Shown here: in pieces, positions 1 to 64,000 of the stretch
How positions within the stretch are numbered: position 1 is the stretch's first letter
Layout: each line of letters starts with the position of its first letter
Origin: Gammaproteobacteria bacterium
Lineage (GTDB): Bacteria; Pseudomonadota; Gammaproteobacteria; Steroidobacterales; Steroidobacteraceae
Direction of reading: 5' to 3'
Assembly: GCA_027459765.1 (NCBI GenBank)
Contig: DAIDHD010000011.1
Span: 1-64,000, forward strand
DNA length: 64,000 bases
Notes under the pieces: model-generated
The model's database searches: none
What the model was told of the DNA's origin: nothing
What the model saw: the letters and a program-made list of their open reading frames with translations, nothing else
Program-made: the position numbers and the translations under genes

Positions 1-2597
<2,597 letters not shown>

Positions 2598-2598
2598 A

Positions 2599-3441
2599 TC
2601 AGAGCTTCTTCTCGATCTTCGCGTTCTTCTTCAGGTCGTCGATGAACGCCTGAAGCTTCTTCTGCATCACCCGGTTAGTCAGCTGTGCCTTGACCGAATC
2701 GAACGGCGGCGGGGTGACCTCGCGAGTGTCTTCGAGCTTGATGATGTGCCAGCCGAATTGCGTCTGCACGGGCTCGGACGTCATCTCGCCCTTCTTCAAG
2801 CCCTTCACGGCGTCGCTGAACGGCTTGACCATCCGGCCGGCGGTGAACCAGCCGAGATCGCCGCCGTTGGCCTTCGAGCCATCGGTGGATTCGGCCTTGG
2901 CGACGTCCTCGAACTTGGCGCCTCCCTTGATCTTCTTGATGAGGGCCGTGGCCTTGTCCTTGTCGGCGACCAGGATGTGGCGGGCGTGGTACTCGGTCTT
3001 GTCCATCGCCGCAACGGCCTGGTCGTATTCGGCGTGCAACTCGGCGTCGGTGGGCTCCTTGCCCTTGAGGAACTTCTGCGACTCCGCGTCCGCTAGCACC
3101 CGCAGCCGGAAGATGTCCAGCCGTCCGGCGACCTCCGGATCCTTGTCGAGGCCGTCCTTGAGAGCCTTGTCCGCGACGACCTGCATGTTGATCAGTTCAT
3201 CCAGCACCTGGCTCTTCTGCTCGGCGGTCACGTCGGCGGCCGGCCGCCCCTGGGTCGCGCTCTGCAGGTAGACGTCGAAGTCGCGGCGCGGCACCGGCGC
3301 GCCGTCGATCAGCGCCACCGGCGGGCTGGACTGGTCTGCCGCGGGCGAGGCCGCCTGTTGGTGCTTGGCGCAACCCGAGAGTGCCGCGGCGACGGCGACC
3401 GCCAGTGCAGCAGTCCGGGGGAAACGAAGGATGGAAGTCAT
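2599..3441 (-). CDS. Parvulin-type peptidyl-prolyl isomerase lipoprotein
   Basis: A 280-aa protein with a lipoprotein signal peptide (lipobox LSGC, Cys at about residue 24), so probably membrane-anchored and facing the periplasm. A SurA-like N-terminal helical region (about 40-130) precedes a rotamase/parvulin domain (about 145-240) with the motifs EYHARHILV, GGDLGWFTAGRMV and FGWHIIKLEDTRE. It probably assists folding of exported proteins, like PpiC/PrsA/EpsD-type isomerases. The ATG at 3441 has a good AGAGG ribosome-binding site about 6 nt upstream. It converges on ligA, and bolA lies just upstream on the same strand. Confidence 0.9.
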   Translation of the reverse strand: MTSILRFPRTAALAVAVAAALSGCAKHQQAASPAADQSSPPVALIDGAPVPRRDFDVYLQSATQGRPAADVTAEQKSQVLDELINMQVVADKALKDGLDKDPEVAGRLDIFRLRVLADAESQKFLKGKEPTDAELHAEYDQAVAAMDKTEYHARHILVADKDKATALIKKIKGGAKFEDVAKAESTDGSKANGGDLGWFTAGRMVKPFSDAVKGLKKGEMTSEPVQTQFGWHIIKLEDTREVTPPPFDSVKAQLTNRVMQKKLQAFIDDLKKNAKIEKKL

Positions 3442-3471
3442 GGATATCCTCTGGACACAAAGAACCGAAGT

Positions 3472-3765
3472 CTAGCTGGCGTCGGCGGCCCGCTCCACCT
3501 CATCCGGCGAGCGGGCGTCGACGGCCAGGGCGTGGATTGCGCCGGGTCCCGACATGAGGTCCGCGAGCGCGGCGTACACCAGCCGGTGCCGGGCAACCCG
3601 GGGCTGGCCGCCGAAGGCCTCGGCCACGATCCGTACCCGGAAGTGGCTCTCACCGCCGGTCGCGCCGGCGTGGCCGGCGTGCGCGGCGCTGTCGTCGATC
3701 ACCTCGATCGCGCGTGGCGCGAAGCGCGCCGCCAGCCGCTCCCGGATCAGCGCGGCGCGGCTCAC
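3472..3765 (-). CDS. bolA: BolA family protein
   Basis: A 97-aa protein with the BolA/IbaG fold pattern: an N-terminal helix (LIRERLAARFAPRAIEVID), the strand SHFRVRIVAEAF and a conserved RHRLVYAAL helix. BolA proteins pair with monothiol glutaredoxins in iron-sulfur handling and can act as transcriptional regulators. I place the start at GTG 3765, which overlaps the yciB stop in a GTGA tetranucleotide. The frame is open far upstream, but that stretch is only the antisense-type extension over yciB. Confidence 0.88.
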   Translation of the reverse strand: MSRAALIRERLAARFAPRAIEVIDDSAAHAGHAGATGGESHFRVRIVAEAFGGQPRVARHRLVYAALADLMSGPGAIHALAVDARSPDEVERAADAS

Positions 3766-4328
3766 GGCGCGGCGCCGGCGTCGGCGGCCGGTACCTTGGC
3801 ACGACCTGCGAGCCAGGCGACCTGCGGCAGCATGAAAAGGAACAGGGCGGCGGTCAGCCCGAAGAGCTTGAAGTTCACCCAGGTGGCCTCGCTGTAGCTG
3901 CGCGCGACGTAGACGTTGGTGGCCGCGAGCAGCGCAAACCAGGCGCTCCACGCCACGTTGAGCCGCGACCAGGCGCGCGACGACACCGCAAGCGGTGCCT
4001 CGAACAGCGACTCGAGCAGCCTCTGCACCAGCGGCCGGCGCCCCACGAAATGGCTGGCGAGGAACACCACGGCGGAGATGCCGAACAGCACGGTGGGCTT
4101 CCACTGGATGAAGCGGGCGTCGTGCAGCAGGAGCGTGGCCGCCCCCAGGATCCACGCCACCGCGAGCGTCACGACGTGCATGGGCTTGTAGCGGCCGGCG
4201 CGCCACCGGTGCGCGAACAGGGGCGCCGCACAGGCGACCATCAGGATCGCGGTCGCCACGTAGATGCCCGCGAACTTGTAAGCCGCGAAGAACGCGATCA
4301 GCGGCGACCATTCGATGAGTAATTCCAC
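3762..4328 (-). CDS. yciB: Inner-membrane septation protein A family (YciB/IspZ)
   Basis: A 188-aa polytopic membrane protein with about five hydrophobic segments. It begins with the family-typical MELLIEWSPLIAFFAAYKFA and contains the conserved DARFIQWKPTVLFG and SEATWVNFKLFG motifs. YciB is an inner-membrane protein linked to cell-envelope and division functions; the molecular role is not settled. The stop overlaps the bolA start. Only 23 bp separate its start from the divergent yciO-like gene, so the two promoters must overlap each other's 5' regions. Confidence 0.92.
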   Translation of the reverse strand: MELLIEWSPLIAFFAAYKFAGIYVATAILMVACAAPLFAHRWRAGRYKPMHVVTLAVAWILGAATLLLHDARFIQWKPTVLFGISAVVFLASHFVGRRPLVQRLLESLFEAPLAVSSRAWSRLNVAWSAWFALLAATNVYVARSYSEATWVNFKLFGLTAALFLFMLPQVAWLAGRAKVPAADAGAAP

Positions 4329-4351
4329 CCGCGTATCATAACCGGACCGCC

Positions 4352-4987
4352 ATGAGTATTTACCTGCCTCTGCATCCCGTGTCGCCGCAACGCCGCTTCA
4401 TCCGGCAGGCCGTGCAGACCTTGCGCGCGGGCGGGGTGATCGTGTACCCCACGGACTCCTGCTACGCCCTCGGATGCCACATCGGCGACAAGGGCGCGCT
4501 GGAGCGCATTCGGCGCATTCGCGCCGCCGACCGGCAGCACCACTTCACGCTCGTGTGCCGCGACCTGTCCGACGTCGGCAAGTACGCGCTGCTCGAGAAT
4601 TGGCAGTACCGGCTGCTGCGTGTGCACACGCCGGGTCCGTACACGTTCATTCTCAAGGCCTCGCGCGAGACGCCGCGGCGCCTGAAGCACGAGCGTCGGG
4701 GCACCATCGGCCTGCGGGTCCCGGACCACCCGGTGACGTCGATGCTGCTCGAGGAACTCGGCGAACCCATCATGAGTTCGACGCTGCTGCTGCCCGGCGA
4801 GGAATTGCCGCGCACCGACGCCCGCGAGATTCACGAACTCCTCGGACCGGCCATCGACCTGGTGCTCGACGGCGGTAACTGCGGTCTGATGCCCACATCG
4901 GTCATCGACCTGTCCGGTGACCGTGCCGTCGTGGTTCGTGCCGGTCGCGGCGACGTGAGCCCCTTTGCGGCGCCTACCTCCGTATAA
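4352..4987 (+). CDS. yciO: YciO/YrdC/Sua5-family protein (threonylcarbamoyl-AMP synthase-like)
   Basis: A 211-aa single-domain YrdC-like protein. It has the nucleotide-binding signature of the family (GGVIVYPTDSCYALGCHI near the N-terminus, TPGPYTFILKAS, IGLRVPDHPV and the late SVIDLSG). YrdC/Sua5 proteins make threonylcarbamoyl-AMP for tRNA t6A. YciO is a paralogue whose activity is weaker or different. The starting segment MSIYLPLHP and the overall length fit the YciO branch better than TsaC. It precedes an M50 protease and trpS, an order I recall from other gammaproteobacteria. Confidence 0.88.
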   Translation: MSIYLPLHPVSPQRRFIRQAVQTLRAGGVIVYPTDSCYALGCHIGDKGALERIRRIRAADRQHHFTLVCRDLSDVGKYALLENWQYRLLRVHTPGPYTFILKASRETPRRLKHERRGTIGLRVPDHPVTSMLLEELGEPIMSSTLLLPGEELPRTDAREIHELLGPAIDLVLDGGNCGLMPTSVIDLSGDRAVVVRAGRGDVSPFAAPTSV

Positions 4988-5069
4988 TGCCGTTCGGACC
5001 ACTCCCTGGTCCTATAATCCAGTTTAAATAAAGAGTGTAAACATTGGATTTGAAAGTATTTTTATTTAA
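4983..5069 (+). promoter_or_regulatory. AT-rich leader with two TATAAT boxes and a 9-bp inverted repeat over the M50 gene start
   Basis: This is an AT-rich island in an otherwise GC-rich region. Exact TATAAT hexamers occur at 4983-4988 (overlapping the end of yciO) and 5013-5018; neither has a convincing -35. An inverted repeat pairs 5024-5032 with 5061-5069 (TTAAATAAA / TTTATTTAA, 28-nt spacer) and encloses the TTG start at 5044. Probably a promoter plus translation-initiation region; the stem is weak because it is all A-T. Confidence 0.4.
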
Positions 5070-5700
5070 GGTCTCGATCTGGGCCATCCCGGTGCTGTTC
5101 GCCATCACCCTGCACGAGGTGGCGCACGGCTGGATGGCGCGGGCGTTCGGAGACCGCACCGCCGAGCTGCTGGGCCGGCTCAGCCTGAACCCGCTGCGGC
5201 ACATCGACCCGGTCGGCACGCTGGTGGTGCCCGGCGTGCTGCTCGCCGTCGGTGGCCCCTTGATCGGCTGGGCTCGGCCGGTTCCGGTGACCATGCGCGG
5301 ACTGCGCCGACCGCGCCTGGGGATGGCGCTGATCGCGCTCGCCGGTCCCGGCGCCAACCTCCTCATGGCCGGCGTCTGGTGCGCCGTGCTCGCCCTGATC
5401 GCCCGCGCCCACCTGGAACAGACCCTGAGCAACTGGGTGGCGCTGATGGCGCAGGCGGGGATCGTCATGAACGTCGTGCTCGCCGTGTTCAACCTCCTGC
5501 CGATACCGCCCCTCGACGGCGGGCGCGTGCTCTCGGCGTTGCTGCCGTCCACGCTCGCTGCACGGCTCGCCAAGATCGAGCCATTCGGATTCCTGGTGGT
5601 CATCGGTCTGTCGGCACTGCGCATGCTCGACTGGCTTTTCGAGCCGGCGTACCGGATGCTCGGCCGCGTCATACCCGCGCTGCTCGGGAGCCCGGCGTGA
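5044..5700 (+). CDS. Site-2 protease family (M50) membrane metalloprotease
   Basis: A 218-aa polytopic membrane protein of the M50 zinc metalloprotease family. The metal-binding motif HEVAH is at residues 24-28 inside the first membrane segment. The third ligand motif, NLLPIPPLDGGRVL, is near residue 155. It resembles the short YwhC-type S2P homologues with six membrane segments and no PDZ domain. Such proteases cut substrates within the membrane. No substrate is evident here. The annotated start is TTG 5044, which gives MDLKVFLFKV. A second TTG two codons later is possible. The stop overlaps the trpS start. Confidence 0.9.
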   Translation: MDLKVFLFKVSIWAIPVLFAITLHEVAHGWMARAFGDRTAELLGRLSLNPLRHIDPVGTLVVPGVLLAVGGPLIGWARPVPVTMRGLRRPRLGMALIALAGPGANLLMAGVWCAVLALIARAHLEQTLSNWVALMAQAGIVMNVVLAVFNLLPIPPLDGGRVLSALLPSTLAARLAKIEPFGFLVVIGLSALRMLDWLFEPAYRMLGRVIPALLGSPA

Positions 5701-6911
5701 GCGTCCCGGCGCAGAACAGGCGCGTGCTGTCGGGGATGCGCCCCACGGGCCAGCTGCACCTCGGCAATTACCACGGTGCGCTCAAGAACTGGATCGAGCT
5801 GCAGTACCAGTACGAGTGTTACTTCTTCATCGCGGACTGGCACGCGCTCACCACGGGCTACGAGGACACGTCGAAGCTCGAGGAGTACGTCTGGACCATG
5901 GCGATCGATTGGCTCGCCGCGGGCCTCAACCCGGGCGTCGCCACCATATTCATCCAGTCGCGGGTGCCGGAGCACGCGGAGCTGCACCTGCTCTTGTCGA
6001 TGATCACTCCGCTCGGCTGGCTGGAGCGCGTTCCGTCCTACAAGGACCAGCAGGCCCAGCTCGCCAATCGCGACCTGTCCACCTACGGCTTTCTCGGCTA
6101 TCCGCTTCTGCAGACCGCGGACATCCTGTTGTACCGCTCGCAGTACGTGCCGGTGGGGGAGGACCAGGTGGCGCACGTCGAGATCACGCGCGAGGTCGCA
6201 CGGCGATTCAACCACCTGTACGGGCGTGAACAGGATTTCGAGCGCAAGGTCGAGCGCGCCATCAAGAGCCTCGGCTCGCGCAACGCCACCATGTACCGCG
6301 ACCTGCGCAAGGACTACCAGGAGCGCGGCGACGCCGAGGCGCTCGCCAAGGCGCGTGCGCTGGTCGAGACCAACGCGCGCCTGACCGTGGCGGACCGGGA
6401 TCGGCTGCTCGGGTATCTCGACGGTTCGGGCATCGCCATCCTGCCGGAGCCCGAGGTGCTGCTGACCGCGACGCCGAAGGTGCCGGGGCTCGACGGCCGC
6501 AAGATGTCCAAGTCGTACGGCAACACGATCGGCCTGCGCGAGCATCCCGACTCGGTGACGAAGAAATTGAAGGCGATGCAGACGGACCCGGCGCGGGTTC
6601 GGCGCAGTGACCCGGGTGATCCGGAGAAGTGCCCGGTGTGGGACCTGCACAAGGTCTATTCGGGCGCCGAGACCCAGGCGTGGGTGCAGCAGGGCTGCCG
6701 CAGCGCCGGCATCGGCTGCCTCGAGTGCAAGGCCCCGCTCATCGACAAGGTCGTCGAGGAGATCTCCGGCATTGCGCGGCGCGCGCAGGAGTACGAGGAC
6801 AATCCGGAACTGGTGCGCGGCATGATCGCCGAGGGCTGCGAGCGGGCACGTGGCGTCGCACGCGACACCCTGGACGCGGTGCGCCAGGCCATGGCGATGA
6901 ACTACCGATGA
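5697..6911 (+). CDS. trpS: Tryptophanyl-tRNA synthetase
   Basis: A 404-aa class I aminoacyl-tRNA synthetase that charges tRNA-Trp. The HIGH-like motif appears in GMRPTGQLHLGNYHG and the KMSKS motif is at residues 269-273. It is longer than the E. coli enzyme (334 aa), like the longer TrpS form I recall from Pseudomonas. The GTG start at 5697 overlaps the stop of the M50 gene (GTGA) and is preferred because it begins shortly before the conserved N-terminus. The stop in turn overlaps scpA (ATGA). Confidence 0.96.
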   Translation: MSVPAQNRRVLSGMRPTGQLHLGNYHGALKNWIELQYQYECYFFIADWHALTTGYEDTSKLEEYVWTMAIDWLAAGLNPGVATIFIQSRVPEHAELHLLLSMITPLGWLERVPSYKDQQAQLANRDLSTYGFLGYPLLQTADILLYRSQYVPVGEDQVAHVEITREVARRFNHLYGREQDFERKVERAIKSLGSRNATMYRDLRKDYQERGDAEALAKARALVETNARLTVADRDRLLGYLDGSGIAILPEPEVLLTATPKVPGLDGRKMSKSYGNTIGLREHPDSVTKKLKAMQTDPARVRRSDPGDPEKCPVWDLHKVYSGAETQAWVQQGCRSAGIGCLECKAPLIDKVVEEISGIARRAQEYEDNPELVRGMIAEGCERARGVARDTLDAVRQAMAMNYR

Positions 6912-7825
6912 AGCCCGACCTGAAGATCGTGGAGGCCGCGTCGGCGCAGGACGCCGTCGCCCCACCCGCTGCGGCGCCATCCGCGCCCTCGCAGGCGGAA
7001 ATGCCCTTCGCGGTGGTCGAAGGCCAGCCGATCACGCAGATGCCGCGGGATCTGTACATCCCGCCGCAGGCGCTGGAGGTGTTCCTCGAGGCGTTCGAGG
7101 GGCCGCTCGACATGCTCCTGTACCTGATCCGGCGGCAGAACCTCGACATTCTCGACATTCCGATCGCCGATATCACCAAGCAATACATGCGCTACATCGA
7201 GCTCATGCAGGTGCTGCAGCTCGAACTGGCGGGCGAATATCTGTTGATGGCCGCGACGCTCGCCGAGATCAAGTCGCGCATGCTGCTGCCGCGACCGGAG
7301 ACGACGGGCGCGGTGGGCGAGGAGAGCGATCCGCGCGCCGAGCTGGTGCGGCGACTGCAGGAATACGAGCGCTTCAAGCGCGCCGCCGAGGCGATAGATC
7401 GCATGCCGCGCCTCGACCGCGACACCTGGGCCGCTTCGGCCGAACTGGTCGAGCGCAAGATCGTGCGCGTGCCGCCGCAGGTGACGCTGCAGGAGATGCT
7501 GATCGCCTTCCAGGAGGTGCTGACGCGCAGCGACATGTTCGCGCACCACCACGTCCAGCGCGAGGCGCTGTCGGTGCGTCAGCGCATGACGGACGTGCTC
7601 TCCGCGCTCGCGCCCGGCGAGTTCCGCGAGTTCGTGCGTCTGTTCCGACCGGAGGAGGGCCGTCGCGGGGTCACGGTCACGTTCGTGGCCATCCTCGAGC
7701 TGTTGCGCGAGGGGTTGATCGACATCGTGCAGGCGGAGCCATACGCGCCGCTGCACGTGCGCCTCGGCAGTGCGGCGCGCGACGCGCGGCTGGCCGCCGC
7801 CAACGAAGAGATCGCGGGAAATTGA
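6908..7825 (+). CDS. scpA: Segregation and condensation protein A
   Basis: A 305-aa kleisin subunit of the SMC-ScpAB condensin. After a poorly conserved alanine/proline-rich N-terminus of about 50 residues comes the conserved kleisin start (FEGPLDMLLYLIRRQNLDIL) and helix (EYLLMAATLAEIKSRMLLP). The C-terminal winged helix lies around residues 220-290. It bridges SMC heads in chromosome segregation and works with ScpB, encoded next. The ATG at 6908 shares ATGA with the trpS stop. Confidence 0.95.
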   Translation: MKPDLKIVEAASAQDAVAPPAAAPSAPSQAEMPFAVVEGQPITQMPRDLYIPPQALEVFLEAFEGPLDMLLYLIRRQNLDILDIPIADITKQYMRYIELMQVLQLELAGEYLLMAATLAEIKSRMLLPRPETTGAVGEESDPRAELVRRLQEYERFKRAAEAIDRMPRLDRDTWAASAELVERKIVRVPPQVTLQEMLIAFQEVLTRSDMFAHHHVQREALSVRQRMTDVLSALAPGEFREFVRLFRPEEGRRGVTVTFVAILELLREGLIDIVQAEPYAPLHVRLGSAARDARLAAANEEIAGN

Positions 7826-7826
7826 G

Positions 7827-8507
7827 ATGAACGAACACTACGTACGCAATGTCGTCGAGGCCGCGCTGCTCGCGGCCGGGCGCCCCCTGAACGTGGACGA
7901 ACTGATCGCGCTGTTCGACGAGCGCGACGCTGCGAGTGCCGAGGAGGTGCGCGCCGCGGTGACGGCTCTCGCGTCGGATTACGAGACGCGGGGCATCGAG
8001 CTCAAGGAGGTCGCCGGCGGCTTCCGCATCCAGATCCGCGAGTCGTTCGCGCCGCCGGTGTCCAGGCTGTGGCAGGAGCGCCCTGCGAAGTATTCGCGCG
8101 CCTTGCTCGAGACGCTGGCACTGGTTGCCTACCGCCAGCCGATCACCCGTGGCGAGATCGAGCAGATCCGCGGCGTGTCCGTCAATCCGAACATCATCAA
8201 GACCCTGCAGGAGCGCAACTGGGTCCGCGTGGTCGGGCACCGTGACGTTCCGGGACGGCCGGAGTTGCTCGGCACGACGCGCGACTTTCTCGATTACTTC
8301 GGGCTGAAGCGGCTCGATGACCTGCCGACGCTCGCGCAACTGAAGGAACTCGACGACCTTCGCGTTCAGCTCTCGCTCCCCGGCGCGGAACCGGTCGCGC
8401 CGCCGGCCGCGCCGCCCGAAGCGGCTGACGAAGGCTCCCCGGCGGACACTGCTGCGCCCGAGGCGCAGGAACTGGTCGAGCGCGACGCAAGCGACGTCGC
8501 CGGCTGA
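7827..8507 (+). CDS. scpB: Segregation and condensation protein B
   Basis: A 226-aa ScpB with two winged-helix domains (about residues 1-90 and 95-165). Conserved stretches include VEAALLAAGRPL, ALLETLALVAYRQPITRGEIE and GRPELLGTTRDFLDYFGL. It binds ScpA as a dimer in the SMC complex. The C-terminal ~50 residues are an acidic alanine/proline tail typical of high-GC homologues. The start ATG 7827 lies one base after the scpA stop, and the stop overlaps the rluB-like ATG by one base (TGATG). Confidence 0.95.
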   Translation: MNEHYVRNVVEAALLAAGRPLNVDELIALFDERDAASAEEVRAAVTALASDYETRGIELKEVAGGFRIQIRESFAPPVSRLWQERPAKYSRALLETLALVAYRQPITRGEIEQIRGVSVNPNIIKTLQERNWVRVVGHRDVPGRPELLGTTRDFLDYFGLKRLDDLPTLAQLKELDDLRVQLSLPGAEPVAPPAAPPEAADEGSPADTAAPEAQELVERDASDVAG

Positions 8508-9424
8508 TGGCGAGGCGCCCCCCCGCAGGCAAGCCGCCGCGGCGCGGCGCGCGTCCGACCCCCGCCCGGGCCGGTCGTCCCGCACGCGTGCCGCGCGCCA
8601 CCGGTGGACCGCGGCCCTCGCGGCCGCCGCGGGGCGGCGACGTGCCCACGGAACGGATCCAGAAGGCGCTCGCCGTTGCAGGCGTGGGCTCGCGCCGCGA
8701 GGTCGAGCGCTGGATTCGGGAAGGGCGGCTGACCGTCGACGGTGTCGTGCCGGAGCTCGGCCAGAAGCTCGATCCCGGCGCCAAGATCCTGCTCGACGGT
8801 CGCCCGGTGAGAGTACGCGCGGCGCGAGGGCCGTCGCGCATCCTGTTGCACCACCGTTCGCCGGGCGAGGCCCTCGATCTCAAGGAGGTGGTGGCGCGAG
8901 CGGCGGAGCGCCTCGAATTGCCGCACGCCTCGGGTCGCTGGCTGGTGGTGAATCCGCTGCCGCCGGTGGACGGCGGTCTGGAGATCCTCACCGAAGACGG
9001 CGCCTGGGCCTACCGCGTGACCCGAGGCTTGCACGCGCTGACCATGGATTATCTGCTGCGGGTGCGAGGCCGGCTCGACGAGGCCCAACTCGGCGAGTTT
9101 CGCGCCGCCACCGAGTGCGAGGGCGAGCCGATGGTCATCCTGGCGGCGGAGGCTCAGTACGGCGAGGGTCTCAATCACTGGCTGCGGGTGACCGTGCGCG
9201 CCACGCGTACGGCCCTGGTCCGGCACTGGTGGGCCGCACGCGGGCTCGTCGTGAGCCGCCTGATGCGGGTGCGCTTCGGGCCGGTGCACCTCGGTCGCGA
9301 TCTGCCGCGGGGCCACGCCCGCGAACTCACCCTCGCCGAGCGGCACGCGCTCGACAACGAGATCCGCGCGGCGCTGCAGCCGGCCCCCGAGGAGACCTCA
9401 GCGCGGCCCGCTCTCGGCGAGTAG
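8507..9424 (+). CDS. RluB-like pseudouridine synthase homologue lacking the catalytic aspartate (probable pseudoenzyme)
   Basis: A 305-aa protein in the position where rluB usually follows scpAB. A basic proline/arginine-rich N-terminal tail (about 45 residues) leads into a good S4 RNA-binding domain (ERIQKALAVAGVGSRREVE). The catalytic domain aligns over its length with RluB, ending with VSRLMRVRFGPVHL. However the family motif GRLD, carrying the catalytic Asp, reads NPLP at residues 149-152, and the conserved GRNREVRRLW region reads ATRTALVRHW. It may bind rRNA without modifying it. It is an intact, long ORF, so not an obvious decaying pseudogene. The last 27 bp overlap the convergent hydrolase gene. 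Confidence 0.8.
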   Translation: MARRPPAGKPPRRGARPTPARAGRPARVPRATGGPRPSRPPRGGDVPTERIQKALAVAGVGSRREVERWIREGRLTVDGVVPELGQKLDPGAKILLDGRPVRVRAARGPSRILLHHRSPGEALDLKEVVARAAERLELPHASGRWLVVNPLPPVDGGLEILTEDGAWAYRVTRGLHALTMDYLLRVRGRLDEAQLGEFRAATECEGEPMVILAAEAQYGEGLNHWLRVTVRATRTALVRHWWAARGLVVSRLMRVRFGPVHLGRDLPRGHARELTLAERHALDNEIRAALQPAPEETSARPALGE

Positions 9425-10516
9425 CTCGGCGAGGTGGTCCCGCCACAGTGCGGGCCAGCTGTGGGTGCCGTGACCGTGCGTCGAGACGCTCGCCGGCAGC
9501 AGCACGAACCGTCCGTGCGGTACCCGCTTGATCTCGCGTTCCGCGATGCCGAGTTCCGGCGGATTGATGAAATCGTCGGCCGAGTTGATCCACATCAACG
9601 GGGCCGTGATTTTCTCGAGCCCGGCCGACGGGTCGTAGTCTCGCGACGCGTCCACCTGATAGTAAAGATCGTTCGCGTCGAGCTCCGGCAGTTCCCGTTC
9701 CATGTACTTGGCCACGAACTCGTCCGCCGCCTGCGCGGTCGGCAGCATGGCCTGGAACGGCAGTGGCGCACTTCCCGCGATCAGGCTCAGGCCGGCTGCC
9801 GCCCGCAGCGCCTGAGTGGGCTCGGTGTGGTATTCGCCGTTCTGCCAGGCGGGATCGGTCCGGATCGACTCGAGCAGCAATTCACGCCACACCCGATTGC
9901 GTCCGGCGATGGGCACCGGCAGGCAGGCGAGCGGCATCAGGGCATCGGCGAAGTCCGGGTGCCGTTCGCCCCACATCCACGTCTGCATGCAGCCCATCGA
10001 CGTACCCATCAGCAGTCGCAGATGATCCACCTGCAACCCCTGCGTGAGGAGCGCGTATTGCGCCGCCACCATGTCGGCGTAGGCGTAACGCGGAAAATGC
10101 GCGTGCAGACCGTCGCTCGGCTTGCTCGAATCACCGTGGCCGATGCCGTCCGGCAGGATGATGTAGTAGCGACGCGCGTCGAGCAGCTGGCCCGGTCCGA
10201 ACAGCTGACCGGCGAAGCGGTCCTGCAGGAAGCTGCGGCCGGAGCCGCCGGTGCCGTGCAGGATCATCACGGCGTTGTCGACGTGCCCGCGCGCATCGCG
10301 GTGGACCTTGCCGAGGGTGGTGTAGTGCAGGCGCAGTTCCGGCAGCGATTCGCCGGAGGCGAATTGAAAATCCCTTGCCACCCACTCGCCGGGTTCGGCG
10401 CGCGGCGCATCGGCCGCAGAGGCCGCGCGGCCCACGGCGGCGTGGGTCGCGAGCACGCAGGCCATGAGCACGCCGCCGACCCGCCATCCACCGCTTCGCA
10501 CGTCGTCACTGCGCAT
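9398..10516 (-). CDS. Secreted alpha/beta hydrolase, homoserine O-acetyltransferase (MetX)-like
   Basis: A 372-aa protein with an N-terminal signal peptide (hydrophobic VGGVLMACVLATHAAVG) and an alpha/beta hydrolase fold of the MetX-like group. Visible features are the oxyanion segment ILHGTGGSGRSF, the nucleophile elbow GTSMGCMQTW, the acid NSADDFINPPE and the histidine region STHGHGTHSW. The family includes acyltransferases and esterases. A periplasmic location argues against a methionine-biosynthesis role, and the substrate is unknown. The ATG at 10516 overlaps the upstream SDR gene by 11 bp. The gene end overlaps the convergent rluB-like gene. Confidence 0.85.
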   Translation of the reverse strand: MRSDDVRSGGWRVGGVLMACVLATHAAVGRAASAADAPRAEPGEWVARDFQFASGESLPELRLHYTTLGKVHRDARGHVDNAVMILHGTGGSGRSFLQDRFAGQLFGPGQLLDARRYYIILPDGIGHGDSSKPSDGLHAHFPRYAYADMVAAQYALLTQGLQVDHLRLLMGTSMGCMQTWMWGERHPDFADALMPLACLPVPIAGRNRVWRELLLESIRTDPAWQNGEYHTEPTQALRAAAGLSLIAGSAPLPFQAMLPTAQAADEFVAKYMERELPELDANDLYYQVDASRDYDPSAGLEKITAPLMWINSADDFINPPELGIAEREIKRVPHGRFVLLPASVSTHGHGTHSWPALWRDHLAELLAESGPR

Positions 10517-11255
10517 CGAAGTAGCCTCCCGCCGTCGCACCGCCCGCGGCGCTCAACAAGTAGAGGAAGGGACCGCACACGGACTCCGGTGCGGGTACCG
10601 TGGCCGGATCCTCGCCCGGATAGGCGGCGGCGCGCATCGGGGTGCGCATGCGGCCCGGATTGACGCTGTAGAACCGGGGCCGACCTGCGCGCTCCAGTTC
10701 CTGCGCCCACAGTTCACGCACCGACGCGAGGCCGGTCTTGGCGACCGCGTAGGCGCCCCAGAACGGGCGCGGGTTGTGCACCACGCCGCTGGAGACGAAT
10801 ACGACCGCTGCGTCCGTCGACTTGCGCAGGCTCGGCAGCAGCACCTGGGTGAGGATGAAGGGCACGGTGAGATTGACGTGCAGCACCCGGCACCACGTCG
10901 GCACGTCGTACTGTTCCAGCGGCGTGCGGTCGCCGAGCAGCGCCGCCGCGTGCACCAGTCCGTCCAGGCGGCCGAACTCCGCGTCGATCGTGCGCGCGAG
11001 CGCGTCGTAGTCCACTGCGGTGGCGGTCGCGAGATCGAGCGTGGCGATGGCGGGCCGCGGCCCGCCCGCAGCCTCGATCTCGTCGTAGACACGGTCGAGC
11101 TTCTTGCCGTTGCGCCCGCACAGCACCACGGTGGCGCCGGCGCGAGCGCAGGCAAGCGACAGTGCGCGTCCGAACCCTCCGGTTGCGCCGGTGACGAGCA
11201 CCACCCGCCCGTCGAGCGAGAAGGCGGCGCCCAAATGTTGCTTCAACGAGGTCAT
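10506..11255 (-). CDS. SDR-family oxidoreductase, YciK-like
   Basis: A 249-aa short-chain dehydrogenase/reductase. It has the nucleotide-binding motif LVTGATGGFGRAL, the NAG-like strand HAAALLG, the catalytic Ser in VFVSSGVV and the YxxxK pair AYAVAK, then VNPGRMRTPM. Length and sequence resemble YciK, which in Pseudomonas follows ubiG-mupP. Here rmuC and a prenyl-synthase-like gene are inserted between them. The start is taken at ATG 11255 (MTSLKQHLG); an in-frame start 9 codons upstream is less typical. Confidence 0.87.
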   Translation of the reverse strand: MTSLKQHLGAAFSLDGRVVLVTGATGGFGRALSLACARAGATVVLCGRNGKKLDRVYDEIEAAGGPRPAIATLDLATATAVDYDALARTIDAEFGRLDGLVHAAALLGDRTPLEQYDVPTWCRVLHVNLTVPFILTQVLLPSLRKSTDAAVVFVSSGVVHNPRPFWGAYAVAKTGLASVRELWAQELERAGRPRFYSVNPGRMRTPMRAAAYPGEDPATVPAPESVCGPFLYLLSAAGGATAGGYFDAQ

Positions 11256-11303
11256 GCGGGCTCCAGTTGCGAATGATGGCACGAGAGGATGGGCGGCGTC
11301 GCT

Positions 11304-12131
11304 TCAGCGCGTGCGCGCGGCCCGGCGGGCGGTCCGCCAGGCAAGCAGCAGATCGAGCGTACGTACGGCGTCGGCGCGCGCGGGCGCCGTCAACCGACGC
11401 GCCGCAAGCGCCGCCAGTATGAGCACGTGCCGCTGCGCCGCGCGCAGGTGGGGTGGCAAGCGGGCATCCGCGGCCCGGCAGTACGCAGCCGCGCGCAGCT
11501 GCGCGTCGCGCAGGTAGCCGCGGAGCGCCGACGCCGCCGGCTCCGCGGCGAGATCGGCGGCCTCGAGTCCGGCGGCGCGCAGTTCCTCGAGCGGGAAGGC
11601 GCAGCGGCCGGCGTGCGCCGCTTGCGGCAGTCGCCTGCAGGCCTCACCGAGGTACGCGCCGGCGGCCAGCGCCTCGACCGCGGGGCGCAGCGCCGCCTCG
11701 TCCGCGGTGGCCTCGCCGAGGCGCGCCGCCACCAGCAGCGGCAGTGCGCCCAGCGCCGCGGCCCGCGTCTCGAGGTCCGCGGTGCGCGCGAGCGGGACGC
11801 CGGCAAGCTCCGCGCCGATCGCCGCCAGGGTGCCCTCCAGGCGCGTGAACACGCCGGCGTCGGCGCGTGGCAGCGATCCGAGGTAGCGAGTGATCGGGTG
11901 CAGCGGTGCGCCGCCGGCGAGGCGGTGAATTTCCTCGCACCACCAGGTGAATTTCGCGCCGGCGACGCCGGAGTCGAGTTGTGGATCGCGCAGCGCCTGC
12001 CACTCCGCGAGCAACGCGAACACGCCGAGCAGGCCAGGGCGGACGTCCGGGGCGGCGAACAGCCAAGCCCAGCGGCGAGCCGAGTCCGCTTCGAAGGCGC
12101 GGCCGCGATACGGCTCGGCGAGACTGGTCAG
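11304..12131 (-). CDS. Squalene/phytoene synthase-like protein with a probable CTG start
   Basis: A 275-aa protein if translation starts at CTG 12131. The conserved all-helical trans-prenyl-synthase-like fold is suggested by RWAWLFAAPDVRPGLLGVFA and GAKFTWWCEEIHRLAGG, and resembles the NDUFAF6/squalene-phytoene synthase superfamily. The usual Asp-rich DXXXD motifs are not clear, so prenyl transfer is uncertain. No ATG, GTG or TTG exists in frame between the upstream stop and GTG 12023. Starting there would remove 36 residues including the conserved first helix. The CTG overlaps the rmuC stop as CTGA, mirroring the ATGA/GTGA overlaps all along this operon. Confidence 0.72.
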   Translation of the reverse strand: MTSLAEPYRGRAFEADSARRWAWLFAAPDVRPGLLGVFALLAEWQALRDPQLDSGVAGAKFTWWCEEIHRLAGGAPLHPITRYLGSLPRADAGVFTRLEGTLAAIGAELAGVPLARTADLETRAAALGALPLLVAARLGEATADEAALRPAVEALAAGAYLGEACRRLPQAAHAGRCAFPLEELRAAGLEAADLAAEPAASALRGYLRDAQLRAAAYCRAADARLPPHLRAAQRHVLILAALAARRLTAPARADAVRTLDLLLAWRTARRAARTR

Positions 12132-13456
12132 GACGACGCTTCTCCCGTGCCGGCCGGTCCGGGGTCGGCCGGGCCAGGGTCGGCCTGGCCAGGGTCGGCC
12201 GCGCCACCACCGAGCCGCGGTGTGCGCGCCAGAGCGCCGACGGGCTCGAGCGTCGACAACTCGCGATCGGTACGCAGGCCGAGGTCCGGAAAGCGGCGCG
12301 CCGCGGGCATCACCTGCTGTTCCAGTGAACCGACGGCGCGGTTGTAGTGATCCACGCTCTGTCCGAGCGACTTGCCGAGCCGCGCCAGATGCTCGGCGAA
12401 CACGGCGAGCCGCTTGTAGACGTCCTCGCCCAGGCGGCGCACCTCGGCGGCGTTCTCGGCGAGCACGGTCTGTTTCCAGCCGTATGCCACCGCCTTCAGC
12501 AGGGCGATCAGACTGGTGGGCGTCGCCAGCATGACGTTCTGGCGCAGCGCCTCGTCGATGAGCTGCGGATTCTCCTGCAGCGCCGCGGCCAGGAACTGGT
12601 CGCCGGGCAGGAACAGCACCACGAAGTCCGGGCTGTGCTCGAACTGTGCCCAGTAGGTCTTGGAGGCGAGCTCGCGCACGCGCGCCGCCACCACCTGGGC
12701 GTGGCGCTTGAGCTGCTGCGCGCGCTCCTCGTCGTCACGCGCCTCGGCGGCCGAGAGGTAGGCCTCGAGCGGCGTCTTCACGTCGACGACGATGTCGCGC
12801 TGCTCGGGCATGTGCACGATCATGTCCGGCCGAACCGCGCCGGCGGCGGTCGCCTGCGAGAGCTGCTCGGTGAAGTCGACGTGCTGCGTCATGCCGGCGA
12901 GTTCGACGAGCCGGCGCAGGGTGATCTCCCCCCACTGGCCGCGCACGTCCGGCCGGCGCAGGGCGGTGACGAGATTGCGAGTCTCGCGCGACAGCGCGCC
13001 CTGGCCCGCCGCCAGCGTCTCCAGCTGATTCTTGAGCGTCGCGAATGCGTCGATGCGGTCGCGCTCGATCGCCTGGATCTGGGCCTCGGTCTTGGCGAGT
13101 GCCTCGCGGATCGGCCGCACCATCGACTCGATGGAGGTCTCGCGCTCCTTCAGAGCCTGGGCCGCATCGAGGTGCTGACGCTCGAGGCGCTCGCGAGCGA
13201 GCTTGAGGAACAGTTCGCTGTTGCTCTCGAGACTGTCGCGCGCCAGGTTGCCGAACACGGCGGCGAGCTGTTCGCGCGCGCGCTCGAGTGCGGCCTCGCG
13301 TTCCGCGCGCAGGGCGTCCTCGCTCGAGAGCCGCGCCCGCAGCACCTCGAGCTCGACGCGCAGCGCCTGTTCGCGCCGCGCGCGCAGCAGCGACGCCGCC
13401 AGCGCGCCGATCGCGGCGCCTACGCCCGCGCCGAGGAGCAGTTCACCGCCGCTCAC
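12128..13456 (-). CDS. rmuC: RmuC-family DNA recombination protein
   Basis: A 442-aa protein with an N-terminal membrane-type segment (LLLGAGVGAAIGALAASLL), a long coiled coil (about 30-170) and the RmuC nuclease-like core: RGQWGEITLRRLVELAGM, PDMIVHMPEQRDIVVDVKTPL and SPDFVVLFLPGDQFLAAAL. RmuC limits inversions at short inverted repeats. The GTG start overlaps the mupP stop (GTGA). The C-terminus ends in a short Ala-Asp-Pro-Gly repeat encoded by a 15-bp tandem repeat. Confidence 0.93.
   Translation of the reverse strand: MSGGELLLGAGVGAAIGALAASLLRARREQALRVELEVLRARLSSEDALRAEREAALERAREQLAAVFGNLARDSLESNSELFLKLARERLERQHLDAAQALKERETSIESMVRPIREALAKTEAQIQAIERDRIDAFATLKNQLETLAAGQGALSRETRNLVTALRRPDVRGQWGEITLRRLVELAGMTQHVDFTEQLSQATAAGAVRPDMIVHMPEQRDIVVDVKTPLEAYLSAAEARDDEERAQQLKRHAQVVAARVRELASKTYWAQFEHSPDFVVLFLPGDQFLAAALQENPQLIDEALRQNVMLATPTSLIALLKAVAYGWKQTVLAENAAEVRRLGEDVYKRLAVFAEHLARLGKSLGQSVDHYNRAVGSLEQQVMPAARRFPDLGLRTDRELSTLEPVGALARTPRLGGGAADPGQADPGPADPGPAGTGEASS
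12162..12206. repeat. Three tandem 15-bp units inside the end of rmuC
   Basis: Units at 12162-12176, 12177-12191 and 12192-12206 differ at one or two positions (core GGGTCGGCC). On the minus strand they encode the repeated ADPG tail of RmuC. In-frame, so copy-number change would only lengthen or shorten the tail. Confidence 0.85.
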
Positions 13457-14121
13457 GCCGGCACTCCGTCGATCCAAGCCAGCAGGTCCTCGGGGCGGGC
13501 GAGGGCGCCGTCGCCTCCCCACGCGCTCCAGTCCTCCTGTTCGCCCAGATAGCCGTAGGTCGCCACCAGCGCGGTCATGCCGGCGGCGTGCGCGGCAACC
13601 ACGTCGCGCTCGGCGTCGCCGACGTACAGGCAGTCGCCGGGCTCCACGCCGGCGAGCCGCGCCGCGTGCAGCATCGGCAGCGGGTGGGGTTTGCGTTCCG
13701 CCACGGTGTCCCCGCTCACCACGCAGGCGAAGCGCGCTTCCAGGTCGAGGGCCTTGAGCAGCGGCTCGGTGAGCCACCCCGGCTTGTTGGTCACCACGCC
13801 GGCCTGCAGCCGACGGCGCCGCAGTTCGTCGAGCACCCGTTCCATGCCCGCGAACAGACGCGTCTCCTCGGCGATGCGCGTCCGATAGATCTCCACGAAG
13901 CGGCGTCGCAGGTCGGCGGCCCGCGGCTCTTCGGCGTCCGGGAACGCGGTCTTCACCAGCCCCGCGGCACCGTGGCTCACCCAGGCCCGCAGGTGGCCAA
14001 AGGGCAGGGGGGGCTGACCCTCGAGGACCCGCAGCGCGTTGAGCGCCGCCACCATGTCGGGAGCGGTGTCGAGCAGGGTGCCGTCCAGGTCGAACAGCAC
14101 CGCGCGCGGCGGGGACGTCAT
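13453..14121 (-). CDS. mupP: HAD phosphatase, probably N-acetylmuramic acid 6-phosphate phosphatase (MupP) rather than Gph
   Basis: A 222-aa HAD-superfamily phosphatase with motif I LFDLDGTLLDTAPD, the Thr/Lys region VVTNKPGW and motif IV YVGDAERDVVAAHAAGM. Close homologues include phosphoglycolate phosphatase (Gph) and MupP, which dephosphorylates MurNAc-6-P in the AmgK/MurU peptidoglycan-recycling route of Pseudomonas. The position directly after ubiG matches the Pseudomonas mupP locus, and the ending (ATYGYLGEQEDWSAWGGD) looks MupP-like. I infer MupP; Gph remains possible. The ATG overlaps the ubiG stop (ATGA). Confidence 0.78.
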   Translation of the reverse strand: MTSPPRAVLFDLDGTLLDTAPDMVAALNALRVLEGQPPLPFGHLRAWVSHGAAGLVKTAFPDAEEPRAADLRRRFVEIYRTRIAEETRLFAGMERVLDELRRRRLQAGVVTNKPGWLTEPLLKALDLEARFACVVSGDTVAERKPHPLPMLHAARLAGVEPGDCLYVGDAERDVVAAHAAGMTALVATYGYLGEQEDWSAWGGDGALARPEDLLAWIDGVPA

Positions 14122-14831
14122 GCGCCGTCGCGCCGAAAGCGGGCGAGATAGTTGACGCGGGTGTCGTCGCCGAGCCGGAACGCCCGTGTCAGAGGCTGGT
14201 ATTGGATGCCGGTGAGATCCTCGAGCGCGAGGCCCGCTGCCCGGCCCCAGCGCGCGAGTTCGGAGGGCCGGATGAATTTCTCGTACGCATGCGTCCCGCG
14301 CGGCAGCACCCGCGCCACGTACTCGGCGCCGAGGATGGCCACTGCGAATGCGAGCGGATGCCGGTTGAGCGTCGAGACGATGACGTGACCACCAGGCGCG
14401 ACCAGACGCGCCAGCGCGTCGAGAGTGGCCGCCGGCTCGGGCACGTGTTCGAGCATTTCCATGCAGGTGACCACCGCGAATGCCGCCGGCCGCTCGGCGG
14501 CGAGCGCCTCCGCGGCGACCTGGCGGTAGTCGACCTCGACGCCGGCTTCCAGCGCATGCAGCCGTGCGACCTCCAGAACCTCGCCGCCGAGGTCTATGCC
14601 GAGCACGCGCGCACCGCGGCGGGCCATGGCCTCGGCGAGGATCCCGCCGCCGCAACCCACGTCGAGAACCGCGCGACCGGCGAGTGCGCCGGCGCGCTCC
14701 ACGTACGCGAGACGCAGCGGATTCAGATCGTGCAAGGGGCGCGCAGGGCCCTTCGGGTCCCACCAGCTCTGCGCGAGCGCGCCGAATTTCGCGAGCTCGG
14801 CGGAATCCACGTTGAGGTTCGATGTCTGCAT
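14118..14831 (-). CDS. ubiG: Ubiquinone biosynthesis O-methyltransferase
   Basis: A 237-aa SAM-dependent methyltransferase that carries out both O-methylations in ubiquinone synthesis. It shows the UbiG start (NVDSAELAKFGALAQSWWDP), the SAM motif I VLDVGCGGGILAEAMA, the VTCMEMLEHVPEP motif and the ISTLNRHP-like VIVSTLNRHPLAFA segment. The length is typical. It lies between an amidohydrolase-like gene and mupP, as in Pseudomonas. Confidence 0.96.
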   Translation of the reverse strand: MQTSNLNVDSAELAKFGALAQSWWDPKGPARPLHDLNPLRLAYVERAGALAGRAVLDVGCGGGILAEAMARRGARVLGIDLGGEVLEVARLHALEAGVEVDYRQVAAEALAAERPAAFAVVTCMEMLEHVPEPAATLDALARLVAPGGHVIVSTLNRHPLAFAVAILGAEYVARVLPRGTHAYEKFIRPSELARWGRAAGLALEDLTGIQYQPLTRAFRLGDDTRVNYLARFRRDGA

Positions 14832-14887
14832 GACGTGATTTTCCCTCGTTTGGCCGGCGCGGTGTAGATGCGCGCGCCGCGGCTCCA

Positions 14888-16093
14888 TCAAGCGGCGGCG
14901 CCAGGGGCCTCGAACTGCGCGGACGCGCCGGCGTGCAGCAACGCGCGACCCGCGACCCAGACGTCGCGCAGCGCGTCGCGGCCGCCCCCGAACACCAGCC
15001 GGTCGAGCGGCGAGGCGCCGGTGACCATGCCGGGCGAGTCGAGGTCGAAGCAGCACACGTCGGCCCACTTGCCCGGCTCCAGCGTCCCGGTCAGGTGAGC
15101 AATCCCCAGCGCGTGCGCGCCGCCGCGCGTCGCCATCGCGAGCGCGTCCCAGGAGTCGAACGGGAGCGCGGGGCCGGTTGCGGACGCACGCGCGGGCCCG
15201 TTGGCGGACGCAGGTGCGGGCAGCAACGCCGCGCGCAGCGCGCTCCAAGGGTCGTAGCTCGCGGCACCGGCGTCGGTGCCGCTGCCGAGGCCGAACGTGA
15301 TGCCGGCTGCGGCCAGCGCGGCGAGCGGCGCGAATTCCCCGCGCCACAGGTCCTCCCAGGGGCAGGCGATCGCGCTTGCGCCGCCGTCGCGCAATTCGTC
15401 CAGCTCGCGCGGCTCGAGGTGGGTCGCGTGTACGGCGGCGAATCCGGGTGCCAGCAGACCGAGGCGCTGCAGCCGCTCGACGGGTCGGGCGCCGTGCCGC
15501 CGCAGCGATTCGGCGATCTCGGCGGCCGAGGCGTGCAAGGTCGCAGCGACGCCGGCGTCGAGTTCCGCTGCGAGCGTCGCCACCCGCTGCAAGGTCGAGT
15601 CGGCGAGCTCGGTGCACGCGTCGAGGGCGAAAAATGTCGAAATCGTCGGGTGCTCGCGGTACTGATCGCGGATGTCGATGGCCCGCGTGACGTATTCGGC
15701 GGAGTTCGCCGCCCAGGCCGAGGGGCGCTCCGCCACCGGCAGGCCCACCACGGCGCGCATGCCCGCGTCGCGGACCGCGAGCGCCGCCCGGTCCGGCGGA
15801 TCGCCGAAGGTCGCGCACGTGGTCACGCCGGCACGCAGGAGTGCGGCCAGCGCGGCCCGCTCGCCGCGCGGATTGCCGAGGCGGGTGCGGGCGTCGATCA
15901 GCCCGGGCAGCAGCAACCCGCCGGGTCTTTCGACCACGCTCTGCGCGCGCGCGCCGGCGTCCGCGGCCGGCAGGATGCCGAGCACGCGCCCCTGGCCCAC
16001 CAGCAGGGCGTGATCCTCGAGCACCAGCCCGCGGGCCGTCATCGGTACGATGTAGCGCGCCTTGATGCAGAGTTCCGCGAGTTCGCCGGTCAT
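14888..16093 (-). CDS. TRZ/ATZ-family amidohydrolase homologue without its metal-binding HxH (probable pseudoenzyme)
   Basis: A 401-aa amidohydrolase-fold protein, shorter than active TRZ/ATZ or MtaD deaminases (about 440-450 aa). The strand that normally ends in HxH reads PGLIDARTRLGN, with Arg at residues 69 and 71 replacing both metal-ligand histidines. About 40 residues that normally follow are missing. The later histidines (ATLHAS, AAVHATH) and Asp (GSGTDAGAAS) remain, but the usual catalytic Glu next to the first of them is gone. Active homologues in this position convert adenosine-type substrates. This one is unlikely to bind metal normally. The gene is intact and well placed before ubiG, so a retained non-catalytic role is possible. 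Confidence 0.8.
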   Translation of the reverse strand: MTGELAELCIKARYIVPMTARGLVLEDHALLVGQGRVLGILPAADAGARAQSVVERPGGLLLPGLIDARTRLGNPRGERAALAALLRAGVTTCATFGDPPDRAALAVRDAGMRAVVGLPVAERPSAWAANSAEYVTRAIDIRDQYREHPTISTFFALDACTELADSTLQRVATLAAELDAGVAATLHASAAEIAESLRRHGARPVERLQRLGLLAPGFAAVHATHLEPRELDELRDGGASAIACPWEDLWRGEFAPLAALAAAGITFGLGSGTDAGAASYDPWSALRAALLPAPASANGPARASATGPALPFDSWDALAMATRGGAHALGIAHLTGTLEPGKWADVCCFDLDSPGMVTGASPLDRLVFGGGRDALRDVWVAGRALLHAGASAQFEAPGAAA

Positions 16094-16274
16094 GCTCGAA
16101 GTATATCGGCTAAAGCGCCGCGCCTGCGCTGCCCGGGCTTAAGGAGAGGCACGTCCTGTGGTAGTATTTCGCGGATGTCGAGACCGCGTCTCACACCTTT
16201 TAAATCCACCTAAGACCTAAGGCCGGCGCACGGTTCTCCCAGCGACCGGCGCACGGCAAACCGGACTCTCGCAC
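16094..16274. promoter_or_regulatory. Divergent promoter region between the amidohydrolase-like gene and gyrA
   Basis: This 181-bp gap must carry promoters for both directions. For gyrA a TAGTAT hexamer at 16162-16167 is the best -10 candidate, with only a poor -35. For the minus strand a TATACT occurs at 16099-16104. A short direct repeat (ACCTAAG twice) lies near 16208-16221. No gyrase-type ribosome-binding site is obvious before the gyrA ATG. All assignments here are by eye and weak. Confidence 0.3.
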
Positions 16275-18863
16275 ATGGCCGAGATCGCTCGCGAAATTCT
16301 GCCCGTCAATCTCGAAGACGAGATGCGCAAGTCCTATCTGGATTACGCGATGAGCGTGATCATCGGGCGGGCGCTGCCGGACGTGAGGGACGGCCTGAAG
16401 CCCGTGCACCGGCGCGTGCTGTACGCGATGCGCGAGCTCGGCAACGACTGGAACAAGGCGTACAAGAAATCGGCCCGCGTCGTCGGCGACGTGATCGGCA
16501 AGTACCACCCGCACGGCGACTCCTCGGTCTACGAGGCGATCGTGCGCATGGCACAGCCGTTCTCGATGCGCTACCTGTTGGTCGACGGCCAGGGCAATTT
16601 CGGCTCGGTGGACGGGGATCCGCCGGCGGCGATGCGCTACACCGAAGTGCGCATGTCCAAGCTGGCGGCCGAGCTGCTCGCCGACATCGACCAGGAAACC
16701 GTCGATTTCATCCCCAACTACGACGAATCGGAGACCGAACCCGCGGTACTGCCGACACGCATCCCGAACCTGCTGGTCAACGGTTCCTCGGGCATCGCGG
16801 TCGGCATGGCGACGAACATCCCGCCGCACAATCTCGGCGAGATCGTCGCGGCGTGCATCGCGCTGATCGACAACCCGGACATCGGTCTCGCCGAGCTGAT
16901 GCAGATCGTGCCCGGACCCGACTTCCCGACCGCCGGCATCATCAACGGCGCCCAGGAGATCGTGTCCGCCTACAAGACCGGGCGCGGGCGCCTGCACGTG
17001 CGTGCGCGCACGCACGTCGAGGAAGTCGGCCGCGGCGACCGCCAGGCCATCGTGATCACGGAGCTTCCTTACCAGGTCAACAAGGCCAAGCTCATCGAGC
17101 GCATCGCGGATCTCGTGCGCGACAAGCAGATCGAGGGCATCGCCTCGGACGGCCTGCGCGACGAGTCGGACAAGGACGGCATGCGCGTCGTCATCGAGCT
17201 CAAGCGCGGCGAGGTCCCGGAGATCCTGCTGAACAATCTCTTCGCGCAGACGTCGATGGAGACCGTGTTCGGCATCAACATGGTCGCCCTGGTCGACGGC
17301 CAGCCGAAGCTGCTGTCGCTCAAGGAGATGCTGGAGGCGTTCCTGCGCCACCGCCGCGAGGTGGTCACCCGGCGCACCGTGTACGAGCTGCGCAAGGCGC
17401 GCGAGCGTGGCCACATTCTCGAGGGGCTGGCGGTGGCGCTGGCGAACATCGACGAGATGATCGCCACCATCAAGGCGTCGGCCTCTCCGGCCGAGGCCAA
17501 GGCCGCCCTCGTTGCCAGGACCTGGGCCTCGGGTGCGGTGCCGGAGATGCTGGCGCGGGCCGGCGCCATCGAGACGCGTCCGCCCGGCGAGACTCAGCCG
17601 CTCGGGATCGTTCCCGGCGGCTACCGCCTCACCGAGATCCAGGCCCAGGCGATCCTCGAGATGCGTCTCAACCGGCTGACCGGTCTGGAGCGTGACAAGA
17701 TCATCGCCGAGTACGAGGAACTGCTCGCGCGCATCCGCGACCTCGCCGACATCCTGGCGCGGCCGGAGCGGCTGCTCGAGGTCATCAAGGGCGAACTCGT
17801 CGCCGTGCGCGAAGCCTTCGCGGATCCGCGCAGGACGGAGATCGTCAGCACGCACGAGGACCTCACCATCGAGGACCTCATCACGCCGGAGGACGTCGTG
17901 GTGACGCTCTCGCACGGCGGGTACGCGAAGGCGCAGCCGGTGTCGTCCTATCAGGCGCAGCGGCGCGGCGGCCGCGGCAAGGCCGCGACCGCGGTGAAGG
18001 ACGAGGACTTCGTCGACAAGTTGTTCGTGGCGAACACCCACGACACGCTGCTGTGCTTCTCCGACCGCGGCAAACTCTACTGGATCAAGGTCTACCAGCT
18101 GCCACAGGCCGGTCGGGGCTCGCGCGGCAAGCCCATCGTGAACCTGCTGCCGCTGCAGGAAGGCGAGCGGATCAGCGCCGTGCTGCCCATCAAGGAGTTC
18201 GACGAGGGCAAGTTCGTGTTCATGGCGACCGAGCTCGGCACCGTCAAGAAGACCTCGCTCGGCGCCTTCTCGCGCCCGCGCGCGGCCGGGATCATCGCCA
18301 TCGACCTCGAGGCGGGCGATCGCCTGGTCGGCGCCGCGCTCACCGACGGCACTCGCGAGATCCTGCTGTTCACCTCCGGCGGCAAGGCCATACGCTTCGA
18401 GGAAAACGAGGTGCGCGCCATGGGCCGCGAAGCCGCGGGCGTGCGCGGCGTGAAGCTCGCCGACGATCAGCGGGTCAACGCATTGATCGTCGCCGACGGC
18501 GGTTACATCCTCACTGCCTCGCAGAACGGCTACGGCAAACTCACGCCCATCGAGGAGTTCCCGAAGCACGGCCGCGGCGGGCAGGGCGTGATCGCGCTGC
18601 AGACCACGGAGCGCAACGGTCCCATGGTCGGCGCCTTGCTGGTGAGCATGGACGACGAGATCATGCTCATGAGCCTGGCCGGCACCCTGGTGCGGACGCC
18701 CGTGAGGGACGTCTCCGTGGTCGGGCGCAACACGCAGGGCGTGCGCCTGATGCGCCTCGAGGAGGGGGATCAGCTCTCCGGCCTCGAGCGCATCGAGGTG
18801 GCGGCCGACGGCGAGGGCGGCGGCGTGGCGGACGAAGCGTCCGCCGACGAAGGCGGCGCCTGA
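16275..18863 (+). CDS. gyrA: DNA gyrase subunit A
   Basis: An 862-aa GyrA, the breakage-rejoining subunit of gyrase that introduces negative supercoils. The winged-helix/tower core contains the active-site Tyr122 (AAMRYTEVR). The quinolone-determining region reads GDSSVYE at residues 81-87, so Ser83 is wild-type and position 87 is Glu where E. coli has Asp. The C-terminal beta-pinwheel carries the GyrA box QRRGGRG needed for DNA wrapping. The start matches the conserved N-terminus [17 protein letters not shown]. serC follows after 14 bp. Confidence 0.98.
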
Positions 18864-18877
18864 AGCCGGCGGCGTCG

Positions 18878-19960
18878 ATGCGCGTCTACAATTTCTCGCC
18901 CGGTCCCGCGACGCTCCCCACCGAGGTATTGGAACAGGCCCGAGAGGAACTGCTCGATTGGCGCGGCCTCGGCATGTCGGTGATGGAAGTCAGCCACCGC
19001 GGCGTCGACTTCATGCGCGTCGCCGCCGAGGCGGAGGCGGACCTGCGCGAGTTGCTGCGCATCCCCGGGGACTACGCCGTGCTCTTCATGCAGGGTGGCG
19101 CCACGGCGCAGTTCTCCCTGGTGCCGCTCAATCTGGCCGCCGCAGGCGACACGGTCGACTACGTCGACAGCGGCCACTGGTCGCGCAAGGCCATCGACGA
19201 GGCGCGGCGCTTCTGCCACGTGAAGCTGGCTGCGGATGCGGGGGCTCCCTACCGGCGCGCTCCCGCGGCCGCGGAGCTGCAGGTGAGCGCGGGGGCGGCC
19301 TACCTTCACTACACCCCGAACGAGACCATCGGCGGGGTGGAGTTCGATTACGTGCCCGACAGCGGCGACGTGCCGCTGGTGGCCGACATGTCCTCCAGCA
19401 TCCTCTCCGAACCACTCGACGTGGAGCGCTTCGGCTTGATCTACGCCGGCGCGCAGAAGAACATCGGTCCCGCCGGCCTCACGGTGGTGATCGTGCGCCG
19501 CGACCTGCTCGGACGGGCGCGCGCGGCGACACCGGCGGTGTTCGACTACCGCTCGGTGGCCGAGCAGCATTCGATGCTCAACACGCCGCCCACCTTCGCC
19601 TGGTACCTCGCCGGGCTGGTGTTCAAGTGGCTGAAGCGCGAGGGTGGGCTCGCCGAGATGGCGGTGCGCAACCGCGAAAAGGCCCGCCGCCTGTACGCCG
19701 CGATCGACGGCTCGCGCCTGTACCGCAACGACGTCGAGCCGCGCTCGCGCTCGCGCATGAACGTCACCTTCACGCTCGCCGATCCGGCGCTGGAGGGGAC
19801 CTTCCTCGAGGAGTGCTCGCGCGCCGGACTTCGCAACCTGAAGGGCCATCGCGCGGTGGGCGGCCTGCGCGCCAGCCTCTACAACGCGATGCCGCTCGAG
19901 GGCGTCGACGCGCTGGTGGAATTCATGCGTGACTTCGAGCGCCGCCATGCCGCGCAGTGA
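18878..19960 (+). CDS. serC: Phosphoserine aminotransferase
   Basis: A 360-aa PLP-dependent enzyme that converts 3-phosphohydroxypyruvate to phosphoserine in serine and pyridoxal-phosphate synthesis. It has the SerC signature start ([13 protein letters not shown]), the substrate motif SHRGVDFM, the PLP-lysine region [20 protein letters not shown] and the closing [20 protein letters not shown]. Standard length. It sits between gyrA and pheA as in Pseudomonas, in a probable serine/aromatic operon. Confidence 0.97.
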
Positions 19961-19967
19961 GGGCAAA

Positions 19968-21095
19968 GTGAGCAAGAAGACCGGGCGGGCCCGGATTGGC
20001 GTCGTTCCCAAGGGCGTCGACCTCGCACAGATCCGCGGCCGTATAGACGCCATCGACGAGCGCCTGCAGGAGTTGCTCAACGAGCGGGCACGGCTCGCAC
20101 AGGCCGTCGGCATATCGAAGAGCGCCGCCGGGCGGGTGGTCGACTACTACCGCCCGGAACGCGAGGCCGAGGTGCTGCGCCGGGCGCTCGCGCGCAATTC
20201 CGGGCCGCTTCGCGACGAGGAGATCGTGCGCCTGTTCCGCGAGATCATGTCCGCCTGTCTCGCGCAGCAGGAACCGCTGAAGGTCGCCTTCCTGGGGCCG
20301 GAAGGGACCTTCTGCCAGGCGGCGGTGCTCAAGCAGTTCGGGCATTCGGTGCGGGCGCTGCCGTTGCCCACCATCGACGAGGTGTTCCGCGAGGTCGAGG
20401 CGGCGATCGCGGATTTCGGGGTGGTCCCCATCGAGAACTCGAGCGAAGGCACGGTGAACCACACCCTGGATTCCTTCCTTGGTTCGCCGCTCAAGATCTG
20501 CGGTGAGGTGGAGCTGCGGATCAATCACCACCTGCTCGGGCGGATGCGTTCGCTCGCCGACGTCCGTCGCGTGTGCGCCCATCCGCAGGCGCTGGCCCAG
20601 TGTCGCGGCTGGCTCGACGAACACCTCCCTCAGGTGGAGCGGGTGCCGGTGTCGAGCAACGCGGAAGGAGCGCGGCGCGCGCGCGACGAACGCGACAGCG
20701 CCGCCGTCGCAAGTCGCGCGGCTGCAGAGATCTACGGACTCGAGGTGCTCGCCAGCGACATCGAAGACCGGCCCGACAACACCACGCGTTTCCTCGTGAT
20801 CGGACGCAAGCTCTTCGGGGCCAGCGGCGCCGACCGTACGACCCTATTGGTGTCCGGTAGCGGCACCGACGACTCGGGGGCGCTGTTTCGACTCTTGGAG
20901 CCGCTGGCCGCCCACCGGGTGAACATGACCCGCATCGAATCCCGGCCGTCCCGCCGGCGCAAGTGGGACTACGTGTTCTTCATCGACGTCGAGGGTCACG
21001 TGACCGATCCGCCGGTGGCCAAGGCGCTCGCCGCGCTCGAGAAGCGCTGCACGGTGTTCAAGGTGCTGGGCTCGTACCCTCGGGCGGTCCTGTGA
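19968..21095 (+). CDS. pheA: Bifunctional chorismate mutase / prephenate dehydratase
   Basis: A 375-aa P-protein for phenylalanine synthesis. An AroQ chorismate mutase domain (about 12-100, IRGRIDAIDERLQELLNERA) is followed by prephenate dehydratase (VAFLGPEGTFCQAA, VPIENSSEGTVNHTLD, the catalytic TRF in DNTTRFLVIG). A C-terminal ACT regulatory domain (MTRIESRPSRRRKWDYVFF) probably senses phenylalanine. I choose GTG 19968 because GAGG lies about 5 nt upstream; an ATG at 19947 overlaps serC and is less likely. hisC and tyrA, which follow pheA in Pseudomonas, are absent. The stop overlaps aroA (GTGA). Confidence 0.95.
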   Translation: MSKKTGRARIGVVPKGVDLAQIRGRIDAIDERLQELLNERARLAQAVGISKSAAGRVVDYYRPEREAEVLRRALARNSGPLRDEEIVRLFREIMSACLAQQEPLKVAFLGPEGTFCQAAVLKQFGHSVRALPLPTIDEVFREVEAAIADFGVVPIENSSEGTVNHTLDSFLGSPLKICGEVELRINHHLLGRMRSLADVRRVCAHPQALAQCRGWLDEHLPQVERVPVSSNAEGARRARDERDSAAVASRAAAEIYGLEVLASDIEDRPDNTTRFLVIGRKLFGASGADRTTLLVSGSGTDDSGALFRLLEPLAAHRVNMTRIESRPSRRRKWDYVFFIDVEGHVTDPPVAKALAALEKRCTVFKVLGSYPRAVL

Positions 21096-22447
21096 CGAAT
21101 CCGCAGGTCGCGGCGACGGCCGATTTCCTGGTCGAACCGGCCGCGGGTGTCGCGGGCTCCGCGTCCGTGCCCGGCGACAAGTCGATCTCCCACAGGGCGC
21201 TCATGCTCGCGGGCATCGCCGACGGCGCCAGCGAAGTCACCGGCTTCCTGGCGAGCGAGGACTGTCTTGCGACGCTCGCCGCCATGCGTGCGCTCGGCGT
21301 GCGCATCGACCGGCCGACGGCCACCGACGTGCGCGTGCAGGGAGTCGGGCTGCGGGGCTTGCGCGGCGCGTCGCACGCGCTCGACATGGGCAACGCCGGC
21401 ACCGCCATCCGGCTGCTCACCGGTCTGCTCGCGGCGCAGCCCTTCGCTTCGACCCTGGTCGGCGATGCCTCGCTGATGAGGCGGCCCATGGAGCGGGTCG
21501 CCCGGCCGCTGCGCGAAATGGGCGCGGACGTGCGCACCCGCGACGGCCGGCCGCCGGTGGAGATCGTCGCGGCCGTCGACGGCACGCGACGCCTGCGGGC
21601 GATCGACTACGAACTGCCGGTGCCGAGCGCGCAGGTGAAGTCCGCGATACTGCTGGCGGCGCTCTACGCCGACGGGGTCACCCGCGTCACGTCGCCAGCG
21701 CCCTGCCGCGACCACACCGAGCGCATGCTCGAGGCCTGCGGGGTGCGCGTCGAAACCGCGGGCCTGTCGACCAGCGTGCATCCGCCGCCGCGTCTCGCGC
21801 CGCAGCGCCTGACCGTGCCGGGCGATTTCTCCTCGGCGGCATTTTTCATCGTCGCCGGGCTGCTCGGGGCCGGACCGGAGGGATTGCTGCTGCCCAATGT
21901 CGGCATGAATCCGACCCGCACCGGATTGCTCGACATCCTGCGGCGAATGGGCGCGCACATCGAGATTCTGAATCCGCGTACCAGTGGTTCCGAGCCGGTC
22001 GCGGACCTTCGCGTGTTCGCCTCGCCGCTGTCGGGAATCGACGTGCCGCCCGCCCTGGTGCCGCTCGCCATCGACGAATTTCCGGTGTTGTTCGCCGCCG
22101 CGGCCTGTGCACGCGGTCGCACCACGGTCAGTGGCGCGGAGGAACTGCGCGTCAAGGAGAGCGACCGCATCGCCGCCATGAGTGCGGGCTTCGCGGCACT
22201 CGGCGTCGAACACGAGGTCACCGCCGACGGCATGCGCATCGAGGGGCGTGCCGAGGGCGCGGCGTTTCGCGGCGGCACGATCGACAGCCGCGGCGATCAC
22301 CGCATCGCCATGTCGTTCGCGATCGCCAGCCTGCGCGCGTCCGGGCCGCTGCGCATCCGCGACGTGGCGAACGTGGCAACCTCGTTCCCCGGATTCGTGG
22401 AACTGGCGTGCTCCGTGGGCCTGCGCGTACGGGAGCTGCCGGCGTGA
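21092..22447 (+). CDS. aroA: 5-enolpyruvylshikimate-3-phosphate synthase
   Basis: A 451-aa EPSP synthase catalysing the sixth shikimate-pathway step. Motifs: VPGDKSISHRALML, LDMGNAGTAIRLL (Gly at the glyphosate-sensitive position rather than Ala), DASLMRRPMERV, PLAIDEFPVLFAAAA and ELRVKESDRIAAM. The sequence resembles the AroA half of the Pseudomonas TyrA-AroA fusion, but here it stands alone with no prephenate dehydrogenase part. The GTG start overlaps the pheA stop, and the gene stop overlaps the cmk GTG. Confidence 0.96.
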   Translation: MTNPQVAATADFLVEPAAGVAGSASVPGDKSISHRALMLAGIADGASEVTGFLASEDCLATLAAMRALGVRIDRPTATDVRVQGVGLRGLRGASHALDMGNAGTAIRLLTGLLAAQPFASTLVGDASLMRRPMERVARPLREMGADVRTRDGRPPVEIVAAVDGTRRLRAIDYELPVPSAQVKSAILLAALYADGVTRVTSPAPCRDHTERMLEACGVRVETAGLSTSVHPPPRLAPQRLTVPGDFSSAAFFIVAGLLGAGPEGLLLPNVGMNPTRTGLLDILRRMGAHIEILNPRTSGSEPVADLRVFASPLSGIDVPPALVPLAIDEFPVLFAAAACARGRTTVSGAEELRVKESDRIAAMSAGFAALGVEHEVTADGMRIEGRAEGAAFRGGTIDSRGDHRIAMSFAIASLRASGPLRIRDVANVATSFPGFVELACSVGLRVRELPA

Positions 22448-23130
22448 GCGGTGCCGGTGCGGCAGTGCCGGTGATCGCCATCGACGGGCCATCGGGATCC
22501 GGCAAAGGCACCGTCAGTCGCGCCGCAGCAAAACGTCTGGGCTTCCACCTCCTCGACAGTGGTGCCCTGTATCGACTGGTCGCGCTGGCGGGGCGGCGAG
22601 CGGGCACGCCGCTCGAGGATGCCGACGGCCTGGCGGCCGTGGCCGCCGACCTCGCCATCGAGTTCGACGCCACCGCTGCCGGTGAGGAGCTGATCCGGCT
22701 CGCCGGCGAGGACGTTACCCGGGCGATTCGTACGGAACAGGCGGGCAACGACGCCTCCAAGGTGGCCGCGCACCCGGCGGTGCGCGAGGCGCTTCTCGAG
22801 CGCCAGCGGCGCTTCGCCGCGCCCCCCGGCCTGGTCGCGGACGGGCGCGACATGGGGACCGTGGTGTTCCCCGCTGCGAGGGTCAAGATCTTCCTCACCG
22901 CGAGCCCGGAGGAGCGAGCCGCGAGGCGCTATAAGCAGTTGAAGGAAAAGGGGGTTCCTGCTAGTCTTCTCGCCCTTTCGCTGGAGATAGCGGAACGCGA
23001 CCGGCGCGACATGACGCGCAGCGTATCGCCTCTCGTGGCAAGCGAACAGGCGGTGATCATCGACACCTCGCACATGCCGGTGGAAGCGGTGATCGAGCGC
23101 GTATTGCAGACGGCGCGCGAGCGGTTGTAG
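22444..23130 (+). CDS. cmk: Cytidylate kinase
   Basis: A 228-aa nucleoside monophosphate kinase that phosphorylates CMP and dCMP. The P-loop is in AIDGPSGSGKGTVSRA, then LLDSGALYRLVAL, GRDMGTVVFP and the lid-type motif RDMTRSVSPL near the end. Typical size. The GTG at 22444 shares GTGA with the aroA stop. It precedes rpsA as in most gammaproteobacteria, with 178 bp between them that probably carries an rpsA promoter. Confidence 0.97.
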   Translation: MSGAGAAVPVIAIDGPSGSGKGTVSRAAAKRLGFHLLDSGALYRLVALAGRRAGTPLEDADGLAAVAADLAIEFDATAAGEELIRLAGEDVTRAIRTEQAGNDASKVAAHPAVREALLERQRRFAAPPGLVADGRDMGTVVFPAARVKIFLTASPEERAARRYKQLKEKGVPASLLALSLEIAERDRRDMTRSVSPLVASEQAVIIDTSHMPVEAVIERVLQTARERL

Positions 23131-23308
23131 CCGTCGAGGATTTGGCCGCGCCCGTGCGCGGAGGCCGCGGCCGGGACGGCGCGGGCCGCCCGGCGGATCA
23201 AAGGGACCACGATGTGATTTGGAACCGGCGCTCGACGGATCGTGCGCCTCGTGAAGCAACCCCGTGCAGCACGACGGACCCGTGCTCGGGACACTTGATC
23301 GAGTACAC

Positions 23309-24979
23309 ATGACTGAAAGTTTTGCGGAACTGTTCGAACAGAGCCTTGCTAGCCAGCGCATTCGTCCGGGCACCATCCTCAACGGACTGGTGGTCGAAGT
23401 GGGCCAGGACTACGTGGTCGTCAACGTCGGCCTGAAGTCCGAGGCCGTCATCCCCGCCGATCAATTCAAGAACGAGCGCGGCGAGGTCGAGGTCGCGGTC
23501 GGCGAGACCGTGGAGGTCGCCCTCGACAGCGTCGAGGACGGATCCGGCGAGACCCGCCTGTCGCGCGAGAAGGCGAAGCGCGCGCGTACCTGGACCCGCC
23601 TGGAAACCGCCTTCGAGAAGCAGGAGATCGTCACCGGCGTCATCACCGGCCGCGTCAAGGGCGGATTCACGGTGGAACTCGACAACGTGCGCGCGTTCCT
23701 GCCGGGCTCGCTGGTCGACGTGCGCCCCGTGCGCGATCCGTCGTACCTCGAGAACAAGCCGCTCGAATTCAAGGTCATCAAGCTCGACCAGAAGCGCAAC
23801 AACGTCGTCGTCTCGCGCCGCGCGGTGGTGGAACAGGAGTACAGCGCCGAGCGCTCGGCCCTGCTCGACAACCTGCAGGAAGGCGCCGTGGTACGCGGCG
23901 TCGTGAAGAACCTGACCGACTACGGTGCGTTCGTGGATCTCGGCGGCATCGACGGCCTGCTGCACATCACCGACATGGCGTGGAAGCGCGTCAAGCATCC
24001 CTCCGAGGTGGTGAAGGTCGGCGAGGAGATCGAGGTGCGGATCCTCAAGTTCGACCGCGAGCGCCAGCGCGTCTCGCTCGGCTTGAAGCAGCTCGGCGCG
24101 GACCCGTGGCAGAACATCGCGCGGCGCTACCCGCCGAACACGCGGTTGTTCGGCAAGGTGACCAACATCGCCGACTACGGCTGCTTCGTCGAGATCGAGG
24201 AGGGCGTAGAGGGCCTGGTGCACGTCAGCGAGATGGACTGGACCAACAAGAACGTCAATCCCGCCAAGGTGGTGCACGTCGGCCAGGAAGTCGAGGTGAT
24301 GGTGCTCGACATCGACGAGGAGCGTCGCCGCATCAGCCTCGGCATCAAGCAGTGCAAGACCAATCCGTGGAAGGAGTTCGCCGAGAACTACAACCGCGGC
24401 GACAAGGTGAGCGGACAGATCAAGTCGATCACCGACTTCGGCATCTTCATCGGCCTCGCCGGCGGCATCGACGGTCTGGTCCACCTCTCCGACATCTCCT
24501 GGGACATGCCGGGAGAGGAAGCGGTGCGCAGCTACCAGAAGGGCCAGCAGGTCGACGCGATGGTGCTGTCGATCGATCCGGAACGCGAGCGCATCAGCCT
24601 CGGCGTCAAGCAGCTCGCCAAGGATCCGTTCTCGGCCTACATCGCCGAGCATCCGAAGGGAAGCATCGTGCGCGGCACGGTTCGGGAGGTCGACGCCAAG
24701 GGCGCCATCGTGGATCTGGGCAACGGAGTGGAGGGGCAGTTGCGCGCCTCCGAGCTGTCGCGTGATCGCGTCGAGGACGCGCGCCTGGTGCTCAAGGCGG
24801 GAGACGAGGTGGAGGCGAAGTTCACGGGCGTCGACCGCAAGGGACGCAGCATTTCGCTCTCCATCAAGGCGAAGGACATCCACGAGGAACAGGAGGCGAT
24901 GCAGAACTACCGCACCGAGTCCTCCTCGGGTACCAGCCTCGGCGACCTGCTGAAGGAGCAGATCTCGGGCCAGGAGTAA
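23309..24979 (+). CDS. rpsA: 30S ribosomal protein S1
   Basis: A 556-aa protein with six S1/OB repeats, beginning [14 protein letters not shown]. Repeats are recognisable by GxV..(T/I)DYGxFV elements, for example [19 protein letters not shown] and [20 protein letters not shown], and by RISLGIKQ-like ends. S1 unwinds mRNA at the 30S subunit and is needed for most initiation. Length equals that of E. coli S1. ATG 23309 begins the conserved N-terminus; the frame extends upstream but that part is non-conserved. Confidence 0.98.
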
Positions 24980-25070
24980 CCGCCGCGGCGGTTGACGAGT
25001 CGTCCGGCGGCGCCCCAGGGCGCCGCCGGACGGCCGGTCCGTGTGCAGATTCGACGCGTACGCATCGACC

Positions 25071-25373
25071 ATGACGAAATCCGAACTCATCGAGATCATC
25101 TCGGCGAAGCAGAAGCACCTGCCGGCCAAGGACGTCGAACTCGCCGTCAAGCAGCTCCTCGAGATCATGAGCGACGCGCTCGCCACCGGTGAGCGCATCG
25201 AGATCCGCGGTTTCGGCAGCTTCTCGCTGCACTTCCGTCCGCCCCGGCAGGGACGAAATCCGAAGACCGGTGAGGCGGTGGCCCTCGCCGGCAAGCACGT
25301 GCCTCACTTCAAGCCCGGCAAGGACCTGCGCGAGCGGGTCAACGAGGGCGCCGGCCAGCCCATTCGCGACTGA
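25071..25373 (+). CDS. ihfB: Integration host factor subunit beta
   Basis: A 100-aa HU/IHF-family DNA-bending protein. It begins [17 protein letters not shown] and carries the DNA-binding arm with the family motif GRNPKTGE, preceded by [12 protein letters not shown]. It pairs with IhfA, which is also encoded in this window (54362-54667). Location after rpsA is the conserved ihfB position. Confidence 0.96.
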
Positions 25374-25403
25374 CGCCGCGGCACCTGCCGCCTCCGGCCC
25401 CGC

Positions 25404-26543
25404 ATGCCCGAGATCTCGGTAGTCACGTGGATCGTCGGCATCGCGGCCCTGGTGATCGGCATCCTCGCCGGACACTTCGGCTGGGGACGGCGTTGGCGCC
25501 TGCCTTCCGCACGGGTCCACCCTGACTATCTGACCGGTCTCGATTACCTCGTCACCGAACAGCCCGATCGCGCGCTCGACGTGTTCCTGAAGCTCATGGA
25601 GACGAGTGCCGACACGGTGGAGACCCATTTCGCGTTGGGCAGCCTGTACCGGCGCCGCGGCGAGGTCGAGCGCGCCATTCGCATCCACGAGAGCCTTCTC
25701 GCGCGCACGGGACTGCCCGCCGAGCACCGCGAGCAGGCCTTGCTCGCCATGGCGCAGGACTATCTGCGCGCCGGCCTGCTCGATCGGGCGGAACGGCTGC
25801 TGCTGGAGGTGTGCCGGGTGCCGCGCCTGCGTGTCACGGCCCTCGATGCGCTGCGCGGGGTATACGAGCGGCAGCACGAGTGGCGCCAGGCGCTCGACAC
25901 CCACCGCGAGCTCGCCCGCGCCGGAGCGGCGCCGCCGGCGGCGATCGCGGCCCACTACCTGTGCGAGCTCGCGGCGGCGGCGGCCGCGGCCGGCGACCTG
26001 GTCGAGGCCCGCCGCTTGCTGCGCGAGGCCCGCGCGCAGCAAGCGGGCTTTCCGCGGGCCGCGCTCCTGCGGGCCCGCGTCGCCGAGCGCGAGGCGGACC
26101 AGGAACTCGCGGTGCGACTGTTGCACGAGGCGGTGCGTCGCGCGCCGGTGCTGCTCGGAGAGGAACTGCCGCGGTTGGCGGCGCTCGCCGGACTCGAGGC
26201 GCGTGACGGTCTGCTGTCGCGCTTGGTGGGCGAATGCGAACGCGACCCGGCGGCGCAGCGGCAGCTGGTGTTCGCGGCGCTTGCCGCGGGCATCGCGGCG
26301 GCCACGCCGCTCGCAGGCGCGGTCGCGAGCGTGTTCGCGCGTGAAGCGGCGCTGTCGGCCGCGCTGGCCGCCGGCGGCGGCGATCTTGGGCGGGCGACCC
26401 GTGAACTCGGCGCGCTGCTCGCGCACGCCGAGCGCTATCGCTGCGCGCAGTGCGGCTTCACCGCGCGCAGCTTCTACTGGCAGTGCCCCGCGTGCCACGC
26501 CTGGGAGGCATTCGAGCCGCACGCTGTCGTGACGCTGCGCTGA
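25404..26543 (+). CDS. lapB: Lipopolysaccharide assembly protein B (LapB/YciM)
   Basis: A 379-aa protein with an N-terminal membrane helix ([18 protein letters not shown]), TPR repeats through the cytoplasmic region and a C-terminal rubredoxin-type metal knuckle (CAQCGF and CPAC pairs). LapB acts with FtsH to control LpxC and thus LPS synthesis. The usual partner lapA is not found between ihfB and lapB: only 30 bp separate them. Confidence 0.93.
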
Positions 26544-26562
26544 AATCCGCTATGATCCTGGG

Positions 26563-27447
26563 ATGGCTACGAAATTAGTTAAGACGTGTGTGTTCCCGGT
26601 GGCCGGCCGCGGCACCCGGTTCCTGCCGGTGACCAAGGCGAGCCCGAAGGAGATGCTCCCCATCGTCGACAAGCCGCTGATCCAGTACGCGGTCGACGAG
26701 GCGCTGTCGGCGGGCGCCGAGCACCTGGTGTTCATCACCGGCAGCTCCAAGCGCGCCATCGAGGACCACTTCGATTCGCACCCGGAGCTCGAGGGTGTGC
26801 TCCAGGCCCAGGGCAAGCAGGAACTGCTCGACCTGCTGCGTGGAATCCTTCCGAGCTACGCGACCTGCGTCTACATCCGCCAGCCCGCGCCGCTCGGTCT
26901 CGGGCACGCCGTGCTGTGCGCCCAGCCGGTGGTGGGCAACGCGCCCTTCATGGTGCATCTGGCCGACGACCTGATCGACGCGCCGGTGTCCTGCTTGAAG
27001 CAGATGGTGGAGGTGTTCGATACCTACCGCGGCAGCGTTCTCGGCGTGCAGGAGGTTCCGCGCCAGGACACCGACAAGTACGGCATCGTGACGCTGGAGA
27101 AGATGGTCGCGCCGCGAATCGGCAAGATGACGCACATCGTCGAGAAGCCGAAACCCGACAAGGCGGAATCGACGCTCGCGGTGGTCGGGCGATACTTGCT
27201 GACGCCGGGGGTTTTCGACGACCTGGCGAAGATCGGACGCGGCGCCGGCGGCGAGATCCAGCTCACCGACGGCATCGCACAGCTCATGCAGCGCGAGCCG
27301 GTGTATGCCTTCCAGTTCGAAGGCAAGCGCTACGACTGCGGCAGCAAGCTCGGTTATCTGCAGGCGACGGTCGAATACGGACTCCGGCACTCGAGCCTGG
27401 GACCGGAATTCGCCGCCTACCTCAAAGAGCTCGCCACCACGCTTTAG
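26563..27447 (+). CDS. galU: UTP-glucose-1-phosphate uridylyltransferase
   Basis: A 294-aa nucleotidyltransferase that makes UDP-glucose for surface polysaccharides. Signature segments: [22 protein letters not shown] (the substrate-binding loop), [22 protein letters not shown] and [12 protein letters not shown]. Normal length. It is the last gene before a strong terminator and a convergent helicase gene. Confidence 0.97.
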
Positions 27448-27455
27448 AGCGTGGC

Positions 27456-27490
27456 GCGGTGCCGAGGGGCTGATCCCCTCCCGGCACCGC
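27456..27490. terminator. Strong bidirectional hairpin between galU and rhlE
   Basis: A 9-bp stem (27456-27464 with 27482-27490) continues after a 2-nt bulge into a 5-bp stem (27465-27469 with 27475-27479) around the loop CTGAT. It starts 8 bp after the galU stop and ends 21 bp before the end of the convergent helicase gene. No long T-run on either side. Confidence 0.6.
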
Positions 27491-27511
27491 GGTTGGTTCC
27501 CGCGAGCCGCC

Positions 27512-28825
27512 TCAGCGGCCGCGTTGCCAGCGCGGCGCGCCGCCGCGCCGCTCCTGACCCGAGTGACGACGGTGACCATGACCCTCGCGCGGAGCACCGC
27601 CGCCGGCGGGACGCTGATGCGCTCCGTTGCCGCGGCCCTGCGGCCGTGCCTGGGACTGCGGCGCACGTTCGCCAGCTGCGCCGGCTTGCGGTTCGGGAAC
27701 GGTGAATACCGGGGCCTGCAGCGCCGGGATGCTGCGCTTCAGCAGCTTCTCGATGTCGCGCAGATACTCCTGCTCGTCCGGCGACACCAGGGACACCGCC
27801 ACGCCCGGCGAGCCCGCGCGTCCGGTGCGGCCGATGCGGTGCACGTAGTCCTCCGGAACGTTGGGAAGTTCGTAGTTCACCACGTACGGCAGTTCCTTGA
27901 TGTCGAGCCCGCGAGCCGCCACCTCGGTCGCCACCAGCGCGGTGATCTGGCCGCGCTTGAACATGTCGAGCGCACGCACGCGCGCGTTCTGGCTCTTGTT
28001 GCCGTGAATGGCCGCGGCCGGCACCTGGGCCGCCTCGAGTTGCTGGGTGAGCCGATTCGCGCCGTGCTTGGTGCGCGTGAACACCAGCACCTGGGACCAG
28101 GAGCCGTCGCGGATCAGGTGCACCAGAAGGTGCCGCTTGTGCTCCTTCGGCACGCGGTAGGCGCGCTGTTCGACCAGCTCGATCGGCGCATTGCGCGGGG
28201 CGACCTGGATGGACTGGGGATCGCGCAGGAGCCGCTCCGCCAGCGCGCGAATGTCGTCGGAATAGGTGGCCGAGAACAGCAGGTTCTGGCGCCGTTCGGG
28301 CAGCAGCTTGATGACGCGACGAATGTCGGCGATGAATCCCATGTCGAGCATCCGGTCGGCCTCGTCGAGCACCAGGATCTCGACACGCGACAGGTCGACC
28401 CAGCGCTGCTGGGCGAGGTCGAGCAGCCGACCGGGCGTCGCGACCAGCACGTCGCAGCCGGCGCGCAGCGCCGCCACCTGCGGATTGATGCTCACGCCGC
28501 CGAATACGCAATACGTGCGCACGGGCAGGTACTTCGCGTACGCCTTGGCGCTGTCGGCCACCTGGGCGGCGAGCTCGCGCGTCGGGGCGAGCACGAGCGC
28601 GCGCGGAGCGCCGGTGCGTTGTCCTTCGCCCGCGCCGAGCCGTTGCAGAATCGGCAATACGAAGCTCGCGGTCTTGCCGGTGCCGGTCTGCGCGCCCGCG
28701 AGCACGTCGCGTCCGGCAAGTACGGCCGGGATCGCCTGGGCCTGGATGGGAGAAGGCGTCTCGTAGCCCTTGTCGGCCACGGCACGCAGCAATTCGGGCT
28801 TGAGCCCGAGTTCGGAAAACGTCAT
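27512..28825 (-). CDS. rhlE: DEAD-box RNA helicase, RhlE-type
   Basis: A 437-aa ATP-dependent RNA helicase. It has the Q motif ([14 protein letters not shown]), Walker [14 protein letters not shown], motif Ib TPGRLLDL, the DEAD box [16 protein letters not shown], and the helicase C-terminal motifs [12 protein letters not shown] and [10 protein letters not shown]. The ~70-residue tail is Gly/Arg/His/Gln-rich and probably binds RNA. The ATG at 28825 has GAGG 7 nt upstream; the frame is open upstream to 29005, but that part is not conserved. RhlE proteins help ribosome maturation and cold growth. Confidence 0.93.
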
Positions 28826-29098
28826 TGAAAAACCTCGAAGTGAAGACAGTGTGTCGAGAGGCTCGCTCCGCGTCGCCATAAAGGCATCGCAGCGGTCAGC
28901 GGCGAGAGGGGGAGTCCGGCGGTCTGAGGCGACTCGGCGGGATTGCGGGACCGCGCTGACCGCGCGCGGTTGCTTATTGTTCGCGGCGCATCCTACCCCA
29001 GACACTGGCGGTTAGTCCAGGACGCACGCCGTGGTCGGCCAACATCCCGGCCGTCGCGATCACCTACAATGTTTCCTCGACAGTCCATGGAGTTCATC

Positions 29099-30205
29099 GT
29101 GAGTCATCTTTTCTCCCCGTGGCGGCTGGGCAAGCTCGAGCTGTCCAATCGCATCGTCATCGCCCCCATGTGCCAGTACTCTGCGGAGGACGGATCGGCC
29201 ACCGATTGGCACATGCAGCACCTGGGCTCGCTGGCGATGTCGGGCGCGGCCATGCTGGTGCTCGAGGCCACCGCGGTATCGCCGGACGCGCGCATCTCCG
29301 CGCAGGATCTGGGACTCTACAGCGAGGAGAACGCCGCCGCGCTCGCGCGCGTGCTGACGGCGATCCGCCGCCACTCGCCGATTCGCGTCGCCGTGCAACT
29401 CGCGCACGCCGGGCGCAAGGCCTCCACGCAGCCGCCATGGCTCGGCGGCGGACACCTGCCGCCGGGCGCTGCCGGCGGCTGGCAGACCGTGGCGCCGTCG
29501 GCGCTGCCATTCCGCGCCGGCGACCACCCGCCGCAGTATCTCGACCGGCACGCCATGGACCGGGTGCGCGAGCACTTCGTGGTCGCGGCGCGCCGCGCGG
29601 CGCTCTTGGGACTCGATGGCATCGAGATTCACGCGGCGCACGGCTATTTGCTGCACCAGTTCCTGTCGCCGTTGTCGAACCGCCGCGGCGACGACTACGG
29701 CGGCGCGCTCGCCAATCGCATGCGCTTCCCGCTGGAGATCTTCGACGCCGTGCGGCACGCGTTCCCGGCGGAGCGCCCGGTGTGGGTGCGCATCTCCGCC
29801 AGCGACTGGGTCGCCGGTGGCTGGGACGTGGAAGAGTCGATCGAATTCAGCAAGGCGCTGAAGGCGCGCGGCTGCGACGCCATTCACGTCAGTTCCGGCG
29901 GACTGTCCACCGAACAGTCCATCCCTCTCGGGCCCGGCTACCAGGTGCCCTTCGCCCGCCGCATCCGGGAGGGCGCCGGTGTGCCGACCATCGCCGTTGG
30001 CCTCATCACCGATCCCCACCACGCCGAGTCCGTGCTGGTGCAGGGCGATGCCGACGCCATCGCGCTCGCCCGCGCCATGCTCTACGACCCGCGTTGGCCG
30101 TGGCACGCGGCAGCGGCGCTGGGCGCGACGGTGCACGCGCCGCCGCAGTACTGGCGCTGTCAGCCGAGCGAGCTGAAGCACCTGTTCGACACCTCCCGTA
30201 CCTGA
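29099..30205 (+). CDS. NADH:flavin oxidoreductase, old yellow enzyme family (YqjM-like)
   Basis: A 368-aa FMN-dependent ene-reductase-type protein. It begins SHLFSPWRLGKLELSNRIVIAPM-like, with CQYSAEDG (the Cys typical of the YqjM subgroup), the phosphate/FMN segment VQLAHAGRKAST, the substrate His pair IHAAHGYLLHQFLSPLSNRR and the C-terminal DADAIALARAMLYDPRWPW. Such enzymes reduce activated C=C bonds in oxidative or electrophile stress. GTG 29099 is preferred over ATG 29087 because GGAG sits 6 nt before it. A TACAAT at 29064-29069 is a possible -10. Confidence 0.92.
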   Translation: MSHLFSPWRLGKLELSNRIVIAPMCQYSAEDGSATDWHMQHLGSLAMSGAAMLVLEATAVSPDARISAQDLGLYSEENAAALARVLTAIRRHSPIRVAVQLAHAGRKASTQPPWLGGGHLPPGAAGGWQTVAPSALPFRAGDHPPQYLDRHAMDRVREHFVVAARRAALLGLDGIEIHAAHGYLLHQFLSPLSNRRGDDYGGALANRMRFPLEIFDAVRHAFPAERPVWVRISASDWVAGGWDVEESIEFSKALKARGCDAIHVSSGGLSTEQSIPLGPGYQVPFARRIREGAGVPTIAVGLITDPHHAESVLVQGDADAIALARAMLYDPRWPWHAAAALGATVHAPPQYWRCQPSELKHLFDTSRT

Positions 30206-30231
30206 GAGCCGGCCGGCGCGGGCGTGAACGA

Positions 30232-30268
30232 GCCTGGCGGTGCGCAGGGGCGCTGCGCACCGCCAGGC
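30232..30268. terminator. Perfect 16-bp inverted repeat between convergent genes
   Basis: Positions 30232-30247 pair without mismatch with 30253-30268 around a 5-nt loop. It lies 26 bp after the end of the oxidoreductase gene and 21 bp from the end of the convergent glycine-rich gene. It probably serves as a bidirectional transcription terminator. No T-tract is present. Confidence 0.65.
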
Positions 30269-30289
30269 ATCGCGACGGCGGTCGAGGGA

Positions 30290-30958
30290 TCAATTCGCGG
30301 TAGACGTGCCGTTCGCGCCGATGCTGTTGGAGCCGGGCGAGTGAGCGGCGTCGAAACCGCCGGCGGCGCTGGCACCGTGCGTGCCCGGGCCCTGCGTCGC
30401 GAACTGTCCCGATCCCGCGAACGAACCGGTCAACCCTGACGACATCGAGCCGTCGTTCGAGGCCGGCTGCGCGGGCGCGCTCATCGCTGCCGCCTGTCCG
30501 GAGAGGGCGCCCAGTGCACTGCCCGACACTCCGTCGCGGGAGGCGCTTGCCTGTGTCGCACCCGCGCCGCTCAACGCACCGGCGACACCGCTCCGGGCGC
30601 TCCCGGCATCGTTTGCGGCGGCGGCGCCGCCAGTCTGCGCGGCGTTGGCGCCTGCCTGCGCAGCACCCGATCCTGCCGCTGTCGCCTTGCCCTTGGTCGC
30701 GGCAGCCGCGTTCTTGGCGGCATCGGCCGCGCGTTGCGCCTTGGGTGCCTGCAGCGTGCCGCCGAAATCGCCCCGTCCGGCGGCGTTGCCGCTGGCGCCG
30801 ATACCGTGCAGGGAGCCGAAGCCACCTCCCAGGCCACCACCTAGGCCGCCACCCAGGCCGCCACCGATGCCGCCGCCCAGGACGCCGGCCTGGGCCGGCA
30901 GTGCCGCCGCGACCACGATCGCCGCCACCGCACCGAGAATGATTCGCTTGTCGTTCAT
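30290..30958 (-). CDS. Secreted glycine/alanine-rich low-complexity protein
   Basis: A 222-aa protein with a clear signal peptide (MNDKRIILGAVAAIVVAAAL, cleavage near AQA). Next comes a Gly-rich block of GGGL/GGGI repeats (about 25-47), then a long Ala/Gly/Ser/Thr-rich region without hydrophobic core. It is lysine-rich only around residues 70-90. I do not recognise a family. It lies 86 bp downstream of the S8 peptidase on the same strand and may be co-transcribed with it. A surface or matrix protein, or a peptidase substrate, is possible but unproven. Confidence 0.75.
   Translation of the reverse strand: MNDKRIILGAVAAIVVAAALPAQAGVLGGGIGGGLGGGLGGGLGGGFGSLHGIGASGNAAGRGDFGGTLQAPKAQRAADAAKNAAAATKGKATAAGSGAAQAGANAAQTGGAAAANDAGSARSGVAGALSGAGATQASASRDGVSGSALGALSGQAAAMSAPAQPASNDGSMSSGLTGSFAGSGQFATQGPGTHGASAAGGFDAAHSPGSNSIGANGTSTAN
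30821..30880. repeat. Five tandem 12-bp units encoding Gly-Gly-Gly-Leu/Ile
   Basis: Units of 12 bp at 30821, 30833, 30845, 30857 and 30869 share the pattern GCCNCCNCCNAG with few differences. On the minus strand they encode the GGGL/GGGI block of the glycine-rich secreted protein. The array is in frame and could change copy number by slippage. Confidence 0.85.
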
Positions 30959-31044
30959 CGTCGTTCTCCCGTAGTCGCGGCCCATCCGCGACCTTCTATC
31001 GGGTGATACGAGCCGGCGAATGGATTTCTTCCACACCCGGACGA

Positions 31045-32340
31045 TTATTTTTTGCTGTCGCCGCTCCCGGGATCGACCACGAGGCCGAACCCATAGATGG
31101 TGTCGCGTCCCGGCCGCCCGAGGTCGATGGCACCCGCGGCGAGCGCAACGATCGCGGATTGCGCTGCTTGCGGGTCGGGACTCGACAGGAGCGCGGCCAG
31201 GCGGGCTGCAACCGCGGGTGCAGCGAACGAGGTGCCGCGCACTTCGACGCGAGCGCCGTGCAGTCCGGCGGCGGTGATGTTCGCGCCAGCCGCCGCGAAC
31301 GTGACCTGCAGCCCTTGGACCGCCTCCACGAGCACGTGCCGACGCGCGTCCACGCCGGTGACGCCGACCACGCCCGGATAGGCGGCGGGATACAACGGCG
31401 GCGATGCCGGGCCGTCGTTGCCCACGGCCGCCACCAGCAGATGACCGCGTGCGACGAGCGCGGCGACCACGCGCTCCAGAATCCCGTTCGCGGGTCCGAC
31501 CAGGCTCAGGTTCACGACGGCGACGTGCTGCCGCGCCAGCCATTCGAGCGCGCTCACGATTGCGTCCACGGCGCCCCCGGTCGGCCTGCCGCAGTACACG
31601 TCGGCCGCATAGAGGTCACGCGCGCCGTGTTCGACCAGCAGCGAGGCCACCGCGGTGCCGTGCGAGGCGGCCACGCTCGCGCCGTCGCACCCCCACGGAT
31701 GCACGGCGGCCGAGGCGAACGCTGGATGGGTGCTCTCGAGTCCGGTGTCGACGAGGCCCACGCGGACCGTAGCCGTGCCGGGCGGCACGGGTTCAGGCGG
31801 GGCGGGCGGCGCGGCGCCGGCCGATGCGACGCCACTGCCGAGGTAGACGTGATCGAACTCGTACAGGCCCTCGGGGTCGAGCTTGCGCGCCTCGTCCAGT
31901 GCCGCACGCGTCGACAACCGCTCCGGTACGCGCAGTGTCACGACCCGCACGCCGAGTTGGTCGCCCGGCTCGTCCCGCACGACTTCGAACCCGCGCGCGG
32001 CGAGCGCGGCGAGTGCGGCCGGGGTCGGCGCCAGGGCGAGCAATCGGGAGCGCAGCACGGGATTTCCCGCCCGGTCACGGTCGAGTTCGCGCGGGTGCTC
32101 GCGCAACAGGCGGCGCACGAGCTCGGCACGCGCCTCGGTGAGGCCATCTTGGGTCAGGGTCTGCAGGCTCTGCAGGTCGCGCGCCGCGCTCGGCAGTGCC
32201 GGCAAGCCGAGCGGCACGCCCGGCAGACGAACCTGCGCCACCGCGCCCGTCGAGAACACGGTGCAGAGCGCGAAGGCCGCGCAGCGCAGGAGTCTCCTGC
32301 GGCGTAATCGGGTCGTGGCGTGCATCGGGCTGGCGCGCAT
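31045..32340 (-). CDS. Secreted S8 (subtilisin-family) serine peptidase next to an ECF sigma factor
   Basis: A 431-aa protein with a signal peptide (after an Arg-rich start, LLRCAAFALCTVFSTGAVAQ), a pro-domain-like region (about 70-165) and an S8 catalytic domain. Catalytic Asp198 (GLVDTGLE), His227 (ASHGTAVA), oxyanion Asn308 (VGNDG) and Ser371 (RGTSFAAP) are all present, so it should be active. It is divergent from the ECF sigma and anti-sigma pair, with 82 bp between starts, and shares this arrangement in part with the second cluster at 41.8-44.4 kb. AGGAG lies a few bases before ATG 32340; a second ATG five codons later is possible. Confidence 0.9.
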   Translation of the reverse strand: MRASPMHATTRLRRRRLLRCAAFALCTVFSTGAVAQVRLPGVPLGLPALPSAARDLQSLQTLTQDGLTEARAELVRRLLREHPRELDRDRAGNPVLRSRLLALAPTPAALAALAARGFEVVRDEPGDQLGVRVVTLRVPERLSTRAALDEARKLDPEGLYEFDHVYLGSGVASAGAAPPAPPEPVPPGTATVRVGLVDTGLESTHPAFASAAVHPWGCDGASVAASHGTAVASLLVEHGARDLYAADVYCGRPTGGAVDAIVSALEWLARQHVAVVNLSLVGPANGILERVVAALVARGHLLVAAVGNDGPASPPLYPAAYPGVVGVTGVDARRHVLVEAVQGLQVTFAAAGANITAAGLHGARVEVRGTSFAAPAVAARLAALLSSPDPQAAQSAIVALAAGAIDLGRPGRDTIYGFGLVVDPGSGDSKK

Positions 32341-32422
32341 CGGCTCCTGGCCTTCGGTCGGGCGTTTTGCGCCCGATGTTACGATAGTTGGAAGAAACTC
32401 GACCTCGGCGACGTCTCACTCA

Positions 32423-32935
32423 ATGGATACGACCGAACCGCCGGAAATCTTCCGTCGTCAGCTCGTCGATCTGCTGCCTCGGTTGCGGCGCTTCGCCCGC
32501 AATCTGACGCGACGGCCGGAGGACGCGGACGACGTCGTGCAGATCGCGCTGGAGCGGGCACTGCGGCACTTCGACCAGTGGTCGAGCGAGCGCCGTCTCG
32601 ACGCCTGGATGTTCAGGATCGTGCGCAATGTCTGGATCGACGAATTGCGCTCGCGCCGGCGCCGCGATCGGTTGTTCGCGGCCGAGGAGGCGGGCGAGGA
32701 CGTGGGCGAGGCGCCGCTCGAGGCGCTGACCGAGAATCTGTCCATTCAGGCGGCGCTCGCGTGCCTGCCCGAAGAACAGCGCTCGGCGGTGATGCTGGTG
32801 CTGGTCGAGGGTCTCTCCTATAAGGAGGCTGCGGAGGTGCTGGAGGTGCCGGTGGGCACGCTCACCAGCCGTCTGGCGCGGGGTCGGGAGGCGCTGCAGT
32901 CGTTGTTACAACCGAACCGGGAGCCGGGACCGTGA
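32423..32935 (+). CDS. ECF RNA polymerase sigma factor (cluster 1)
   Basis: A 170-aa sigma-70 family ECF factor. Region 2 includes LRRFARNLTRRPEDADDVVQIALERAL and region 2.4-like DAWMFRIVRNVWIDELRSR. Region 4 has the helix-turn-helix SYKEAAEVLEVPVGTLTSRLARGREAL. ECF factors redirect RNA polymerase to stress or envelope genes and are held by an anti-sigma factor, here encoded next with a GTGA overlap. The divergent S8 peptidase is a likely target or partner. Confidence 0.93.
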   Translation: MDTTEPPEIFRRQLVDLLPRLRRFARNLTRRPEDADDVVQIALERALRHFDQWSSERRLDAWMFRIVRNVWIDELRSRRRRDRLFAAEEAGEDVGEAPLEALTENLSIQAALACLPEEQRSAVMLVLVEGLSYKEAAEVLEVPVGTLTSRLARGREALQSLLQPNREPGP

Positions 32936-33711
32936 GCGTCACTGATGAAGCACTGATGGCGTACGTCGACGGCGAAGCCGATCCGGCGACGCGTGAGGCA
33001 GTGGAGGCGGCGATGCGCGCCGATCCGGACGTTGCCCGACGGGTGGCGGAGCAGCGTGAACTGCGTGCCAGGCTGCGGGCGGCGTTCACCGCCGATCTCG
33101 CGGAGCCCGTGCCGTCGCGCCTCACGGACGCGGTGCTCGCGGGCGCTCGACCCAGGAGCGAATCGCGGCCCGGGGCCGCGGCGTTCGGCGCGGCCCGCAC
33201 GGCGCGCTCCGTGCGGCGCGCGCCGCTCGTGGCGTGGGGGATTCCGGCCGCCCTGGCGGCCTCGCTCGCGCTCGGCGTCGGTCTCGGTTTGCTGCTTTCC
33301 CGCCAGCGCACGCCGTGGGTGGCCGGCGATGCGCACGGACTGGTCGCCGAGGGCCCGCTCGAGCGGGCGCTGTCGGCGTCGCTCGGCGGCGAGCATGGCG
33401 CGCCGATCGGCATCGGCGTGAGTTTCCGCGGCAAGGACGGTCGCTATTGCCGTTCGTTCCGCATCGCCATGCCGTCGCCGGCAGCCGGTCTCGCGTGCCG
33501 GGACGCAGACGCCTGGCGCATCGCACTGTGGACCCGAAGCGCCGCGGCTGCCTCGGCGTCCGGGGAGGAGCCGGGCGCCGACTATCGCCCAGCGGCCAGC
33601 GAGTGGCCGCCGGAATTGCTGGCCGCCATCGAAGCGCGGGCCGACGGCGAACCGCTCGACCGGAAGGCCGAGGAGGCGGCGCGGGCGCAGGGCTGGCGCG
33701 CGGCGCGCTAG
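32932..33711 (+). CDS. Membrane anti-sigma factor without zinc motif (cluster 1)
   Basis: A 259-aa protein. The N-terminal cytoplasmic anti-sigma domain (TDEALMAYVDGEADPATREAVE) has no HxxxCxxC zinc motif. One membrane segment lies at about residues 98-122. The C-terminal periplasmic domain contains SFRGKDGRYCRSFRIAM and GLACRDADAW, with two Cys that might respond to redox state. It should hold the upstream ECF sigma at the membrane until a signal releases it. GTG 32932 overlaps the sigma stop. Confidence 0.87.
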   Translation: MSVTDEALMAYVDGEADPATREAVEAAMRADPDVARRVAEQRELRARLRAAFTADLAEPVPSRLTDAVLAGARPRSESRPGAAAFGAARTARSVRRAPLVAWGIPAALAASLALGVGLGLLLSRQRTPWVAGDAHGLVAEGPLERALSASLGGEHGAPIGIGVSFRGKDGRYCRSFRIAMPSPAAGLACRDADAWRIALWTRSAAAASASGEEPGADYRPAASEWPPELLAAIEARADGEPLDRKAEEAARAQGWRAAR

Positions 33712-33771
33712 GCTTGCGCGCGGTGCACTAGGCCGAGATTTCCCGGCGTGCGGGCTTTCGCCGCAACGCGC

Positions 33772-35163
33772 TCACATCACGCGCGACGCCGGTTGCCGCG
33801 TGCCCTCGCGCGCGAGGTAGGCGTCGAACGTCATGGCCACGGTGCGCATCAGGAGTCGGCCTCGCGGCGTCAGCCGGATGTCACGCGGCTCGACCTCCAC
33901 GAGCCCGTCGCGCGCGAGCGACCGCAGGCGCTCCAGCGCCGGCGCGAAGTACTTCTCGAAGCTGATGCCGTGGCGGCGTTCCGTCGACGGCACGTCCACG
34001 TGGCCGTGACACATGATCTGCTGAATCACGTCCGCGCGCCGCACGTCGTCGCTGGTGCGCGCCACGCCGCGCCGCGTGGGAAGTTCGCCGCGGGCGAGCG
34101 ACTGGTTGTACTCGGTCACGGATTTGGCGTTCTGCACGAACAGGTCGCCGACCTGACCGATGGCGCTCACGCCGAAGCTCACCAGGTCGCGATTGGCGTG
34201 CGTGGTGTATCCCTGGAAGCTGCGGTGCAGGGTGCCTTCGCGCTGCGCGCGCGCCAGGCCGTCGCTCGGCAGCGCGAAGTGATCCATGCCGATGTAGACG
34301 TATCCGGCCGCGCCGAGCTTTTCGATCGCCAGTTCGAGCAGCCCGAGCCGCTGGGCGGCGCCGGGCAGGGCGGCTGGGTCGATGCGCGTCTGCGCCTTGA
34401 AGAGGTGCGGCAGGTGAGCGTACCCGTACACCGCCAGGCGGTCGGGGCGCAGCGCGATGGCGGCGTCCAGCGTGGCGCCGAAGGTGGCCGCCGTCTGGTG
34501 CGGCAGGCCGTACAGCAGGTCGAAATTCACCGAGGCCAAGCCCAGGCGGCGCGCGTGTTCGGTCAGGTCGCGTACCAGTTCCACGGGTTGAATGCGGTTG
34601 ATGGCGGCCTGGACCTGCGGATCGAACTCCTGGACGCCGATGCTGATGCGGTTGAATCCCAGGCCCACCAGTGCCTCGAGGTAGGGGCCGTCGACGGTTC
34701 GCGGATCGATCTCGATCGAGTAGTCGCGTGCCGGAGAGGTGCTCAGTCGGAAGAAGCGGTCGAGCGCATCGACCAGGCTTTCGAGCCGGTCGATCGGCAG
34801 GAACGTCGGTGTGCCGCCGCCGAAGTGCAGTTGCTCCACCTCGCGGTCGGGCGCGAAATAGGCGCTGCGCAGCGAGACCTCGGTGATCAGGTGCGCGAGG
34901 TAGGTGTCGGCGAGCGGCATCTGCCGGGTGATCACCTTGTTGCAGCCGCAGTAGAAGCAGGGACTGCGGCAAAACGGCACGTGCACGTACAGTGACAGCG
35001 GGCTTGAAGCGAGTGCTCCCGGGCTGCCGGTGGCCGCCTCCTCGTAGGCGCGCGGGTCGAGGTCGTCGCGAAACTGCATCGCCGTCGGATAGGAGGTGTA
35101 ACGCGGCCCGGCGCCGTCGTAGCGGCGCATGAGCTCCTGATCGAAGAGAACCGACTCGTTCAT
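33772..35163 (-). CDS. hemN: Oxygen-independent coproporphyrinogen III oxidase
   Basis: A 463-aa radical-SAM enzyme that decarboxylates coproporphyrinogen III in anaerobic haem synthesis. The iron-sulfur cluster motif is CRSPCFYCGCNK, with LHFGGGTPTFL, ISIGVQEFDPQVQ and NFDLLYGLP following. It has the N-terminal RYDGAGPRYTSYPTA typical of true HemN rather than HemW. The start is ATG 35163. No clear FNR/ANR-type site was seen upstream. The gene suggests growth at low oxygen. Confidence 0.96.
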   Translation of the reverse strand: MNESVLFDQELMRRYDGAGPRYTSYPTAMQFRDDLDPRAYEEAATGSPGALASSPLSLYVHVPFCRSPCFYCGCNKVITRQMPLADTYLAHLITEVSLRSAYFAPDREVEQLHFGGGTPTFLPIDRLESLVDALDRFFRLSTSPARDYSIEIDPRTVDGPYLEALVGLGFNRISIGVQEFDPQVQAAINRIQPVELVRDLTEHARRLGLASVNFDLLYGLPHQTAATFGATLDAAIALRPDRLAVYGYAHLPHLFKAQTRIDPAALPGAAQRLGLLELAIEKLGAAGYVYIGMDHFALPSDGLARAQREGTLHRSFQGYTTHANRDLVSFGVSAIGQVGDLFVQNAKSVTEYNQSLARGELPTRRGVARTSDDVRRADVIQQIMCHGHVDVPSTERRHGISFEKYFAPALERLRSLARDGLVEVEPRDIRLTPRGRLLMRTVAMTFDAYLAREGTRQPASRVM

Positions 35164-35354
35164 GAACGCTCCCGAGACCTGCGGCGCCGTGCGCGGATCG
35201 CACGCGCCACCCATGCGCCACGGTCGTACCAATCGCGGTGCGCGCCTATACGTATGTCCGCGTATGGCCCCTGCGGGTACCTGCGCGGCCCGGGTTGACC
35301 TCGGCCGGGCGCATGGTCATTCTGGGGAGGTTCGCGGGCAGTGCGGGGTGTTCC

Positions 35355-35765
35355 ATGGTTCGGGTGCTCGAGAAGTTCGAAACCTTCATCAATGCGGTGC
35401 TGCTCGTGATGATGGCCGTGGTCGTGGCGCTGCTCACCTTCAAGCTCGGGATGATGATCCCGCGCGCCGTGGTGCACATGACCACGCTCGAGGTCAGCGT
35501 CGAGACCATGATCGAGCTGTTCGGCGACATGCTGCTCATTCTCATCGGCCTCGAACTGATGCACAGCGTGAAGGTGTATCTGGAGGATCACGTGGTGCAC
35601 GTCGAAGTGATCCTGTCCATCGCGCTGGTGGCGCTCGCCCGCAAGCTCATCGTCGCCGATCTGAAGCAATTCGACGGTGTCTCCCTCATCGGACTCGCGG
35701 CACTGATCGCCGCGCTCGCCGCCAGCCAGTACATGCTGCGCCTGGGGCGGCCGCGCGGGTCCTGA
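35355..35765 (+). CDS. PsiE-like small membrane protein
   Basis: A 136-aa protein with four hydrophobic segments and the PsiE-domain pattern (LEKFETFINAVLLVMMAVVVAL, IELFGDMLLILIGLELM, HVEVILSIALVALARKLIV). Proteins of this family are called phosphate-starvation-inducible E, but their biochemical role is unknown. No Pho box was recognised. ATG 35355 is used; an ATG at 35313 would add 14 residues. It precedes a TauE-like permease by only 7 bp. Confidence 0.82.
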   Translation: MVRVLEKFETFINAVLLVMMAVVVALLTFKLGMMIPRAVVHMTTLEVSVETMIELFGDMLLILIGLELMHSVKVYLEDHVVHVEVILSIALVALARKLIVADLKQFDGVSLIGLAALIAALAASQYMLRLGRPRGS

Positions 35766-35772
35766 TCCGGGC

Positions 35773-36564
35773 GTGTCGGGCGCGCCGCTCTACGTCGCCG
35801 CCGGATTCCTGGTCGGCAGCCTCATCGGGCTCACGGGGGTGGGCGGCGGCTCGTTGATGACGCCGCTGCTCGTGTTGCTGTTCGGCCAGTCGCCGACGGT
35901 GGCGGTGGGCACCGACCTCGTTTTCGCCGCCGCGACCAAGCTGGCGGCCACCGCCTCGTTCGGGTTCAGTCGCCGGGTCGACTGGCGGATCGTCGGTCGG
36001 TTGCTCGTGGGGAGTTTGCCGGGCTCGGGGGCCGTCATTGCCTGGATGTGGTGGACGCGTGGCACCCCGGGGGCGGCCGATCACGTCATCTCGCGCTGGC
36101 TCGCGCTGTTGCTCGCGGCCACCTCGATCGGCCTGCTGTTGCAGCGGCCGCTCGGGCGCATCAGCGTCGAGATTTCCGAGCAGTGGCTCGCCCGCGCCGA
36201 GCGTCTGCGCCCGGCGCTGGCGATCGCGCTCGGCGCGCTGCTCGGGGTGTTCATCGCCCTCACGTCGGTCGGAGCCGGCGCGCTCGGGGTGGTGGTGCTG
36301 TTCGCGCTCTACCCGCGCAGGCTCAAGGGCGACCGTCTGGTCGCGACCGACATCGCGCACGCCCTGCCCATCACCGTCATCGCCGGCGCCGGGCACGCCG
36401 TGCTCGGCCACGTCGACGGCGGCATCCTCGCCGCGCTGCTCCTGGGGTCGATACCCGGGGTGCTGATTGCCTCGCGGCTCAGCCTGCGGATGCCCGAAGC
36501 CCTGGTGCGCACCTTGCTCGCGGTGGTGCTCGGCGTGGTCAGCGAGCGCCTGCTGTTCTCATGA
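35773..36564 (+). CDS. Sulfite exporter TauE/SafE family membrane protein
   Basis: A 263-aa polytopic membrane protein with the duplicated TauE/SafE repeat: GFLVGSLIGLTGVGGGSLMTPLL near the N-terminus and GALLGVFIALTSVGAGALGVV in the second half. Family members export sulfite, sulfoacetate or other organic anions. The substrate cannot be read from sequence. It has about eight membrane segments. The GTG start follows the PsiE-like gene by 7 bp, and the stop overlaps alkB (ATGA), suggesting an operon. Confidence 0.9.
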   Translation: MSGAPLYVAAGFLVGSLIGLTGVGGGSLMTPLLVLLFGQSPTVAVGTDLVFAAATKLAATASFGFSRRVDWRIVGRLLVGSLPGSGAVIAWMWWTRGTPGAADHVISRWLALLLAATSIGLLLQRPLGRISVEISEQWLARAERLRPALAIALGALLGVFIALTSVGAGALGVVVLFALYPRRLKGDRLVATDIAHALPITVIAGAGHAVLGHVDGGILAALLLGSIPGVLIASRLSLRMPEALVRTLLAVVLGVVSERLLFS

Positions 36565-37217
36565 CGCCGCTCGGCTGCAGCGGGGATCTGTTCGATGCGC
36601 CGGGCGCCACGACACCGCTTGCGCCACAGGCGCTGCTGCTGCACGGATTCGCTCTCGATCTGGAGGCGGATCTCGGCGAGTGGATCGGGGCCATCGCGGC
36701 GCGCAGTCCCTTCAGGCACATGCAGACCCCCGGAGGACAGCGCATGTCGGTGGCGATGACCAGTTGCGGGGCCGCCGGCTGGATCTCCGATGCGCGCGGC
36801 TATCGGTACGAAGCGCTCGATCCGTGCCGAGGTGAGCCCTGGCCGCCGCTGCCCGAACTGTTCAGCGCGCTCGCGCGGCGCGCGGCCACGACGGCCGGTT
36901 TCGCGGGATTCGATCCGGACGCGTGTCTCATCAATCGCTACCAGTCGGGCGCGCGCATGTCGCTGCACCAGGACCGCGACGAGCGCGACTTGGCGCAGCC
37001 GATCGTATCGGTGTCGCTCGGGCTGACCGCGACCTTTCTCTTCGGCGGCGCGCGGCGCAGCGATCGCCCGGTACGCGTGCCGCTGCGCAGCGGCGACGTG
37101 GTCGTCTGGGGAGGCGTGTCGCGGCTCGCTCATCACGGTGTCGGACCGGTGGCGGCGGGAGCGCACCCGCGTTTCGGGCAATATCGCTTCAATCTGACGT
37201 TCAGGCGCGCACGCTGA
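36561..37217 (+). CDS. alkB: Alpha-ketoglutarate-dependent DNA repair dioxygenase AlkB
   Basis: A 218-aa Fe(II)/2-oxoglutarate dioxygenase that removes alkyl groups from 1-methyladenine and 3-methylcytosine. The iron ligands are His136 and Asp138 (SLHQDRDE) with a His in RLAHHGV. The 2-oxoglutarate arginines are in QYRFNLTFRRAR at the C-terminus. Other family segments: MQTPGGQRMSVAMTSCG and INRYQSGARM. Length matches E. coli AlkB (216 aa). No ada gene or Ada box is visible. The start overlaps the TauE-like stop. Confidence 0.95.
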   Translation: MTPLGCSGDLFDAPGATTPLAPQALLLHGFALDLEADLGEWIGAIAARSPFRHMQTPGGQRMSVAMTSCGAAGWISDARGYRYEALDPCRGEPWPPLPELFSALARRAATTAGFAGFDPDACLINRYQSGARMSLHQDRDERDLAQPIVSVSLGLTATFLFGGARRSDRPVRVPLRSGDVVVWGGVSRLAHHGVGPVAAGAHPRFGQYRFNLTFRRAR

Positions 37218-37261
37218 ACCCCCGACGGGGTCGCGACCCGCGCGCCTTCAGGAGGACTCAC

Positions 37262-37951
37262 GTGTTCACGCTGTACATCGCCAACAAGAACTACTCGTCG
37301 TGGTCGCTGCGCCCATGGCTCACGCTCACGCAACTGGGCGTGGCGTTCGATGAGGTCGTGGTGCCGTTCCGTGCCGACCCCCGCGATACCCAGGCGGCCT
37401 TCAGCGCCTTCTCCCCGACCGGCAAAGTGCCCTGTCTCGTGGACGGATCGACCGTGGTTTGGGATTCGCTGGCGATCACGGAGTACGTCGCCGAGAAGCA
37501 CCCCGGCGTGTGGCCCGCGGAGATGCGTGCGCGGGCATTCGCGCGCTGCGCGGCGGCCGAGATGCACTCCGGCTTCGGCGCGCTGCGTAGTCAGTGCTCC
37601 ATGAGTTGTGGCGTGCGGGTGCGCCTGGATTCGATCGATGAAGCGCTGCGCGCCGACCTCGAACGTCTGCAGGCGCTGTGGAGCGAGGGGCTGGCGCGCT
37701 TCGGCGGCCCGTTCCTCGCCGGCGGCGCGTTCAGCGCCGCCGACGCCTTCTTCGCGCCGGTGGCGTTCCGCGTCCAGACTTACGGCCTGCCGCTCGGGGA
37801 TCCGGCGCGCGGGTACGCCGAGCGGCTACTGGAGCTGCCGGGCATGCGGACCTGGTACGCCGCGGCGCTCGCCGAGCCTTGGCGCGACGACGCGCATGAT
37901 CGTGAGGTGCTCGCGCGCGGCACGCTGATTGCCGACCTGCGCCGCGCGTGA
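37262..37951 (+). CDS. Glutathione S-transferase family protein
   Basis: A 229-aa GST. The thioredoxin-like N-terminal domain begins FTLYIANKNYSSWSLRPW, with likely catalytic Ser, then the cis-Pro segment GKVPCLVDGSTVVWDSLAITEYVAE. An all-helical C-terminal domain follows (ADAFFAPVAFRVQTYGL). It probably conjugates or reduces electrophiles using glutathione. GTG 37262 is supported by an excellent AGGAGG six bases upstream. Confidence 0.92.
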   Translation: MFTLYIANKNYSSWSLRPWLTLTQLGVAFDEVVVPFRADPRDTQAAFSAFSPTGKVPCLVDGSTVVWDSLAITEYVAEKHPGVWPAEMRARAFARCAAAEMHSGFGALRSQCSMSCGVRVRLDSIDEALRADLERLQALWSEGLARFGGPFLAGGAFSAADAFFAPVAFRVQTYGLPLGDPARGYAERLLELPGMRTWYAAALAEPWRDDAHDREVLARGTLIADLRRA

Positions 37952-37969
37952 ACTCGGGAGGGTGCGATG

Positions 37970-38004
37970 AAAAAGGGGCCGGCGAACGCATTCGCCGGCC
38001 CCTT
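37970..38004 (-). terminator. Rho-independent terminator of tRNA-Asn
   Basis: A perfect 12-bp GC-rich stem (37975-37986 with 37991-38002) with a 4-nt loop. Read on the minus strand it is followed by five T residues, starting 10 bp after the mature tRNA 3' end. In the plus direction it also sits just after the GST gene but has only two T residues. Confidence 0.85.
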
Positions 38005-38011
38005 CGTGTGA

Positions 38012-38086
38012 TGGCTCCCCGGGTCTGGTTCGAACAGACGACCAACGGATTAACAGTCCGTCGCTCTACCGCTGAGCTACCGGGGA
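38012..38086 (-). tRNA. tRNA-Asn (anticodon GTT)
   Basis: A 75-nt cloverleaf including encoded CCA. The acceptor stem TCCCCGG pairs with CCGGGGA; the D arm is GCTCAGCGGTAGAGC; the anticodon stem ACGGA/TCCGT holds the loop CTGTTAA with anticodon GTT; the T arm is GTCTG-TTCGAAC-CAGAC. It lies downstream of aspC on the same strand, a pairing I also recall from Pseudomonas. Confidence 0.97.
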
Positions 38087-38314
38087 ATTTCGTGAGCCGC
38101 GAATTCTCGGAGAAGCACGCCCCGGAAGTCAAGGAAGGCGATGCGCCGCGCGCTCGGGTTGCCGTGGGAGTCTTGCCGGCGGTCCTGCTCGGCGCCCACG
38201 TATACCGTTTCGCCCGCGCTGAAAAGCCAATCAAAACAACGTGATAACCGGGCGGCGGTGCGTCGCTCCCTGGCGCCGGCGCGGCGCCTTGGGCGCAGCG
38301 ATGCCGCAGTTTCG

Positions 38315-39520
38315 TCAGCGCGCTGGCGCGCCTTCGCCTCGCCCGAGAGCCTTGCGCATCCGCCCGAGCGCATCCTCGAGGGTCTTCATGGCGCAGGCAA
38401 ACGAGATGCGCATGTGGTCCGGTGCGCCGAATCCGGATCCCGGCACCACCGCGACGCCCGCCGTCGTGAGCAGGTACTCGGCGAAGGCATTGTCGTCGGC
38501 GATGCCGAGATTGCGCATCGCGACCGCCACGTTGGCGAAGGCGTAAAAGGTACCGGCGCCCGGCCGACACGACACGCCGGGCAGATCGTTGAGTCCGGCG
38601 ACCACGTAGTCATGCCGCGCCTTGAATGCCGCGTTCATCTCGGCGACGCAGCGCTGGTCGCCATTCAGTGCGACCGTGGCCGCGCGCTGCGAGATGCTCG
38701 AGGCGTTTGACGTCGACTGGCCCTGCACCGTGGCCATGGCGGTGACGATCTCCTTCGGTCCGCCGCAATAGCCTATGCGCCAGCCCGTCATGGCATACGC
38801 CTTGGATACGCCGTTGATGGTGATGGTTCGGTCGTAGAGACGCGGGTTGGCCTGCGCGAAGCTCGCGAACGGCTCCGGCGCCCAGTAGATGTGCTCGTAC
38901 ATCTCGTCCGACGCGACGATGACGCGCGGGTGCCGTTCGAGCACCGCGCCGAGCGCTGCGAGCTCGGCGCGGGTGTACGCCGCGCCGGTGGGGTTGCTCG
39001 GGCTGTTGAGGAACAGCATCTTGGTCCGCGGCGTGATCGCCCGCTCCAGTTGTTCGGGCGTGATCTTGTAGCCCTGCTCCGGTCCGGCGGACACGAACAC
39101 GGGCACGCCGTCGGCGAGCAGCGCCATGTCCGGGTAGGACACCCAGTAGGGCGCCGGAATCACGCACTCGTCGCCCGGATCGAGCAGCGCGGCGCAGACG
39201 TTGAAGCAGGTCTGCTTGGCGCCCGAGGAGACGATGATCTGCGAGCGGTCGTAGATCAGTTCGTTGTCGCGGCGGAACTTCGCCACGATGGCGTCCTTCA
39301 GTTCCACCGTGCCGTCCACTGCGGTGTAACGCGTCACTCCCTTGCGGATCGCCTCGATGCCTGCCTCGGCGATGTGCGCCGGCGTGTCGAAGTCCGGCTC
39401 GCCCGCGCCGAGTCCGATGATGTCCTTGCCCTCGGCCTTCAGTCGGGCCGCGCGGGCGGTCACGGCGAGGGTGGGAGAGGGCTTGACCTTCTGAACGCGC
39501 TTGGAGAGGGCTACGGACAC
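38315..39520 (-). CDS. aspC: Aspartate/aromatic aminotransferase, class I (subgroup I-gamma)
   Basis: A 401-aa PLP-dependent aminotransferase. Features are IGLGAGEPDFDTP, the cofactor region VSSGAKQTCFNV, NSPSNPTGA, the aspartate VIVASDEMYEH and the PLP-lysine motif NGVSKAYAMTGWRIGY. This is the Thermus/Rhizobium type of aspartate aminotransferase, which can also act on prephenate in some species. That could matter because no hisC or tyrA is seen in the pheA operon here. GTG 39520 has GGAG five bases upstream. Confidence 0.93.
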   Translation of the reverse strand: MSVALSKRVQKVKPSPTLAVTARAARLKAEGKDIIGLGAGEPDFDTPAHIAEAGIEAIRKGVTRYTAVDGTVELKDAIVAKFRRDNELIYDRSQIIVSSGAKQTCFNVCAALLDPGDECVIPAPYWVSYPDMALLADGVPVFVSAGPEQGYKITPEQLERAITPRTKMLFLNSPSNPTGAAYTRAELAALGAVLERHPRVIVASDEMYEHIYWAPEPFASFAQANPRLYDRTITINGVSKAYAMTGWRIGYCGGPKEIVTAMATVQGQSTSNASSISQRAATVALNGDQRCVAEMNAAFKARHDYVVAGLNDLPGVSCRPGAGTFYAFANVAVAMRNLGIADDNAFAEYLLTTAGVAVVPGSGFGAPDHMRISFACAMKTLEDALGRMRKALGRGEGAPAR

Positions 39521-39718
39521 GGCGGCTCCGATGGATGAACGTGGCGGGAGGGCGTCCCGCGGGCGCCCGTCAAGTCTACGCAACGGCGTCGGAGGCCACC
39601 AGGAGGACGCGCGCACCGCGCGCGCTGCCCGACTCGAGGTTCCCGGGGACTCGATTGAACCGCGGCGCTCCACGGCGGCACTCACCGGCAGTGCTCGCAA
39701 CCTTCATCGGAGATCGGC

Positions 39719-40906
39719 ATGCGTCAACAGACTGCTCGCGCGGTGGTGGCTTTGTTCGGATCCTTCGGCCTGTGCGCCTGCGGAGGCGGCATGGGCGGCT
39801 ACGGCGGCTCTTCCATGGGGATGACCATGACCACGCCGCCGACCAGCGCGAATTACTCGCGTACGGAACTGGTGGCGAACGTCGCCGGCGGAACCGCCAC
39901 CACCGTGGATCCGCAACTCGAGAATCCCTGGGGGCTGGTGATCGCGCCCGGTGCGCCGGCGTGGTTGGCCAACAATGGCACGCAGACCTCCACTCTCTAT
40001 GACGGTCTCGGTCACCCGCAGCCGCAGGCAGGGGCGGGTGAACTGGTCGTGACCCTGCCTCCCGGGACGGGCGGCGTGGCCTTCGATCCAACCGGGATGG
40101 TGTTCAACGCGGGTGCGTCGGATTTCGTGATCTCGGCCGCCGGCAAGTCGGGGCCTGCGAGCTTCATCTACGCCGGTGAGTCCGGTGCGATCGCCGGCTG
40201 GTCCTCCTCGGTATCGCCGACGGCCGCGGTGACGGCCTACGCGGACACGCAGGGTGCCGTGTACAAGGGCCTTGCGCTCGCCACCTATCAGGGCAAGGCG
40301 TATCTCTACGCCACCGACTTCCACAATGCCAAGGTCGACGTCTTCGATTCGACCTTCACCAAACAGCCCGTATCTTCCTCGAGCTTCACGTTCCAGGACC
40401 CCGGCATTCCGGCGGGATATGCGCCGTTCGGCATTCAGGCGTTGCCGACGGGCAGTGCGGGCGCCGTGCAGATCTACGTGACCTACGCGCAGCAGGCGGC
40501 GCCGCAGAACCACGACCAGGTCAGTGGCGCAGGACTCGGCTTCGTCGACGTCTACGACACCAACGGCCAGCTCATCAAGCAGTTGGTGGCGAATGGTGTG
40601 TTGAATGCGCCCTGGGGTCTCGCGCTCGCACCCGCCGACTTCGGTGCGCTCAGCGGCGCCCTGTTGGTGGGCAACTTCGGTGACGGCACCATCAACGCCT
40701 TCGACGCGGCCTCGGGCGCCATGATCGGCACGGTGCGCGACGCCTCCGGCAATGCGTTCCAGATCAGCGGACTGTGGGGGCTCGCGTTCGGCAATGATGC
40801 ACTCAGCCAGCCGCACAACACGCTCTTCTACACCGCCGGACCGAATCAGGAGATGGGCGGGCTCTACGGGCGGATCGACGTGGGCACGACCCCGTCGGGC
40901 TATTAG
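39719..40906 (+). CDS. TIGR03118-type (PEP-CTERM-associated) secreted lipoprotein
   Basis: A 395-aa protein with a lipoprotein-like signal (LFGSFGLCACGGG), a Gly/Met/Thr-rich linker, then a beta-propeller-like domain with repeated NPWGLVIAP, GVAFDPTGMVF, APFGIQALP, LNAPWGLALAP and ISGLWGLAFG elements. This pattern matches the family I know as TIGR03118, originally defined among PEP-CTERM-associated proteins. The C-terminus ends in a plain sequence with no sorting signal, so it is not itself an exosortase substrate. Function unknown; an extracellular binding protein is likely. Confidence 0.82.
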   Translation: MRQQTARAVVALFGSFGLCACGGGMGGYGGSSMGMTMTTPPTSANYSRTELVANVAGGTATTVDPQLENPWGLVIAPGAPAWLANNGTQTSTLYDGLGHPQPQAGAGELVVTLPPGTGGVAFDPTGMVFNAGASDFVISAAGKSGPASFIYAGESGAIAGWSSSVSPTAAVTAYADTQGAVYKGLALATYQGKAYLYATDFHNAKVDVFDSTFTKQPVSSSSFTFQDPGIPAGYAPFGIQALPTGSAGAVQIYVTYAQQAAPQNHDQVSGAGLGFVDVYDTNGQLIKQLVANGVLNAPWGLALAPADFGALSGALLVGNFGDGTINAFDAASGAMIGTVRDASGNAFQISGLWGLAFGNDALSQPHNTLFYTAGPNQEMGGLYGRIDVGTTPSGY

Positions 40907-40913
40907 GCCGCAC

Positions 40914-40938
40914 GGCGGACGGATCCGCGGGCTTTTTT
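40914..40938 (+). terminator. Probable Rho-independent terminator after the TIGR03118-type gene
   Basis: A short GC-rich stem (GCGGA at 40915-40919 with TCCGC at 40924-40928) is followed by GGGC and a run of six T at 40933-40938. It begins 8 bp after the stop codon. The stem is short, so termination may be partial. Confidence 0.5.
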
Positions 40939-41023
40939 CCGCCTGCCGACCGTCCGCCGACCACCGGCGGCGCGATAATGCAGGGGCGCGTTCGCGGAAT
41001 GCCGCGGACAGCACCATGCCGCC

Positions 41024-41776
41024 GTGTCAGTGAACCTCGCCATCGCCCGCCTTGCCGCGACCGCCGCTGCCGTTGCCTCCGCGTGGCTGGCGATCGCGCC
41101 CGCGCGCGCGCTCGATTCCGGCGGCTTCGTCGCGCTCGAATCGGACGATCTGTATCACGGCCTGTCGCAGGTGCGCGGCCAACCCACCGCGGTAGTGGAC
41201 GCCTACGCGCGGGTGCGCGACGACGCCTACGTGGGCGGCAGCGTCGAGCGGGTCGATCTGCCGGGCGCCGGCAACGCCGCGGCCGGTGCGATCTATGTCG
41301 GCGCCGCTCGTGCCCTGAATGACGACTGGTCGCTCGGGGGGGCGGTGTCGCGTTACGTGTACTCGCGTGAGCCCGCCGATCTGTCCTACGACTTCACGGA
41401 GTTGCAGGCACACGTGCGCTGGCGCTCGCGGCTACGGCTCGACGCGTACTTCTCGCCGGACACCTCGATCTATTCGGCCCGCGGGGCGCTGCGCAACGGG
41501 CAATCCGGCGGCGTCGAGGTCGCCTGGCGGCAGGAGCTGGCGCGCGGCTTCGCGCTCGACGGCGGAGCCGGCTTCCGACGGCTCGGCGGAGCGATCGACT
41601 CCGGCTACGCCTACGGGGATCTCGGTTTGGCGTGGCGCATGGCGAACTGGCAGCTCAGCGTGCAAGCGGTCGCGGTGGATGGCAGGGCGAAGAGCCTGTT
41701 CGGCCGCCAAACCGCCGCTGATCGCTGGGTGTTCGGCCTGATTCGCCAATTCGGCGCCGGTTCCGCGGTGCATTGA
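41024..41776 (+). CDS. Outer-membrane beta-barrel protein, TorF/Gcw_chp-like
   Basis: A 250-aa protein with a signal peptide (cleavage near ARALDSGG) followed by alternating amphipathic strands such as GGFVALESDDLYHGLSQVRG, AYVGGSVERVDL and LRLDAYFSPDTSIY. The early strand DLYHGLSQ plus the final aromatic-rich strands resemble the TIGR02001/TorF putative porin family. Probably an outer-membrane barrel of about ten strands; substrate unknown. It precedes the second ECF sigma gene by 65 bp and may belong to its regulon. GTG 41024 is used; GTG 41030 is an alternative. Confidence 0.75.
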   Translation: MSVNLAIARLAATAAAVASAWLAIAPARALDSGGFVALESDDLYHGLSQVRGQPTAVVDAYARVRDDAYVGGSVERVDLPGAGNAAAGAIYVGAARALNDDWSLGGAVSRYVYSREPADLSYDFTELQAHVRWRSRLRLDAYFSPDTSIYSARGALRNGQSGGVEVAWRQELARGFALDGGAGFRRLGGAIDSGYAYGDLGLAWRMANWQLSVQAVAVDGRAKSLFGRQTAADRWVFGLIRQFGAGSAVH

Positions 41777-41841
41777 ACCAAACCCGCGCGCCGAGGGCAC
41801 TCAAAGGGGAAGGCGGGGTTCGTCGCAGGGGGCGGTGGTCG

Positions 41842-42435
41842 TTGAAGTTTACGCAGAACACGGCTGAGACAGCGGAATCGGACGCGCTGCTGCTGCAGCG
41901 AATCGCCGCCAGGGATCGTGTCGCCTTTCGACGGCTCTACGATCGCTATCGCCGGACGCTGATGTTGTTCCTGCGCCGATTCAACCACCGCACGGATCTG
42001 CTCGACGAGATCGTCAACGACACCATGTACGTGGTGTGGTGCAAGGCCGAGCGCTTTCGCGGTGAATCGCAACCCTCGACCTGGATTCACGGCATTGCCT
42101 ACCGTCAGGCCATGAAGCGACTGCAGCGCCGCGACGCCCGGCTCGACGCGGCCGCCGACGTCGAAGCGGTGGTCGAGTCGGGCGAGGTGCACGCCGAACG
42201 CAGCGACTGGGTGCAGGCCGCCCTCGAGGAACTGCCCTACGAGCAGCGCGCCGTGCTGGAGTTGACCTACTTCCACGGGCACTCCTGCCAGGAGATTGCC
42301 GACCTGATGGGCTGCCCCGTCAACACGGTGAAGACCCGGATGTTTCATGCACGCCTCAAACTGCGACAGCGGTTGCCGCGCCTGGCCGAGGCGGCGATTT
42401 GCACCAGCGGCGCGGAGGGTGCGGAGGTTTCATGA
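41842..42435 (+). CDS. ECF RNA polymerase sigma factor (cluster 2)
   Basis: A 197-aa ECF sigma factor. Region 2 is VAFRRLYDRYRRTLMLFLRRF and DLLDEIVNDTMYVVW, and region 2.4 is STWIHGIAYRQAMKRLQRR. Region 4 is YEQRAVLELTYFHGHSCQEIADLM with the recognition helix CPVNTVKTRMFHARLKLR. It differs clearly from the cluster 1 sigma factor, so the two clusters are not recent duplicates. The start codon is uncertain: TTG 41842 is taken, and a TTG overlapping the previous stop (41773) would add 23 residues. It overlaps the anti-sigma gene (ATGA). Confidence 0.9.
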   Translation: MKFTQNTAETAESDALLLQRIAARDRVAFRRLYDRYRRTLMLFLRRFNHRTDLLDEIVNDTMYVVWCKAERFRGESQPSTWIHGIAYRQAMKRLQRRDARLDAAADVEAVVESGEVHAERSDWVQAALEELPYEQRAVLELTYFHGHSCQEIADLMGCPVNTVKTRMFHARLKLRQRLPRLAEAAICTSGAEGAEVS

Positions 42436-43073
42436 ACGACGCCGACATCGATCCCCACGTACGGACGCTGGAGGGACTTCCCTGGTACGTCACCGGCCGT
42501 CTGGAAGCGGCCGAGGCGACGCAGATCCGCGCGCACCTCGAGCATTGCGCGCCGTGCCGCCTGGAATTGGAGCGTGAAGTGGCACTGCAGGCACTGGTGT
42601 CGAGCCGTGCGCAGTCGGTAGACGCCGCAGCGGCGTCATTCGCGCGTCTCGAGGGCCGGATTCGCGGCGCCGGCGCCGCGTCCGCGGACGGTCCCGGGCA
42701 GCGGGTCGCGGCAGCGACGCACTCGCGAGCCTGGCTGCGCGTGGCGGCTGCCGTGGCCGGCGCCGCCGTGATCGGCGGCCTGCTCGAATACGCCTGGGTG
42801 GTGCCGCACTACCGCTCCGCCACCTCCGCGGCGCAGCCCGCGCCGAGCGGCACGCGGTTGCGGCTGGTGCTCGCCCCGGACGCCTCCGTCGGTGAATGGG
42901 CGGCCTGGTTGAGCGCCGAGGGGGCGCAGGTGGTCGCGGGGCCGAGCGCGAGCGGCGCCTGGACCGTGTCCCTGCCGACTCGCTTGAACCCGAGCGCGCT
43001 CAAGGACCGGCTCGCCCGCTGGCGCTCGCGACCCGGCATCGAACTCGTCGAGCCCGTCGGCGACCTGCCGTGA
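42432..43073 (+). CDS. Zinc-finger anti-sigma factor with a pro-domain-like periplasmic region (cluster 2)
   Basis: A 213-aa protein. The N-terminal zinc-binding anti-sigma domain has the HX3CX2C motif at His35, Cys39 and Cys42. A membrane segment lies at about residues 101-120. The periplasmic part (140-213) ends [16 protein letters not shown] and reads like a compact ferredoxin-like domain. Its last 60 residues resemble the S8 pro-domain of the peptidase encoded next ([16 protein letters not shown]). It should sequester the upstream ECF factor. The periplasmic domain could be cut or bound by the S8 peptidase; that is inference. Confidence 0.88.
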   Translation: MNDADIDPHVRTLEGLPWYVTGRLEAAEATQIRAHLEHCAPCRLELEREVALQALVSSRAQSVDAAAASFARLEGRIRGAGAASADGPGQRVAAATHSRAWLRVAAAVAGAAVIGGLLEYAWVVPHYRSATSAAQPAPSGTRLRLVLAPDASVGEWAAWLSAEGAQVVAGPSASGAWTVSLPTRLNPSALKDRLARWRSRPGIELVEPVGDLP

Positions 43074-44374
43074 GACGGGTGGTCCTCGTGCTCGCACTCG
43101 CAGCGTCGGCGCAGTTGGCCGGTTGCGCCGTCGTGCGGCCGCCGAGTGCGCGGCTGCCGAGCACGATGCCGGCACGCATGCTGCCGGCAAGCCCGGCGCG
43201 GGATTCCGCCGAGGGATTCCTGGTGGTCACGCTCGAGCGCGCGCCGCAGGCGCTCGAGCCCGCGCCCGGCTCGACGCCGCGCGGCGACGCCGCGATCGGC
43301 GAGTATGGCGCGAGTTCGCGCAACCGGCGCGTCATCTCGGGGCTGAGCCGCGACTATGGTCTGCGCCCGGTGGCGGCGTGGCCGATCGAACCGATCCACG
43401 TGGACTGCGTGGTGTTCGCGACCGCCGCCGGCGATGCCGGTTCGTTGATCGAGCGGCTTCGGCACGACCCGCGAGTGCGCCTGGTCGAGCCGCTCGCCGA
43501 GTTTCACACCTCGAGCGAGGCTCCCGCGAACTCGCCGACCTCGTATCGTCGCCTGCAGCACAATCTCGACGAACTCGGCCTTCCGGCTGTGGCTCCGTCG
43601 GCGACGGGTGCCGGCATCCGGGTGGCGGTGATCGACACCGGCGTGAGCCTGGATCACCCGGACCTGCACGGCGCCGTGGTCGCGCATCAGGATCTGGTGG
43701 GGGAGGGAGAGGATGCCTTCCGCACCGATCTGCACGGCACCGAGGTGGCCGGCGTGATCGGCGCGCGCGCCCTGGATGCGACCGCAGTCGCCGGCGTTGC
43801 GCCGCGCTCTCAACTGGTGGCACTGAAGGCCTGCTGGCAGCGCGCGGGCGAAGCGCACGCCGTGTGCAACACCTTCAGTCTCGCCAAGGCGATCGTCGCC
43901 GCGGTGGACCAGCACGCGCGGATCATCAACCTGAGCCTGACGGGGCCGGCCGACCCGCTGCTCGCCGAGCTGCTCGGCTGGGTGCAGGCGCGCGGCATCG
44001 TCGTGGTCGGTCCCGTGGCCAGCGACGGCACGCGTGACGGCTTCCCGGCCGGCGTGGCCGGCGTCATCGCGGTGGATCGTAGCGAAGGGTCCCAGCGGCG
44101 TCCCGACGTGGTCTACGCGCCCGGCGACGACATCCTCACGCTGACGCCCGGCGGGCACTACGACTTCGCGTCCGGCAGCTCGCTCGCGGCCGCCGAGGTG
44201 AGCGGCGTCGCCGCGCTGCTGCTCGAGCGCGGTGCCCGGGATCGGCGCGGCGTGCAGGCGGCTCTGCGAGCGGCCGAGGCCGGCGGCGGCGTGCGCTCGA
44301 TCGCGCTGGCGCGCGACGCCCTGCGGTTCCTGGATTCGCGCGCGGGGCGGATCGAACTCGGCGCGATCCGCTGA
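43070..44374 (+). CDS. S8 peptidase lipoprotein with altered oxyanion site (cluster 2)
   Basis: A 434-aa protein with a lipoprotein signal (LAGC, Cys19), a pro-domain-like region (about 85-145) and an S8 domain. Catalytic Asp189 ([12 protein letters not shown]), His222 (DLHGTEVAG) and Ser371 are present, but the usual GTSMAAP is GSSLAAA and the oxyanion-hole Asn is Ser318 (VASDG). Activity may be reduced or specialised. It is anchored to a membrane and its GTG overlaps the anti-sigma stop, so sigma, anti-sigma and peptidase form one coupled operon. Confidence 0.88.
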
Positions 44375-44454
44375 AATCCGCGGGAAAGCGCCGCCGCGCG
44401 GCCCCGCGCAGGGCCCGATTACGCCGCGCCGCGCGGGCGTGCGACAATCCCCGC

Positions 44455-46455
<2,001 letters not shown>

Positions 46456-46462
46456 GACGACC

Positions 46463-47449
46463 GTGACCGTGTCCTCGCCAGGCCCGTCGTCCGACGCTGA
46501 CGCAGTGGAGCCGGCCGGCGCATCGTCTCAGGCCACCGTGACGCTGCCTCGGGAGGCCGCGCCCGGCGCCGGACCGGCGACGCCGCGCGCGGACGCCGAC
46601 GACCTGGAGCGCACGGATCGTCTGCCGCTGCTCGAGGACGTGGTGGTTGCGCCCGACGTCGCGGACGACGCCGTGCCGCTGCCCGGCCCGCCGCCGCGGC
46701 GTACGACGCCGCTGCCGTTCGCGGTGGAGCAGCGCATCGCGCGTCTCGAGGCCAGGGTCGAGGCGCAGGCGGAACTGATCGCGGCGCTGCGGGCGACGCT
46801 GGCAGCGCCGGCAGCGTCCCAGCGGGAAGACGACGAACTCGCGCGACGTGTCGAGGCACTTGCCGAGGAACAAGCCGAGCTGCGCGAGCGCTCGACGGCC
46901 AAGAGCGAGGCCATCGCCCTGCTGCGCAACGAATTCGCGGCGCTGGAGGCGGCATTCCTGCGCCTCGAGACGCGGTTGAGCACGGCCGATGCGGGGCAGG
47001 CAGGGGACGCGAGCGAGACGGGAGCCGCGAGGGAGGCGGGGGGGGCTGACGATTTCGCCGACACCGGCACGGCCCGCGACCTGGTGTCGGCACACGAGCC
47101 GGGAGCGGAAATCGAGGCGCCACCACCACCGGCGCCTGCACTCGACTACGTCGCCGAGCTCGAGCGCCTCGACGGTGATCGCTTCGTGACCCACGTGCTC
47201 ACCCATCGCACGCGGATCGGGCGCGCGCCGGGCTGCGAGCTGCAGATCGATTCGGCGTCGGTCAGCCGTCACCACGCCCTGGTGCTGCTCGGCCGGCACG
47301 AGGTGATCGTCGAGGATCTGCACAGCACCAACGGGATCCTGGTCAATGGGCGGCGATGTTCTCGCCAGCTGCTGCACGATGGGGATCTCGTGACCGTGGG
47401 CGAGGCGCAATTCCGCTTCCGGCGCCACGCGCGCTCGAAGGTCCCGTAA
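46463..47449 (+). CDS. FHA-domain protein with coiled coil
   Basis: A 328-aa protein. The first ~80 residues are disordered and Pro/Ala/Asp-rich, followed by a coiled coil (about 85-185), another low-complexity linker and a C-terminal forkhead-associated domain (about 235-320) with RIGRAPGCELQID, SVSRHHALV and STNGILVNGRR. FHA domains bind phosphothreonine peptides, so a Ser/Thr kinase is expected elsewhere in the genome. There is no membrane segment or signal peptide. GTG 46463 has AGGA five bases upstream. The partner is unknown. Confidence 0.85.
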   Translation: MTVSSPGPSSDADAVEPAGASSQATVTLPREAAPGAGPATPRADADDLERTDRLPLLEDVVVAPDVADDAVPLPGPPPRRTTPLPFAVEQRIARLEARVEAQAELIAALRATLAAPAASQREDDELARRVEALAEEQAELRERSTAKSEAIALLRNEFAALEAAFLRLETRLSTADAGQAGDASETGAAREAGGADDFADTGTARDLVSAHEPGAEIEAPPPPAPALDYVAELERLDGDRFVTHVLTHRTRIGRAPGCELQIDSASVSRHHALVLLGRHEVIVEDLHSTNGILVNGRRCSRQLLHDGDLVTVGEAQFRFRRHARSKVP

Positions 47450-47523
47450 CCGGTCGCGGGCTCGTAGGCACGCAGGTGCTGGCATCGCGGCCGCGAATCC
47501 GGTATCTTTCGCGCGCTTCGAGC

Positions 47524-47598
47524 GCGCGCTTAGCTCAGCGGTAGAGCATCACCTTGACATGGTGGGGGTCAGTGGTTCGATCCCACTAGCGCGCACCA
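47524..47598 (+). tRNA. tRNA-Val (anticodon GAC)
   Basis: A 75-nt tRNA with encoded CCA. The acceptor stem is GCGCGCT/AGCGCGC; the D arm is GCTCAGCGGTAGAGC; the anticodon loop TTGACAT carries GAC between TCACC and GGTGG; the T loop is TTCGATC. A TATCTT at 47503-47508 is a possible -10, followed by a GC-rich discriminator, typical of stable-RNA promoters. It directly precedes thrS, as in Pseudomonas. Confidence 0.97.
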
Positions 47599-47715
47599 TC
47601 GAATTGAACGCAAGTTAGTACGAGGGAGGTGCCGGGCATCTCCCGCCCGGCGCCGCATCCCACGAGGCCACGTCGAGGCGGGCGCGGCGTTTCCCCACGG
47701 GTGACCCTGAACGCC

Positions 47716-49668
47716 ATGCCCATCATCACTCTGCCCGACGGTTCCGAGCGCCGCTTCGATCATCCGGTGACCGTGGCCGAAGTCGCGGCCAGCATCGGCC
47801 CGGGCCTCGCCAAGGCGGCGCTGGCCGGCAAGCTGGACGGGCGCCTGGTCGACACCTCGACCCCGATCACGCGGGACGCGGCACTCGCCATCGTCACGGA
47901 TCGGGACCCGGAAGGGCTCGAGGTCATCCGCCACTCGACGGCGCACCTGCTCGCGAATGCGGTGCAGGACCTGTTCCCGGACGCCCAGGTGACCATCGGT
48001 CCGGTGATCGAGGACGGCTTCTACTACGATTTCGCCTACAAGCGGCCTTTCTCCACCGAGGATCTGGCCGCGATCGAGAAGCGCATGGCCGAGATCGCGG
48101 CCAAGGACGTGCCGGTGCACCGGCGCGTGCTGCCGCGTGACGAGGCGGTGACGCACTTCAAGAAGATCGGCGAGCACTACAAGGCCGAGATCATCGAGGC
48201 CATTCCGCAGGGCGAGCAGATCAGCCTCTACGGCCAGGGCGAGTGGGAGGACCTCTGCCGCGGGCCGCACGTGCCCTCCACCGGCAAGCTCAAGGCCTTC
48301 AAGCTGATGAAGGTGGCCGGCGCCTACTGGCGCGGCGATTCGCGCAACGAGATGCTGCAGCGGATCTATGGCACCGCCTGGCCGAACGAGAAGCAGCTCA
48401 AGGAGTACCTGACGCGGCTGGAGGAGGCCGAAAAGCGCGACCACCGCCGCATCGGCAAGGAGCTCGACCTGTTCCACCTGCAGGAGGAGGCGCCCGGCGC
48501 GGTGTTCTGGCATCCGAAGGGTTGGGCGCTGTTCCAGCAACTGATCGCGTACATGCGCGAGCGGCAGCGGGAGGCCGGCTACCAGGAAGTCAACACGCCC
48601 GAGATCATGGACCGCGATCTCTGGGTCCAGTCAGGGCACGTCGAGAAATTCGGCGAGAACATGTTCATGACGCGCACCCCGGACGAGCGCACCTACGCGA
48701 TCAAGCCCATGAACTGTCCGGGGCACATCCAGGTGTTCAACCAGGGGTTGCGCAGTTACCGGGAGCTTCCGCTGCGGTTCGCGGAGTTCGGCAAGGTGCA
48801 CCGCTACGAGCCGTCGGGGGCGCTGCACGGGCTCATGCGGGTGCGGGCGTTCACGCAGGACGATGCGCACATCTTCTGCACGGCGGACCAGATCACCGAG
48901 GAGTCCGTGAAAGTCACCGAGCTCATCCTCGGCATCTACCGCGACTTCGGCTTCACGGACGTGCGCATCAAGTTCTCGGACCGGCCGGCCAAGCGCGTCG
49001 GCTCGGACGAGATCTGGGACAAGGCGGAGTCGGCGCTCAAGCAGGCCGCGGCCGCGGCGGGCATCGAGACCACGCTCAATCCGGGGGAGGGCGCGTTCTA
49101 CGGCCCGAAGCTGGAATTCGTGCTGCGCGACGCCATCGGCCGCGACTGGCAGTGCGGTACGCTGCAGGTGGATTTGAACCTGCCGGAGCGGCTGGGCGCG
49201 AGCTATATCGGCGAGGACAGCGCCCGGCACGTGCCGGTCATGCTGCACCGGGCGATGTTCGGCTCGCTCGAGCGTTTCATCGGCATTCTCATCGAGCACC
49301 ATGCCGGCCGGCTGCCGACCTGGCTCGCGCCGGTTCAGGCAGTGGTGATGGGAATCACGGAACGGCAGGAGAATTACTGCCGGGAAATCGCGGAAGCCTT
49401 GAAAAATCAGGGGCTTCGGGTCGACCTGGACTTGAGAAACGAGAAGATTGGCTTTAAAATCCGCGAACATACCTTGAAGCGCGTCCCTTATCTTCTGGTC
49501 GCTGGCGACCGGGAGGCGGAGGGGCGCACCCTGGCCGTACGCACGCGCGCGGGCAAAGATCTGGGGAGTGTGGCGCTCGACGAAGTCACCACCCTGCTTT
49601 GCGACGAGGTCGCGAGCCGCGGCCGTCTTGTATTGGAGGATCGGGTATCGCAACGTCGAAGCGCGTAA
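47716..49668 (+). CDS. thrS: Threonyl-tRNA synthetase
   Basis: A 650-aa class II synthetase. It has a TGS domain (1-62, [19 protein letters not shown]), an editing domain with [10 protein letters not shown], the catalytic core with [11 protein letters not shown], the zinc Cys in [10 protein letters not shown], motif 2 [20 protein letters not shown] and motif 3 with [19 protein letters not shown], and an anticodon-binding C-terminus. ATG 47716 begins the conserved MPIITLPDG; the upstream open frame is not conserved. The 3' end contains the infC ribosome-binding site and start and overlaps infC by 22 bp. Confidence 0.98.
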
Positions 49669-50165
49669 GGCGCAATGAGGAGATCACGGCGCCAAGCTTG
49701 CGCGTGATCGCCGCGGATGGAAGCCAAGCTGGAGTAATGTCGCGCGCCGAGGCGTTGCAGATGGCAAGCTCGCAGGCGCTGGACCTCGTAGAGGTCTCGC
49801 CGATGGCCGACCCGCCGGTGGTGCGGGTGATGGACTTCGGCAAGTTCTTGTTCGAACAGAACAAGAAGGCGCACGCGGCGAAGCGCAAGCAGAAGCAGAT
49901 CCAAGTCAAGGAAGTGAAGTTTCGTCCCGGTACGGAAGAGGCGGATTACCAGGTCAAAATGCGTAATATCGTCCGCTTCCTGACCGAGGGTGATAAGGCC
50001 AAGGTGACCTTGCGTTACCGCGGCCGCGAGCTCGTGCACCAGGACATCGGTCGCCGGCTCCTCGCGCGGATTTCTGAGGACCTCGCACCCTACGCGGTGG
50101 TCGAACAGAATCCGCTGATGGAGGGGCGGCAGATGGTCATGGTGTTCGGGCCGAAGAAGAAGTGA
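49647..50165 (+). CDS. infC: Translation initiation factor IF-3 with an AUC start codon
   Basis: A 172-aa IF-3, normal length if started at ATC 49647. A perfect GGAGGA (49635-49640) sits 6 nt before this ATC, and the encoded start ([12 protein letters not shown]) fits the family. The N-domain has [23 protein letters not shown] and the C-domain [20 protein letters not shown] and [16 protein letters not shown]-3 rejects non-AUG starts, so a near-cognate start on its own mRNA gives feedback control, as shown for the AUU start of E. coli infC. No in-frame ATG, GTG or TTG exists near the expected N-terminus. Confidence 0.95.
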
Positions 50166-50168
50166 GCG

Positions 50169-50241
50169 GCGGGCGGCAACGCCCGTCACCCCGCCTGTAG
50201 CGGCGACATCGGTCAAAGCCTCCGGATTCGACGCCGGAGGC
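50169..50241 (+). promoter_or_regulatory. Structured leader upstream of rpmI-rplT
   Basis: The 146-bp gap between infC and rpmI holds two hairpins. The first has a 6-bp stem (50170-50175 with 50180-50185) closed by a GCAA tetraloop. The second has an 8-bp stem (50218-50225 with 50234-50241) with an 8-nt loop. In other bacteria ribosomal protein L20 represses rpmI-rplT by binding leader RNA, so this may be such a site. Terminator or simple spacer hairpins are alternatives. Confidence 0.4.
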
Positions 50242-50311
50242 CGGCCGAGGCTTCCCCACGAAGGAGCCGGTCGCTTGTGAACAGGGCCATGAAAAATCGA
50301 AGGAGTCGCAC

Positions 50312-50506
50312 ATGCCCAAGTTGAAGACCAACCGGGCCGCGGCGAAGCGTTTCCGCAAGACGGCGAACGGCTTCAAGCGCGGTCAATCCCATCGTCGGCA
50401 CATCCTGACGAAGAAGCCCAGCAAGCGGAAGCGCCAGCTGCGGCGCGAATCGCACGTCCATGAAACGGACGTGAATCGCGTCAAACAGATGCTTCCCTAC
50501 GCCTGA
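50312..50506 (+). CDS. rpmI: 50S ribosomal protein L35
   Basis: A 64-aa very basic protein, [20 protein letters not shown]..., of exact family length. It is a late-assembling large-subunit protein. A strong AAGGAG ribosome-binding site lies about 9 nt upstream of the ATG. It is co-transcribed with rplT 30 bp downstream. Confidence 0.98.
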
Positions 50507-50536
50507 AGCGCGTCCTAACGTCAGGAGTCATCGAAC

Positions 50537-54358
<3,822 letters not shown>

Positions 54359-54361
54359 GAC

Positions 54362-54667
54362 ATGGCAGCCCTGACCAAGGCAGAGATGGCCGAGGCATTG
54401 TTCGACCAGCTCGGCCTCAACAAGCGCGAGGCTCGTGAACTCGTCGACCTGTTCTTCGAGGAGATCCGGGCAGCCCTGTCCTCCGGCGAGCAGGTGAAGC
54501 TCTCCGGTTTCGGCAACTTCGATCTGCGCGACAAGAATCGCCGCCCCGGCCGCAACCCCAAGACCGGCGAAGAAATCCCGATCAGCGCCCGGCGCGTCGT
54601 GACCTTCCGTCCCGGTCAGAAACTGAAGGCTCGCGTCGAGGCGTATGCTGGAACCAAGCAACAATAG
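54362..54667 (+). CDS. ihfA: Integration host factor subunit alpha
   Basis: A 101-aa HU/IHF-family protein beginning [19 protein letters not shown], with [20 protein letters not shown] and [10 protein letters not shown]. It forms the IHF heterodimer with IhfB (25071-25373) to bend DNA. The start is 3 bp after the pheT stop. The 3' end overlaps the MerR-family gene by 23 bp. Confidence 0.97.
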
Positions 54668-55001
54668 CGAGCTTCCCCCGATTCCGGGGAAGCGCTACTT
54701 CACCATCGGCGAGGTGAGCGATCTGTGCGGCGTCAAGCCGCACGTTCTGCGCTACTGGGAACAGGAGTTCCCGCAGCTCAAGCCCGTGAAGCGGCGCGGC
54801 AATCGGCGCTACTACCAGCGCCAGGACGTGCTGGTCATCCGCCAGATCCGCAGCCTCCTCTACGAGCAGGGTTTCACCATCGGCGGAGCGCGCAACCGGC
54901 TCGCGGGCGACGAGGCCCAGGTCGACCTCAACCAGACTCAACAGCTGGTGCACCAGATGCGCATCGAGCTCGAGGAGCTGATCAAGATCCTGCGCCGTTA
55001 A
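54645..55001 (+). CDS. MerR-family transcriptional regulator
   Basis: A 118-aa regulator with the MerR winged helix ([28 protein letters not shown] then [25 protein letters not shown]) and a short C-terminal dimerisation helix. There is no metal-binding Cys motif. This short MerR-like gene after ihfA is widely conserved in gammaproteobacteria, but its target is unknown to me. The ATG lies inside ihfA. Confidence 0.92.
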
Positions 55002-55063
55002 TGCGGTGCCGCGGCGGCGAGGTTATGTTCCGCCGCTCAATCGATTACAATAGGAAGCTCGGT

Positions 55064-55140
55064 CGGGGCGTGGCGCAGCCTGGTAGCGCACTTGCATGGG
55101 GTGCAAGGGGTCGGAAGTTCGAATCTTCTCGCCCCGACCA
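55064..55140 (+). tRNA. tRNA-Pro (anticodon GGG)
   Basis: A 77-nt tRNA with encoded CCA. The acceptor stem is CGGGGCG/CGCCCCG; the D arm is GCGCAGCCTGGTAGCGC; the anticodon loop ATGGGGT carries GGG between CTTGC and GCAAG; the T arm is GGAAG-TTCGAAT-CTTCT. A TACAAT at 55046-55051 is a likely -10 about 12 bp upstream. Conserved position after the ihfA/merR pair. Confidence 0.97.
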
Positions 55141-55146
55141 ATTTCT

Positions 55147-56250
55147 CTACGGTTGCTGCAACCGTCGCATCATGAAGTCTTCGATCTCCAGCCGCGTCAG
55201 CGACGGAGTCAGTCCCGTGTCGCGGTAGTAGAGCGCTTCGAGGAAGGCGCGATCCACCGCGGTGAGCTGGCTCGGATGCGCACGTTCCGCGCACGTCGGT
55301 GCGAAGGCATCGAGGATACTCGGCAGTGCGTCGCAGTGGTCGGGCGCTTGCACCACCGTCAGGGCAAGCATCGCGACGTAGTCCGCGATGGTGCCGAGCG
55401 ACGTGCCCGCGATGCGGGTGGTGTCCACCACCAGGATCACGCTCACGATCCCGCTCATGTCCCGATCGTCGCGCAGTCCCTGGGGGATCACTTGCGGCCA
55501 GATCGGCCAGGCCCTGACCAAGGGCAGCAGCCCGACGTCCATGTTGAGCACGTTGCCGCCGCCCGGCGTGGTGAAATACCAGCCCTGCACCGCGTGACCG
55601 CCGCGGTACTTCATGAACGGCCGCATGCCGGGAAATCGCACCCCGAAGTAGGTCGATGCCCAGTCGACCACCGCCGCCATCACCCGCTCGGGCTCCGCCG
55701 TGAAGATGACTCGCACGTTGTCCCTGCAGTCCGCGTCCTTCCGTACGGGCGCGCCCACCTCGGTCGCCAGCGCACGAATGCGCGCCGCCACGAATTCGCC
55801 CGCGGCCGCGTCGAGTCCGACAGCGCGCGGGCAAAGGGTTTCCGGCCGGCCGCCGCGCCAGTGCGGCAGATTGCCGGTCGCGCCCGTGTTGGCGTAGTGC
55901 ACCGTGGCGTGGTGAACGATGAAGGCGTAGAGCGCATCGTCGGTGAGCGTCCCGGCGGCCGGCAACGAGGTGACCGCCGCCCCGGCGCCAGCGGCCGGCG
56001 TCGCGAGCGCGGGCGTGTCGATGTGGGGCACCGCAAAGCCGCTGCTCACCGACGCCTCGGCGAGCGCGCCCGTGAGTGGTACGGCGTCATAGCGACCGCT
56101 CGGATCGCGGTCGCCCGCGCGGCCGCCGCAGGCGGCGGTTAGCGTCGCAACGCCGATCATGGCTGCCGCCGCGGTCGCTCGGCGGACCGCGTGCACCAGC
56201 GCGTCGCGCGCGCCTTCTCGATCCTGGTGAGCTCGAGTCGAGCTGCCCAT
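55147..56250 (-). CDS. Secreted lipoprotein of unknown function
   Basis: A 367-aa protein with a long basic n-region, a hydrophobic segment and a lipobox-like LTAAC (Cys about residue 41). The globular part has conserved-looking elements: ETLCPRAVGLDAAAGEFVAARIRALA, NVRVIFTAEPERVMAAVV, QGWYFTTPGG, VILVVDTTRIAGTSLGTIADYVAMLAL and a late LTAVDRAFLEALYYRD. I know similar unnamed proteins from environmental proteobacteria but no function. Four Cys could form disulfides. ATG 56250 is well supported by AAGGAG about 5 nt upstream. It heads away from the small gene and redoxin that precede it on the same strand. Confidence 0.8.
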   Translation of the reverse strand: MGSSTRAHQDREGARDALVHAVRRATAAAAMIGVATLTAACGGRAGDRDPSGRYDAVPLTGALAEASVSSGFAVPHIDTPALATPAAGAGAAVTSLPAAGTLTDDALYAFIVHHATVHYANTGATGNLPHWRGGRPETLCPRAVGLDAAAGEFVAARIRALATEVGAPVRKDADCRDNVRVIFTAEPERVMAAVVDWASTYFGVRFPGMRPFMKYRGGHAVQGWYFTTPGGGNVLNMDVGLLPLVRAWPIWPQVIPQGLRDDRDMSGIVSVILVVDTTRIAGTSLGTIADYVAMLALTVVQAPDHCDALPSILDAFAPTCAERAHPSQLTAVDRAFLEALYYRDTGLTPSLTRLEIEDFMMRRLQQP

Positions 56251-56278
56251 GTGATCTCCTTAAGGCTGGCGCCGGACC

Positions 56279-56557
56279 TCAGTACATGTCGTTGGCCACC
56301 ACGCCGTTGTCGGTGAAATTGCGCAGGTAATCGAGCAGCAATGCCTCCGCCGCCTCGCGCGTGCTCGCGCGCGTCGCGGTCGGGTAGTGCTGGCCCACCT
56401 CGCCGGTGAGCGGCACGTAGTGGTGGCTGACCTCCCACAGGAAGCGCGGTTCGGCGCCGTCGATGCGCTCGATCACGCGGCCCTTGACCTTGTACTGCAG
56501 CGCCTCGACCCAGAGCACGTACTCGACCAGTACGCGCGAGAGTTCCTTGTGCATCAT
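56279..56557 (-). CDS. Small protein of unknown function between redoxin and lipoprotein genes
   Basis: A 92-aa mostly helical, soluble protein (MMHKELSRVLVEYVLWVEAL start; ERIDGAEPRFLWEVSHHYVPL; a C-terminal EAAEALLLDYLRNF helix). No signal peptide or membrane segment, and no family recognised. ATG 56557 is chosen because GGAG lies 6 nt upstream; a second ATG follows at once. It lies 22 bp after the redoxin stop and 28 bp before the lipoprotein start, so the three genes probably form one transcript. Confidence 0.7.
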   Translation of the reverse strand: MMHKELSRVLVEYVLWVEALQYKVKGRVIERIDGAEPRFLWEVSHHYVPLTGEVGQHYPTATRASTREAAEALLLDYLRNFTDNGVVANDMY

Positions 56558-56579
56558 CGGCTTCTCCGCTGGCTTGGGC

Positions 56580-57869
56580 TCACGATTTCTCCGCCAGCAT
56601 CGCCTCGATCTTGCGGATGAACTCCTGGCGCAGATCCTGGTGGAATTTGCCGGTCGGCTGCGCCGCAAAGCCGGTGTGCACGCTGCGCACGCGGCCGTCG
56701 CGGGCGATGAAGAACGTCGTTGGCCACGAGTCCAGGTCCACCGCCTGCGGCAGCTTGGCGGGCGCCTCGGCGGGCGCGCCGCCGACCAGCACCGTGTAGG
56801 TGAGCCCGTAGCGTGAAATGAAGGTCTTCAGGCGCGCGAGGGTGGCGAGCTGCGCCGGCTCCTCGAAGCTCAACGACACCACCTCGAGCCCGCGGTCGTG
56901 GTACTTGCGGTACAACTCTTCGAGGAACGGCGCCTCGTCGTGGCAGTTCGGGCACCAGCTCCCCGACACGTCCAGCACCACCACCTTGTGCCGGAAGCGC
57001 GCGTCGGTGTTGCTCACCGTGCGTCCGTTCAAATCCGGAAAGCTGAATGCGAACGGCACCGACGGGTCGCGCACGCGGGTGTGGTGTTCGGGATCGGAGG
57101 CGGTCGGCAGGGCCCTCGCGCGCGGATCATCAATGCGATAGGCGGTCAGCGGCGTGTCGGCGCCACCGTGCAGATTGCGATCGACGAGCCGCAGCGTGCC
57201 ATCGGCCGCGAGGCGCAGATCCAGCAGGGCGGGGCGCGCACCGGAGAAATGGCTCAAGGTCGCGCCGCCGTCGCGCCAGGCGCCGGTGAGTTCGCCGCTG
57301 TCCCCGTCGATGCGTAATATCGCTGCCGACAGCTCATCGCCGGTTTGGCGCACGATCAAGCGCCAGGCGCGCTCATCCTTCTTCTCGCTCTTCGCCGGCA
57401 CGATCCACTCGCCCGCGATCAGCGGCACCGTCCCGGCGGCCGCGGCGGTCCGCTCCCGGGTCGCGCTCACCGGTGCGACCGGAAAGGTCGGTTGCGACGC
57501 CGGGTTCACCGGGCCGTAGGTGCCCTTGAACCGGCCGTCCTGAACGGTGACGTCGAGGCGGCGGGCATACTGGCCGAAGTCGAGGACCAGGTGGTGATCC
57601 TGGTAGCGACCGCCGCTCGCGATCTCGCGGGCCTTGCCGTTGAAGAACCAGCCGGTGGGGTGCGCCGGGCTGCCGGCCACTTCGAATCGGAACGGCACAT
57701 TATGTCCACCGAGGGTGATCGCAGCGTTCCAGGTCCCAGCTGCGTCCCAGGCGGGATCGTTCGCGGCGCCTGCGCCACGGCCGATGGTGAGGGCGGCCAG
57801 ACTGAGCACAATCAATACGAGAAAGCGCGTACGCGGCGCCGGCGCGGCAAGCTTCATTGAAAGATACAT
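56580..57869 (-). CDS. Secreted TlpA/ResA-like thioredoxin-fold protein with a large N-terminal domain
   Basis: A 429-aa exported protein. A signal-anchor segment (RFLVLIVLSLAALTIGRGAGAA) is followed by a beta-rich N-terminal domain of about 230 residues (WNAAITLGGHNVPFRFEV, LDFGQYARRLDVTVQDGRF). The C-terminal thioredoxin fold (about 285-425) has the active site SWCPNCHDEAPF and the cis-Pro region SWPTTFFIARDGR. It probably reduces or isomerises disulfides in the periplasm. Start uncertain: ATG 57869 is used, ATG 57857 or GTG 57926 are possible. Confidence 0.85.
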   Translation of the reverse strand: MYLSMKLAAPAPRTRFLVLIVLSLAALTIGRGAGAANDPAWDAAGTWNAAITLGGHNVPFRFEVAGSPAHPTGWFFNGKAREIASGGRYQDHHLVLDFGQYARRLDVTVQDGRFKGTYGPVNPASQPTFPVAPVSATRERTAAAAGTVPLIAGEWIVPAKSEKKDERAWRLIVRQTGDELSAAILRIDGDSGELTGAWRDGGATLSHFSGARPALLDLRLAADGTLRLVDRNLHGGADTPLTAYRIDDPRARALPTASDPEHHTRVRDPSVPFAFSFPDLNGRTVSNTDARFRHKVVVLDVSGSWCPNCHDEAPFLEELYRKYHDRGLEVVSLSFEEPAQLATLARLKTFISRYGLTYTVLVGGAPAEAPAKLPQAVDLDSWPTTFFIARDGRVRSVHTGFAAQPTGKFHQDLRQEFIRKIEAMLAEKS

Positions 57870-57950
57870 GGAATACGAGGCTCCAAACGTTCCGTCGAGC
57901 GGCCGGTGAATTGTGAAGCGGATCACGGTTTACGGATTTTCACGGCCATC

Positions 57951-57981
57951 CTGTCGCCAACTGGCGACGTACCCGTATACT
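57951..57981 (+). promoter_or_regulatory. Putative promoter and inverted repeat before the PEID-CTERM gene
   Basis: A TATACT hexamer (57976-57981) lies 20 bp before the proposed ATG. The best -35 is CTGTCG at 57951-57956 with a long 19-bp spacer. A 6-bp inverted repeat GTCGCC/GGCGAC (57953-57958 and 57963-57968) sits between the two elements and could be an operator. Confidence 0.4.
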
Positions 57982-58001
57982 GTGCGTTGGGTAAGGCCAG
58001 T

Positions 58002-58286
58002 ATGGCAAACAGGGGTTTGAGGATGAAGCATGGAAAGTGGTTGATGGCGGTAGGGATGATGCTGGCGATGGCCGGCGGCGCGTTCGCGGACGAGCGCTCG
58101 GGGCGCGTCTTCGAGCGAGGCGACCACGAGTGGCTTGGACGTGGCGAGCTTCACCGCGGCGATCACGACGACGGCGGCAAGGCGGGCGCCGTGAGTGCGC
58201 CGGAGATCGATCCGACTTCGGCGGTCGCGGCGGTCATGCTCGCGGTCGGCGGCATTCTCCTCATTCGGGCCCGGCGCCGAGCCTGA
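58002..58286 (+). CDS. Small PEID-CTERM (VPEID-CTERM-like) exosortase substrate
   Basis: A 94-aa exported protein. A signal peptide (cleavage near GGAFADE) precedes only about 35 mature residues rich in His, Asp, Gly and Arg (RGDHEWLGRGELHRGDHDDG). The C-terminus has the tripartite sorting signal: APEID motif at residues 66-70, a membrane helix (73-88) and the basic tail RARRR. This matches the VPEID-CTERM class recognised by exosortase E. The cognate exosortase is encoded convergently 82 bp away. ATG 58002 has AAGG five bases upstream. Confidence 0.88.
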   Translation: MANRGLRMKHGKWLMAVGMMLAMAGGAFADERSGRVFERGDHEWLGRGELHRGDHDDGGKAGAVSAPEIDPTSAVAAVMLAVGGILLIRARRRA

Positions 58287-58368
58287 CGTCACAGGGGTGC
58301 GGCTCACTCGCGCGCGGGTCGAGCCGCCACCTCCTTGAATGAATTGCCGGCTCCGCTCCCGGGGAGCC

Positions 58369-60018
58369 TCACCACAGCTGCCACTGGTTCGCACCCAGAA
58401 CCGCGGCACTCACCAGCAAGTTCGTCGTTGCGTGCGCCACTACGGCCTCTCCCACCCCATCCGCTCGCCGCGCCACCCAGGCATAGCCGAGACCCGCGAG
58501 GAAGGCCGGGGCCGCGAACGTCCCGTGCAGTAGCGCGAACAACGCGGCGCTGACGACCAGCGCGTGAGCCGGCACGCCGGCATACCGCTGGCTCGAGAAC
58601 TGCGCACGCACCAGGCGGCGCATCAGATAACCCCGGAACGCCAGTTCTTCGGTCAGCGGCGCGATCACCACGGCGCCGGCGAGGCGTGTGCAGACCCAGG
58701 CGAGACGGGCGAAGGGGGGCAGTGCGGACCACGCCGCCGGCGGACCCTCGGCAGTCGTGGTCGCACGCGCGTATATCACCCAGACGATGAAAACCAGCAC
58801 GCCCGTGAATACGGCGCGGGCCGTCACCGCGATGCGTACCTGCGAGTAGCCGTCGCGCAGCGCGAGGAGCGCGATGCCCGCCGCGACCACCCGCAGCCCA
58901 TAGGCGTATTCGAAGCCGGAGGACAGAGCGCGCGCCACCATGCCCGCCGCCAGCACGGCCAGGAACGGCATCAGGTAGGCAGTGACCTCGGCGCCGTCGC
59001 TCATGCTCGCCGCGACTGCGGCACCGGGTCCCGCCACCGACAGCCAGCGGCTGCGGTGCGCGGCATAGATCACCCCTAATGTCACCGCGTTGAAGGCAAT
59101 CCAGCCGGCCTGCGAGTGAAAGCCGACCACGGCCACGTCCGGATGGCCGGCACTGCCGAGGCTCACCATGGCGGCGAGCCGCACGACGTTGAATGCGAAC
59201 ACGAGCGCCGCCGCGATCGGCAGCACCAGCAGCGCGCGCGGAAAGCGGTACGTACGCCGGTTCAGCCACAGCCAGGCACCGCAGAAGGCGATCACCAGGC
59301 CGATGCCCTCGAGCCCCGAGCACACGTCCGCAATCTGTACGGCGAACGTCCGGGTGCCCAAGGTGAGCGTCTGCGGATCGCTCCACAGACCGGGTTCGAA
59401 CGGCCCGAGGACCGCTCTGACGAGTTCGAACGTGAGCCTTGCGGTGGATCGCCACAGTCGCTGACTGGCGTCGATGGCGAGCACGGCCACGAGCGCCGGC
59501 ACCGCGGCCAGCGCCGCCGTGCCGCGCACCGACGCCGCCCACCGCCGCCAAATCGCCAGCGGCGCCGCGGCCGCTGCGAGGCTCACGATCGCCAGCGCCT
59601 CGAGCGCGTGCCAGCCGAGCGCACGCAGGGCCCAACCGTCGGCAGGCGGCGCGAACAGGCGCGCCGACAAGATGGCGAGCGGCGGCAACGTGGCGAGGTG
59701 GACCAACCCCCACAGCGCCTGGCGGGTGCGGCGCGCCGGGTCCGGGCTGGCGCCGACCTCGGCGCGCGTTGCCGCCGGATTGCGGCCGGGCGTCGCCAGG
59801 CGCAGCAGCGCCACGCAAAAGCCGTAGGCGATCAGGAAGCGGAACAGCCAGTGCTGCACGTCGCGCAGCATCCGCGCCGGACCGACGACGTCGCCGATCG
59901 GTACGCGTTGCACGAGGTAGGAGAGCCCGAACGTCTCGAGGCTCCACAGCGCCACCGCCAGTGCCAGCCAGCCCGCCGGCAGCGCCCCACGCGCCGCGTC
60001 GCTCGCCGCCGGTCGCAT
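58369..60018 (-). CDS. xrtE: Exosortase E/CAAX-type protease fusion (VPEID-CTERM system)
   Basis: A 549-aa polytopic membrane protein with two parts. The N-terminal exosortase has the catalytic triad-like residues Cys233 (ADVCSGLEGIG), Arg280 (FNVVRLAAM) and His301 (VGFHSQAGWIAFN). The C-terminal part is a CPBP/CAAX-protease domain with Glu457-Glu458 (LTEELAFRGYLMRR), His498 (ALLHGTF) and His529 (VAHATTNLL). This fusion is the known exosortase E/protease of VPEID-CTERM systems. It should cut and transfer the nearby PEID-CTERM protein. Its ATG is 2 bp after the M20 peptidase stop, so the two are co-expressed. Confidence 0.92.
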   Translation of the reverse strand: MRPAASDAARGALPAGWLALAVALWSLETFGLSYLVQRVPIGDVVGPARMLRDVQHWLFRFLIAYGFCVALLRLATPGRNPAATRAEVGASPDPARRTRQALWGLVHLATLPPLAILSARLFAPPADGWALRALGWHALEALAIVSLAAAAAPLAIWRRWAASVRGTAALAAVPALVAVLAIDASQRLWRSTARLTFELVRAVLGPFEPGLWSDPQTLTLGTRTFAVQIADVCSGLEGIGLVIAFCGAWLWLNRRTYRFPRALLVLPIAAALVFAFNVVRLAAMVSLGSAGHPDVAVVGFHSQAGWIAFNAVTLGVIYAAHRSRWLSVAGPGAAVAASMSDGAEVTAYLMPFLAVLAAGMVARALSSGFEYAYGLRVVAAGIALLALRDGYSQVRIAVTARAVFTGVLVFIVWVIYARATTTAEGPPAAWSALPPFARLAWVCTRLAGAVVIAPLTEELAFRGYLMRRLVRAQFSSQRYAGVPAHALVVSAALFALLHGTFAAPAFLAGLGYAWVARRADGVGEAVVAHATTNLLVSAAVLGANQWQLW

Positions 60019-60020
60019 CG

Positions 60021-61460
60021 TCAGGGCGAGTCTCCCAGCGCCTTCATGAGTCGATAGGTGAACTCGAGCTCCTCGCCGAAGGCACGCACGCCGATGCGCT
60101 CGTCGCGGCCGTGTGCGCGGCCGTCGTCGAGATCGTCGAACATGCCGTCGATGCCGTAGGCCGGAATGCCGCGAGCGCGCGGGTAGATGCTGTCGTCCGC
60201 GCCGGCGGCCATTTCCGGCAACACCACCACGTCGGGCCATATCGAGCGCGTGACCCGTCCGACCACGTCGAGGATGGCCGGCGAGGGCCGAGATTCCGGG
60301 CTTGGGATGGCCGCGGTCACCGTGGAGATGCGAATGCCGGGATCGGCGAGCACACGCGCCACGGTGCGCTCGATTTCCCGCGGCGTCTCGCCGGGAATCA
60401 CCCGGCACTGCAGGAGGGCGCCCGCCCGCTGCGGCAGGGCGTTCTCGGCGTGCCCGCCCTCGATCTGGGTCGTGACACAGGTGGTGCGCAACATGATGTC
60501 GGTCTCGACGTCCTTCGATAGCCGTGCGACGGCGGCCGGATCGAGGGGCGTGCGCGTCATGGCGAGCAAATCGGCGCGCCGCTGGCCGCTCTCGAGCCGT
60601 GCCCGCCCCGCAAAGTACAGCCGCGTGGTGTCGGTGACGTGCACCGGAAAGCGGAAGGCCGCGATGCGGTCGAGTCCGCGTGCGAGCCGGTAGATCGGGT
60701 TGCCCGGCGCCGGCCGCGAGCTGTGGCCGCCCTTGTCGGTGGCCTCGAGGCCGAAGGTCAGGAACATCTTCTCGCTGGTCTGCACGGCGACGTACAGGCG
60801 ACGGCCGGCCTTCATGCCCGCTTCGCCGCCGTCGGGATTGATCACCAGCACCGCATCGACGAGATCCGGGTGCGCGTCGTAGAGCCACTTGACGCCGTTC
60901 GCCACGCCGCCGGCCTCCTCGTCGGCCGTCAGCGCCACCACGATGTCGCGCGCCGGCACGAAGCCCTCGCGCTTCATGCGCAGCAGAGCCTCGATCATGG
61001 CGACGTCCTGGCCCTTCACGTCGATGGTGCCGCGCCCGTACAGCCAGCCGTCCTTCTCCGTGAGCGTGAACGGATCGAAGCTCCAGTCGGCGCGATGCGC
61101 CTCCACCACGTCGAGGTGCCCGAGATACAGCACCGGCTTGCCCTGGCCGCGCCCTTTGAGACGTACCACGACGTTGCCGCGGTCGGGGTGCTCGGCGGGC
61201 GCCAGCACCGCGACCTCACCCGGCACGAAGCCGCCGTGTTGCATGGTTTCGGCGACCCAGTGCGCCGCTTCGGTTGAGCCGTGCTCGTGCGTCGAGCGAA
61301 TGGCGATGAGCTCGGCCAGCATTCGACGCGCCTCGGTCTGCGACTCTGCCGCGGCGGGCGACTCTGCCGCGGCGGGCGGCTCGGGTCTGGCGGACGGTGC
61401 GCCGGCCGCGGCGGCGGCGGCGAAGCCCAACAAGGCGACGAGGAGGGGAGATTTGAGCAT
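60021..61460 (-). CDS. Secreted M20-family metallopeptidase
   Basis: A 479-aa exported M20/M28-like zinc peptidase (PepV/ArgE/CPG2 group). The signal peptide (LKSPLLVALLGFAAAAAAG) is followed by a Pro/Ala/Glu linker containing a duplicated segment. Metal ligands and catalytic residues are seen in LYLGHLDVVE, LYGRGTIDVKGQD, LTADEEAGG and INPDGGEAG, with the dimerisation domain (KGGHSSRPAPGNPI) and the late His near GMFDDLDDGRAHGRDE. It probably hydrolyses dipeptides or N-acyl amino acids outside the cytoplasm. It is tightly coupled to xrtE downstream. ATG 61460 is used; an ATG at 61475 is possible. Confidence 0.92.
   Translation of the reverse strand: MLKSPLLVALLGFAAAAAAGAPSARPEPPAAAESPAAAESQTEARRMLAELIAIRSTHEHGSTEAAHWVAETMQHGGFVPGEVAVLAPAEHPDRGNVVVRLKGRGQGKPVLYLGHLDVVEAHRADWSFDPFTLTEKDGWLYGRGTIDVKGQDVAMIEALLRMKREGFVPARDIVVALTADEEAGGVANGVKWLYDAHPDLVDAVLVINPDGGEAGMKAGRRLYVAVQTSEKMFLTFGLEATDKGGHSSRPAPGNPIYRLARGLDRIAAFRFPVHVTDTTRLYFAGRARLESGQRRADLLAMTRTPLDPAAVARLSKDVETDIMLRTTCVTTQIEGGHAENALPQRAGALLQCRVIPGETPREIERTVARVLADPGIRISTVTAAIPSPESRPSPAILDVVGRVTRSIWPDVVVLPEMAAGADDSIYPRARGIPAYGIDGMFDDLDDGRAHGRDERIGVRAFGEELEFTYRLMKALGDSP
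61341..61376. repeat. Tandem 18-bp duplication in the M20 peptidase linker
   Basis: The units 61341-61358 and 61359-61376 are identical and encode a repeated Ala-Ala-Glu-Ser-Pro element just after the signal peptide. In frame, so harmless to the reading frame. Confidence 0.85.
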
Positions 61461-61499
61461 GGGTCGGTCTTCCATTGCGCAGAGGCGCCCGCGCGAAAG

Positions 61500-61551
61500 A
61501 TTTCGACAAAATTATTAAAAACTATTAATCTTCGCCTCGACTAGGCATAAT
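61500..61551. promoter_or_regulatory. AT-rich divergent promoter region between M20 peptidase and hybrid kinase
   Basis: An island rich in A and T (ATTATTAAAAACTATTAAT around 61511-61529) stands out from the surrounding GC-rich sequence. A CATAAT at 61546-61551 is a candidate -10 for the kinase gene, and TCGACA at 61503-61508 resembles a -35 but cannot be paired cleanly. It probably contains promoters for both divergent genes. Confidence 0.45.
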
Positions 61552-61588
61552 GTTCTCAATGATTCGCTGGGCCGAGAGGATAACATCG

Positions 61589-63262
61589 ATGCGTTCGATA
61601 CCTCCCGATCTCGCGCGCCACGCGCTCGATGCGGCGCCGGATGCCATGTTGATCATGGACGACGACGGGCGACTCCTGTTCGCCAATCGTCACTGCTCGT
61701 CCTTGTTCGATCATCCGCACGCGGAGCTCGTGCGCCTGCGCTTCGAGGATCTCGTGCCCGGGCGCGACGGCCAGCGCCGCAGCCAGCTCTGCGCCACGCT
61801 CGCCGAGACCAGCGGCTTTCGCGCCGGACAGATCGGCCGCGAGGTGCTCGCTCAGCGCCGGGACGGCGCACCGTTTCCCGCCGAGTTGAGTGTCAGTGCG
61901 GTCGACTCGCCGCAGGGACGCTTCATCGCCGTCGCGATCCGCGACGTGAGCGATCGCAAGCGTACCGAATCCGAACTGGTCGTGGCGCGCGTCCTCGCCG
62001 AGCGCGCGCAGGCGGCCGCCGACGCCGCGCGCGCGAGCGCCGATCGCGCCAACCTCGCCAAGGGCCGATTCCTGGCGACCGCCAGCCACGACCTGCGCCA
62101 GCCGTTGCAGGCGCTCGCATTGTTGAACCGGTCCTTGCGCTCGCTGGTGGCGGACCCCGCGGCACAGGGCGTGCTCGCCCAGCAGGAACACAACATTCGC
62201 GCCATGTCGCGGCTCCTGAACGCGCTGCTGGACGTGAGCAAGCTCGAGTCCGGTGCCATCAAGGCCGAGCCCGCGCCGTGCGGCCTGTCGACGCTGTTCG
62301 CGGAACTGCGGGTGGAGTTCGAGGAACTCGCGGAGCAGAAGGGACTCGCGCTCTCGTTCGAGGGTGACGACCGGCACGTATTCACCGACCCGTCGTTGCT
62401 CGAGGAGGTGCTGCGCAACCTGATCGGCAACGCGCTCAAGTACACCGCCCGCGGTGGTGTGACCGTGCGTGCGGTCACCGCCGGCGCGGGGGTGCGCATC
62501 GAGGTGGCCGACACGGGTATCGGCATTCCCGCCGATCAACTCGCATTGATCTTCGAGGAGTTCTACCAGATCGGCGTCACGCCCAGTTCGACCCGCGAGG
62601 GTTACGGGTTGGGCTTGAGCATCGTGCAGCGCATCGCCGCGCTCCTCGGAACCCAGGTGACGGTGCGTTCCACGCCCGGACGAGGCTCCACCTTCGCGCT
62701 GGTCCTGCCCGTGGCGCTCGCGGCGGCGCCGGAGGCGCGCGCGAATGCCGGTGCGCCCGTCGAGGCGAACCGGCCGAAGCGTTCGGCGTGCATACTCCTG
62801 GTGGAGGACGACCCCGCGGTGCGCGGCGCCACCGAATTGCTGCTCACGGTGGAGGGACACGAGGTGGTCGCGGTGGCGAGCCTCGAGGAAGCGCGCCAGG
62901 CGGCCGAAGCGCGTGCCGATCTGGGACTGTTGATCACGGACTTCCATCTCGCGGGGGGCGAGACCGGCATGCAGGTGGTCGAGACGGTGCGGCGTGCCCG
63001 GGGGGCCGAACTCAAGGCCGTGCTGGTCACCGGCGATACCTCCTCGCTGATGCGCCGCGTGCGCGTCGACCAGAACCTGCGCATGCTGAGCAAACCCGTC
63101 GAAGCCGACGAATTGCTGGCGTTGATCGAGGAACTCGCGGCGGACGCCGGCGCGGCGAATGCGGATCGTGCGACGGCCTGCGCGGCGGGCGGCGCGCCCG
63201 CGAGGCCCGCACGCGCGCAGCTGCCGGCCTTGTGCACGCTTTCGCAACCGACGGGTTCATGA
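61589..63262 (+). CDS. Hybrid sensor histidine kinase with PAS and receiver domains
   Basis: A 557-aa cytoplasmic kinase without membrane segments. Order: PAS domain (about 10-125, ALDAAPDAMLIMDDDGRLLFANR), coiled linker, HisKA with phospho-accepting His167 (TASHDLRQPLQAL), HATPase with NLIGNALKYT, DTGIGIP and GYGLGLSIV, an Ala-rich linker, and a receiver domain with phospho-acceptor Asp451 (LLITDFHLAGGETGM) after the acidic pair VEDDPAV. The HDLRQP form is typical of this kinase group. No separate output regulator is adjacent. ATG 61589 is preferred (GAGAGGA 8 nt upstream); ATG 61550 would add 13 residues. Its stop overlaps the next gene (ATGA). Confidence 0.92.
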   Translation: MRSIPPDLARHALDAAPDAMLIMDDDGRLLFANRHCSSLFDHPHAELVRLRFEDLVPGRDGQRRSQLCATLAETSGFRAGQIGREVLAQRRDGAPFPAELSVSAVDSPQGRFIAVAIRDVSDRKRTESELVVARVLAERAQAAADAARASADRANLAKGRFLATASHDLRQPLQALALLNRSLRSLVADPAAQGVLAQQEHNIRAMSRLLNALLDVSKLESGAIKAEPAPCGLSTLFAELRVEFEELAEQKGLALSFEGDDRHVFTDPSLLEEVLRNLIGNALKYTARGGVTVRAVTAGAGVRIEVADTGIGIPADQLALIFEEFYQIGVTPSSTREGYGLGLSIVQRIAALLGTQVTVRSTPGRGSTFALVLPVALAAAPEARANAGAPVEANRPKRSACILLVEDDPAVRGATELLLTVEGHEVVAVASLEEARQAAEARADLGLLITDFHLAGGETGMQVVETVRRARGAELKAVLVTGDTSSLMRRVRVDQNLRMLSKPVEADELLALIEELAADAGAANADRATACAAGGAPARPARAQLPALCTLSQPTGS

Positions 63263-64000
63263 GACTCACCTTCCTCGGTGCGACCGGCACGGTCACCGGG
63301 TCGAAGTACCTTCTCGAAAGCGGCGCGCGCAAGATTCTGGTGGATTGCGGCCTGTTCCAGGGCTACAAGCAGCTGAGGCTGCGCAACTGGCGGCCGCTGC
63401 CGCTCGATCCGGCGGCGCTCGATGCGGTGCTACTCACCCACGCCCATCTCGATCACAGCGGCTACCTGCCGTTGCTGGTGCGCTCCGGATTCGGCCGCAA
63501 GATCCACTGCACTGCGTCCACGGCGGATCTGCTGCGGGTGTTGCTCCCCGACAGCGCGCATCTGCTGGAGGAGGAGGCGCTGCACGCGAACCGTCACGGC
63601 TATTCGAAGCACCGTCCGGCTTTGCCGCTGTACGACCGTCACGACGCCGAACTCGCGTTGCGCGCGCTGGCGAACGTCCCATTCCAGACCGATCTCGATC
63701 TTGGCGACGGAGTCCACGCCCGGTATACCCGGGCCGGGCACATCCTCGGTGCCGCGATGATCCGCGTGCAGACGGCCGAGGGCAGCGTCGTATTCTCGGG
63801 CGATATCGGTCGGCCGCTCGATCCGCTCATGGAACCACCCGGGATACCGGGGCCTGCCGACACGCTCGTGCTCGAATCCACGTACGGCAATCGGCGCCAT
63901 CCGGCGGTCGATCCGGAGGCGGAACTCGCCGACGCGATCAACACCGCGGTCGCGCGCGGCGGCGTGGTCGTGGTTCCGGCATTCGCCGTCGGCCGCGCCC
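63259..64000 (+). CDS. MBL-fold RNA-processing-type hydrolase (beta-CASP family), 3' truncated by window end
   Basis: The first 247 codons of a metallo-beta-lactamase-fold protein. It begins MRLTFLGATGTVTGSKYLLE, the signature start of MBL/beta-CASP RNA-specificity exonuclease-like proteins. The metal motif HAHLDHSG (in LLTHAHLDHSGYLP), the later AGHILGAAMI and the FSGDIGRP Asp are all in place. The expected beta-CASP and RMMBL parts continue beyond the window. It overlaps the kinase gene by 4 nt, so its expression may be tied to that signalling gene. Confidence 0.9.
   Translation, partial: MRLTFLGATGTVTGSKYLLESGARKILVDCGLFQGYKQLRLRNWRPLPLDPAALDAVLLTHAHLDHSGYLPLLVRSGFGRKIHCTASTADLLRVLLPDSAHLLEEEALHANRHGYSKHRPALPLYDRHDAELALRALANVPFQTDLDLGDGVHARYTRAGHILGAAMIRVQTAEGSVVFSGDIGRPLDPLMEPPGIPGPADTLVLESTYGNRRHPAVDPEAELADAINTAVARGGVVVVPAFAVGRA

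Follow-up and report, generated by a model that had tools for sequence, protein, structure and literature searches.

A predicted ECF sigma/anti-sigma/S8 peptidase module in which the anti-sigma factor carries a homologue of S8 propeptides

The C-terminal domain of an anti-sigma factor encoded in the window (the whole stretch of 64,000 nucleotides analyzed here) is a homologue of the propeptides of S8 peptidases, and the next gene encodes such a peptidase. Together with an adjoining ECF sigma factor gene, the two form a module that is conserved in Pseudomonadota and in a few Acidobacteriota bins, and computation likewise reveals conservation of a promoter-like site ahead of the sigma gene. We lean slightly towards reading the whole as an autoregulated, self-contained envelope switch, in which the peptidase would engage the propeptide-like domain of the anti-sigma factor and thereby free the sigma factor.

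In the window, the sigma and anti-sigma genes overlap by four bases, as do the anti-sigma and S8 genes (Table 1). The S8 gene begins at a GTG (43070) that overlaps the anti-sigma stop, a start corrected relative to that given in an earlier note on this DNA, and an open reading frame downstream of it looks by eye like uvrB. Since the promoter-like site spans 41773-41803, the sigma gene probably starts at the TTG at 41842 rather than at 41773. The anti-sigma factor has a single hydrophobic segment (about residues 100-124) followed by a C-terminal domain of ~75 residues, which would be periplasmic in the predicted topology. The zf-HC2 domain, the hydrophobic segment and the adjoining ECF gene of the window are those of a class I membrane anti-sigma factor, and zf-HC2 is present in 18 of the 23 members of alignment A1 (see below); the sigma factor is predicted to be held through this domain. 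The S8 protein carries a lipobox (LAGC, Cys19), then a pro-region and then the catalytic domain.

Table 1. Features of the module and its surroundings in the window
Feature	Position	Strand	Evidence or remark
TIGR03118 (PEPCTERM_chp_1) family protein, possible regulon member	39719..40906	+	NCBIfam E 2.3e-103
ECF-type promoter-like site TTGAACC-N-CACTCA, upstream of TIGR03118 gene	39655..39684	+	pattern search of own genome
TorF-like putative porin	41024..41776	+	TIGR02001 E 1.7e-6, 27.8 bits, below curated cut-off 47.15
ECF-type promoter-like site of sigma gene, TTGAACC ... CACTCA	41773..41803	+	overlaps TorF stop
ECF sigma factor	41842..42435 (probable TTG start; ORF opens 41773)	+	Pfam r2 and r4; TIGR02937 E 6.1e-25; site position
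Anti-sigma factor, 213 aa	42432..43073	+	zf-HC2 E 4.2e-7; hydropathy
Propeptide-like C-domain of anti-sigma factor, b-a-b-b-a-b	42855..43055	+	family profile, Pfam, AlphaFold
S8 peptidase, 434 aa, predicted lipoprotein, Asn-less clade	43070..44374	+	PF00082 E 4.3e-25
S8 pro-region, strand/helix order as in anti-sigma C-domain	43214..43492	+	alignment, AlphaFold
S8 catalytic domain: Asp189, His222, Ser371; Cys255, Cys266; no AAGN motif	43607..44230	+	

The earlier note had singled out by eye two similar 16-residue stretches, one at the C-terminal end of the anti-sigma factor and one in the S8 pro-region; both are present as quoted, and their similarity proved real once families were compared. 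Relatives of the anti-sigma factor occur in 25 of 147 genomes of the order, own genome included, and in 70 of 369 genomes of the class, the latter at a loose threshold with many matching by the N-terminal part alone. Alignment A1 comprises 23 of the 29 loci from the order-level search, A2 and A4 comprise 22, A3 holds 35 domains and is biased because these were partly chosen for a GP motif, and A5 (142 C-domains) is what remains of 149 domain-bearing reading frames after removal of the six in L200, L201, L215 and L219 and of L022, which has masked bases. In an hhalign comparison, A5 matched the 22 S8 pro-regions of A4 with P 4.4e-7 and a probability of 92.6% over 58 columns. The true pair scored 38.5, against 8.8 to 22.2 for eight single controls (six pieces of the S8 alignment that lie past the pro-region, the N-terminus of the anti-sigma factor and a reversed A4; top control P 8.3e-4) and at most 14.3 for 60 column-shuffled A4 profiles. 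Moreover, when the alignment was shifted along the S8 protein in 275 positions, the mean BLOSUM score was positive only at the pro-region register (+0.20; next -0.43), a register picked beforehand by hhalign. The likeness of the anti-sigma domain to the S8 pro-region thus exceeds chance.

Pfam searches lead to the same family of domains. PF22148 (Fervidolysin_NPro-like) is matched by 69 of the 142 related anti-sigma C-domains at E<=1 (best 5.9e-9), and the runner-up family by just six. Among ten anti-sigma domains scanned singly, three passed the 21-bit cut-off (L172 with 33.3, L153 with 27.7 and L185 with 27.5 bits), two matched below it and five had no match. The window's own C-domain matches zero Pfam families at E<=1 and is tied to PF22148 solely through the family profile. 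On the peptidase side, four of 22 partner pro-regions match PF22148 weakly (best E 0.004), and among ten other S8 proteins one passes in its pro-region (L217, 24.1), two fall below the cut-off (L204, L093) and seven have no match. The I9-like pro-domain that the earlier note had suspected on the anti-sigma factor therefore stands as a propeptide-like domain, with Fervidolysin_NPro-like as the family indicated; inhibitor I9 (PF05922) is not among the 25 listed of the 51 families matched by the 142 domains.

Predicted structures agree with this assignment. The AlphaFold model of the anti-sigma domain (pLDDT 87.5, pTM 0.74) has the elements E12-17, H23-32, E36-39, E46-50, H57-68 and E73-78, and that of the S8 pro-region (whole model pLDDT 83.9) has E49-56, H83-96, E99-106, E111-118, H123-131 and E136-141. 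The b-a-b-b-a-b order is identical, save for an inserted stretch that separates strand 1 from helix 1. The models thus do not give the different folds that would have gone against the idea of the earlier note, and the profile searches proposed there do find a link to S8 pro-domains. Because this fold is common, fold searches alone are not decisive, and S8 prodomains tie in them with Lrp, FtsX and other domains. In S8 propeptides of the PF22148 and I9 kind the domain belongs to the peptidase itself, whereas here it is the C-terminal part of an anti-sigma factor and thus in trans to the peptidase, and the window copy has no Pfam match. Being encoded by a separate gene rather than lying N-terminal to an S8 domain in one chain, it is a homologue of propeptides and not a propeptide.

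The module extends well beyond the window. Run by itself against 349 genomes of the phylum, the C-domain profile gave 34 matches in 31 genomes, own genome included; 30 of the matches yielded loci, the other four being second matches in G466, G717 and G813, plus G561. The domain is present in 30 of these 30 loci, a sigma gene in 28 and an S8 gene close by in 27, and the remaining three carry a caspase-like gene no more than about 1.5 kb away. It is adjacent in G738 and lies at ~1.5 kb in G813 and G717, and at the latter two loci no sigma gene was recognized. The larger figure of 132 of 149 includes loci that were retrieved by the S8 profile, a bias from which this measure of linkage is free. 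From the opposite direction, the best 80 of 519 confirmed S8 relatives, found with the S8 profile in named genomes, have an anti-sigma gene nearby in 78 cases (with the propeptide-like domain in 75 and, in three, a divergent one that looks similar by eye), and the loci of the other two end at contig ends. Their hosts include Nevskia, Dokdonella, Luteibacter, Dyella, Rhodanobacter, Paraburkholderia, Nitrosomonas, Massilia, Duganella, Janthinobacterium, Sphingomonas, Novosphingobium, Phenylobacterium, Gluconacetobacter and four Acidobacteriota bins, among others. The usual order is sigma, anti-sigma and S8 gene on a single strand, with the S8 gene upstream in L216 and L217 and on the opposite strand in L106, L123 and L218. 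In L010, the anti-sigma and S8 genes share one frame.

The peptidase slot is not always filled by an S8 enzyme. A caspase-like gene directly follows the anti-sigma gene in G393 and G738 (both Pfam C14) and in G912 (E 2.7e-56), and in a further scan of one order the domain-bearing loci divide into 14 with S8, two with a caspase-like gene and three with neither (L033 left out). The constant feature is thus 'a peptidase', as expected if a peptidase acts on the anti-sigma factor. In eight domain-bearing loci (L017, L038, L039, L042, L057, L254, L256, L262) there is no S8 or caspase-like gene in the examined stretch, which argues against an obligate partnership in cis; four other loci (L013, L044, L046, L052) are cut by contig ends. 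These eight loci would also fit a history in which an anti-sigma factor once recruited its domain from an S8 gene that is now a mere regulon member, with no contact between the two proteins. Sequence homology alone indicates ancestry rather than contact, and matching of C-domains with their cognate S8 partners gives a z of 3.8, which does not stand clear of control registers that reach 3.4. Linkage has nevertheless been kept across several proteobacterial classes and some Acidobacteriota bins, and the peptidase has been replaced by one of another clan, both of which speak against this history; we regard it as very improbable.

The sigma gene itself appears to be under the control of its product. 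TGAACC occurs in 74 of 141 regions, against 4.65 in shuffles, when the search covers -60 to +80 around the equivalent of position 41773. An ECF-type promoter-like site, defined as TGAACC plus a -10-like element at a suitable distance, precedes the sigma gene in 53 of 141 regions, against an average of 0.74 and a maximum of 3 in 50 shuffles, with a -10 pattern that was composed after the sites had been seen. The sigma/anti-sigma/peptidase unit that the earlier note had put forward from a single locus is conserved and, judging from these sites, apparently autoregulated.

The S8 partners are of two kinds. By text pattern, 27 of 132 carry the AAGN motif with the oxyanion-hole Asn and 105 lack it, some of the latter rows being truncated or misfits (L022, L036, L049, L146, L209, L218). 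Alignment likewise finds the Asn absent in 22 of 22 rows of A2 and in the window S8 protein, which belongs to the Asn-less clade. The catalytic triad is kept throughout that clade (Asp in 104 of 104, His in 104 of 104 and Ser in 100 of 100 aligned rows), and the window protein combines its profile match with the invariant Asp189, His222 and Ser371. In window numbering, Trp104, Cys113, Cys255, Trp256 and Cys266 are kept in 100-102 of 102-104 Asn-less rows, and Cys113, which lies in the pro-region, is invariant in the 22 rows of A2. Subtilisin becomes far slower when it loses its oxyanion Asn, which suggests that the Asn-less enzymes may be slow, gated or single-turnover, and simple cleavage by the window peptidase cannot be assumed; the retained triad argues against their being mere decoys.

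This clade bears on how the domain might be used. The propeptides of S8 enzymes are inhibitors, and their tail lies in the active site of the peptidase. By analogy, the anti-sigma domain could be a tethered inhibitor and feedback sensor that captures free mature S8, so that accumulating peptidase would switch the sigma factor off, the bound state either protecting the anti-sigma factor or inactivating the peptidase. The tail of the anti-sigma factor past the EP column has a median of 7 residues in the Asn-less group (n=104, range 2-18), a length that would suit insertion into the S8 active site and is close to that of active-site propeptide tails; moreover, the S8 gene usually follows sigma and anti-sigma genes on one strand behind the promoter-like site. 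Caspase-like partners are not expected to be inhibited by such a domain, and the tail is shorter in the AAGN group (median 4, n=27), and we judge this use of the domain unlikely.

Alternatively, the S8 protein may be weak or dead as an enzyme and serve only as a ligand of the anti-sigma factor, which another site-1 protease would then cut. The missing Asn would be in keeping with this, since a 130-row tree gathers 99 of the 100 rows without it in a single clade (support 0.74), as would the nearly invariant Cys and Trp residues of that clade, with a CW motif in 98 of 105 Asn-less and 0 of 27 AAGN proteins. RsiV of Bacillus subtilis offers a precedent: this anti-sigma factor binds lysozyme, and the binding controls its destruction (PMC4183432). 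The likeness is that an anti-sigma factor binds an enzyme, as is proposed here, and the difference is that the lysozyme is foreign and signal peptidase cuts, while our candidate enzyme is encoded next door. An intact Asp/His/Ser triad would be needless in a pure ligand, and the other S8 partners keep the complete AAGN motif; a pure ligand role therefore strikes us as distinctly unlikely.

Under the switch reading that we prefer, the anti-sigma factor would use its zf-HC2 domain to hold the ECF sigma factor and would display a membrane-tethered S8-propeptide homologue on the periplasmic side, where the co-encoded peptidase would recognize it roughly as it does its own pro-region. Engagement might consist in cleavage of the ectodomain or in displacement of the peptidase's own pro-region, and would lead to destruction of the anti-sigma factor and release of the sigma factor, which would then transcribe the operon that encodes it along with genes for envelope cargo, TIGR03118 proteins for example and, in some lineages, PEP-CTERM proteins. 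We infer the topology, binding, cleavage, signal, regulon and direction of control in this scheme. Replacement of S8 by a caspase in the peptidase slot favors a proteolytic act over inhibition. Several points count against the scheme. It is not obvious what a caspase would do with a propeptide-like inhibitor, so the domain may serve more generally for recognition or cleavage. The missing oxyanion Asn should slow catalysis, and the S8 protein has its own pro-region, so the anti-sigma domain is not needed for its folding. The eight loci with neither kind of peptidase gene and the cognate matching that stays within reach of its controls also weigh against it. Furthermore, a window S8 protein placed in the outer membrane would be distant from an anti-sigma factor in the inner membrane. 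A lipobox pattern occurs in 37 of 105 Asn-less S8 proteins, so not all of these are lipoproteins. A possible but doubtful variant has the domain act as a membrane-tethered 'trans-propeptide' that competes with the Cys-bearing pro-region of the S8 protein, whichever occupies the site setting the sigma factor; the Asn-less enzyme would then be a one-shot or non-turnover sensor protease, and caspases could replace S8 in the slot.

Protease-triggered release of ECF sigma factors is already a known kind of control. In the Calp system of type III CRISPR, CalpT is reportedly an anti-sigma factor cut by the CalpL protease; a co-encoded protease thus acts there on an anti-sigma factor to release a sigma factor, as is proposed here. 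The Calp protease differs in being cytoplasmic, Lon-type and switched by cA4, and that system is not known to have a propeptide-like domain. With known ECF/zf-HC2 membrane anti-sigma systems, the module shares the ECF sigma factor, the zf-HC2 membrane anti-sigma factor and apparent autoregulation; unlike them, it has a dedicated S8 (or caspase-like) gene and a propeptide-like ectodomain. For group ECF54, PMC8999054 describes subtilase, CHAT and carboxypeptidase neighbors, proposes proteolytic control and presents the group as lacking an anti-sigma factor. Subtilase and CHAT (caspase-related) genes near an ECF gene are common to both, whereas here an anti-sigma factor adjoins the ECF gene and is the likely target. 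Among the matches listed in the literature searched there was no description of an ECF/anti-sigma/S8 module and no propeptide-like anti-sigma factor; a reclassification paper that lies outside that search (doi 10.1093/nar/gkaa1229) may list the group, and the part of PMC7406223 consulted makes no mention of the module.

If the switch reading is true, recognition of a protease through a propeptide homologue would be a new signaling input for ECF factors. For many anti-sigma ectodomains no ligand is known; in this case the ectodomain is homologous to a propeptide and the next gene encodes the matching protease, so that the sequence itself names both receptor and ligand and the pairing is directly testable. 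The module spans proteobacterial classes and some Acidobacteriota bins and brings with it a candidate promoter and candidate cargo. In addition, a subtilase clade that lacks the Asn and keeps the triad offers a natural case for how little catalysis a regulatory protease needs.

Further copies of the promoter-like site give a lead to what the switch may serve. In the own 3.34-Mb genome, the strict form of the site has 5 matches against 3 for the reversed pattern and the looser form 10 against 9, and each form has two matches inside the window. The second window site begins 64 bases before the TIGR03118 gene at 39719. In 80 named loci a loose test found 43 further sites, none of them upstream of TorF, and the genes behind 21 were inspected. 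In 13 of the 80 loci a TIGR03118 homologue is found close to the module, in three of them behind a site (L150, L156, L166). PEP-CTERM proteins follow a site in L151 and L169 and adjoin the module in plasmid L240. The position of these sites suggests that the switch may serve envelope or surface proteins. A text pattern for PEP-CTERM tails matches in 10 of the 80 loci, against 4 for reversed proteins, and an exosortase gene is present in the genome from which the window comes (183 bits, cut-off 105.55). In L123, an Acidobacteriota bin, the S8 gene stands apart from the sigma gene and is preceded by a separate copy of the site, 70 bases ahead of the S8 start.

The ECF-type promoter-like site of the module (the genes for the ECF sigma factor, its anti-sigma factor and the S8 peptidase) recurs in the window, where the second copy begins 64 bases upstream of a TIGR03118 gene, and site and gene together possibly form a second transcription unit under the module's sigma factor. 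Proteins of the PEP-CTERM type also adjoin the module in loci from other genomes (L151, L169 and L240), the site upstream of their genes in the first two being the same as the module's, and an exosortase is encoded in the genome of the window.

The partners of the propeptide-like C-domain of the anti-sigma factor differ among loci. Caspase (C14)-like genes adjoin C-domain ORFs or sit within about 1.5 kb of them in L095, L213, L249, L214 and L215, with no S8 gene seen beside these ORFs; a CHAT-domain protein is additionally encoded upstream in L213. For the sigma/anti-sigma pairs with this domain in L086, L087 and L090, neither an S8 nor a caspase-like gene was found nearby; dapB-like and carA-like genes adjoin the pair in L086.

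Where S8 partners occur, a second layout is seen in L091 and L093, whose S8 protein combines the AAGN motif, which holds the oxyanion-hole Asn, with an IPT/TIG domain. Of the two proteins that precede it in L091, one has a weak beta-barrel match, and the other, about 400 aa long, matches no Pfam family. ORF sizes in L084, L092, L094 and L097 resemble this layout. The anti-sigma-like proteins of L018 and L026, whose N-termini lack the zf-HC2 cysteines, retain the C-domain and the S8 neighbour. The window's further S8 peptidase scores 89.3 bits with the QhpE model, against a cut-off of 165.

Coordinates of the genes and the promoter-like site, by locus
Locus	Position	Strand	Feature	Remark
L095	9081-10478		caspase (C14)-like gene	Pfam-confirmed
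L213	6950-7807		caspase (C14)-like gene	Pfam-confirmed
L249	1952-2965		caspase (C14)-like gene	
L214	3650-5401		caspase (C14)-like gene	
L215	3876-5525		caspase (C14)-like gene	
L151	2011-2700		PEP-CTERM protein adjoining module	promoter-like site upstream
L169	2695-3420		PEP-CTERM protein adjoining module	promoter-like site upstream
L240	1314-1967		PEP-CTERM protein adjoining module	
window	31084-31770	minus	further S8 peptidase	closest model QhpE, below cut-off
window	39655-39684		ECF-type promoter-like site	second window copy
window	39719-40906		TIGR03118 (PEPCTERM_chp_1) gene
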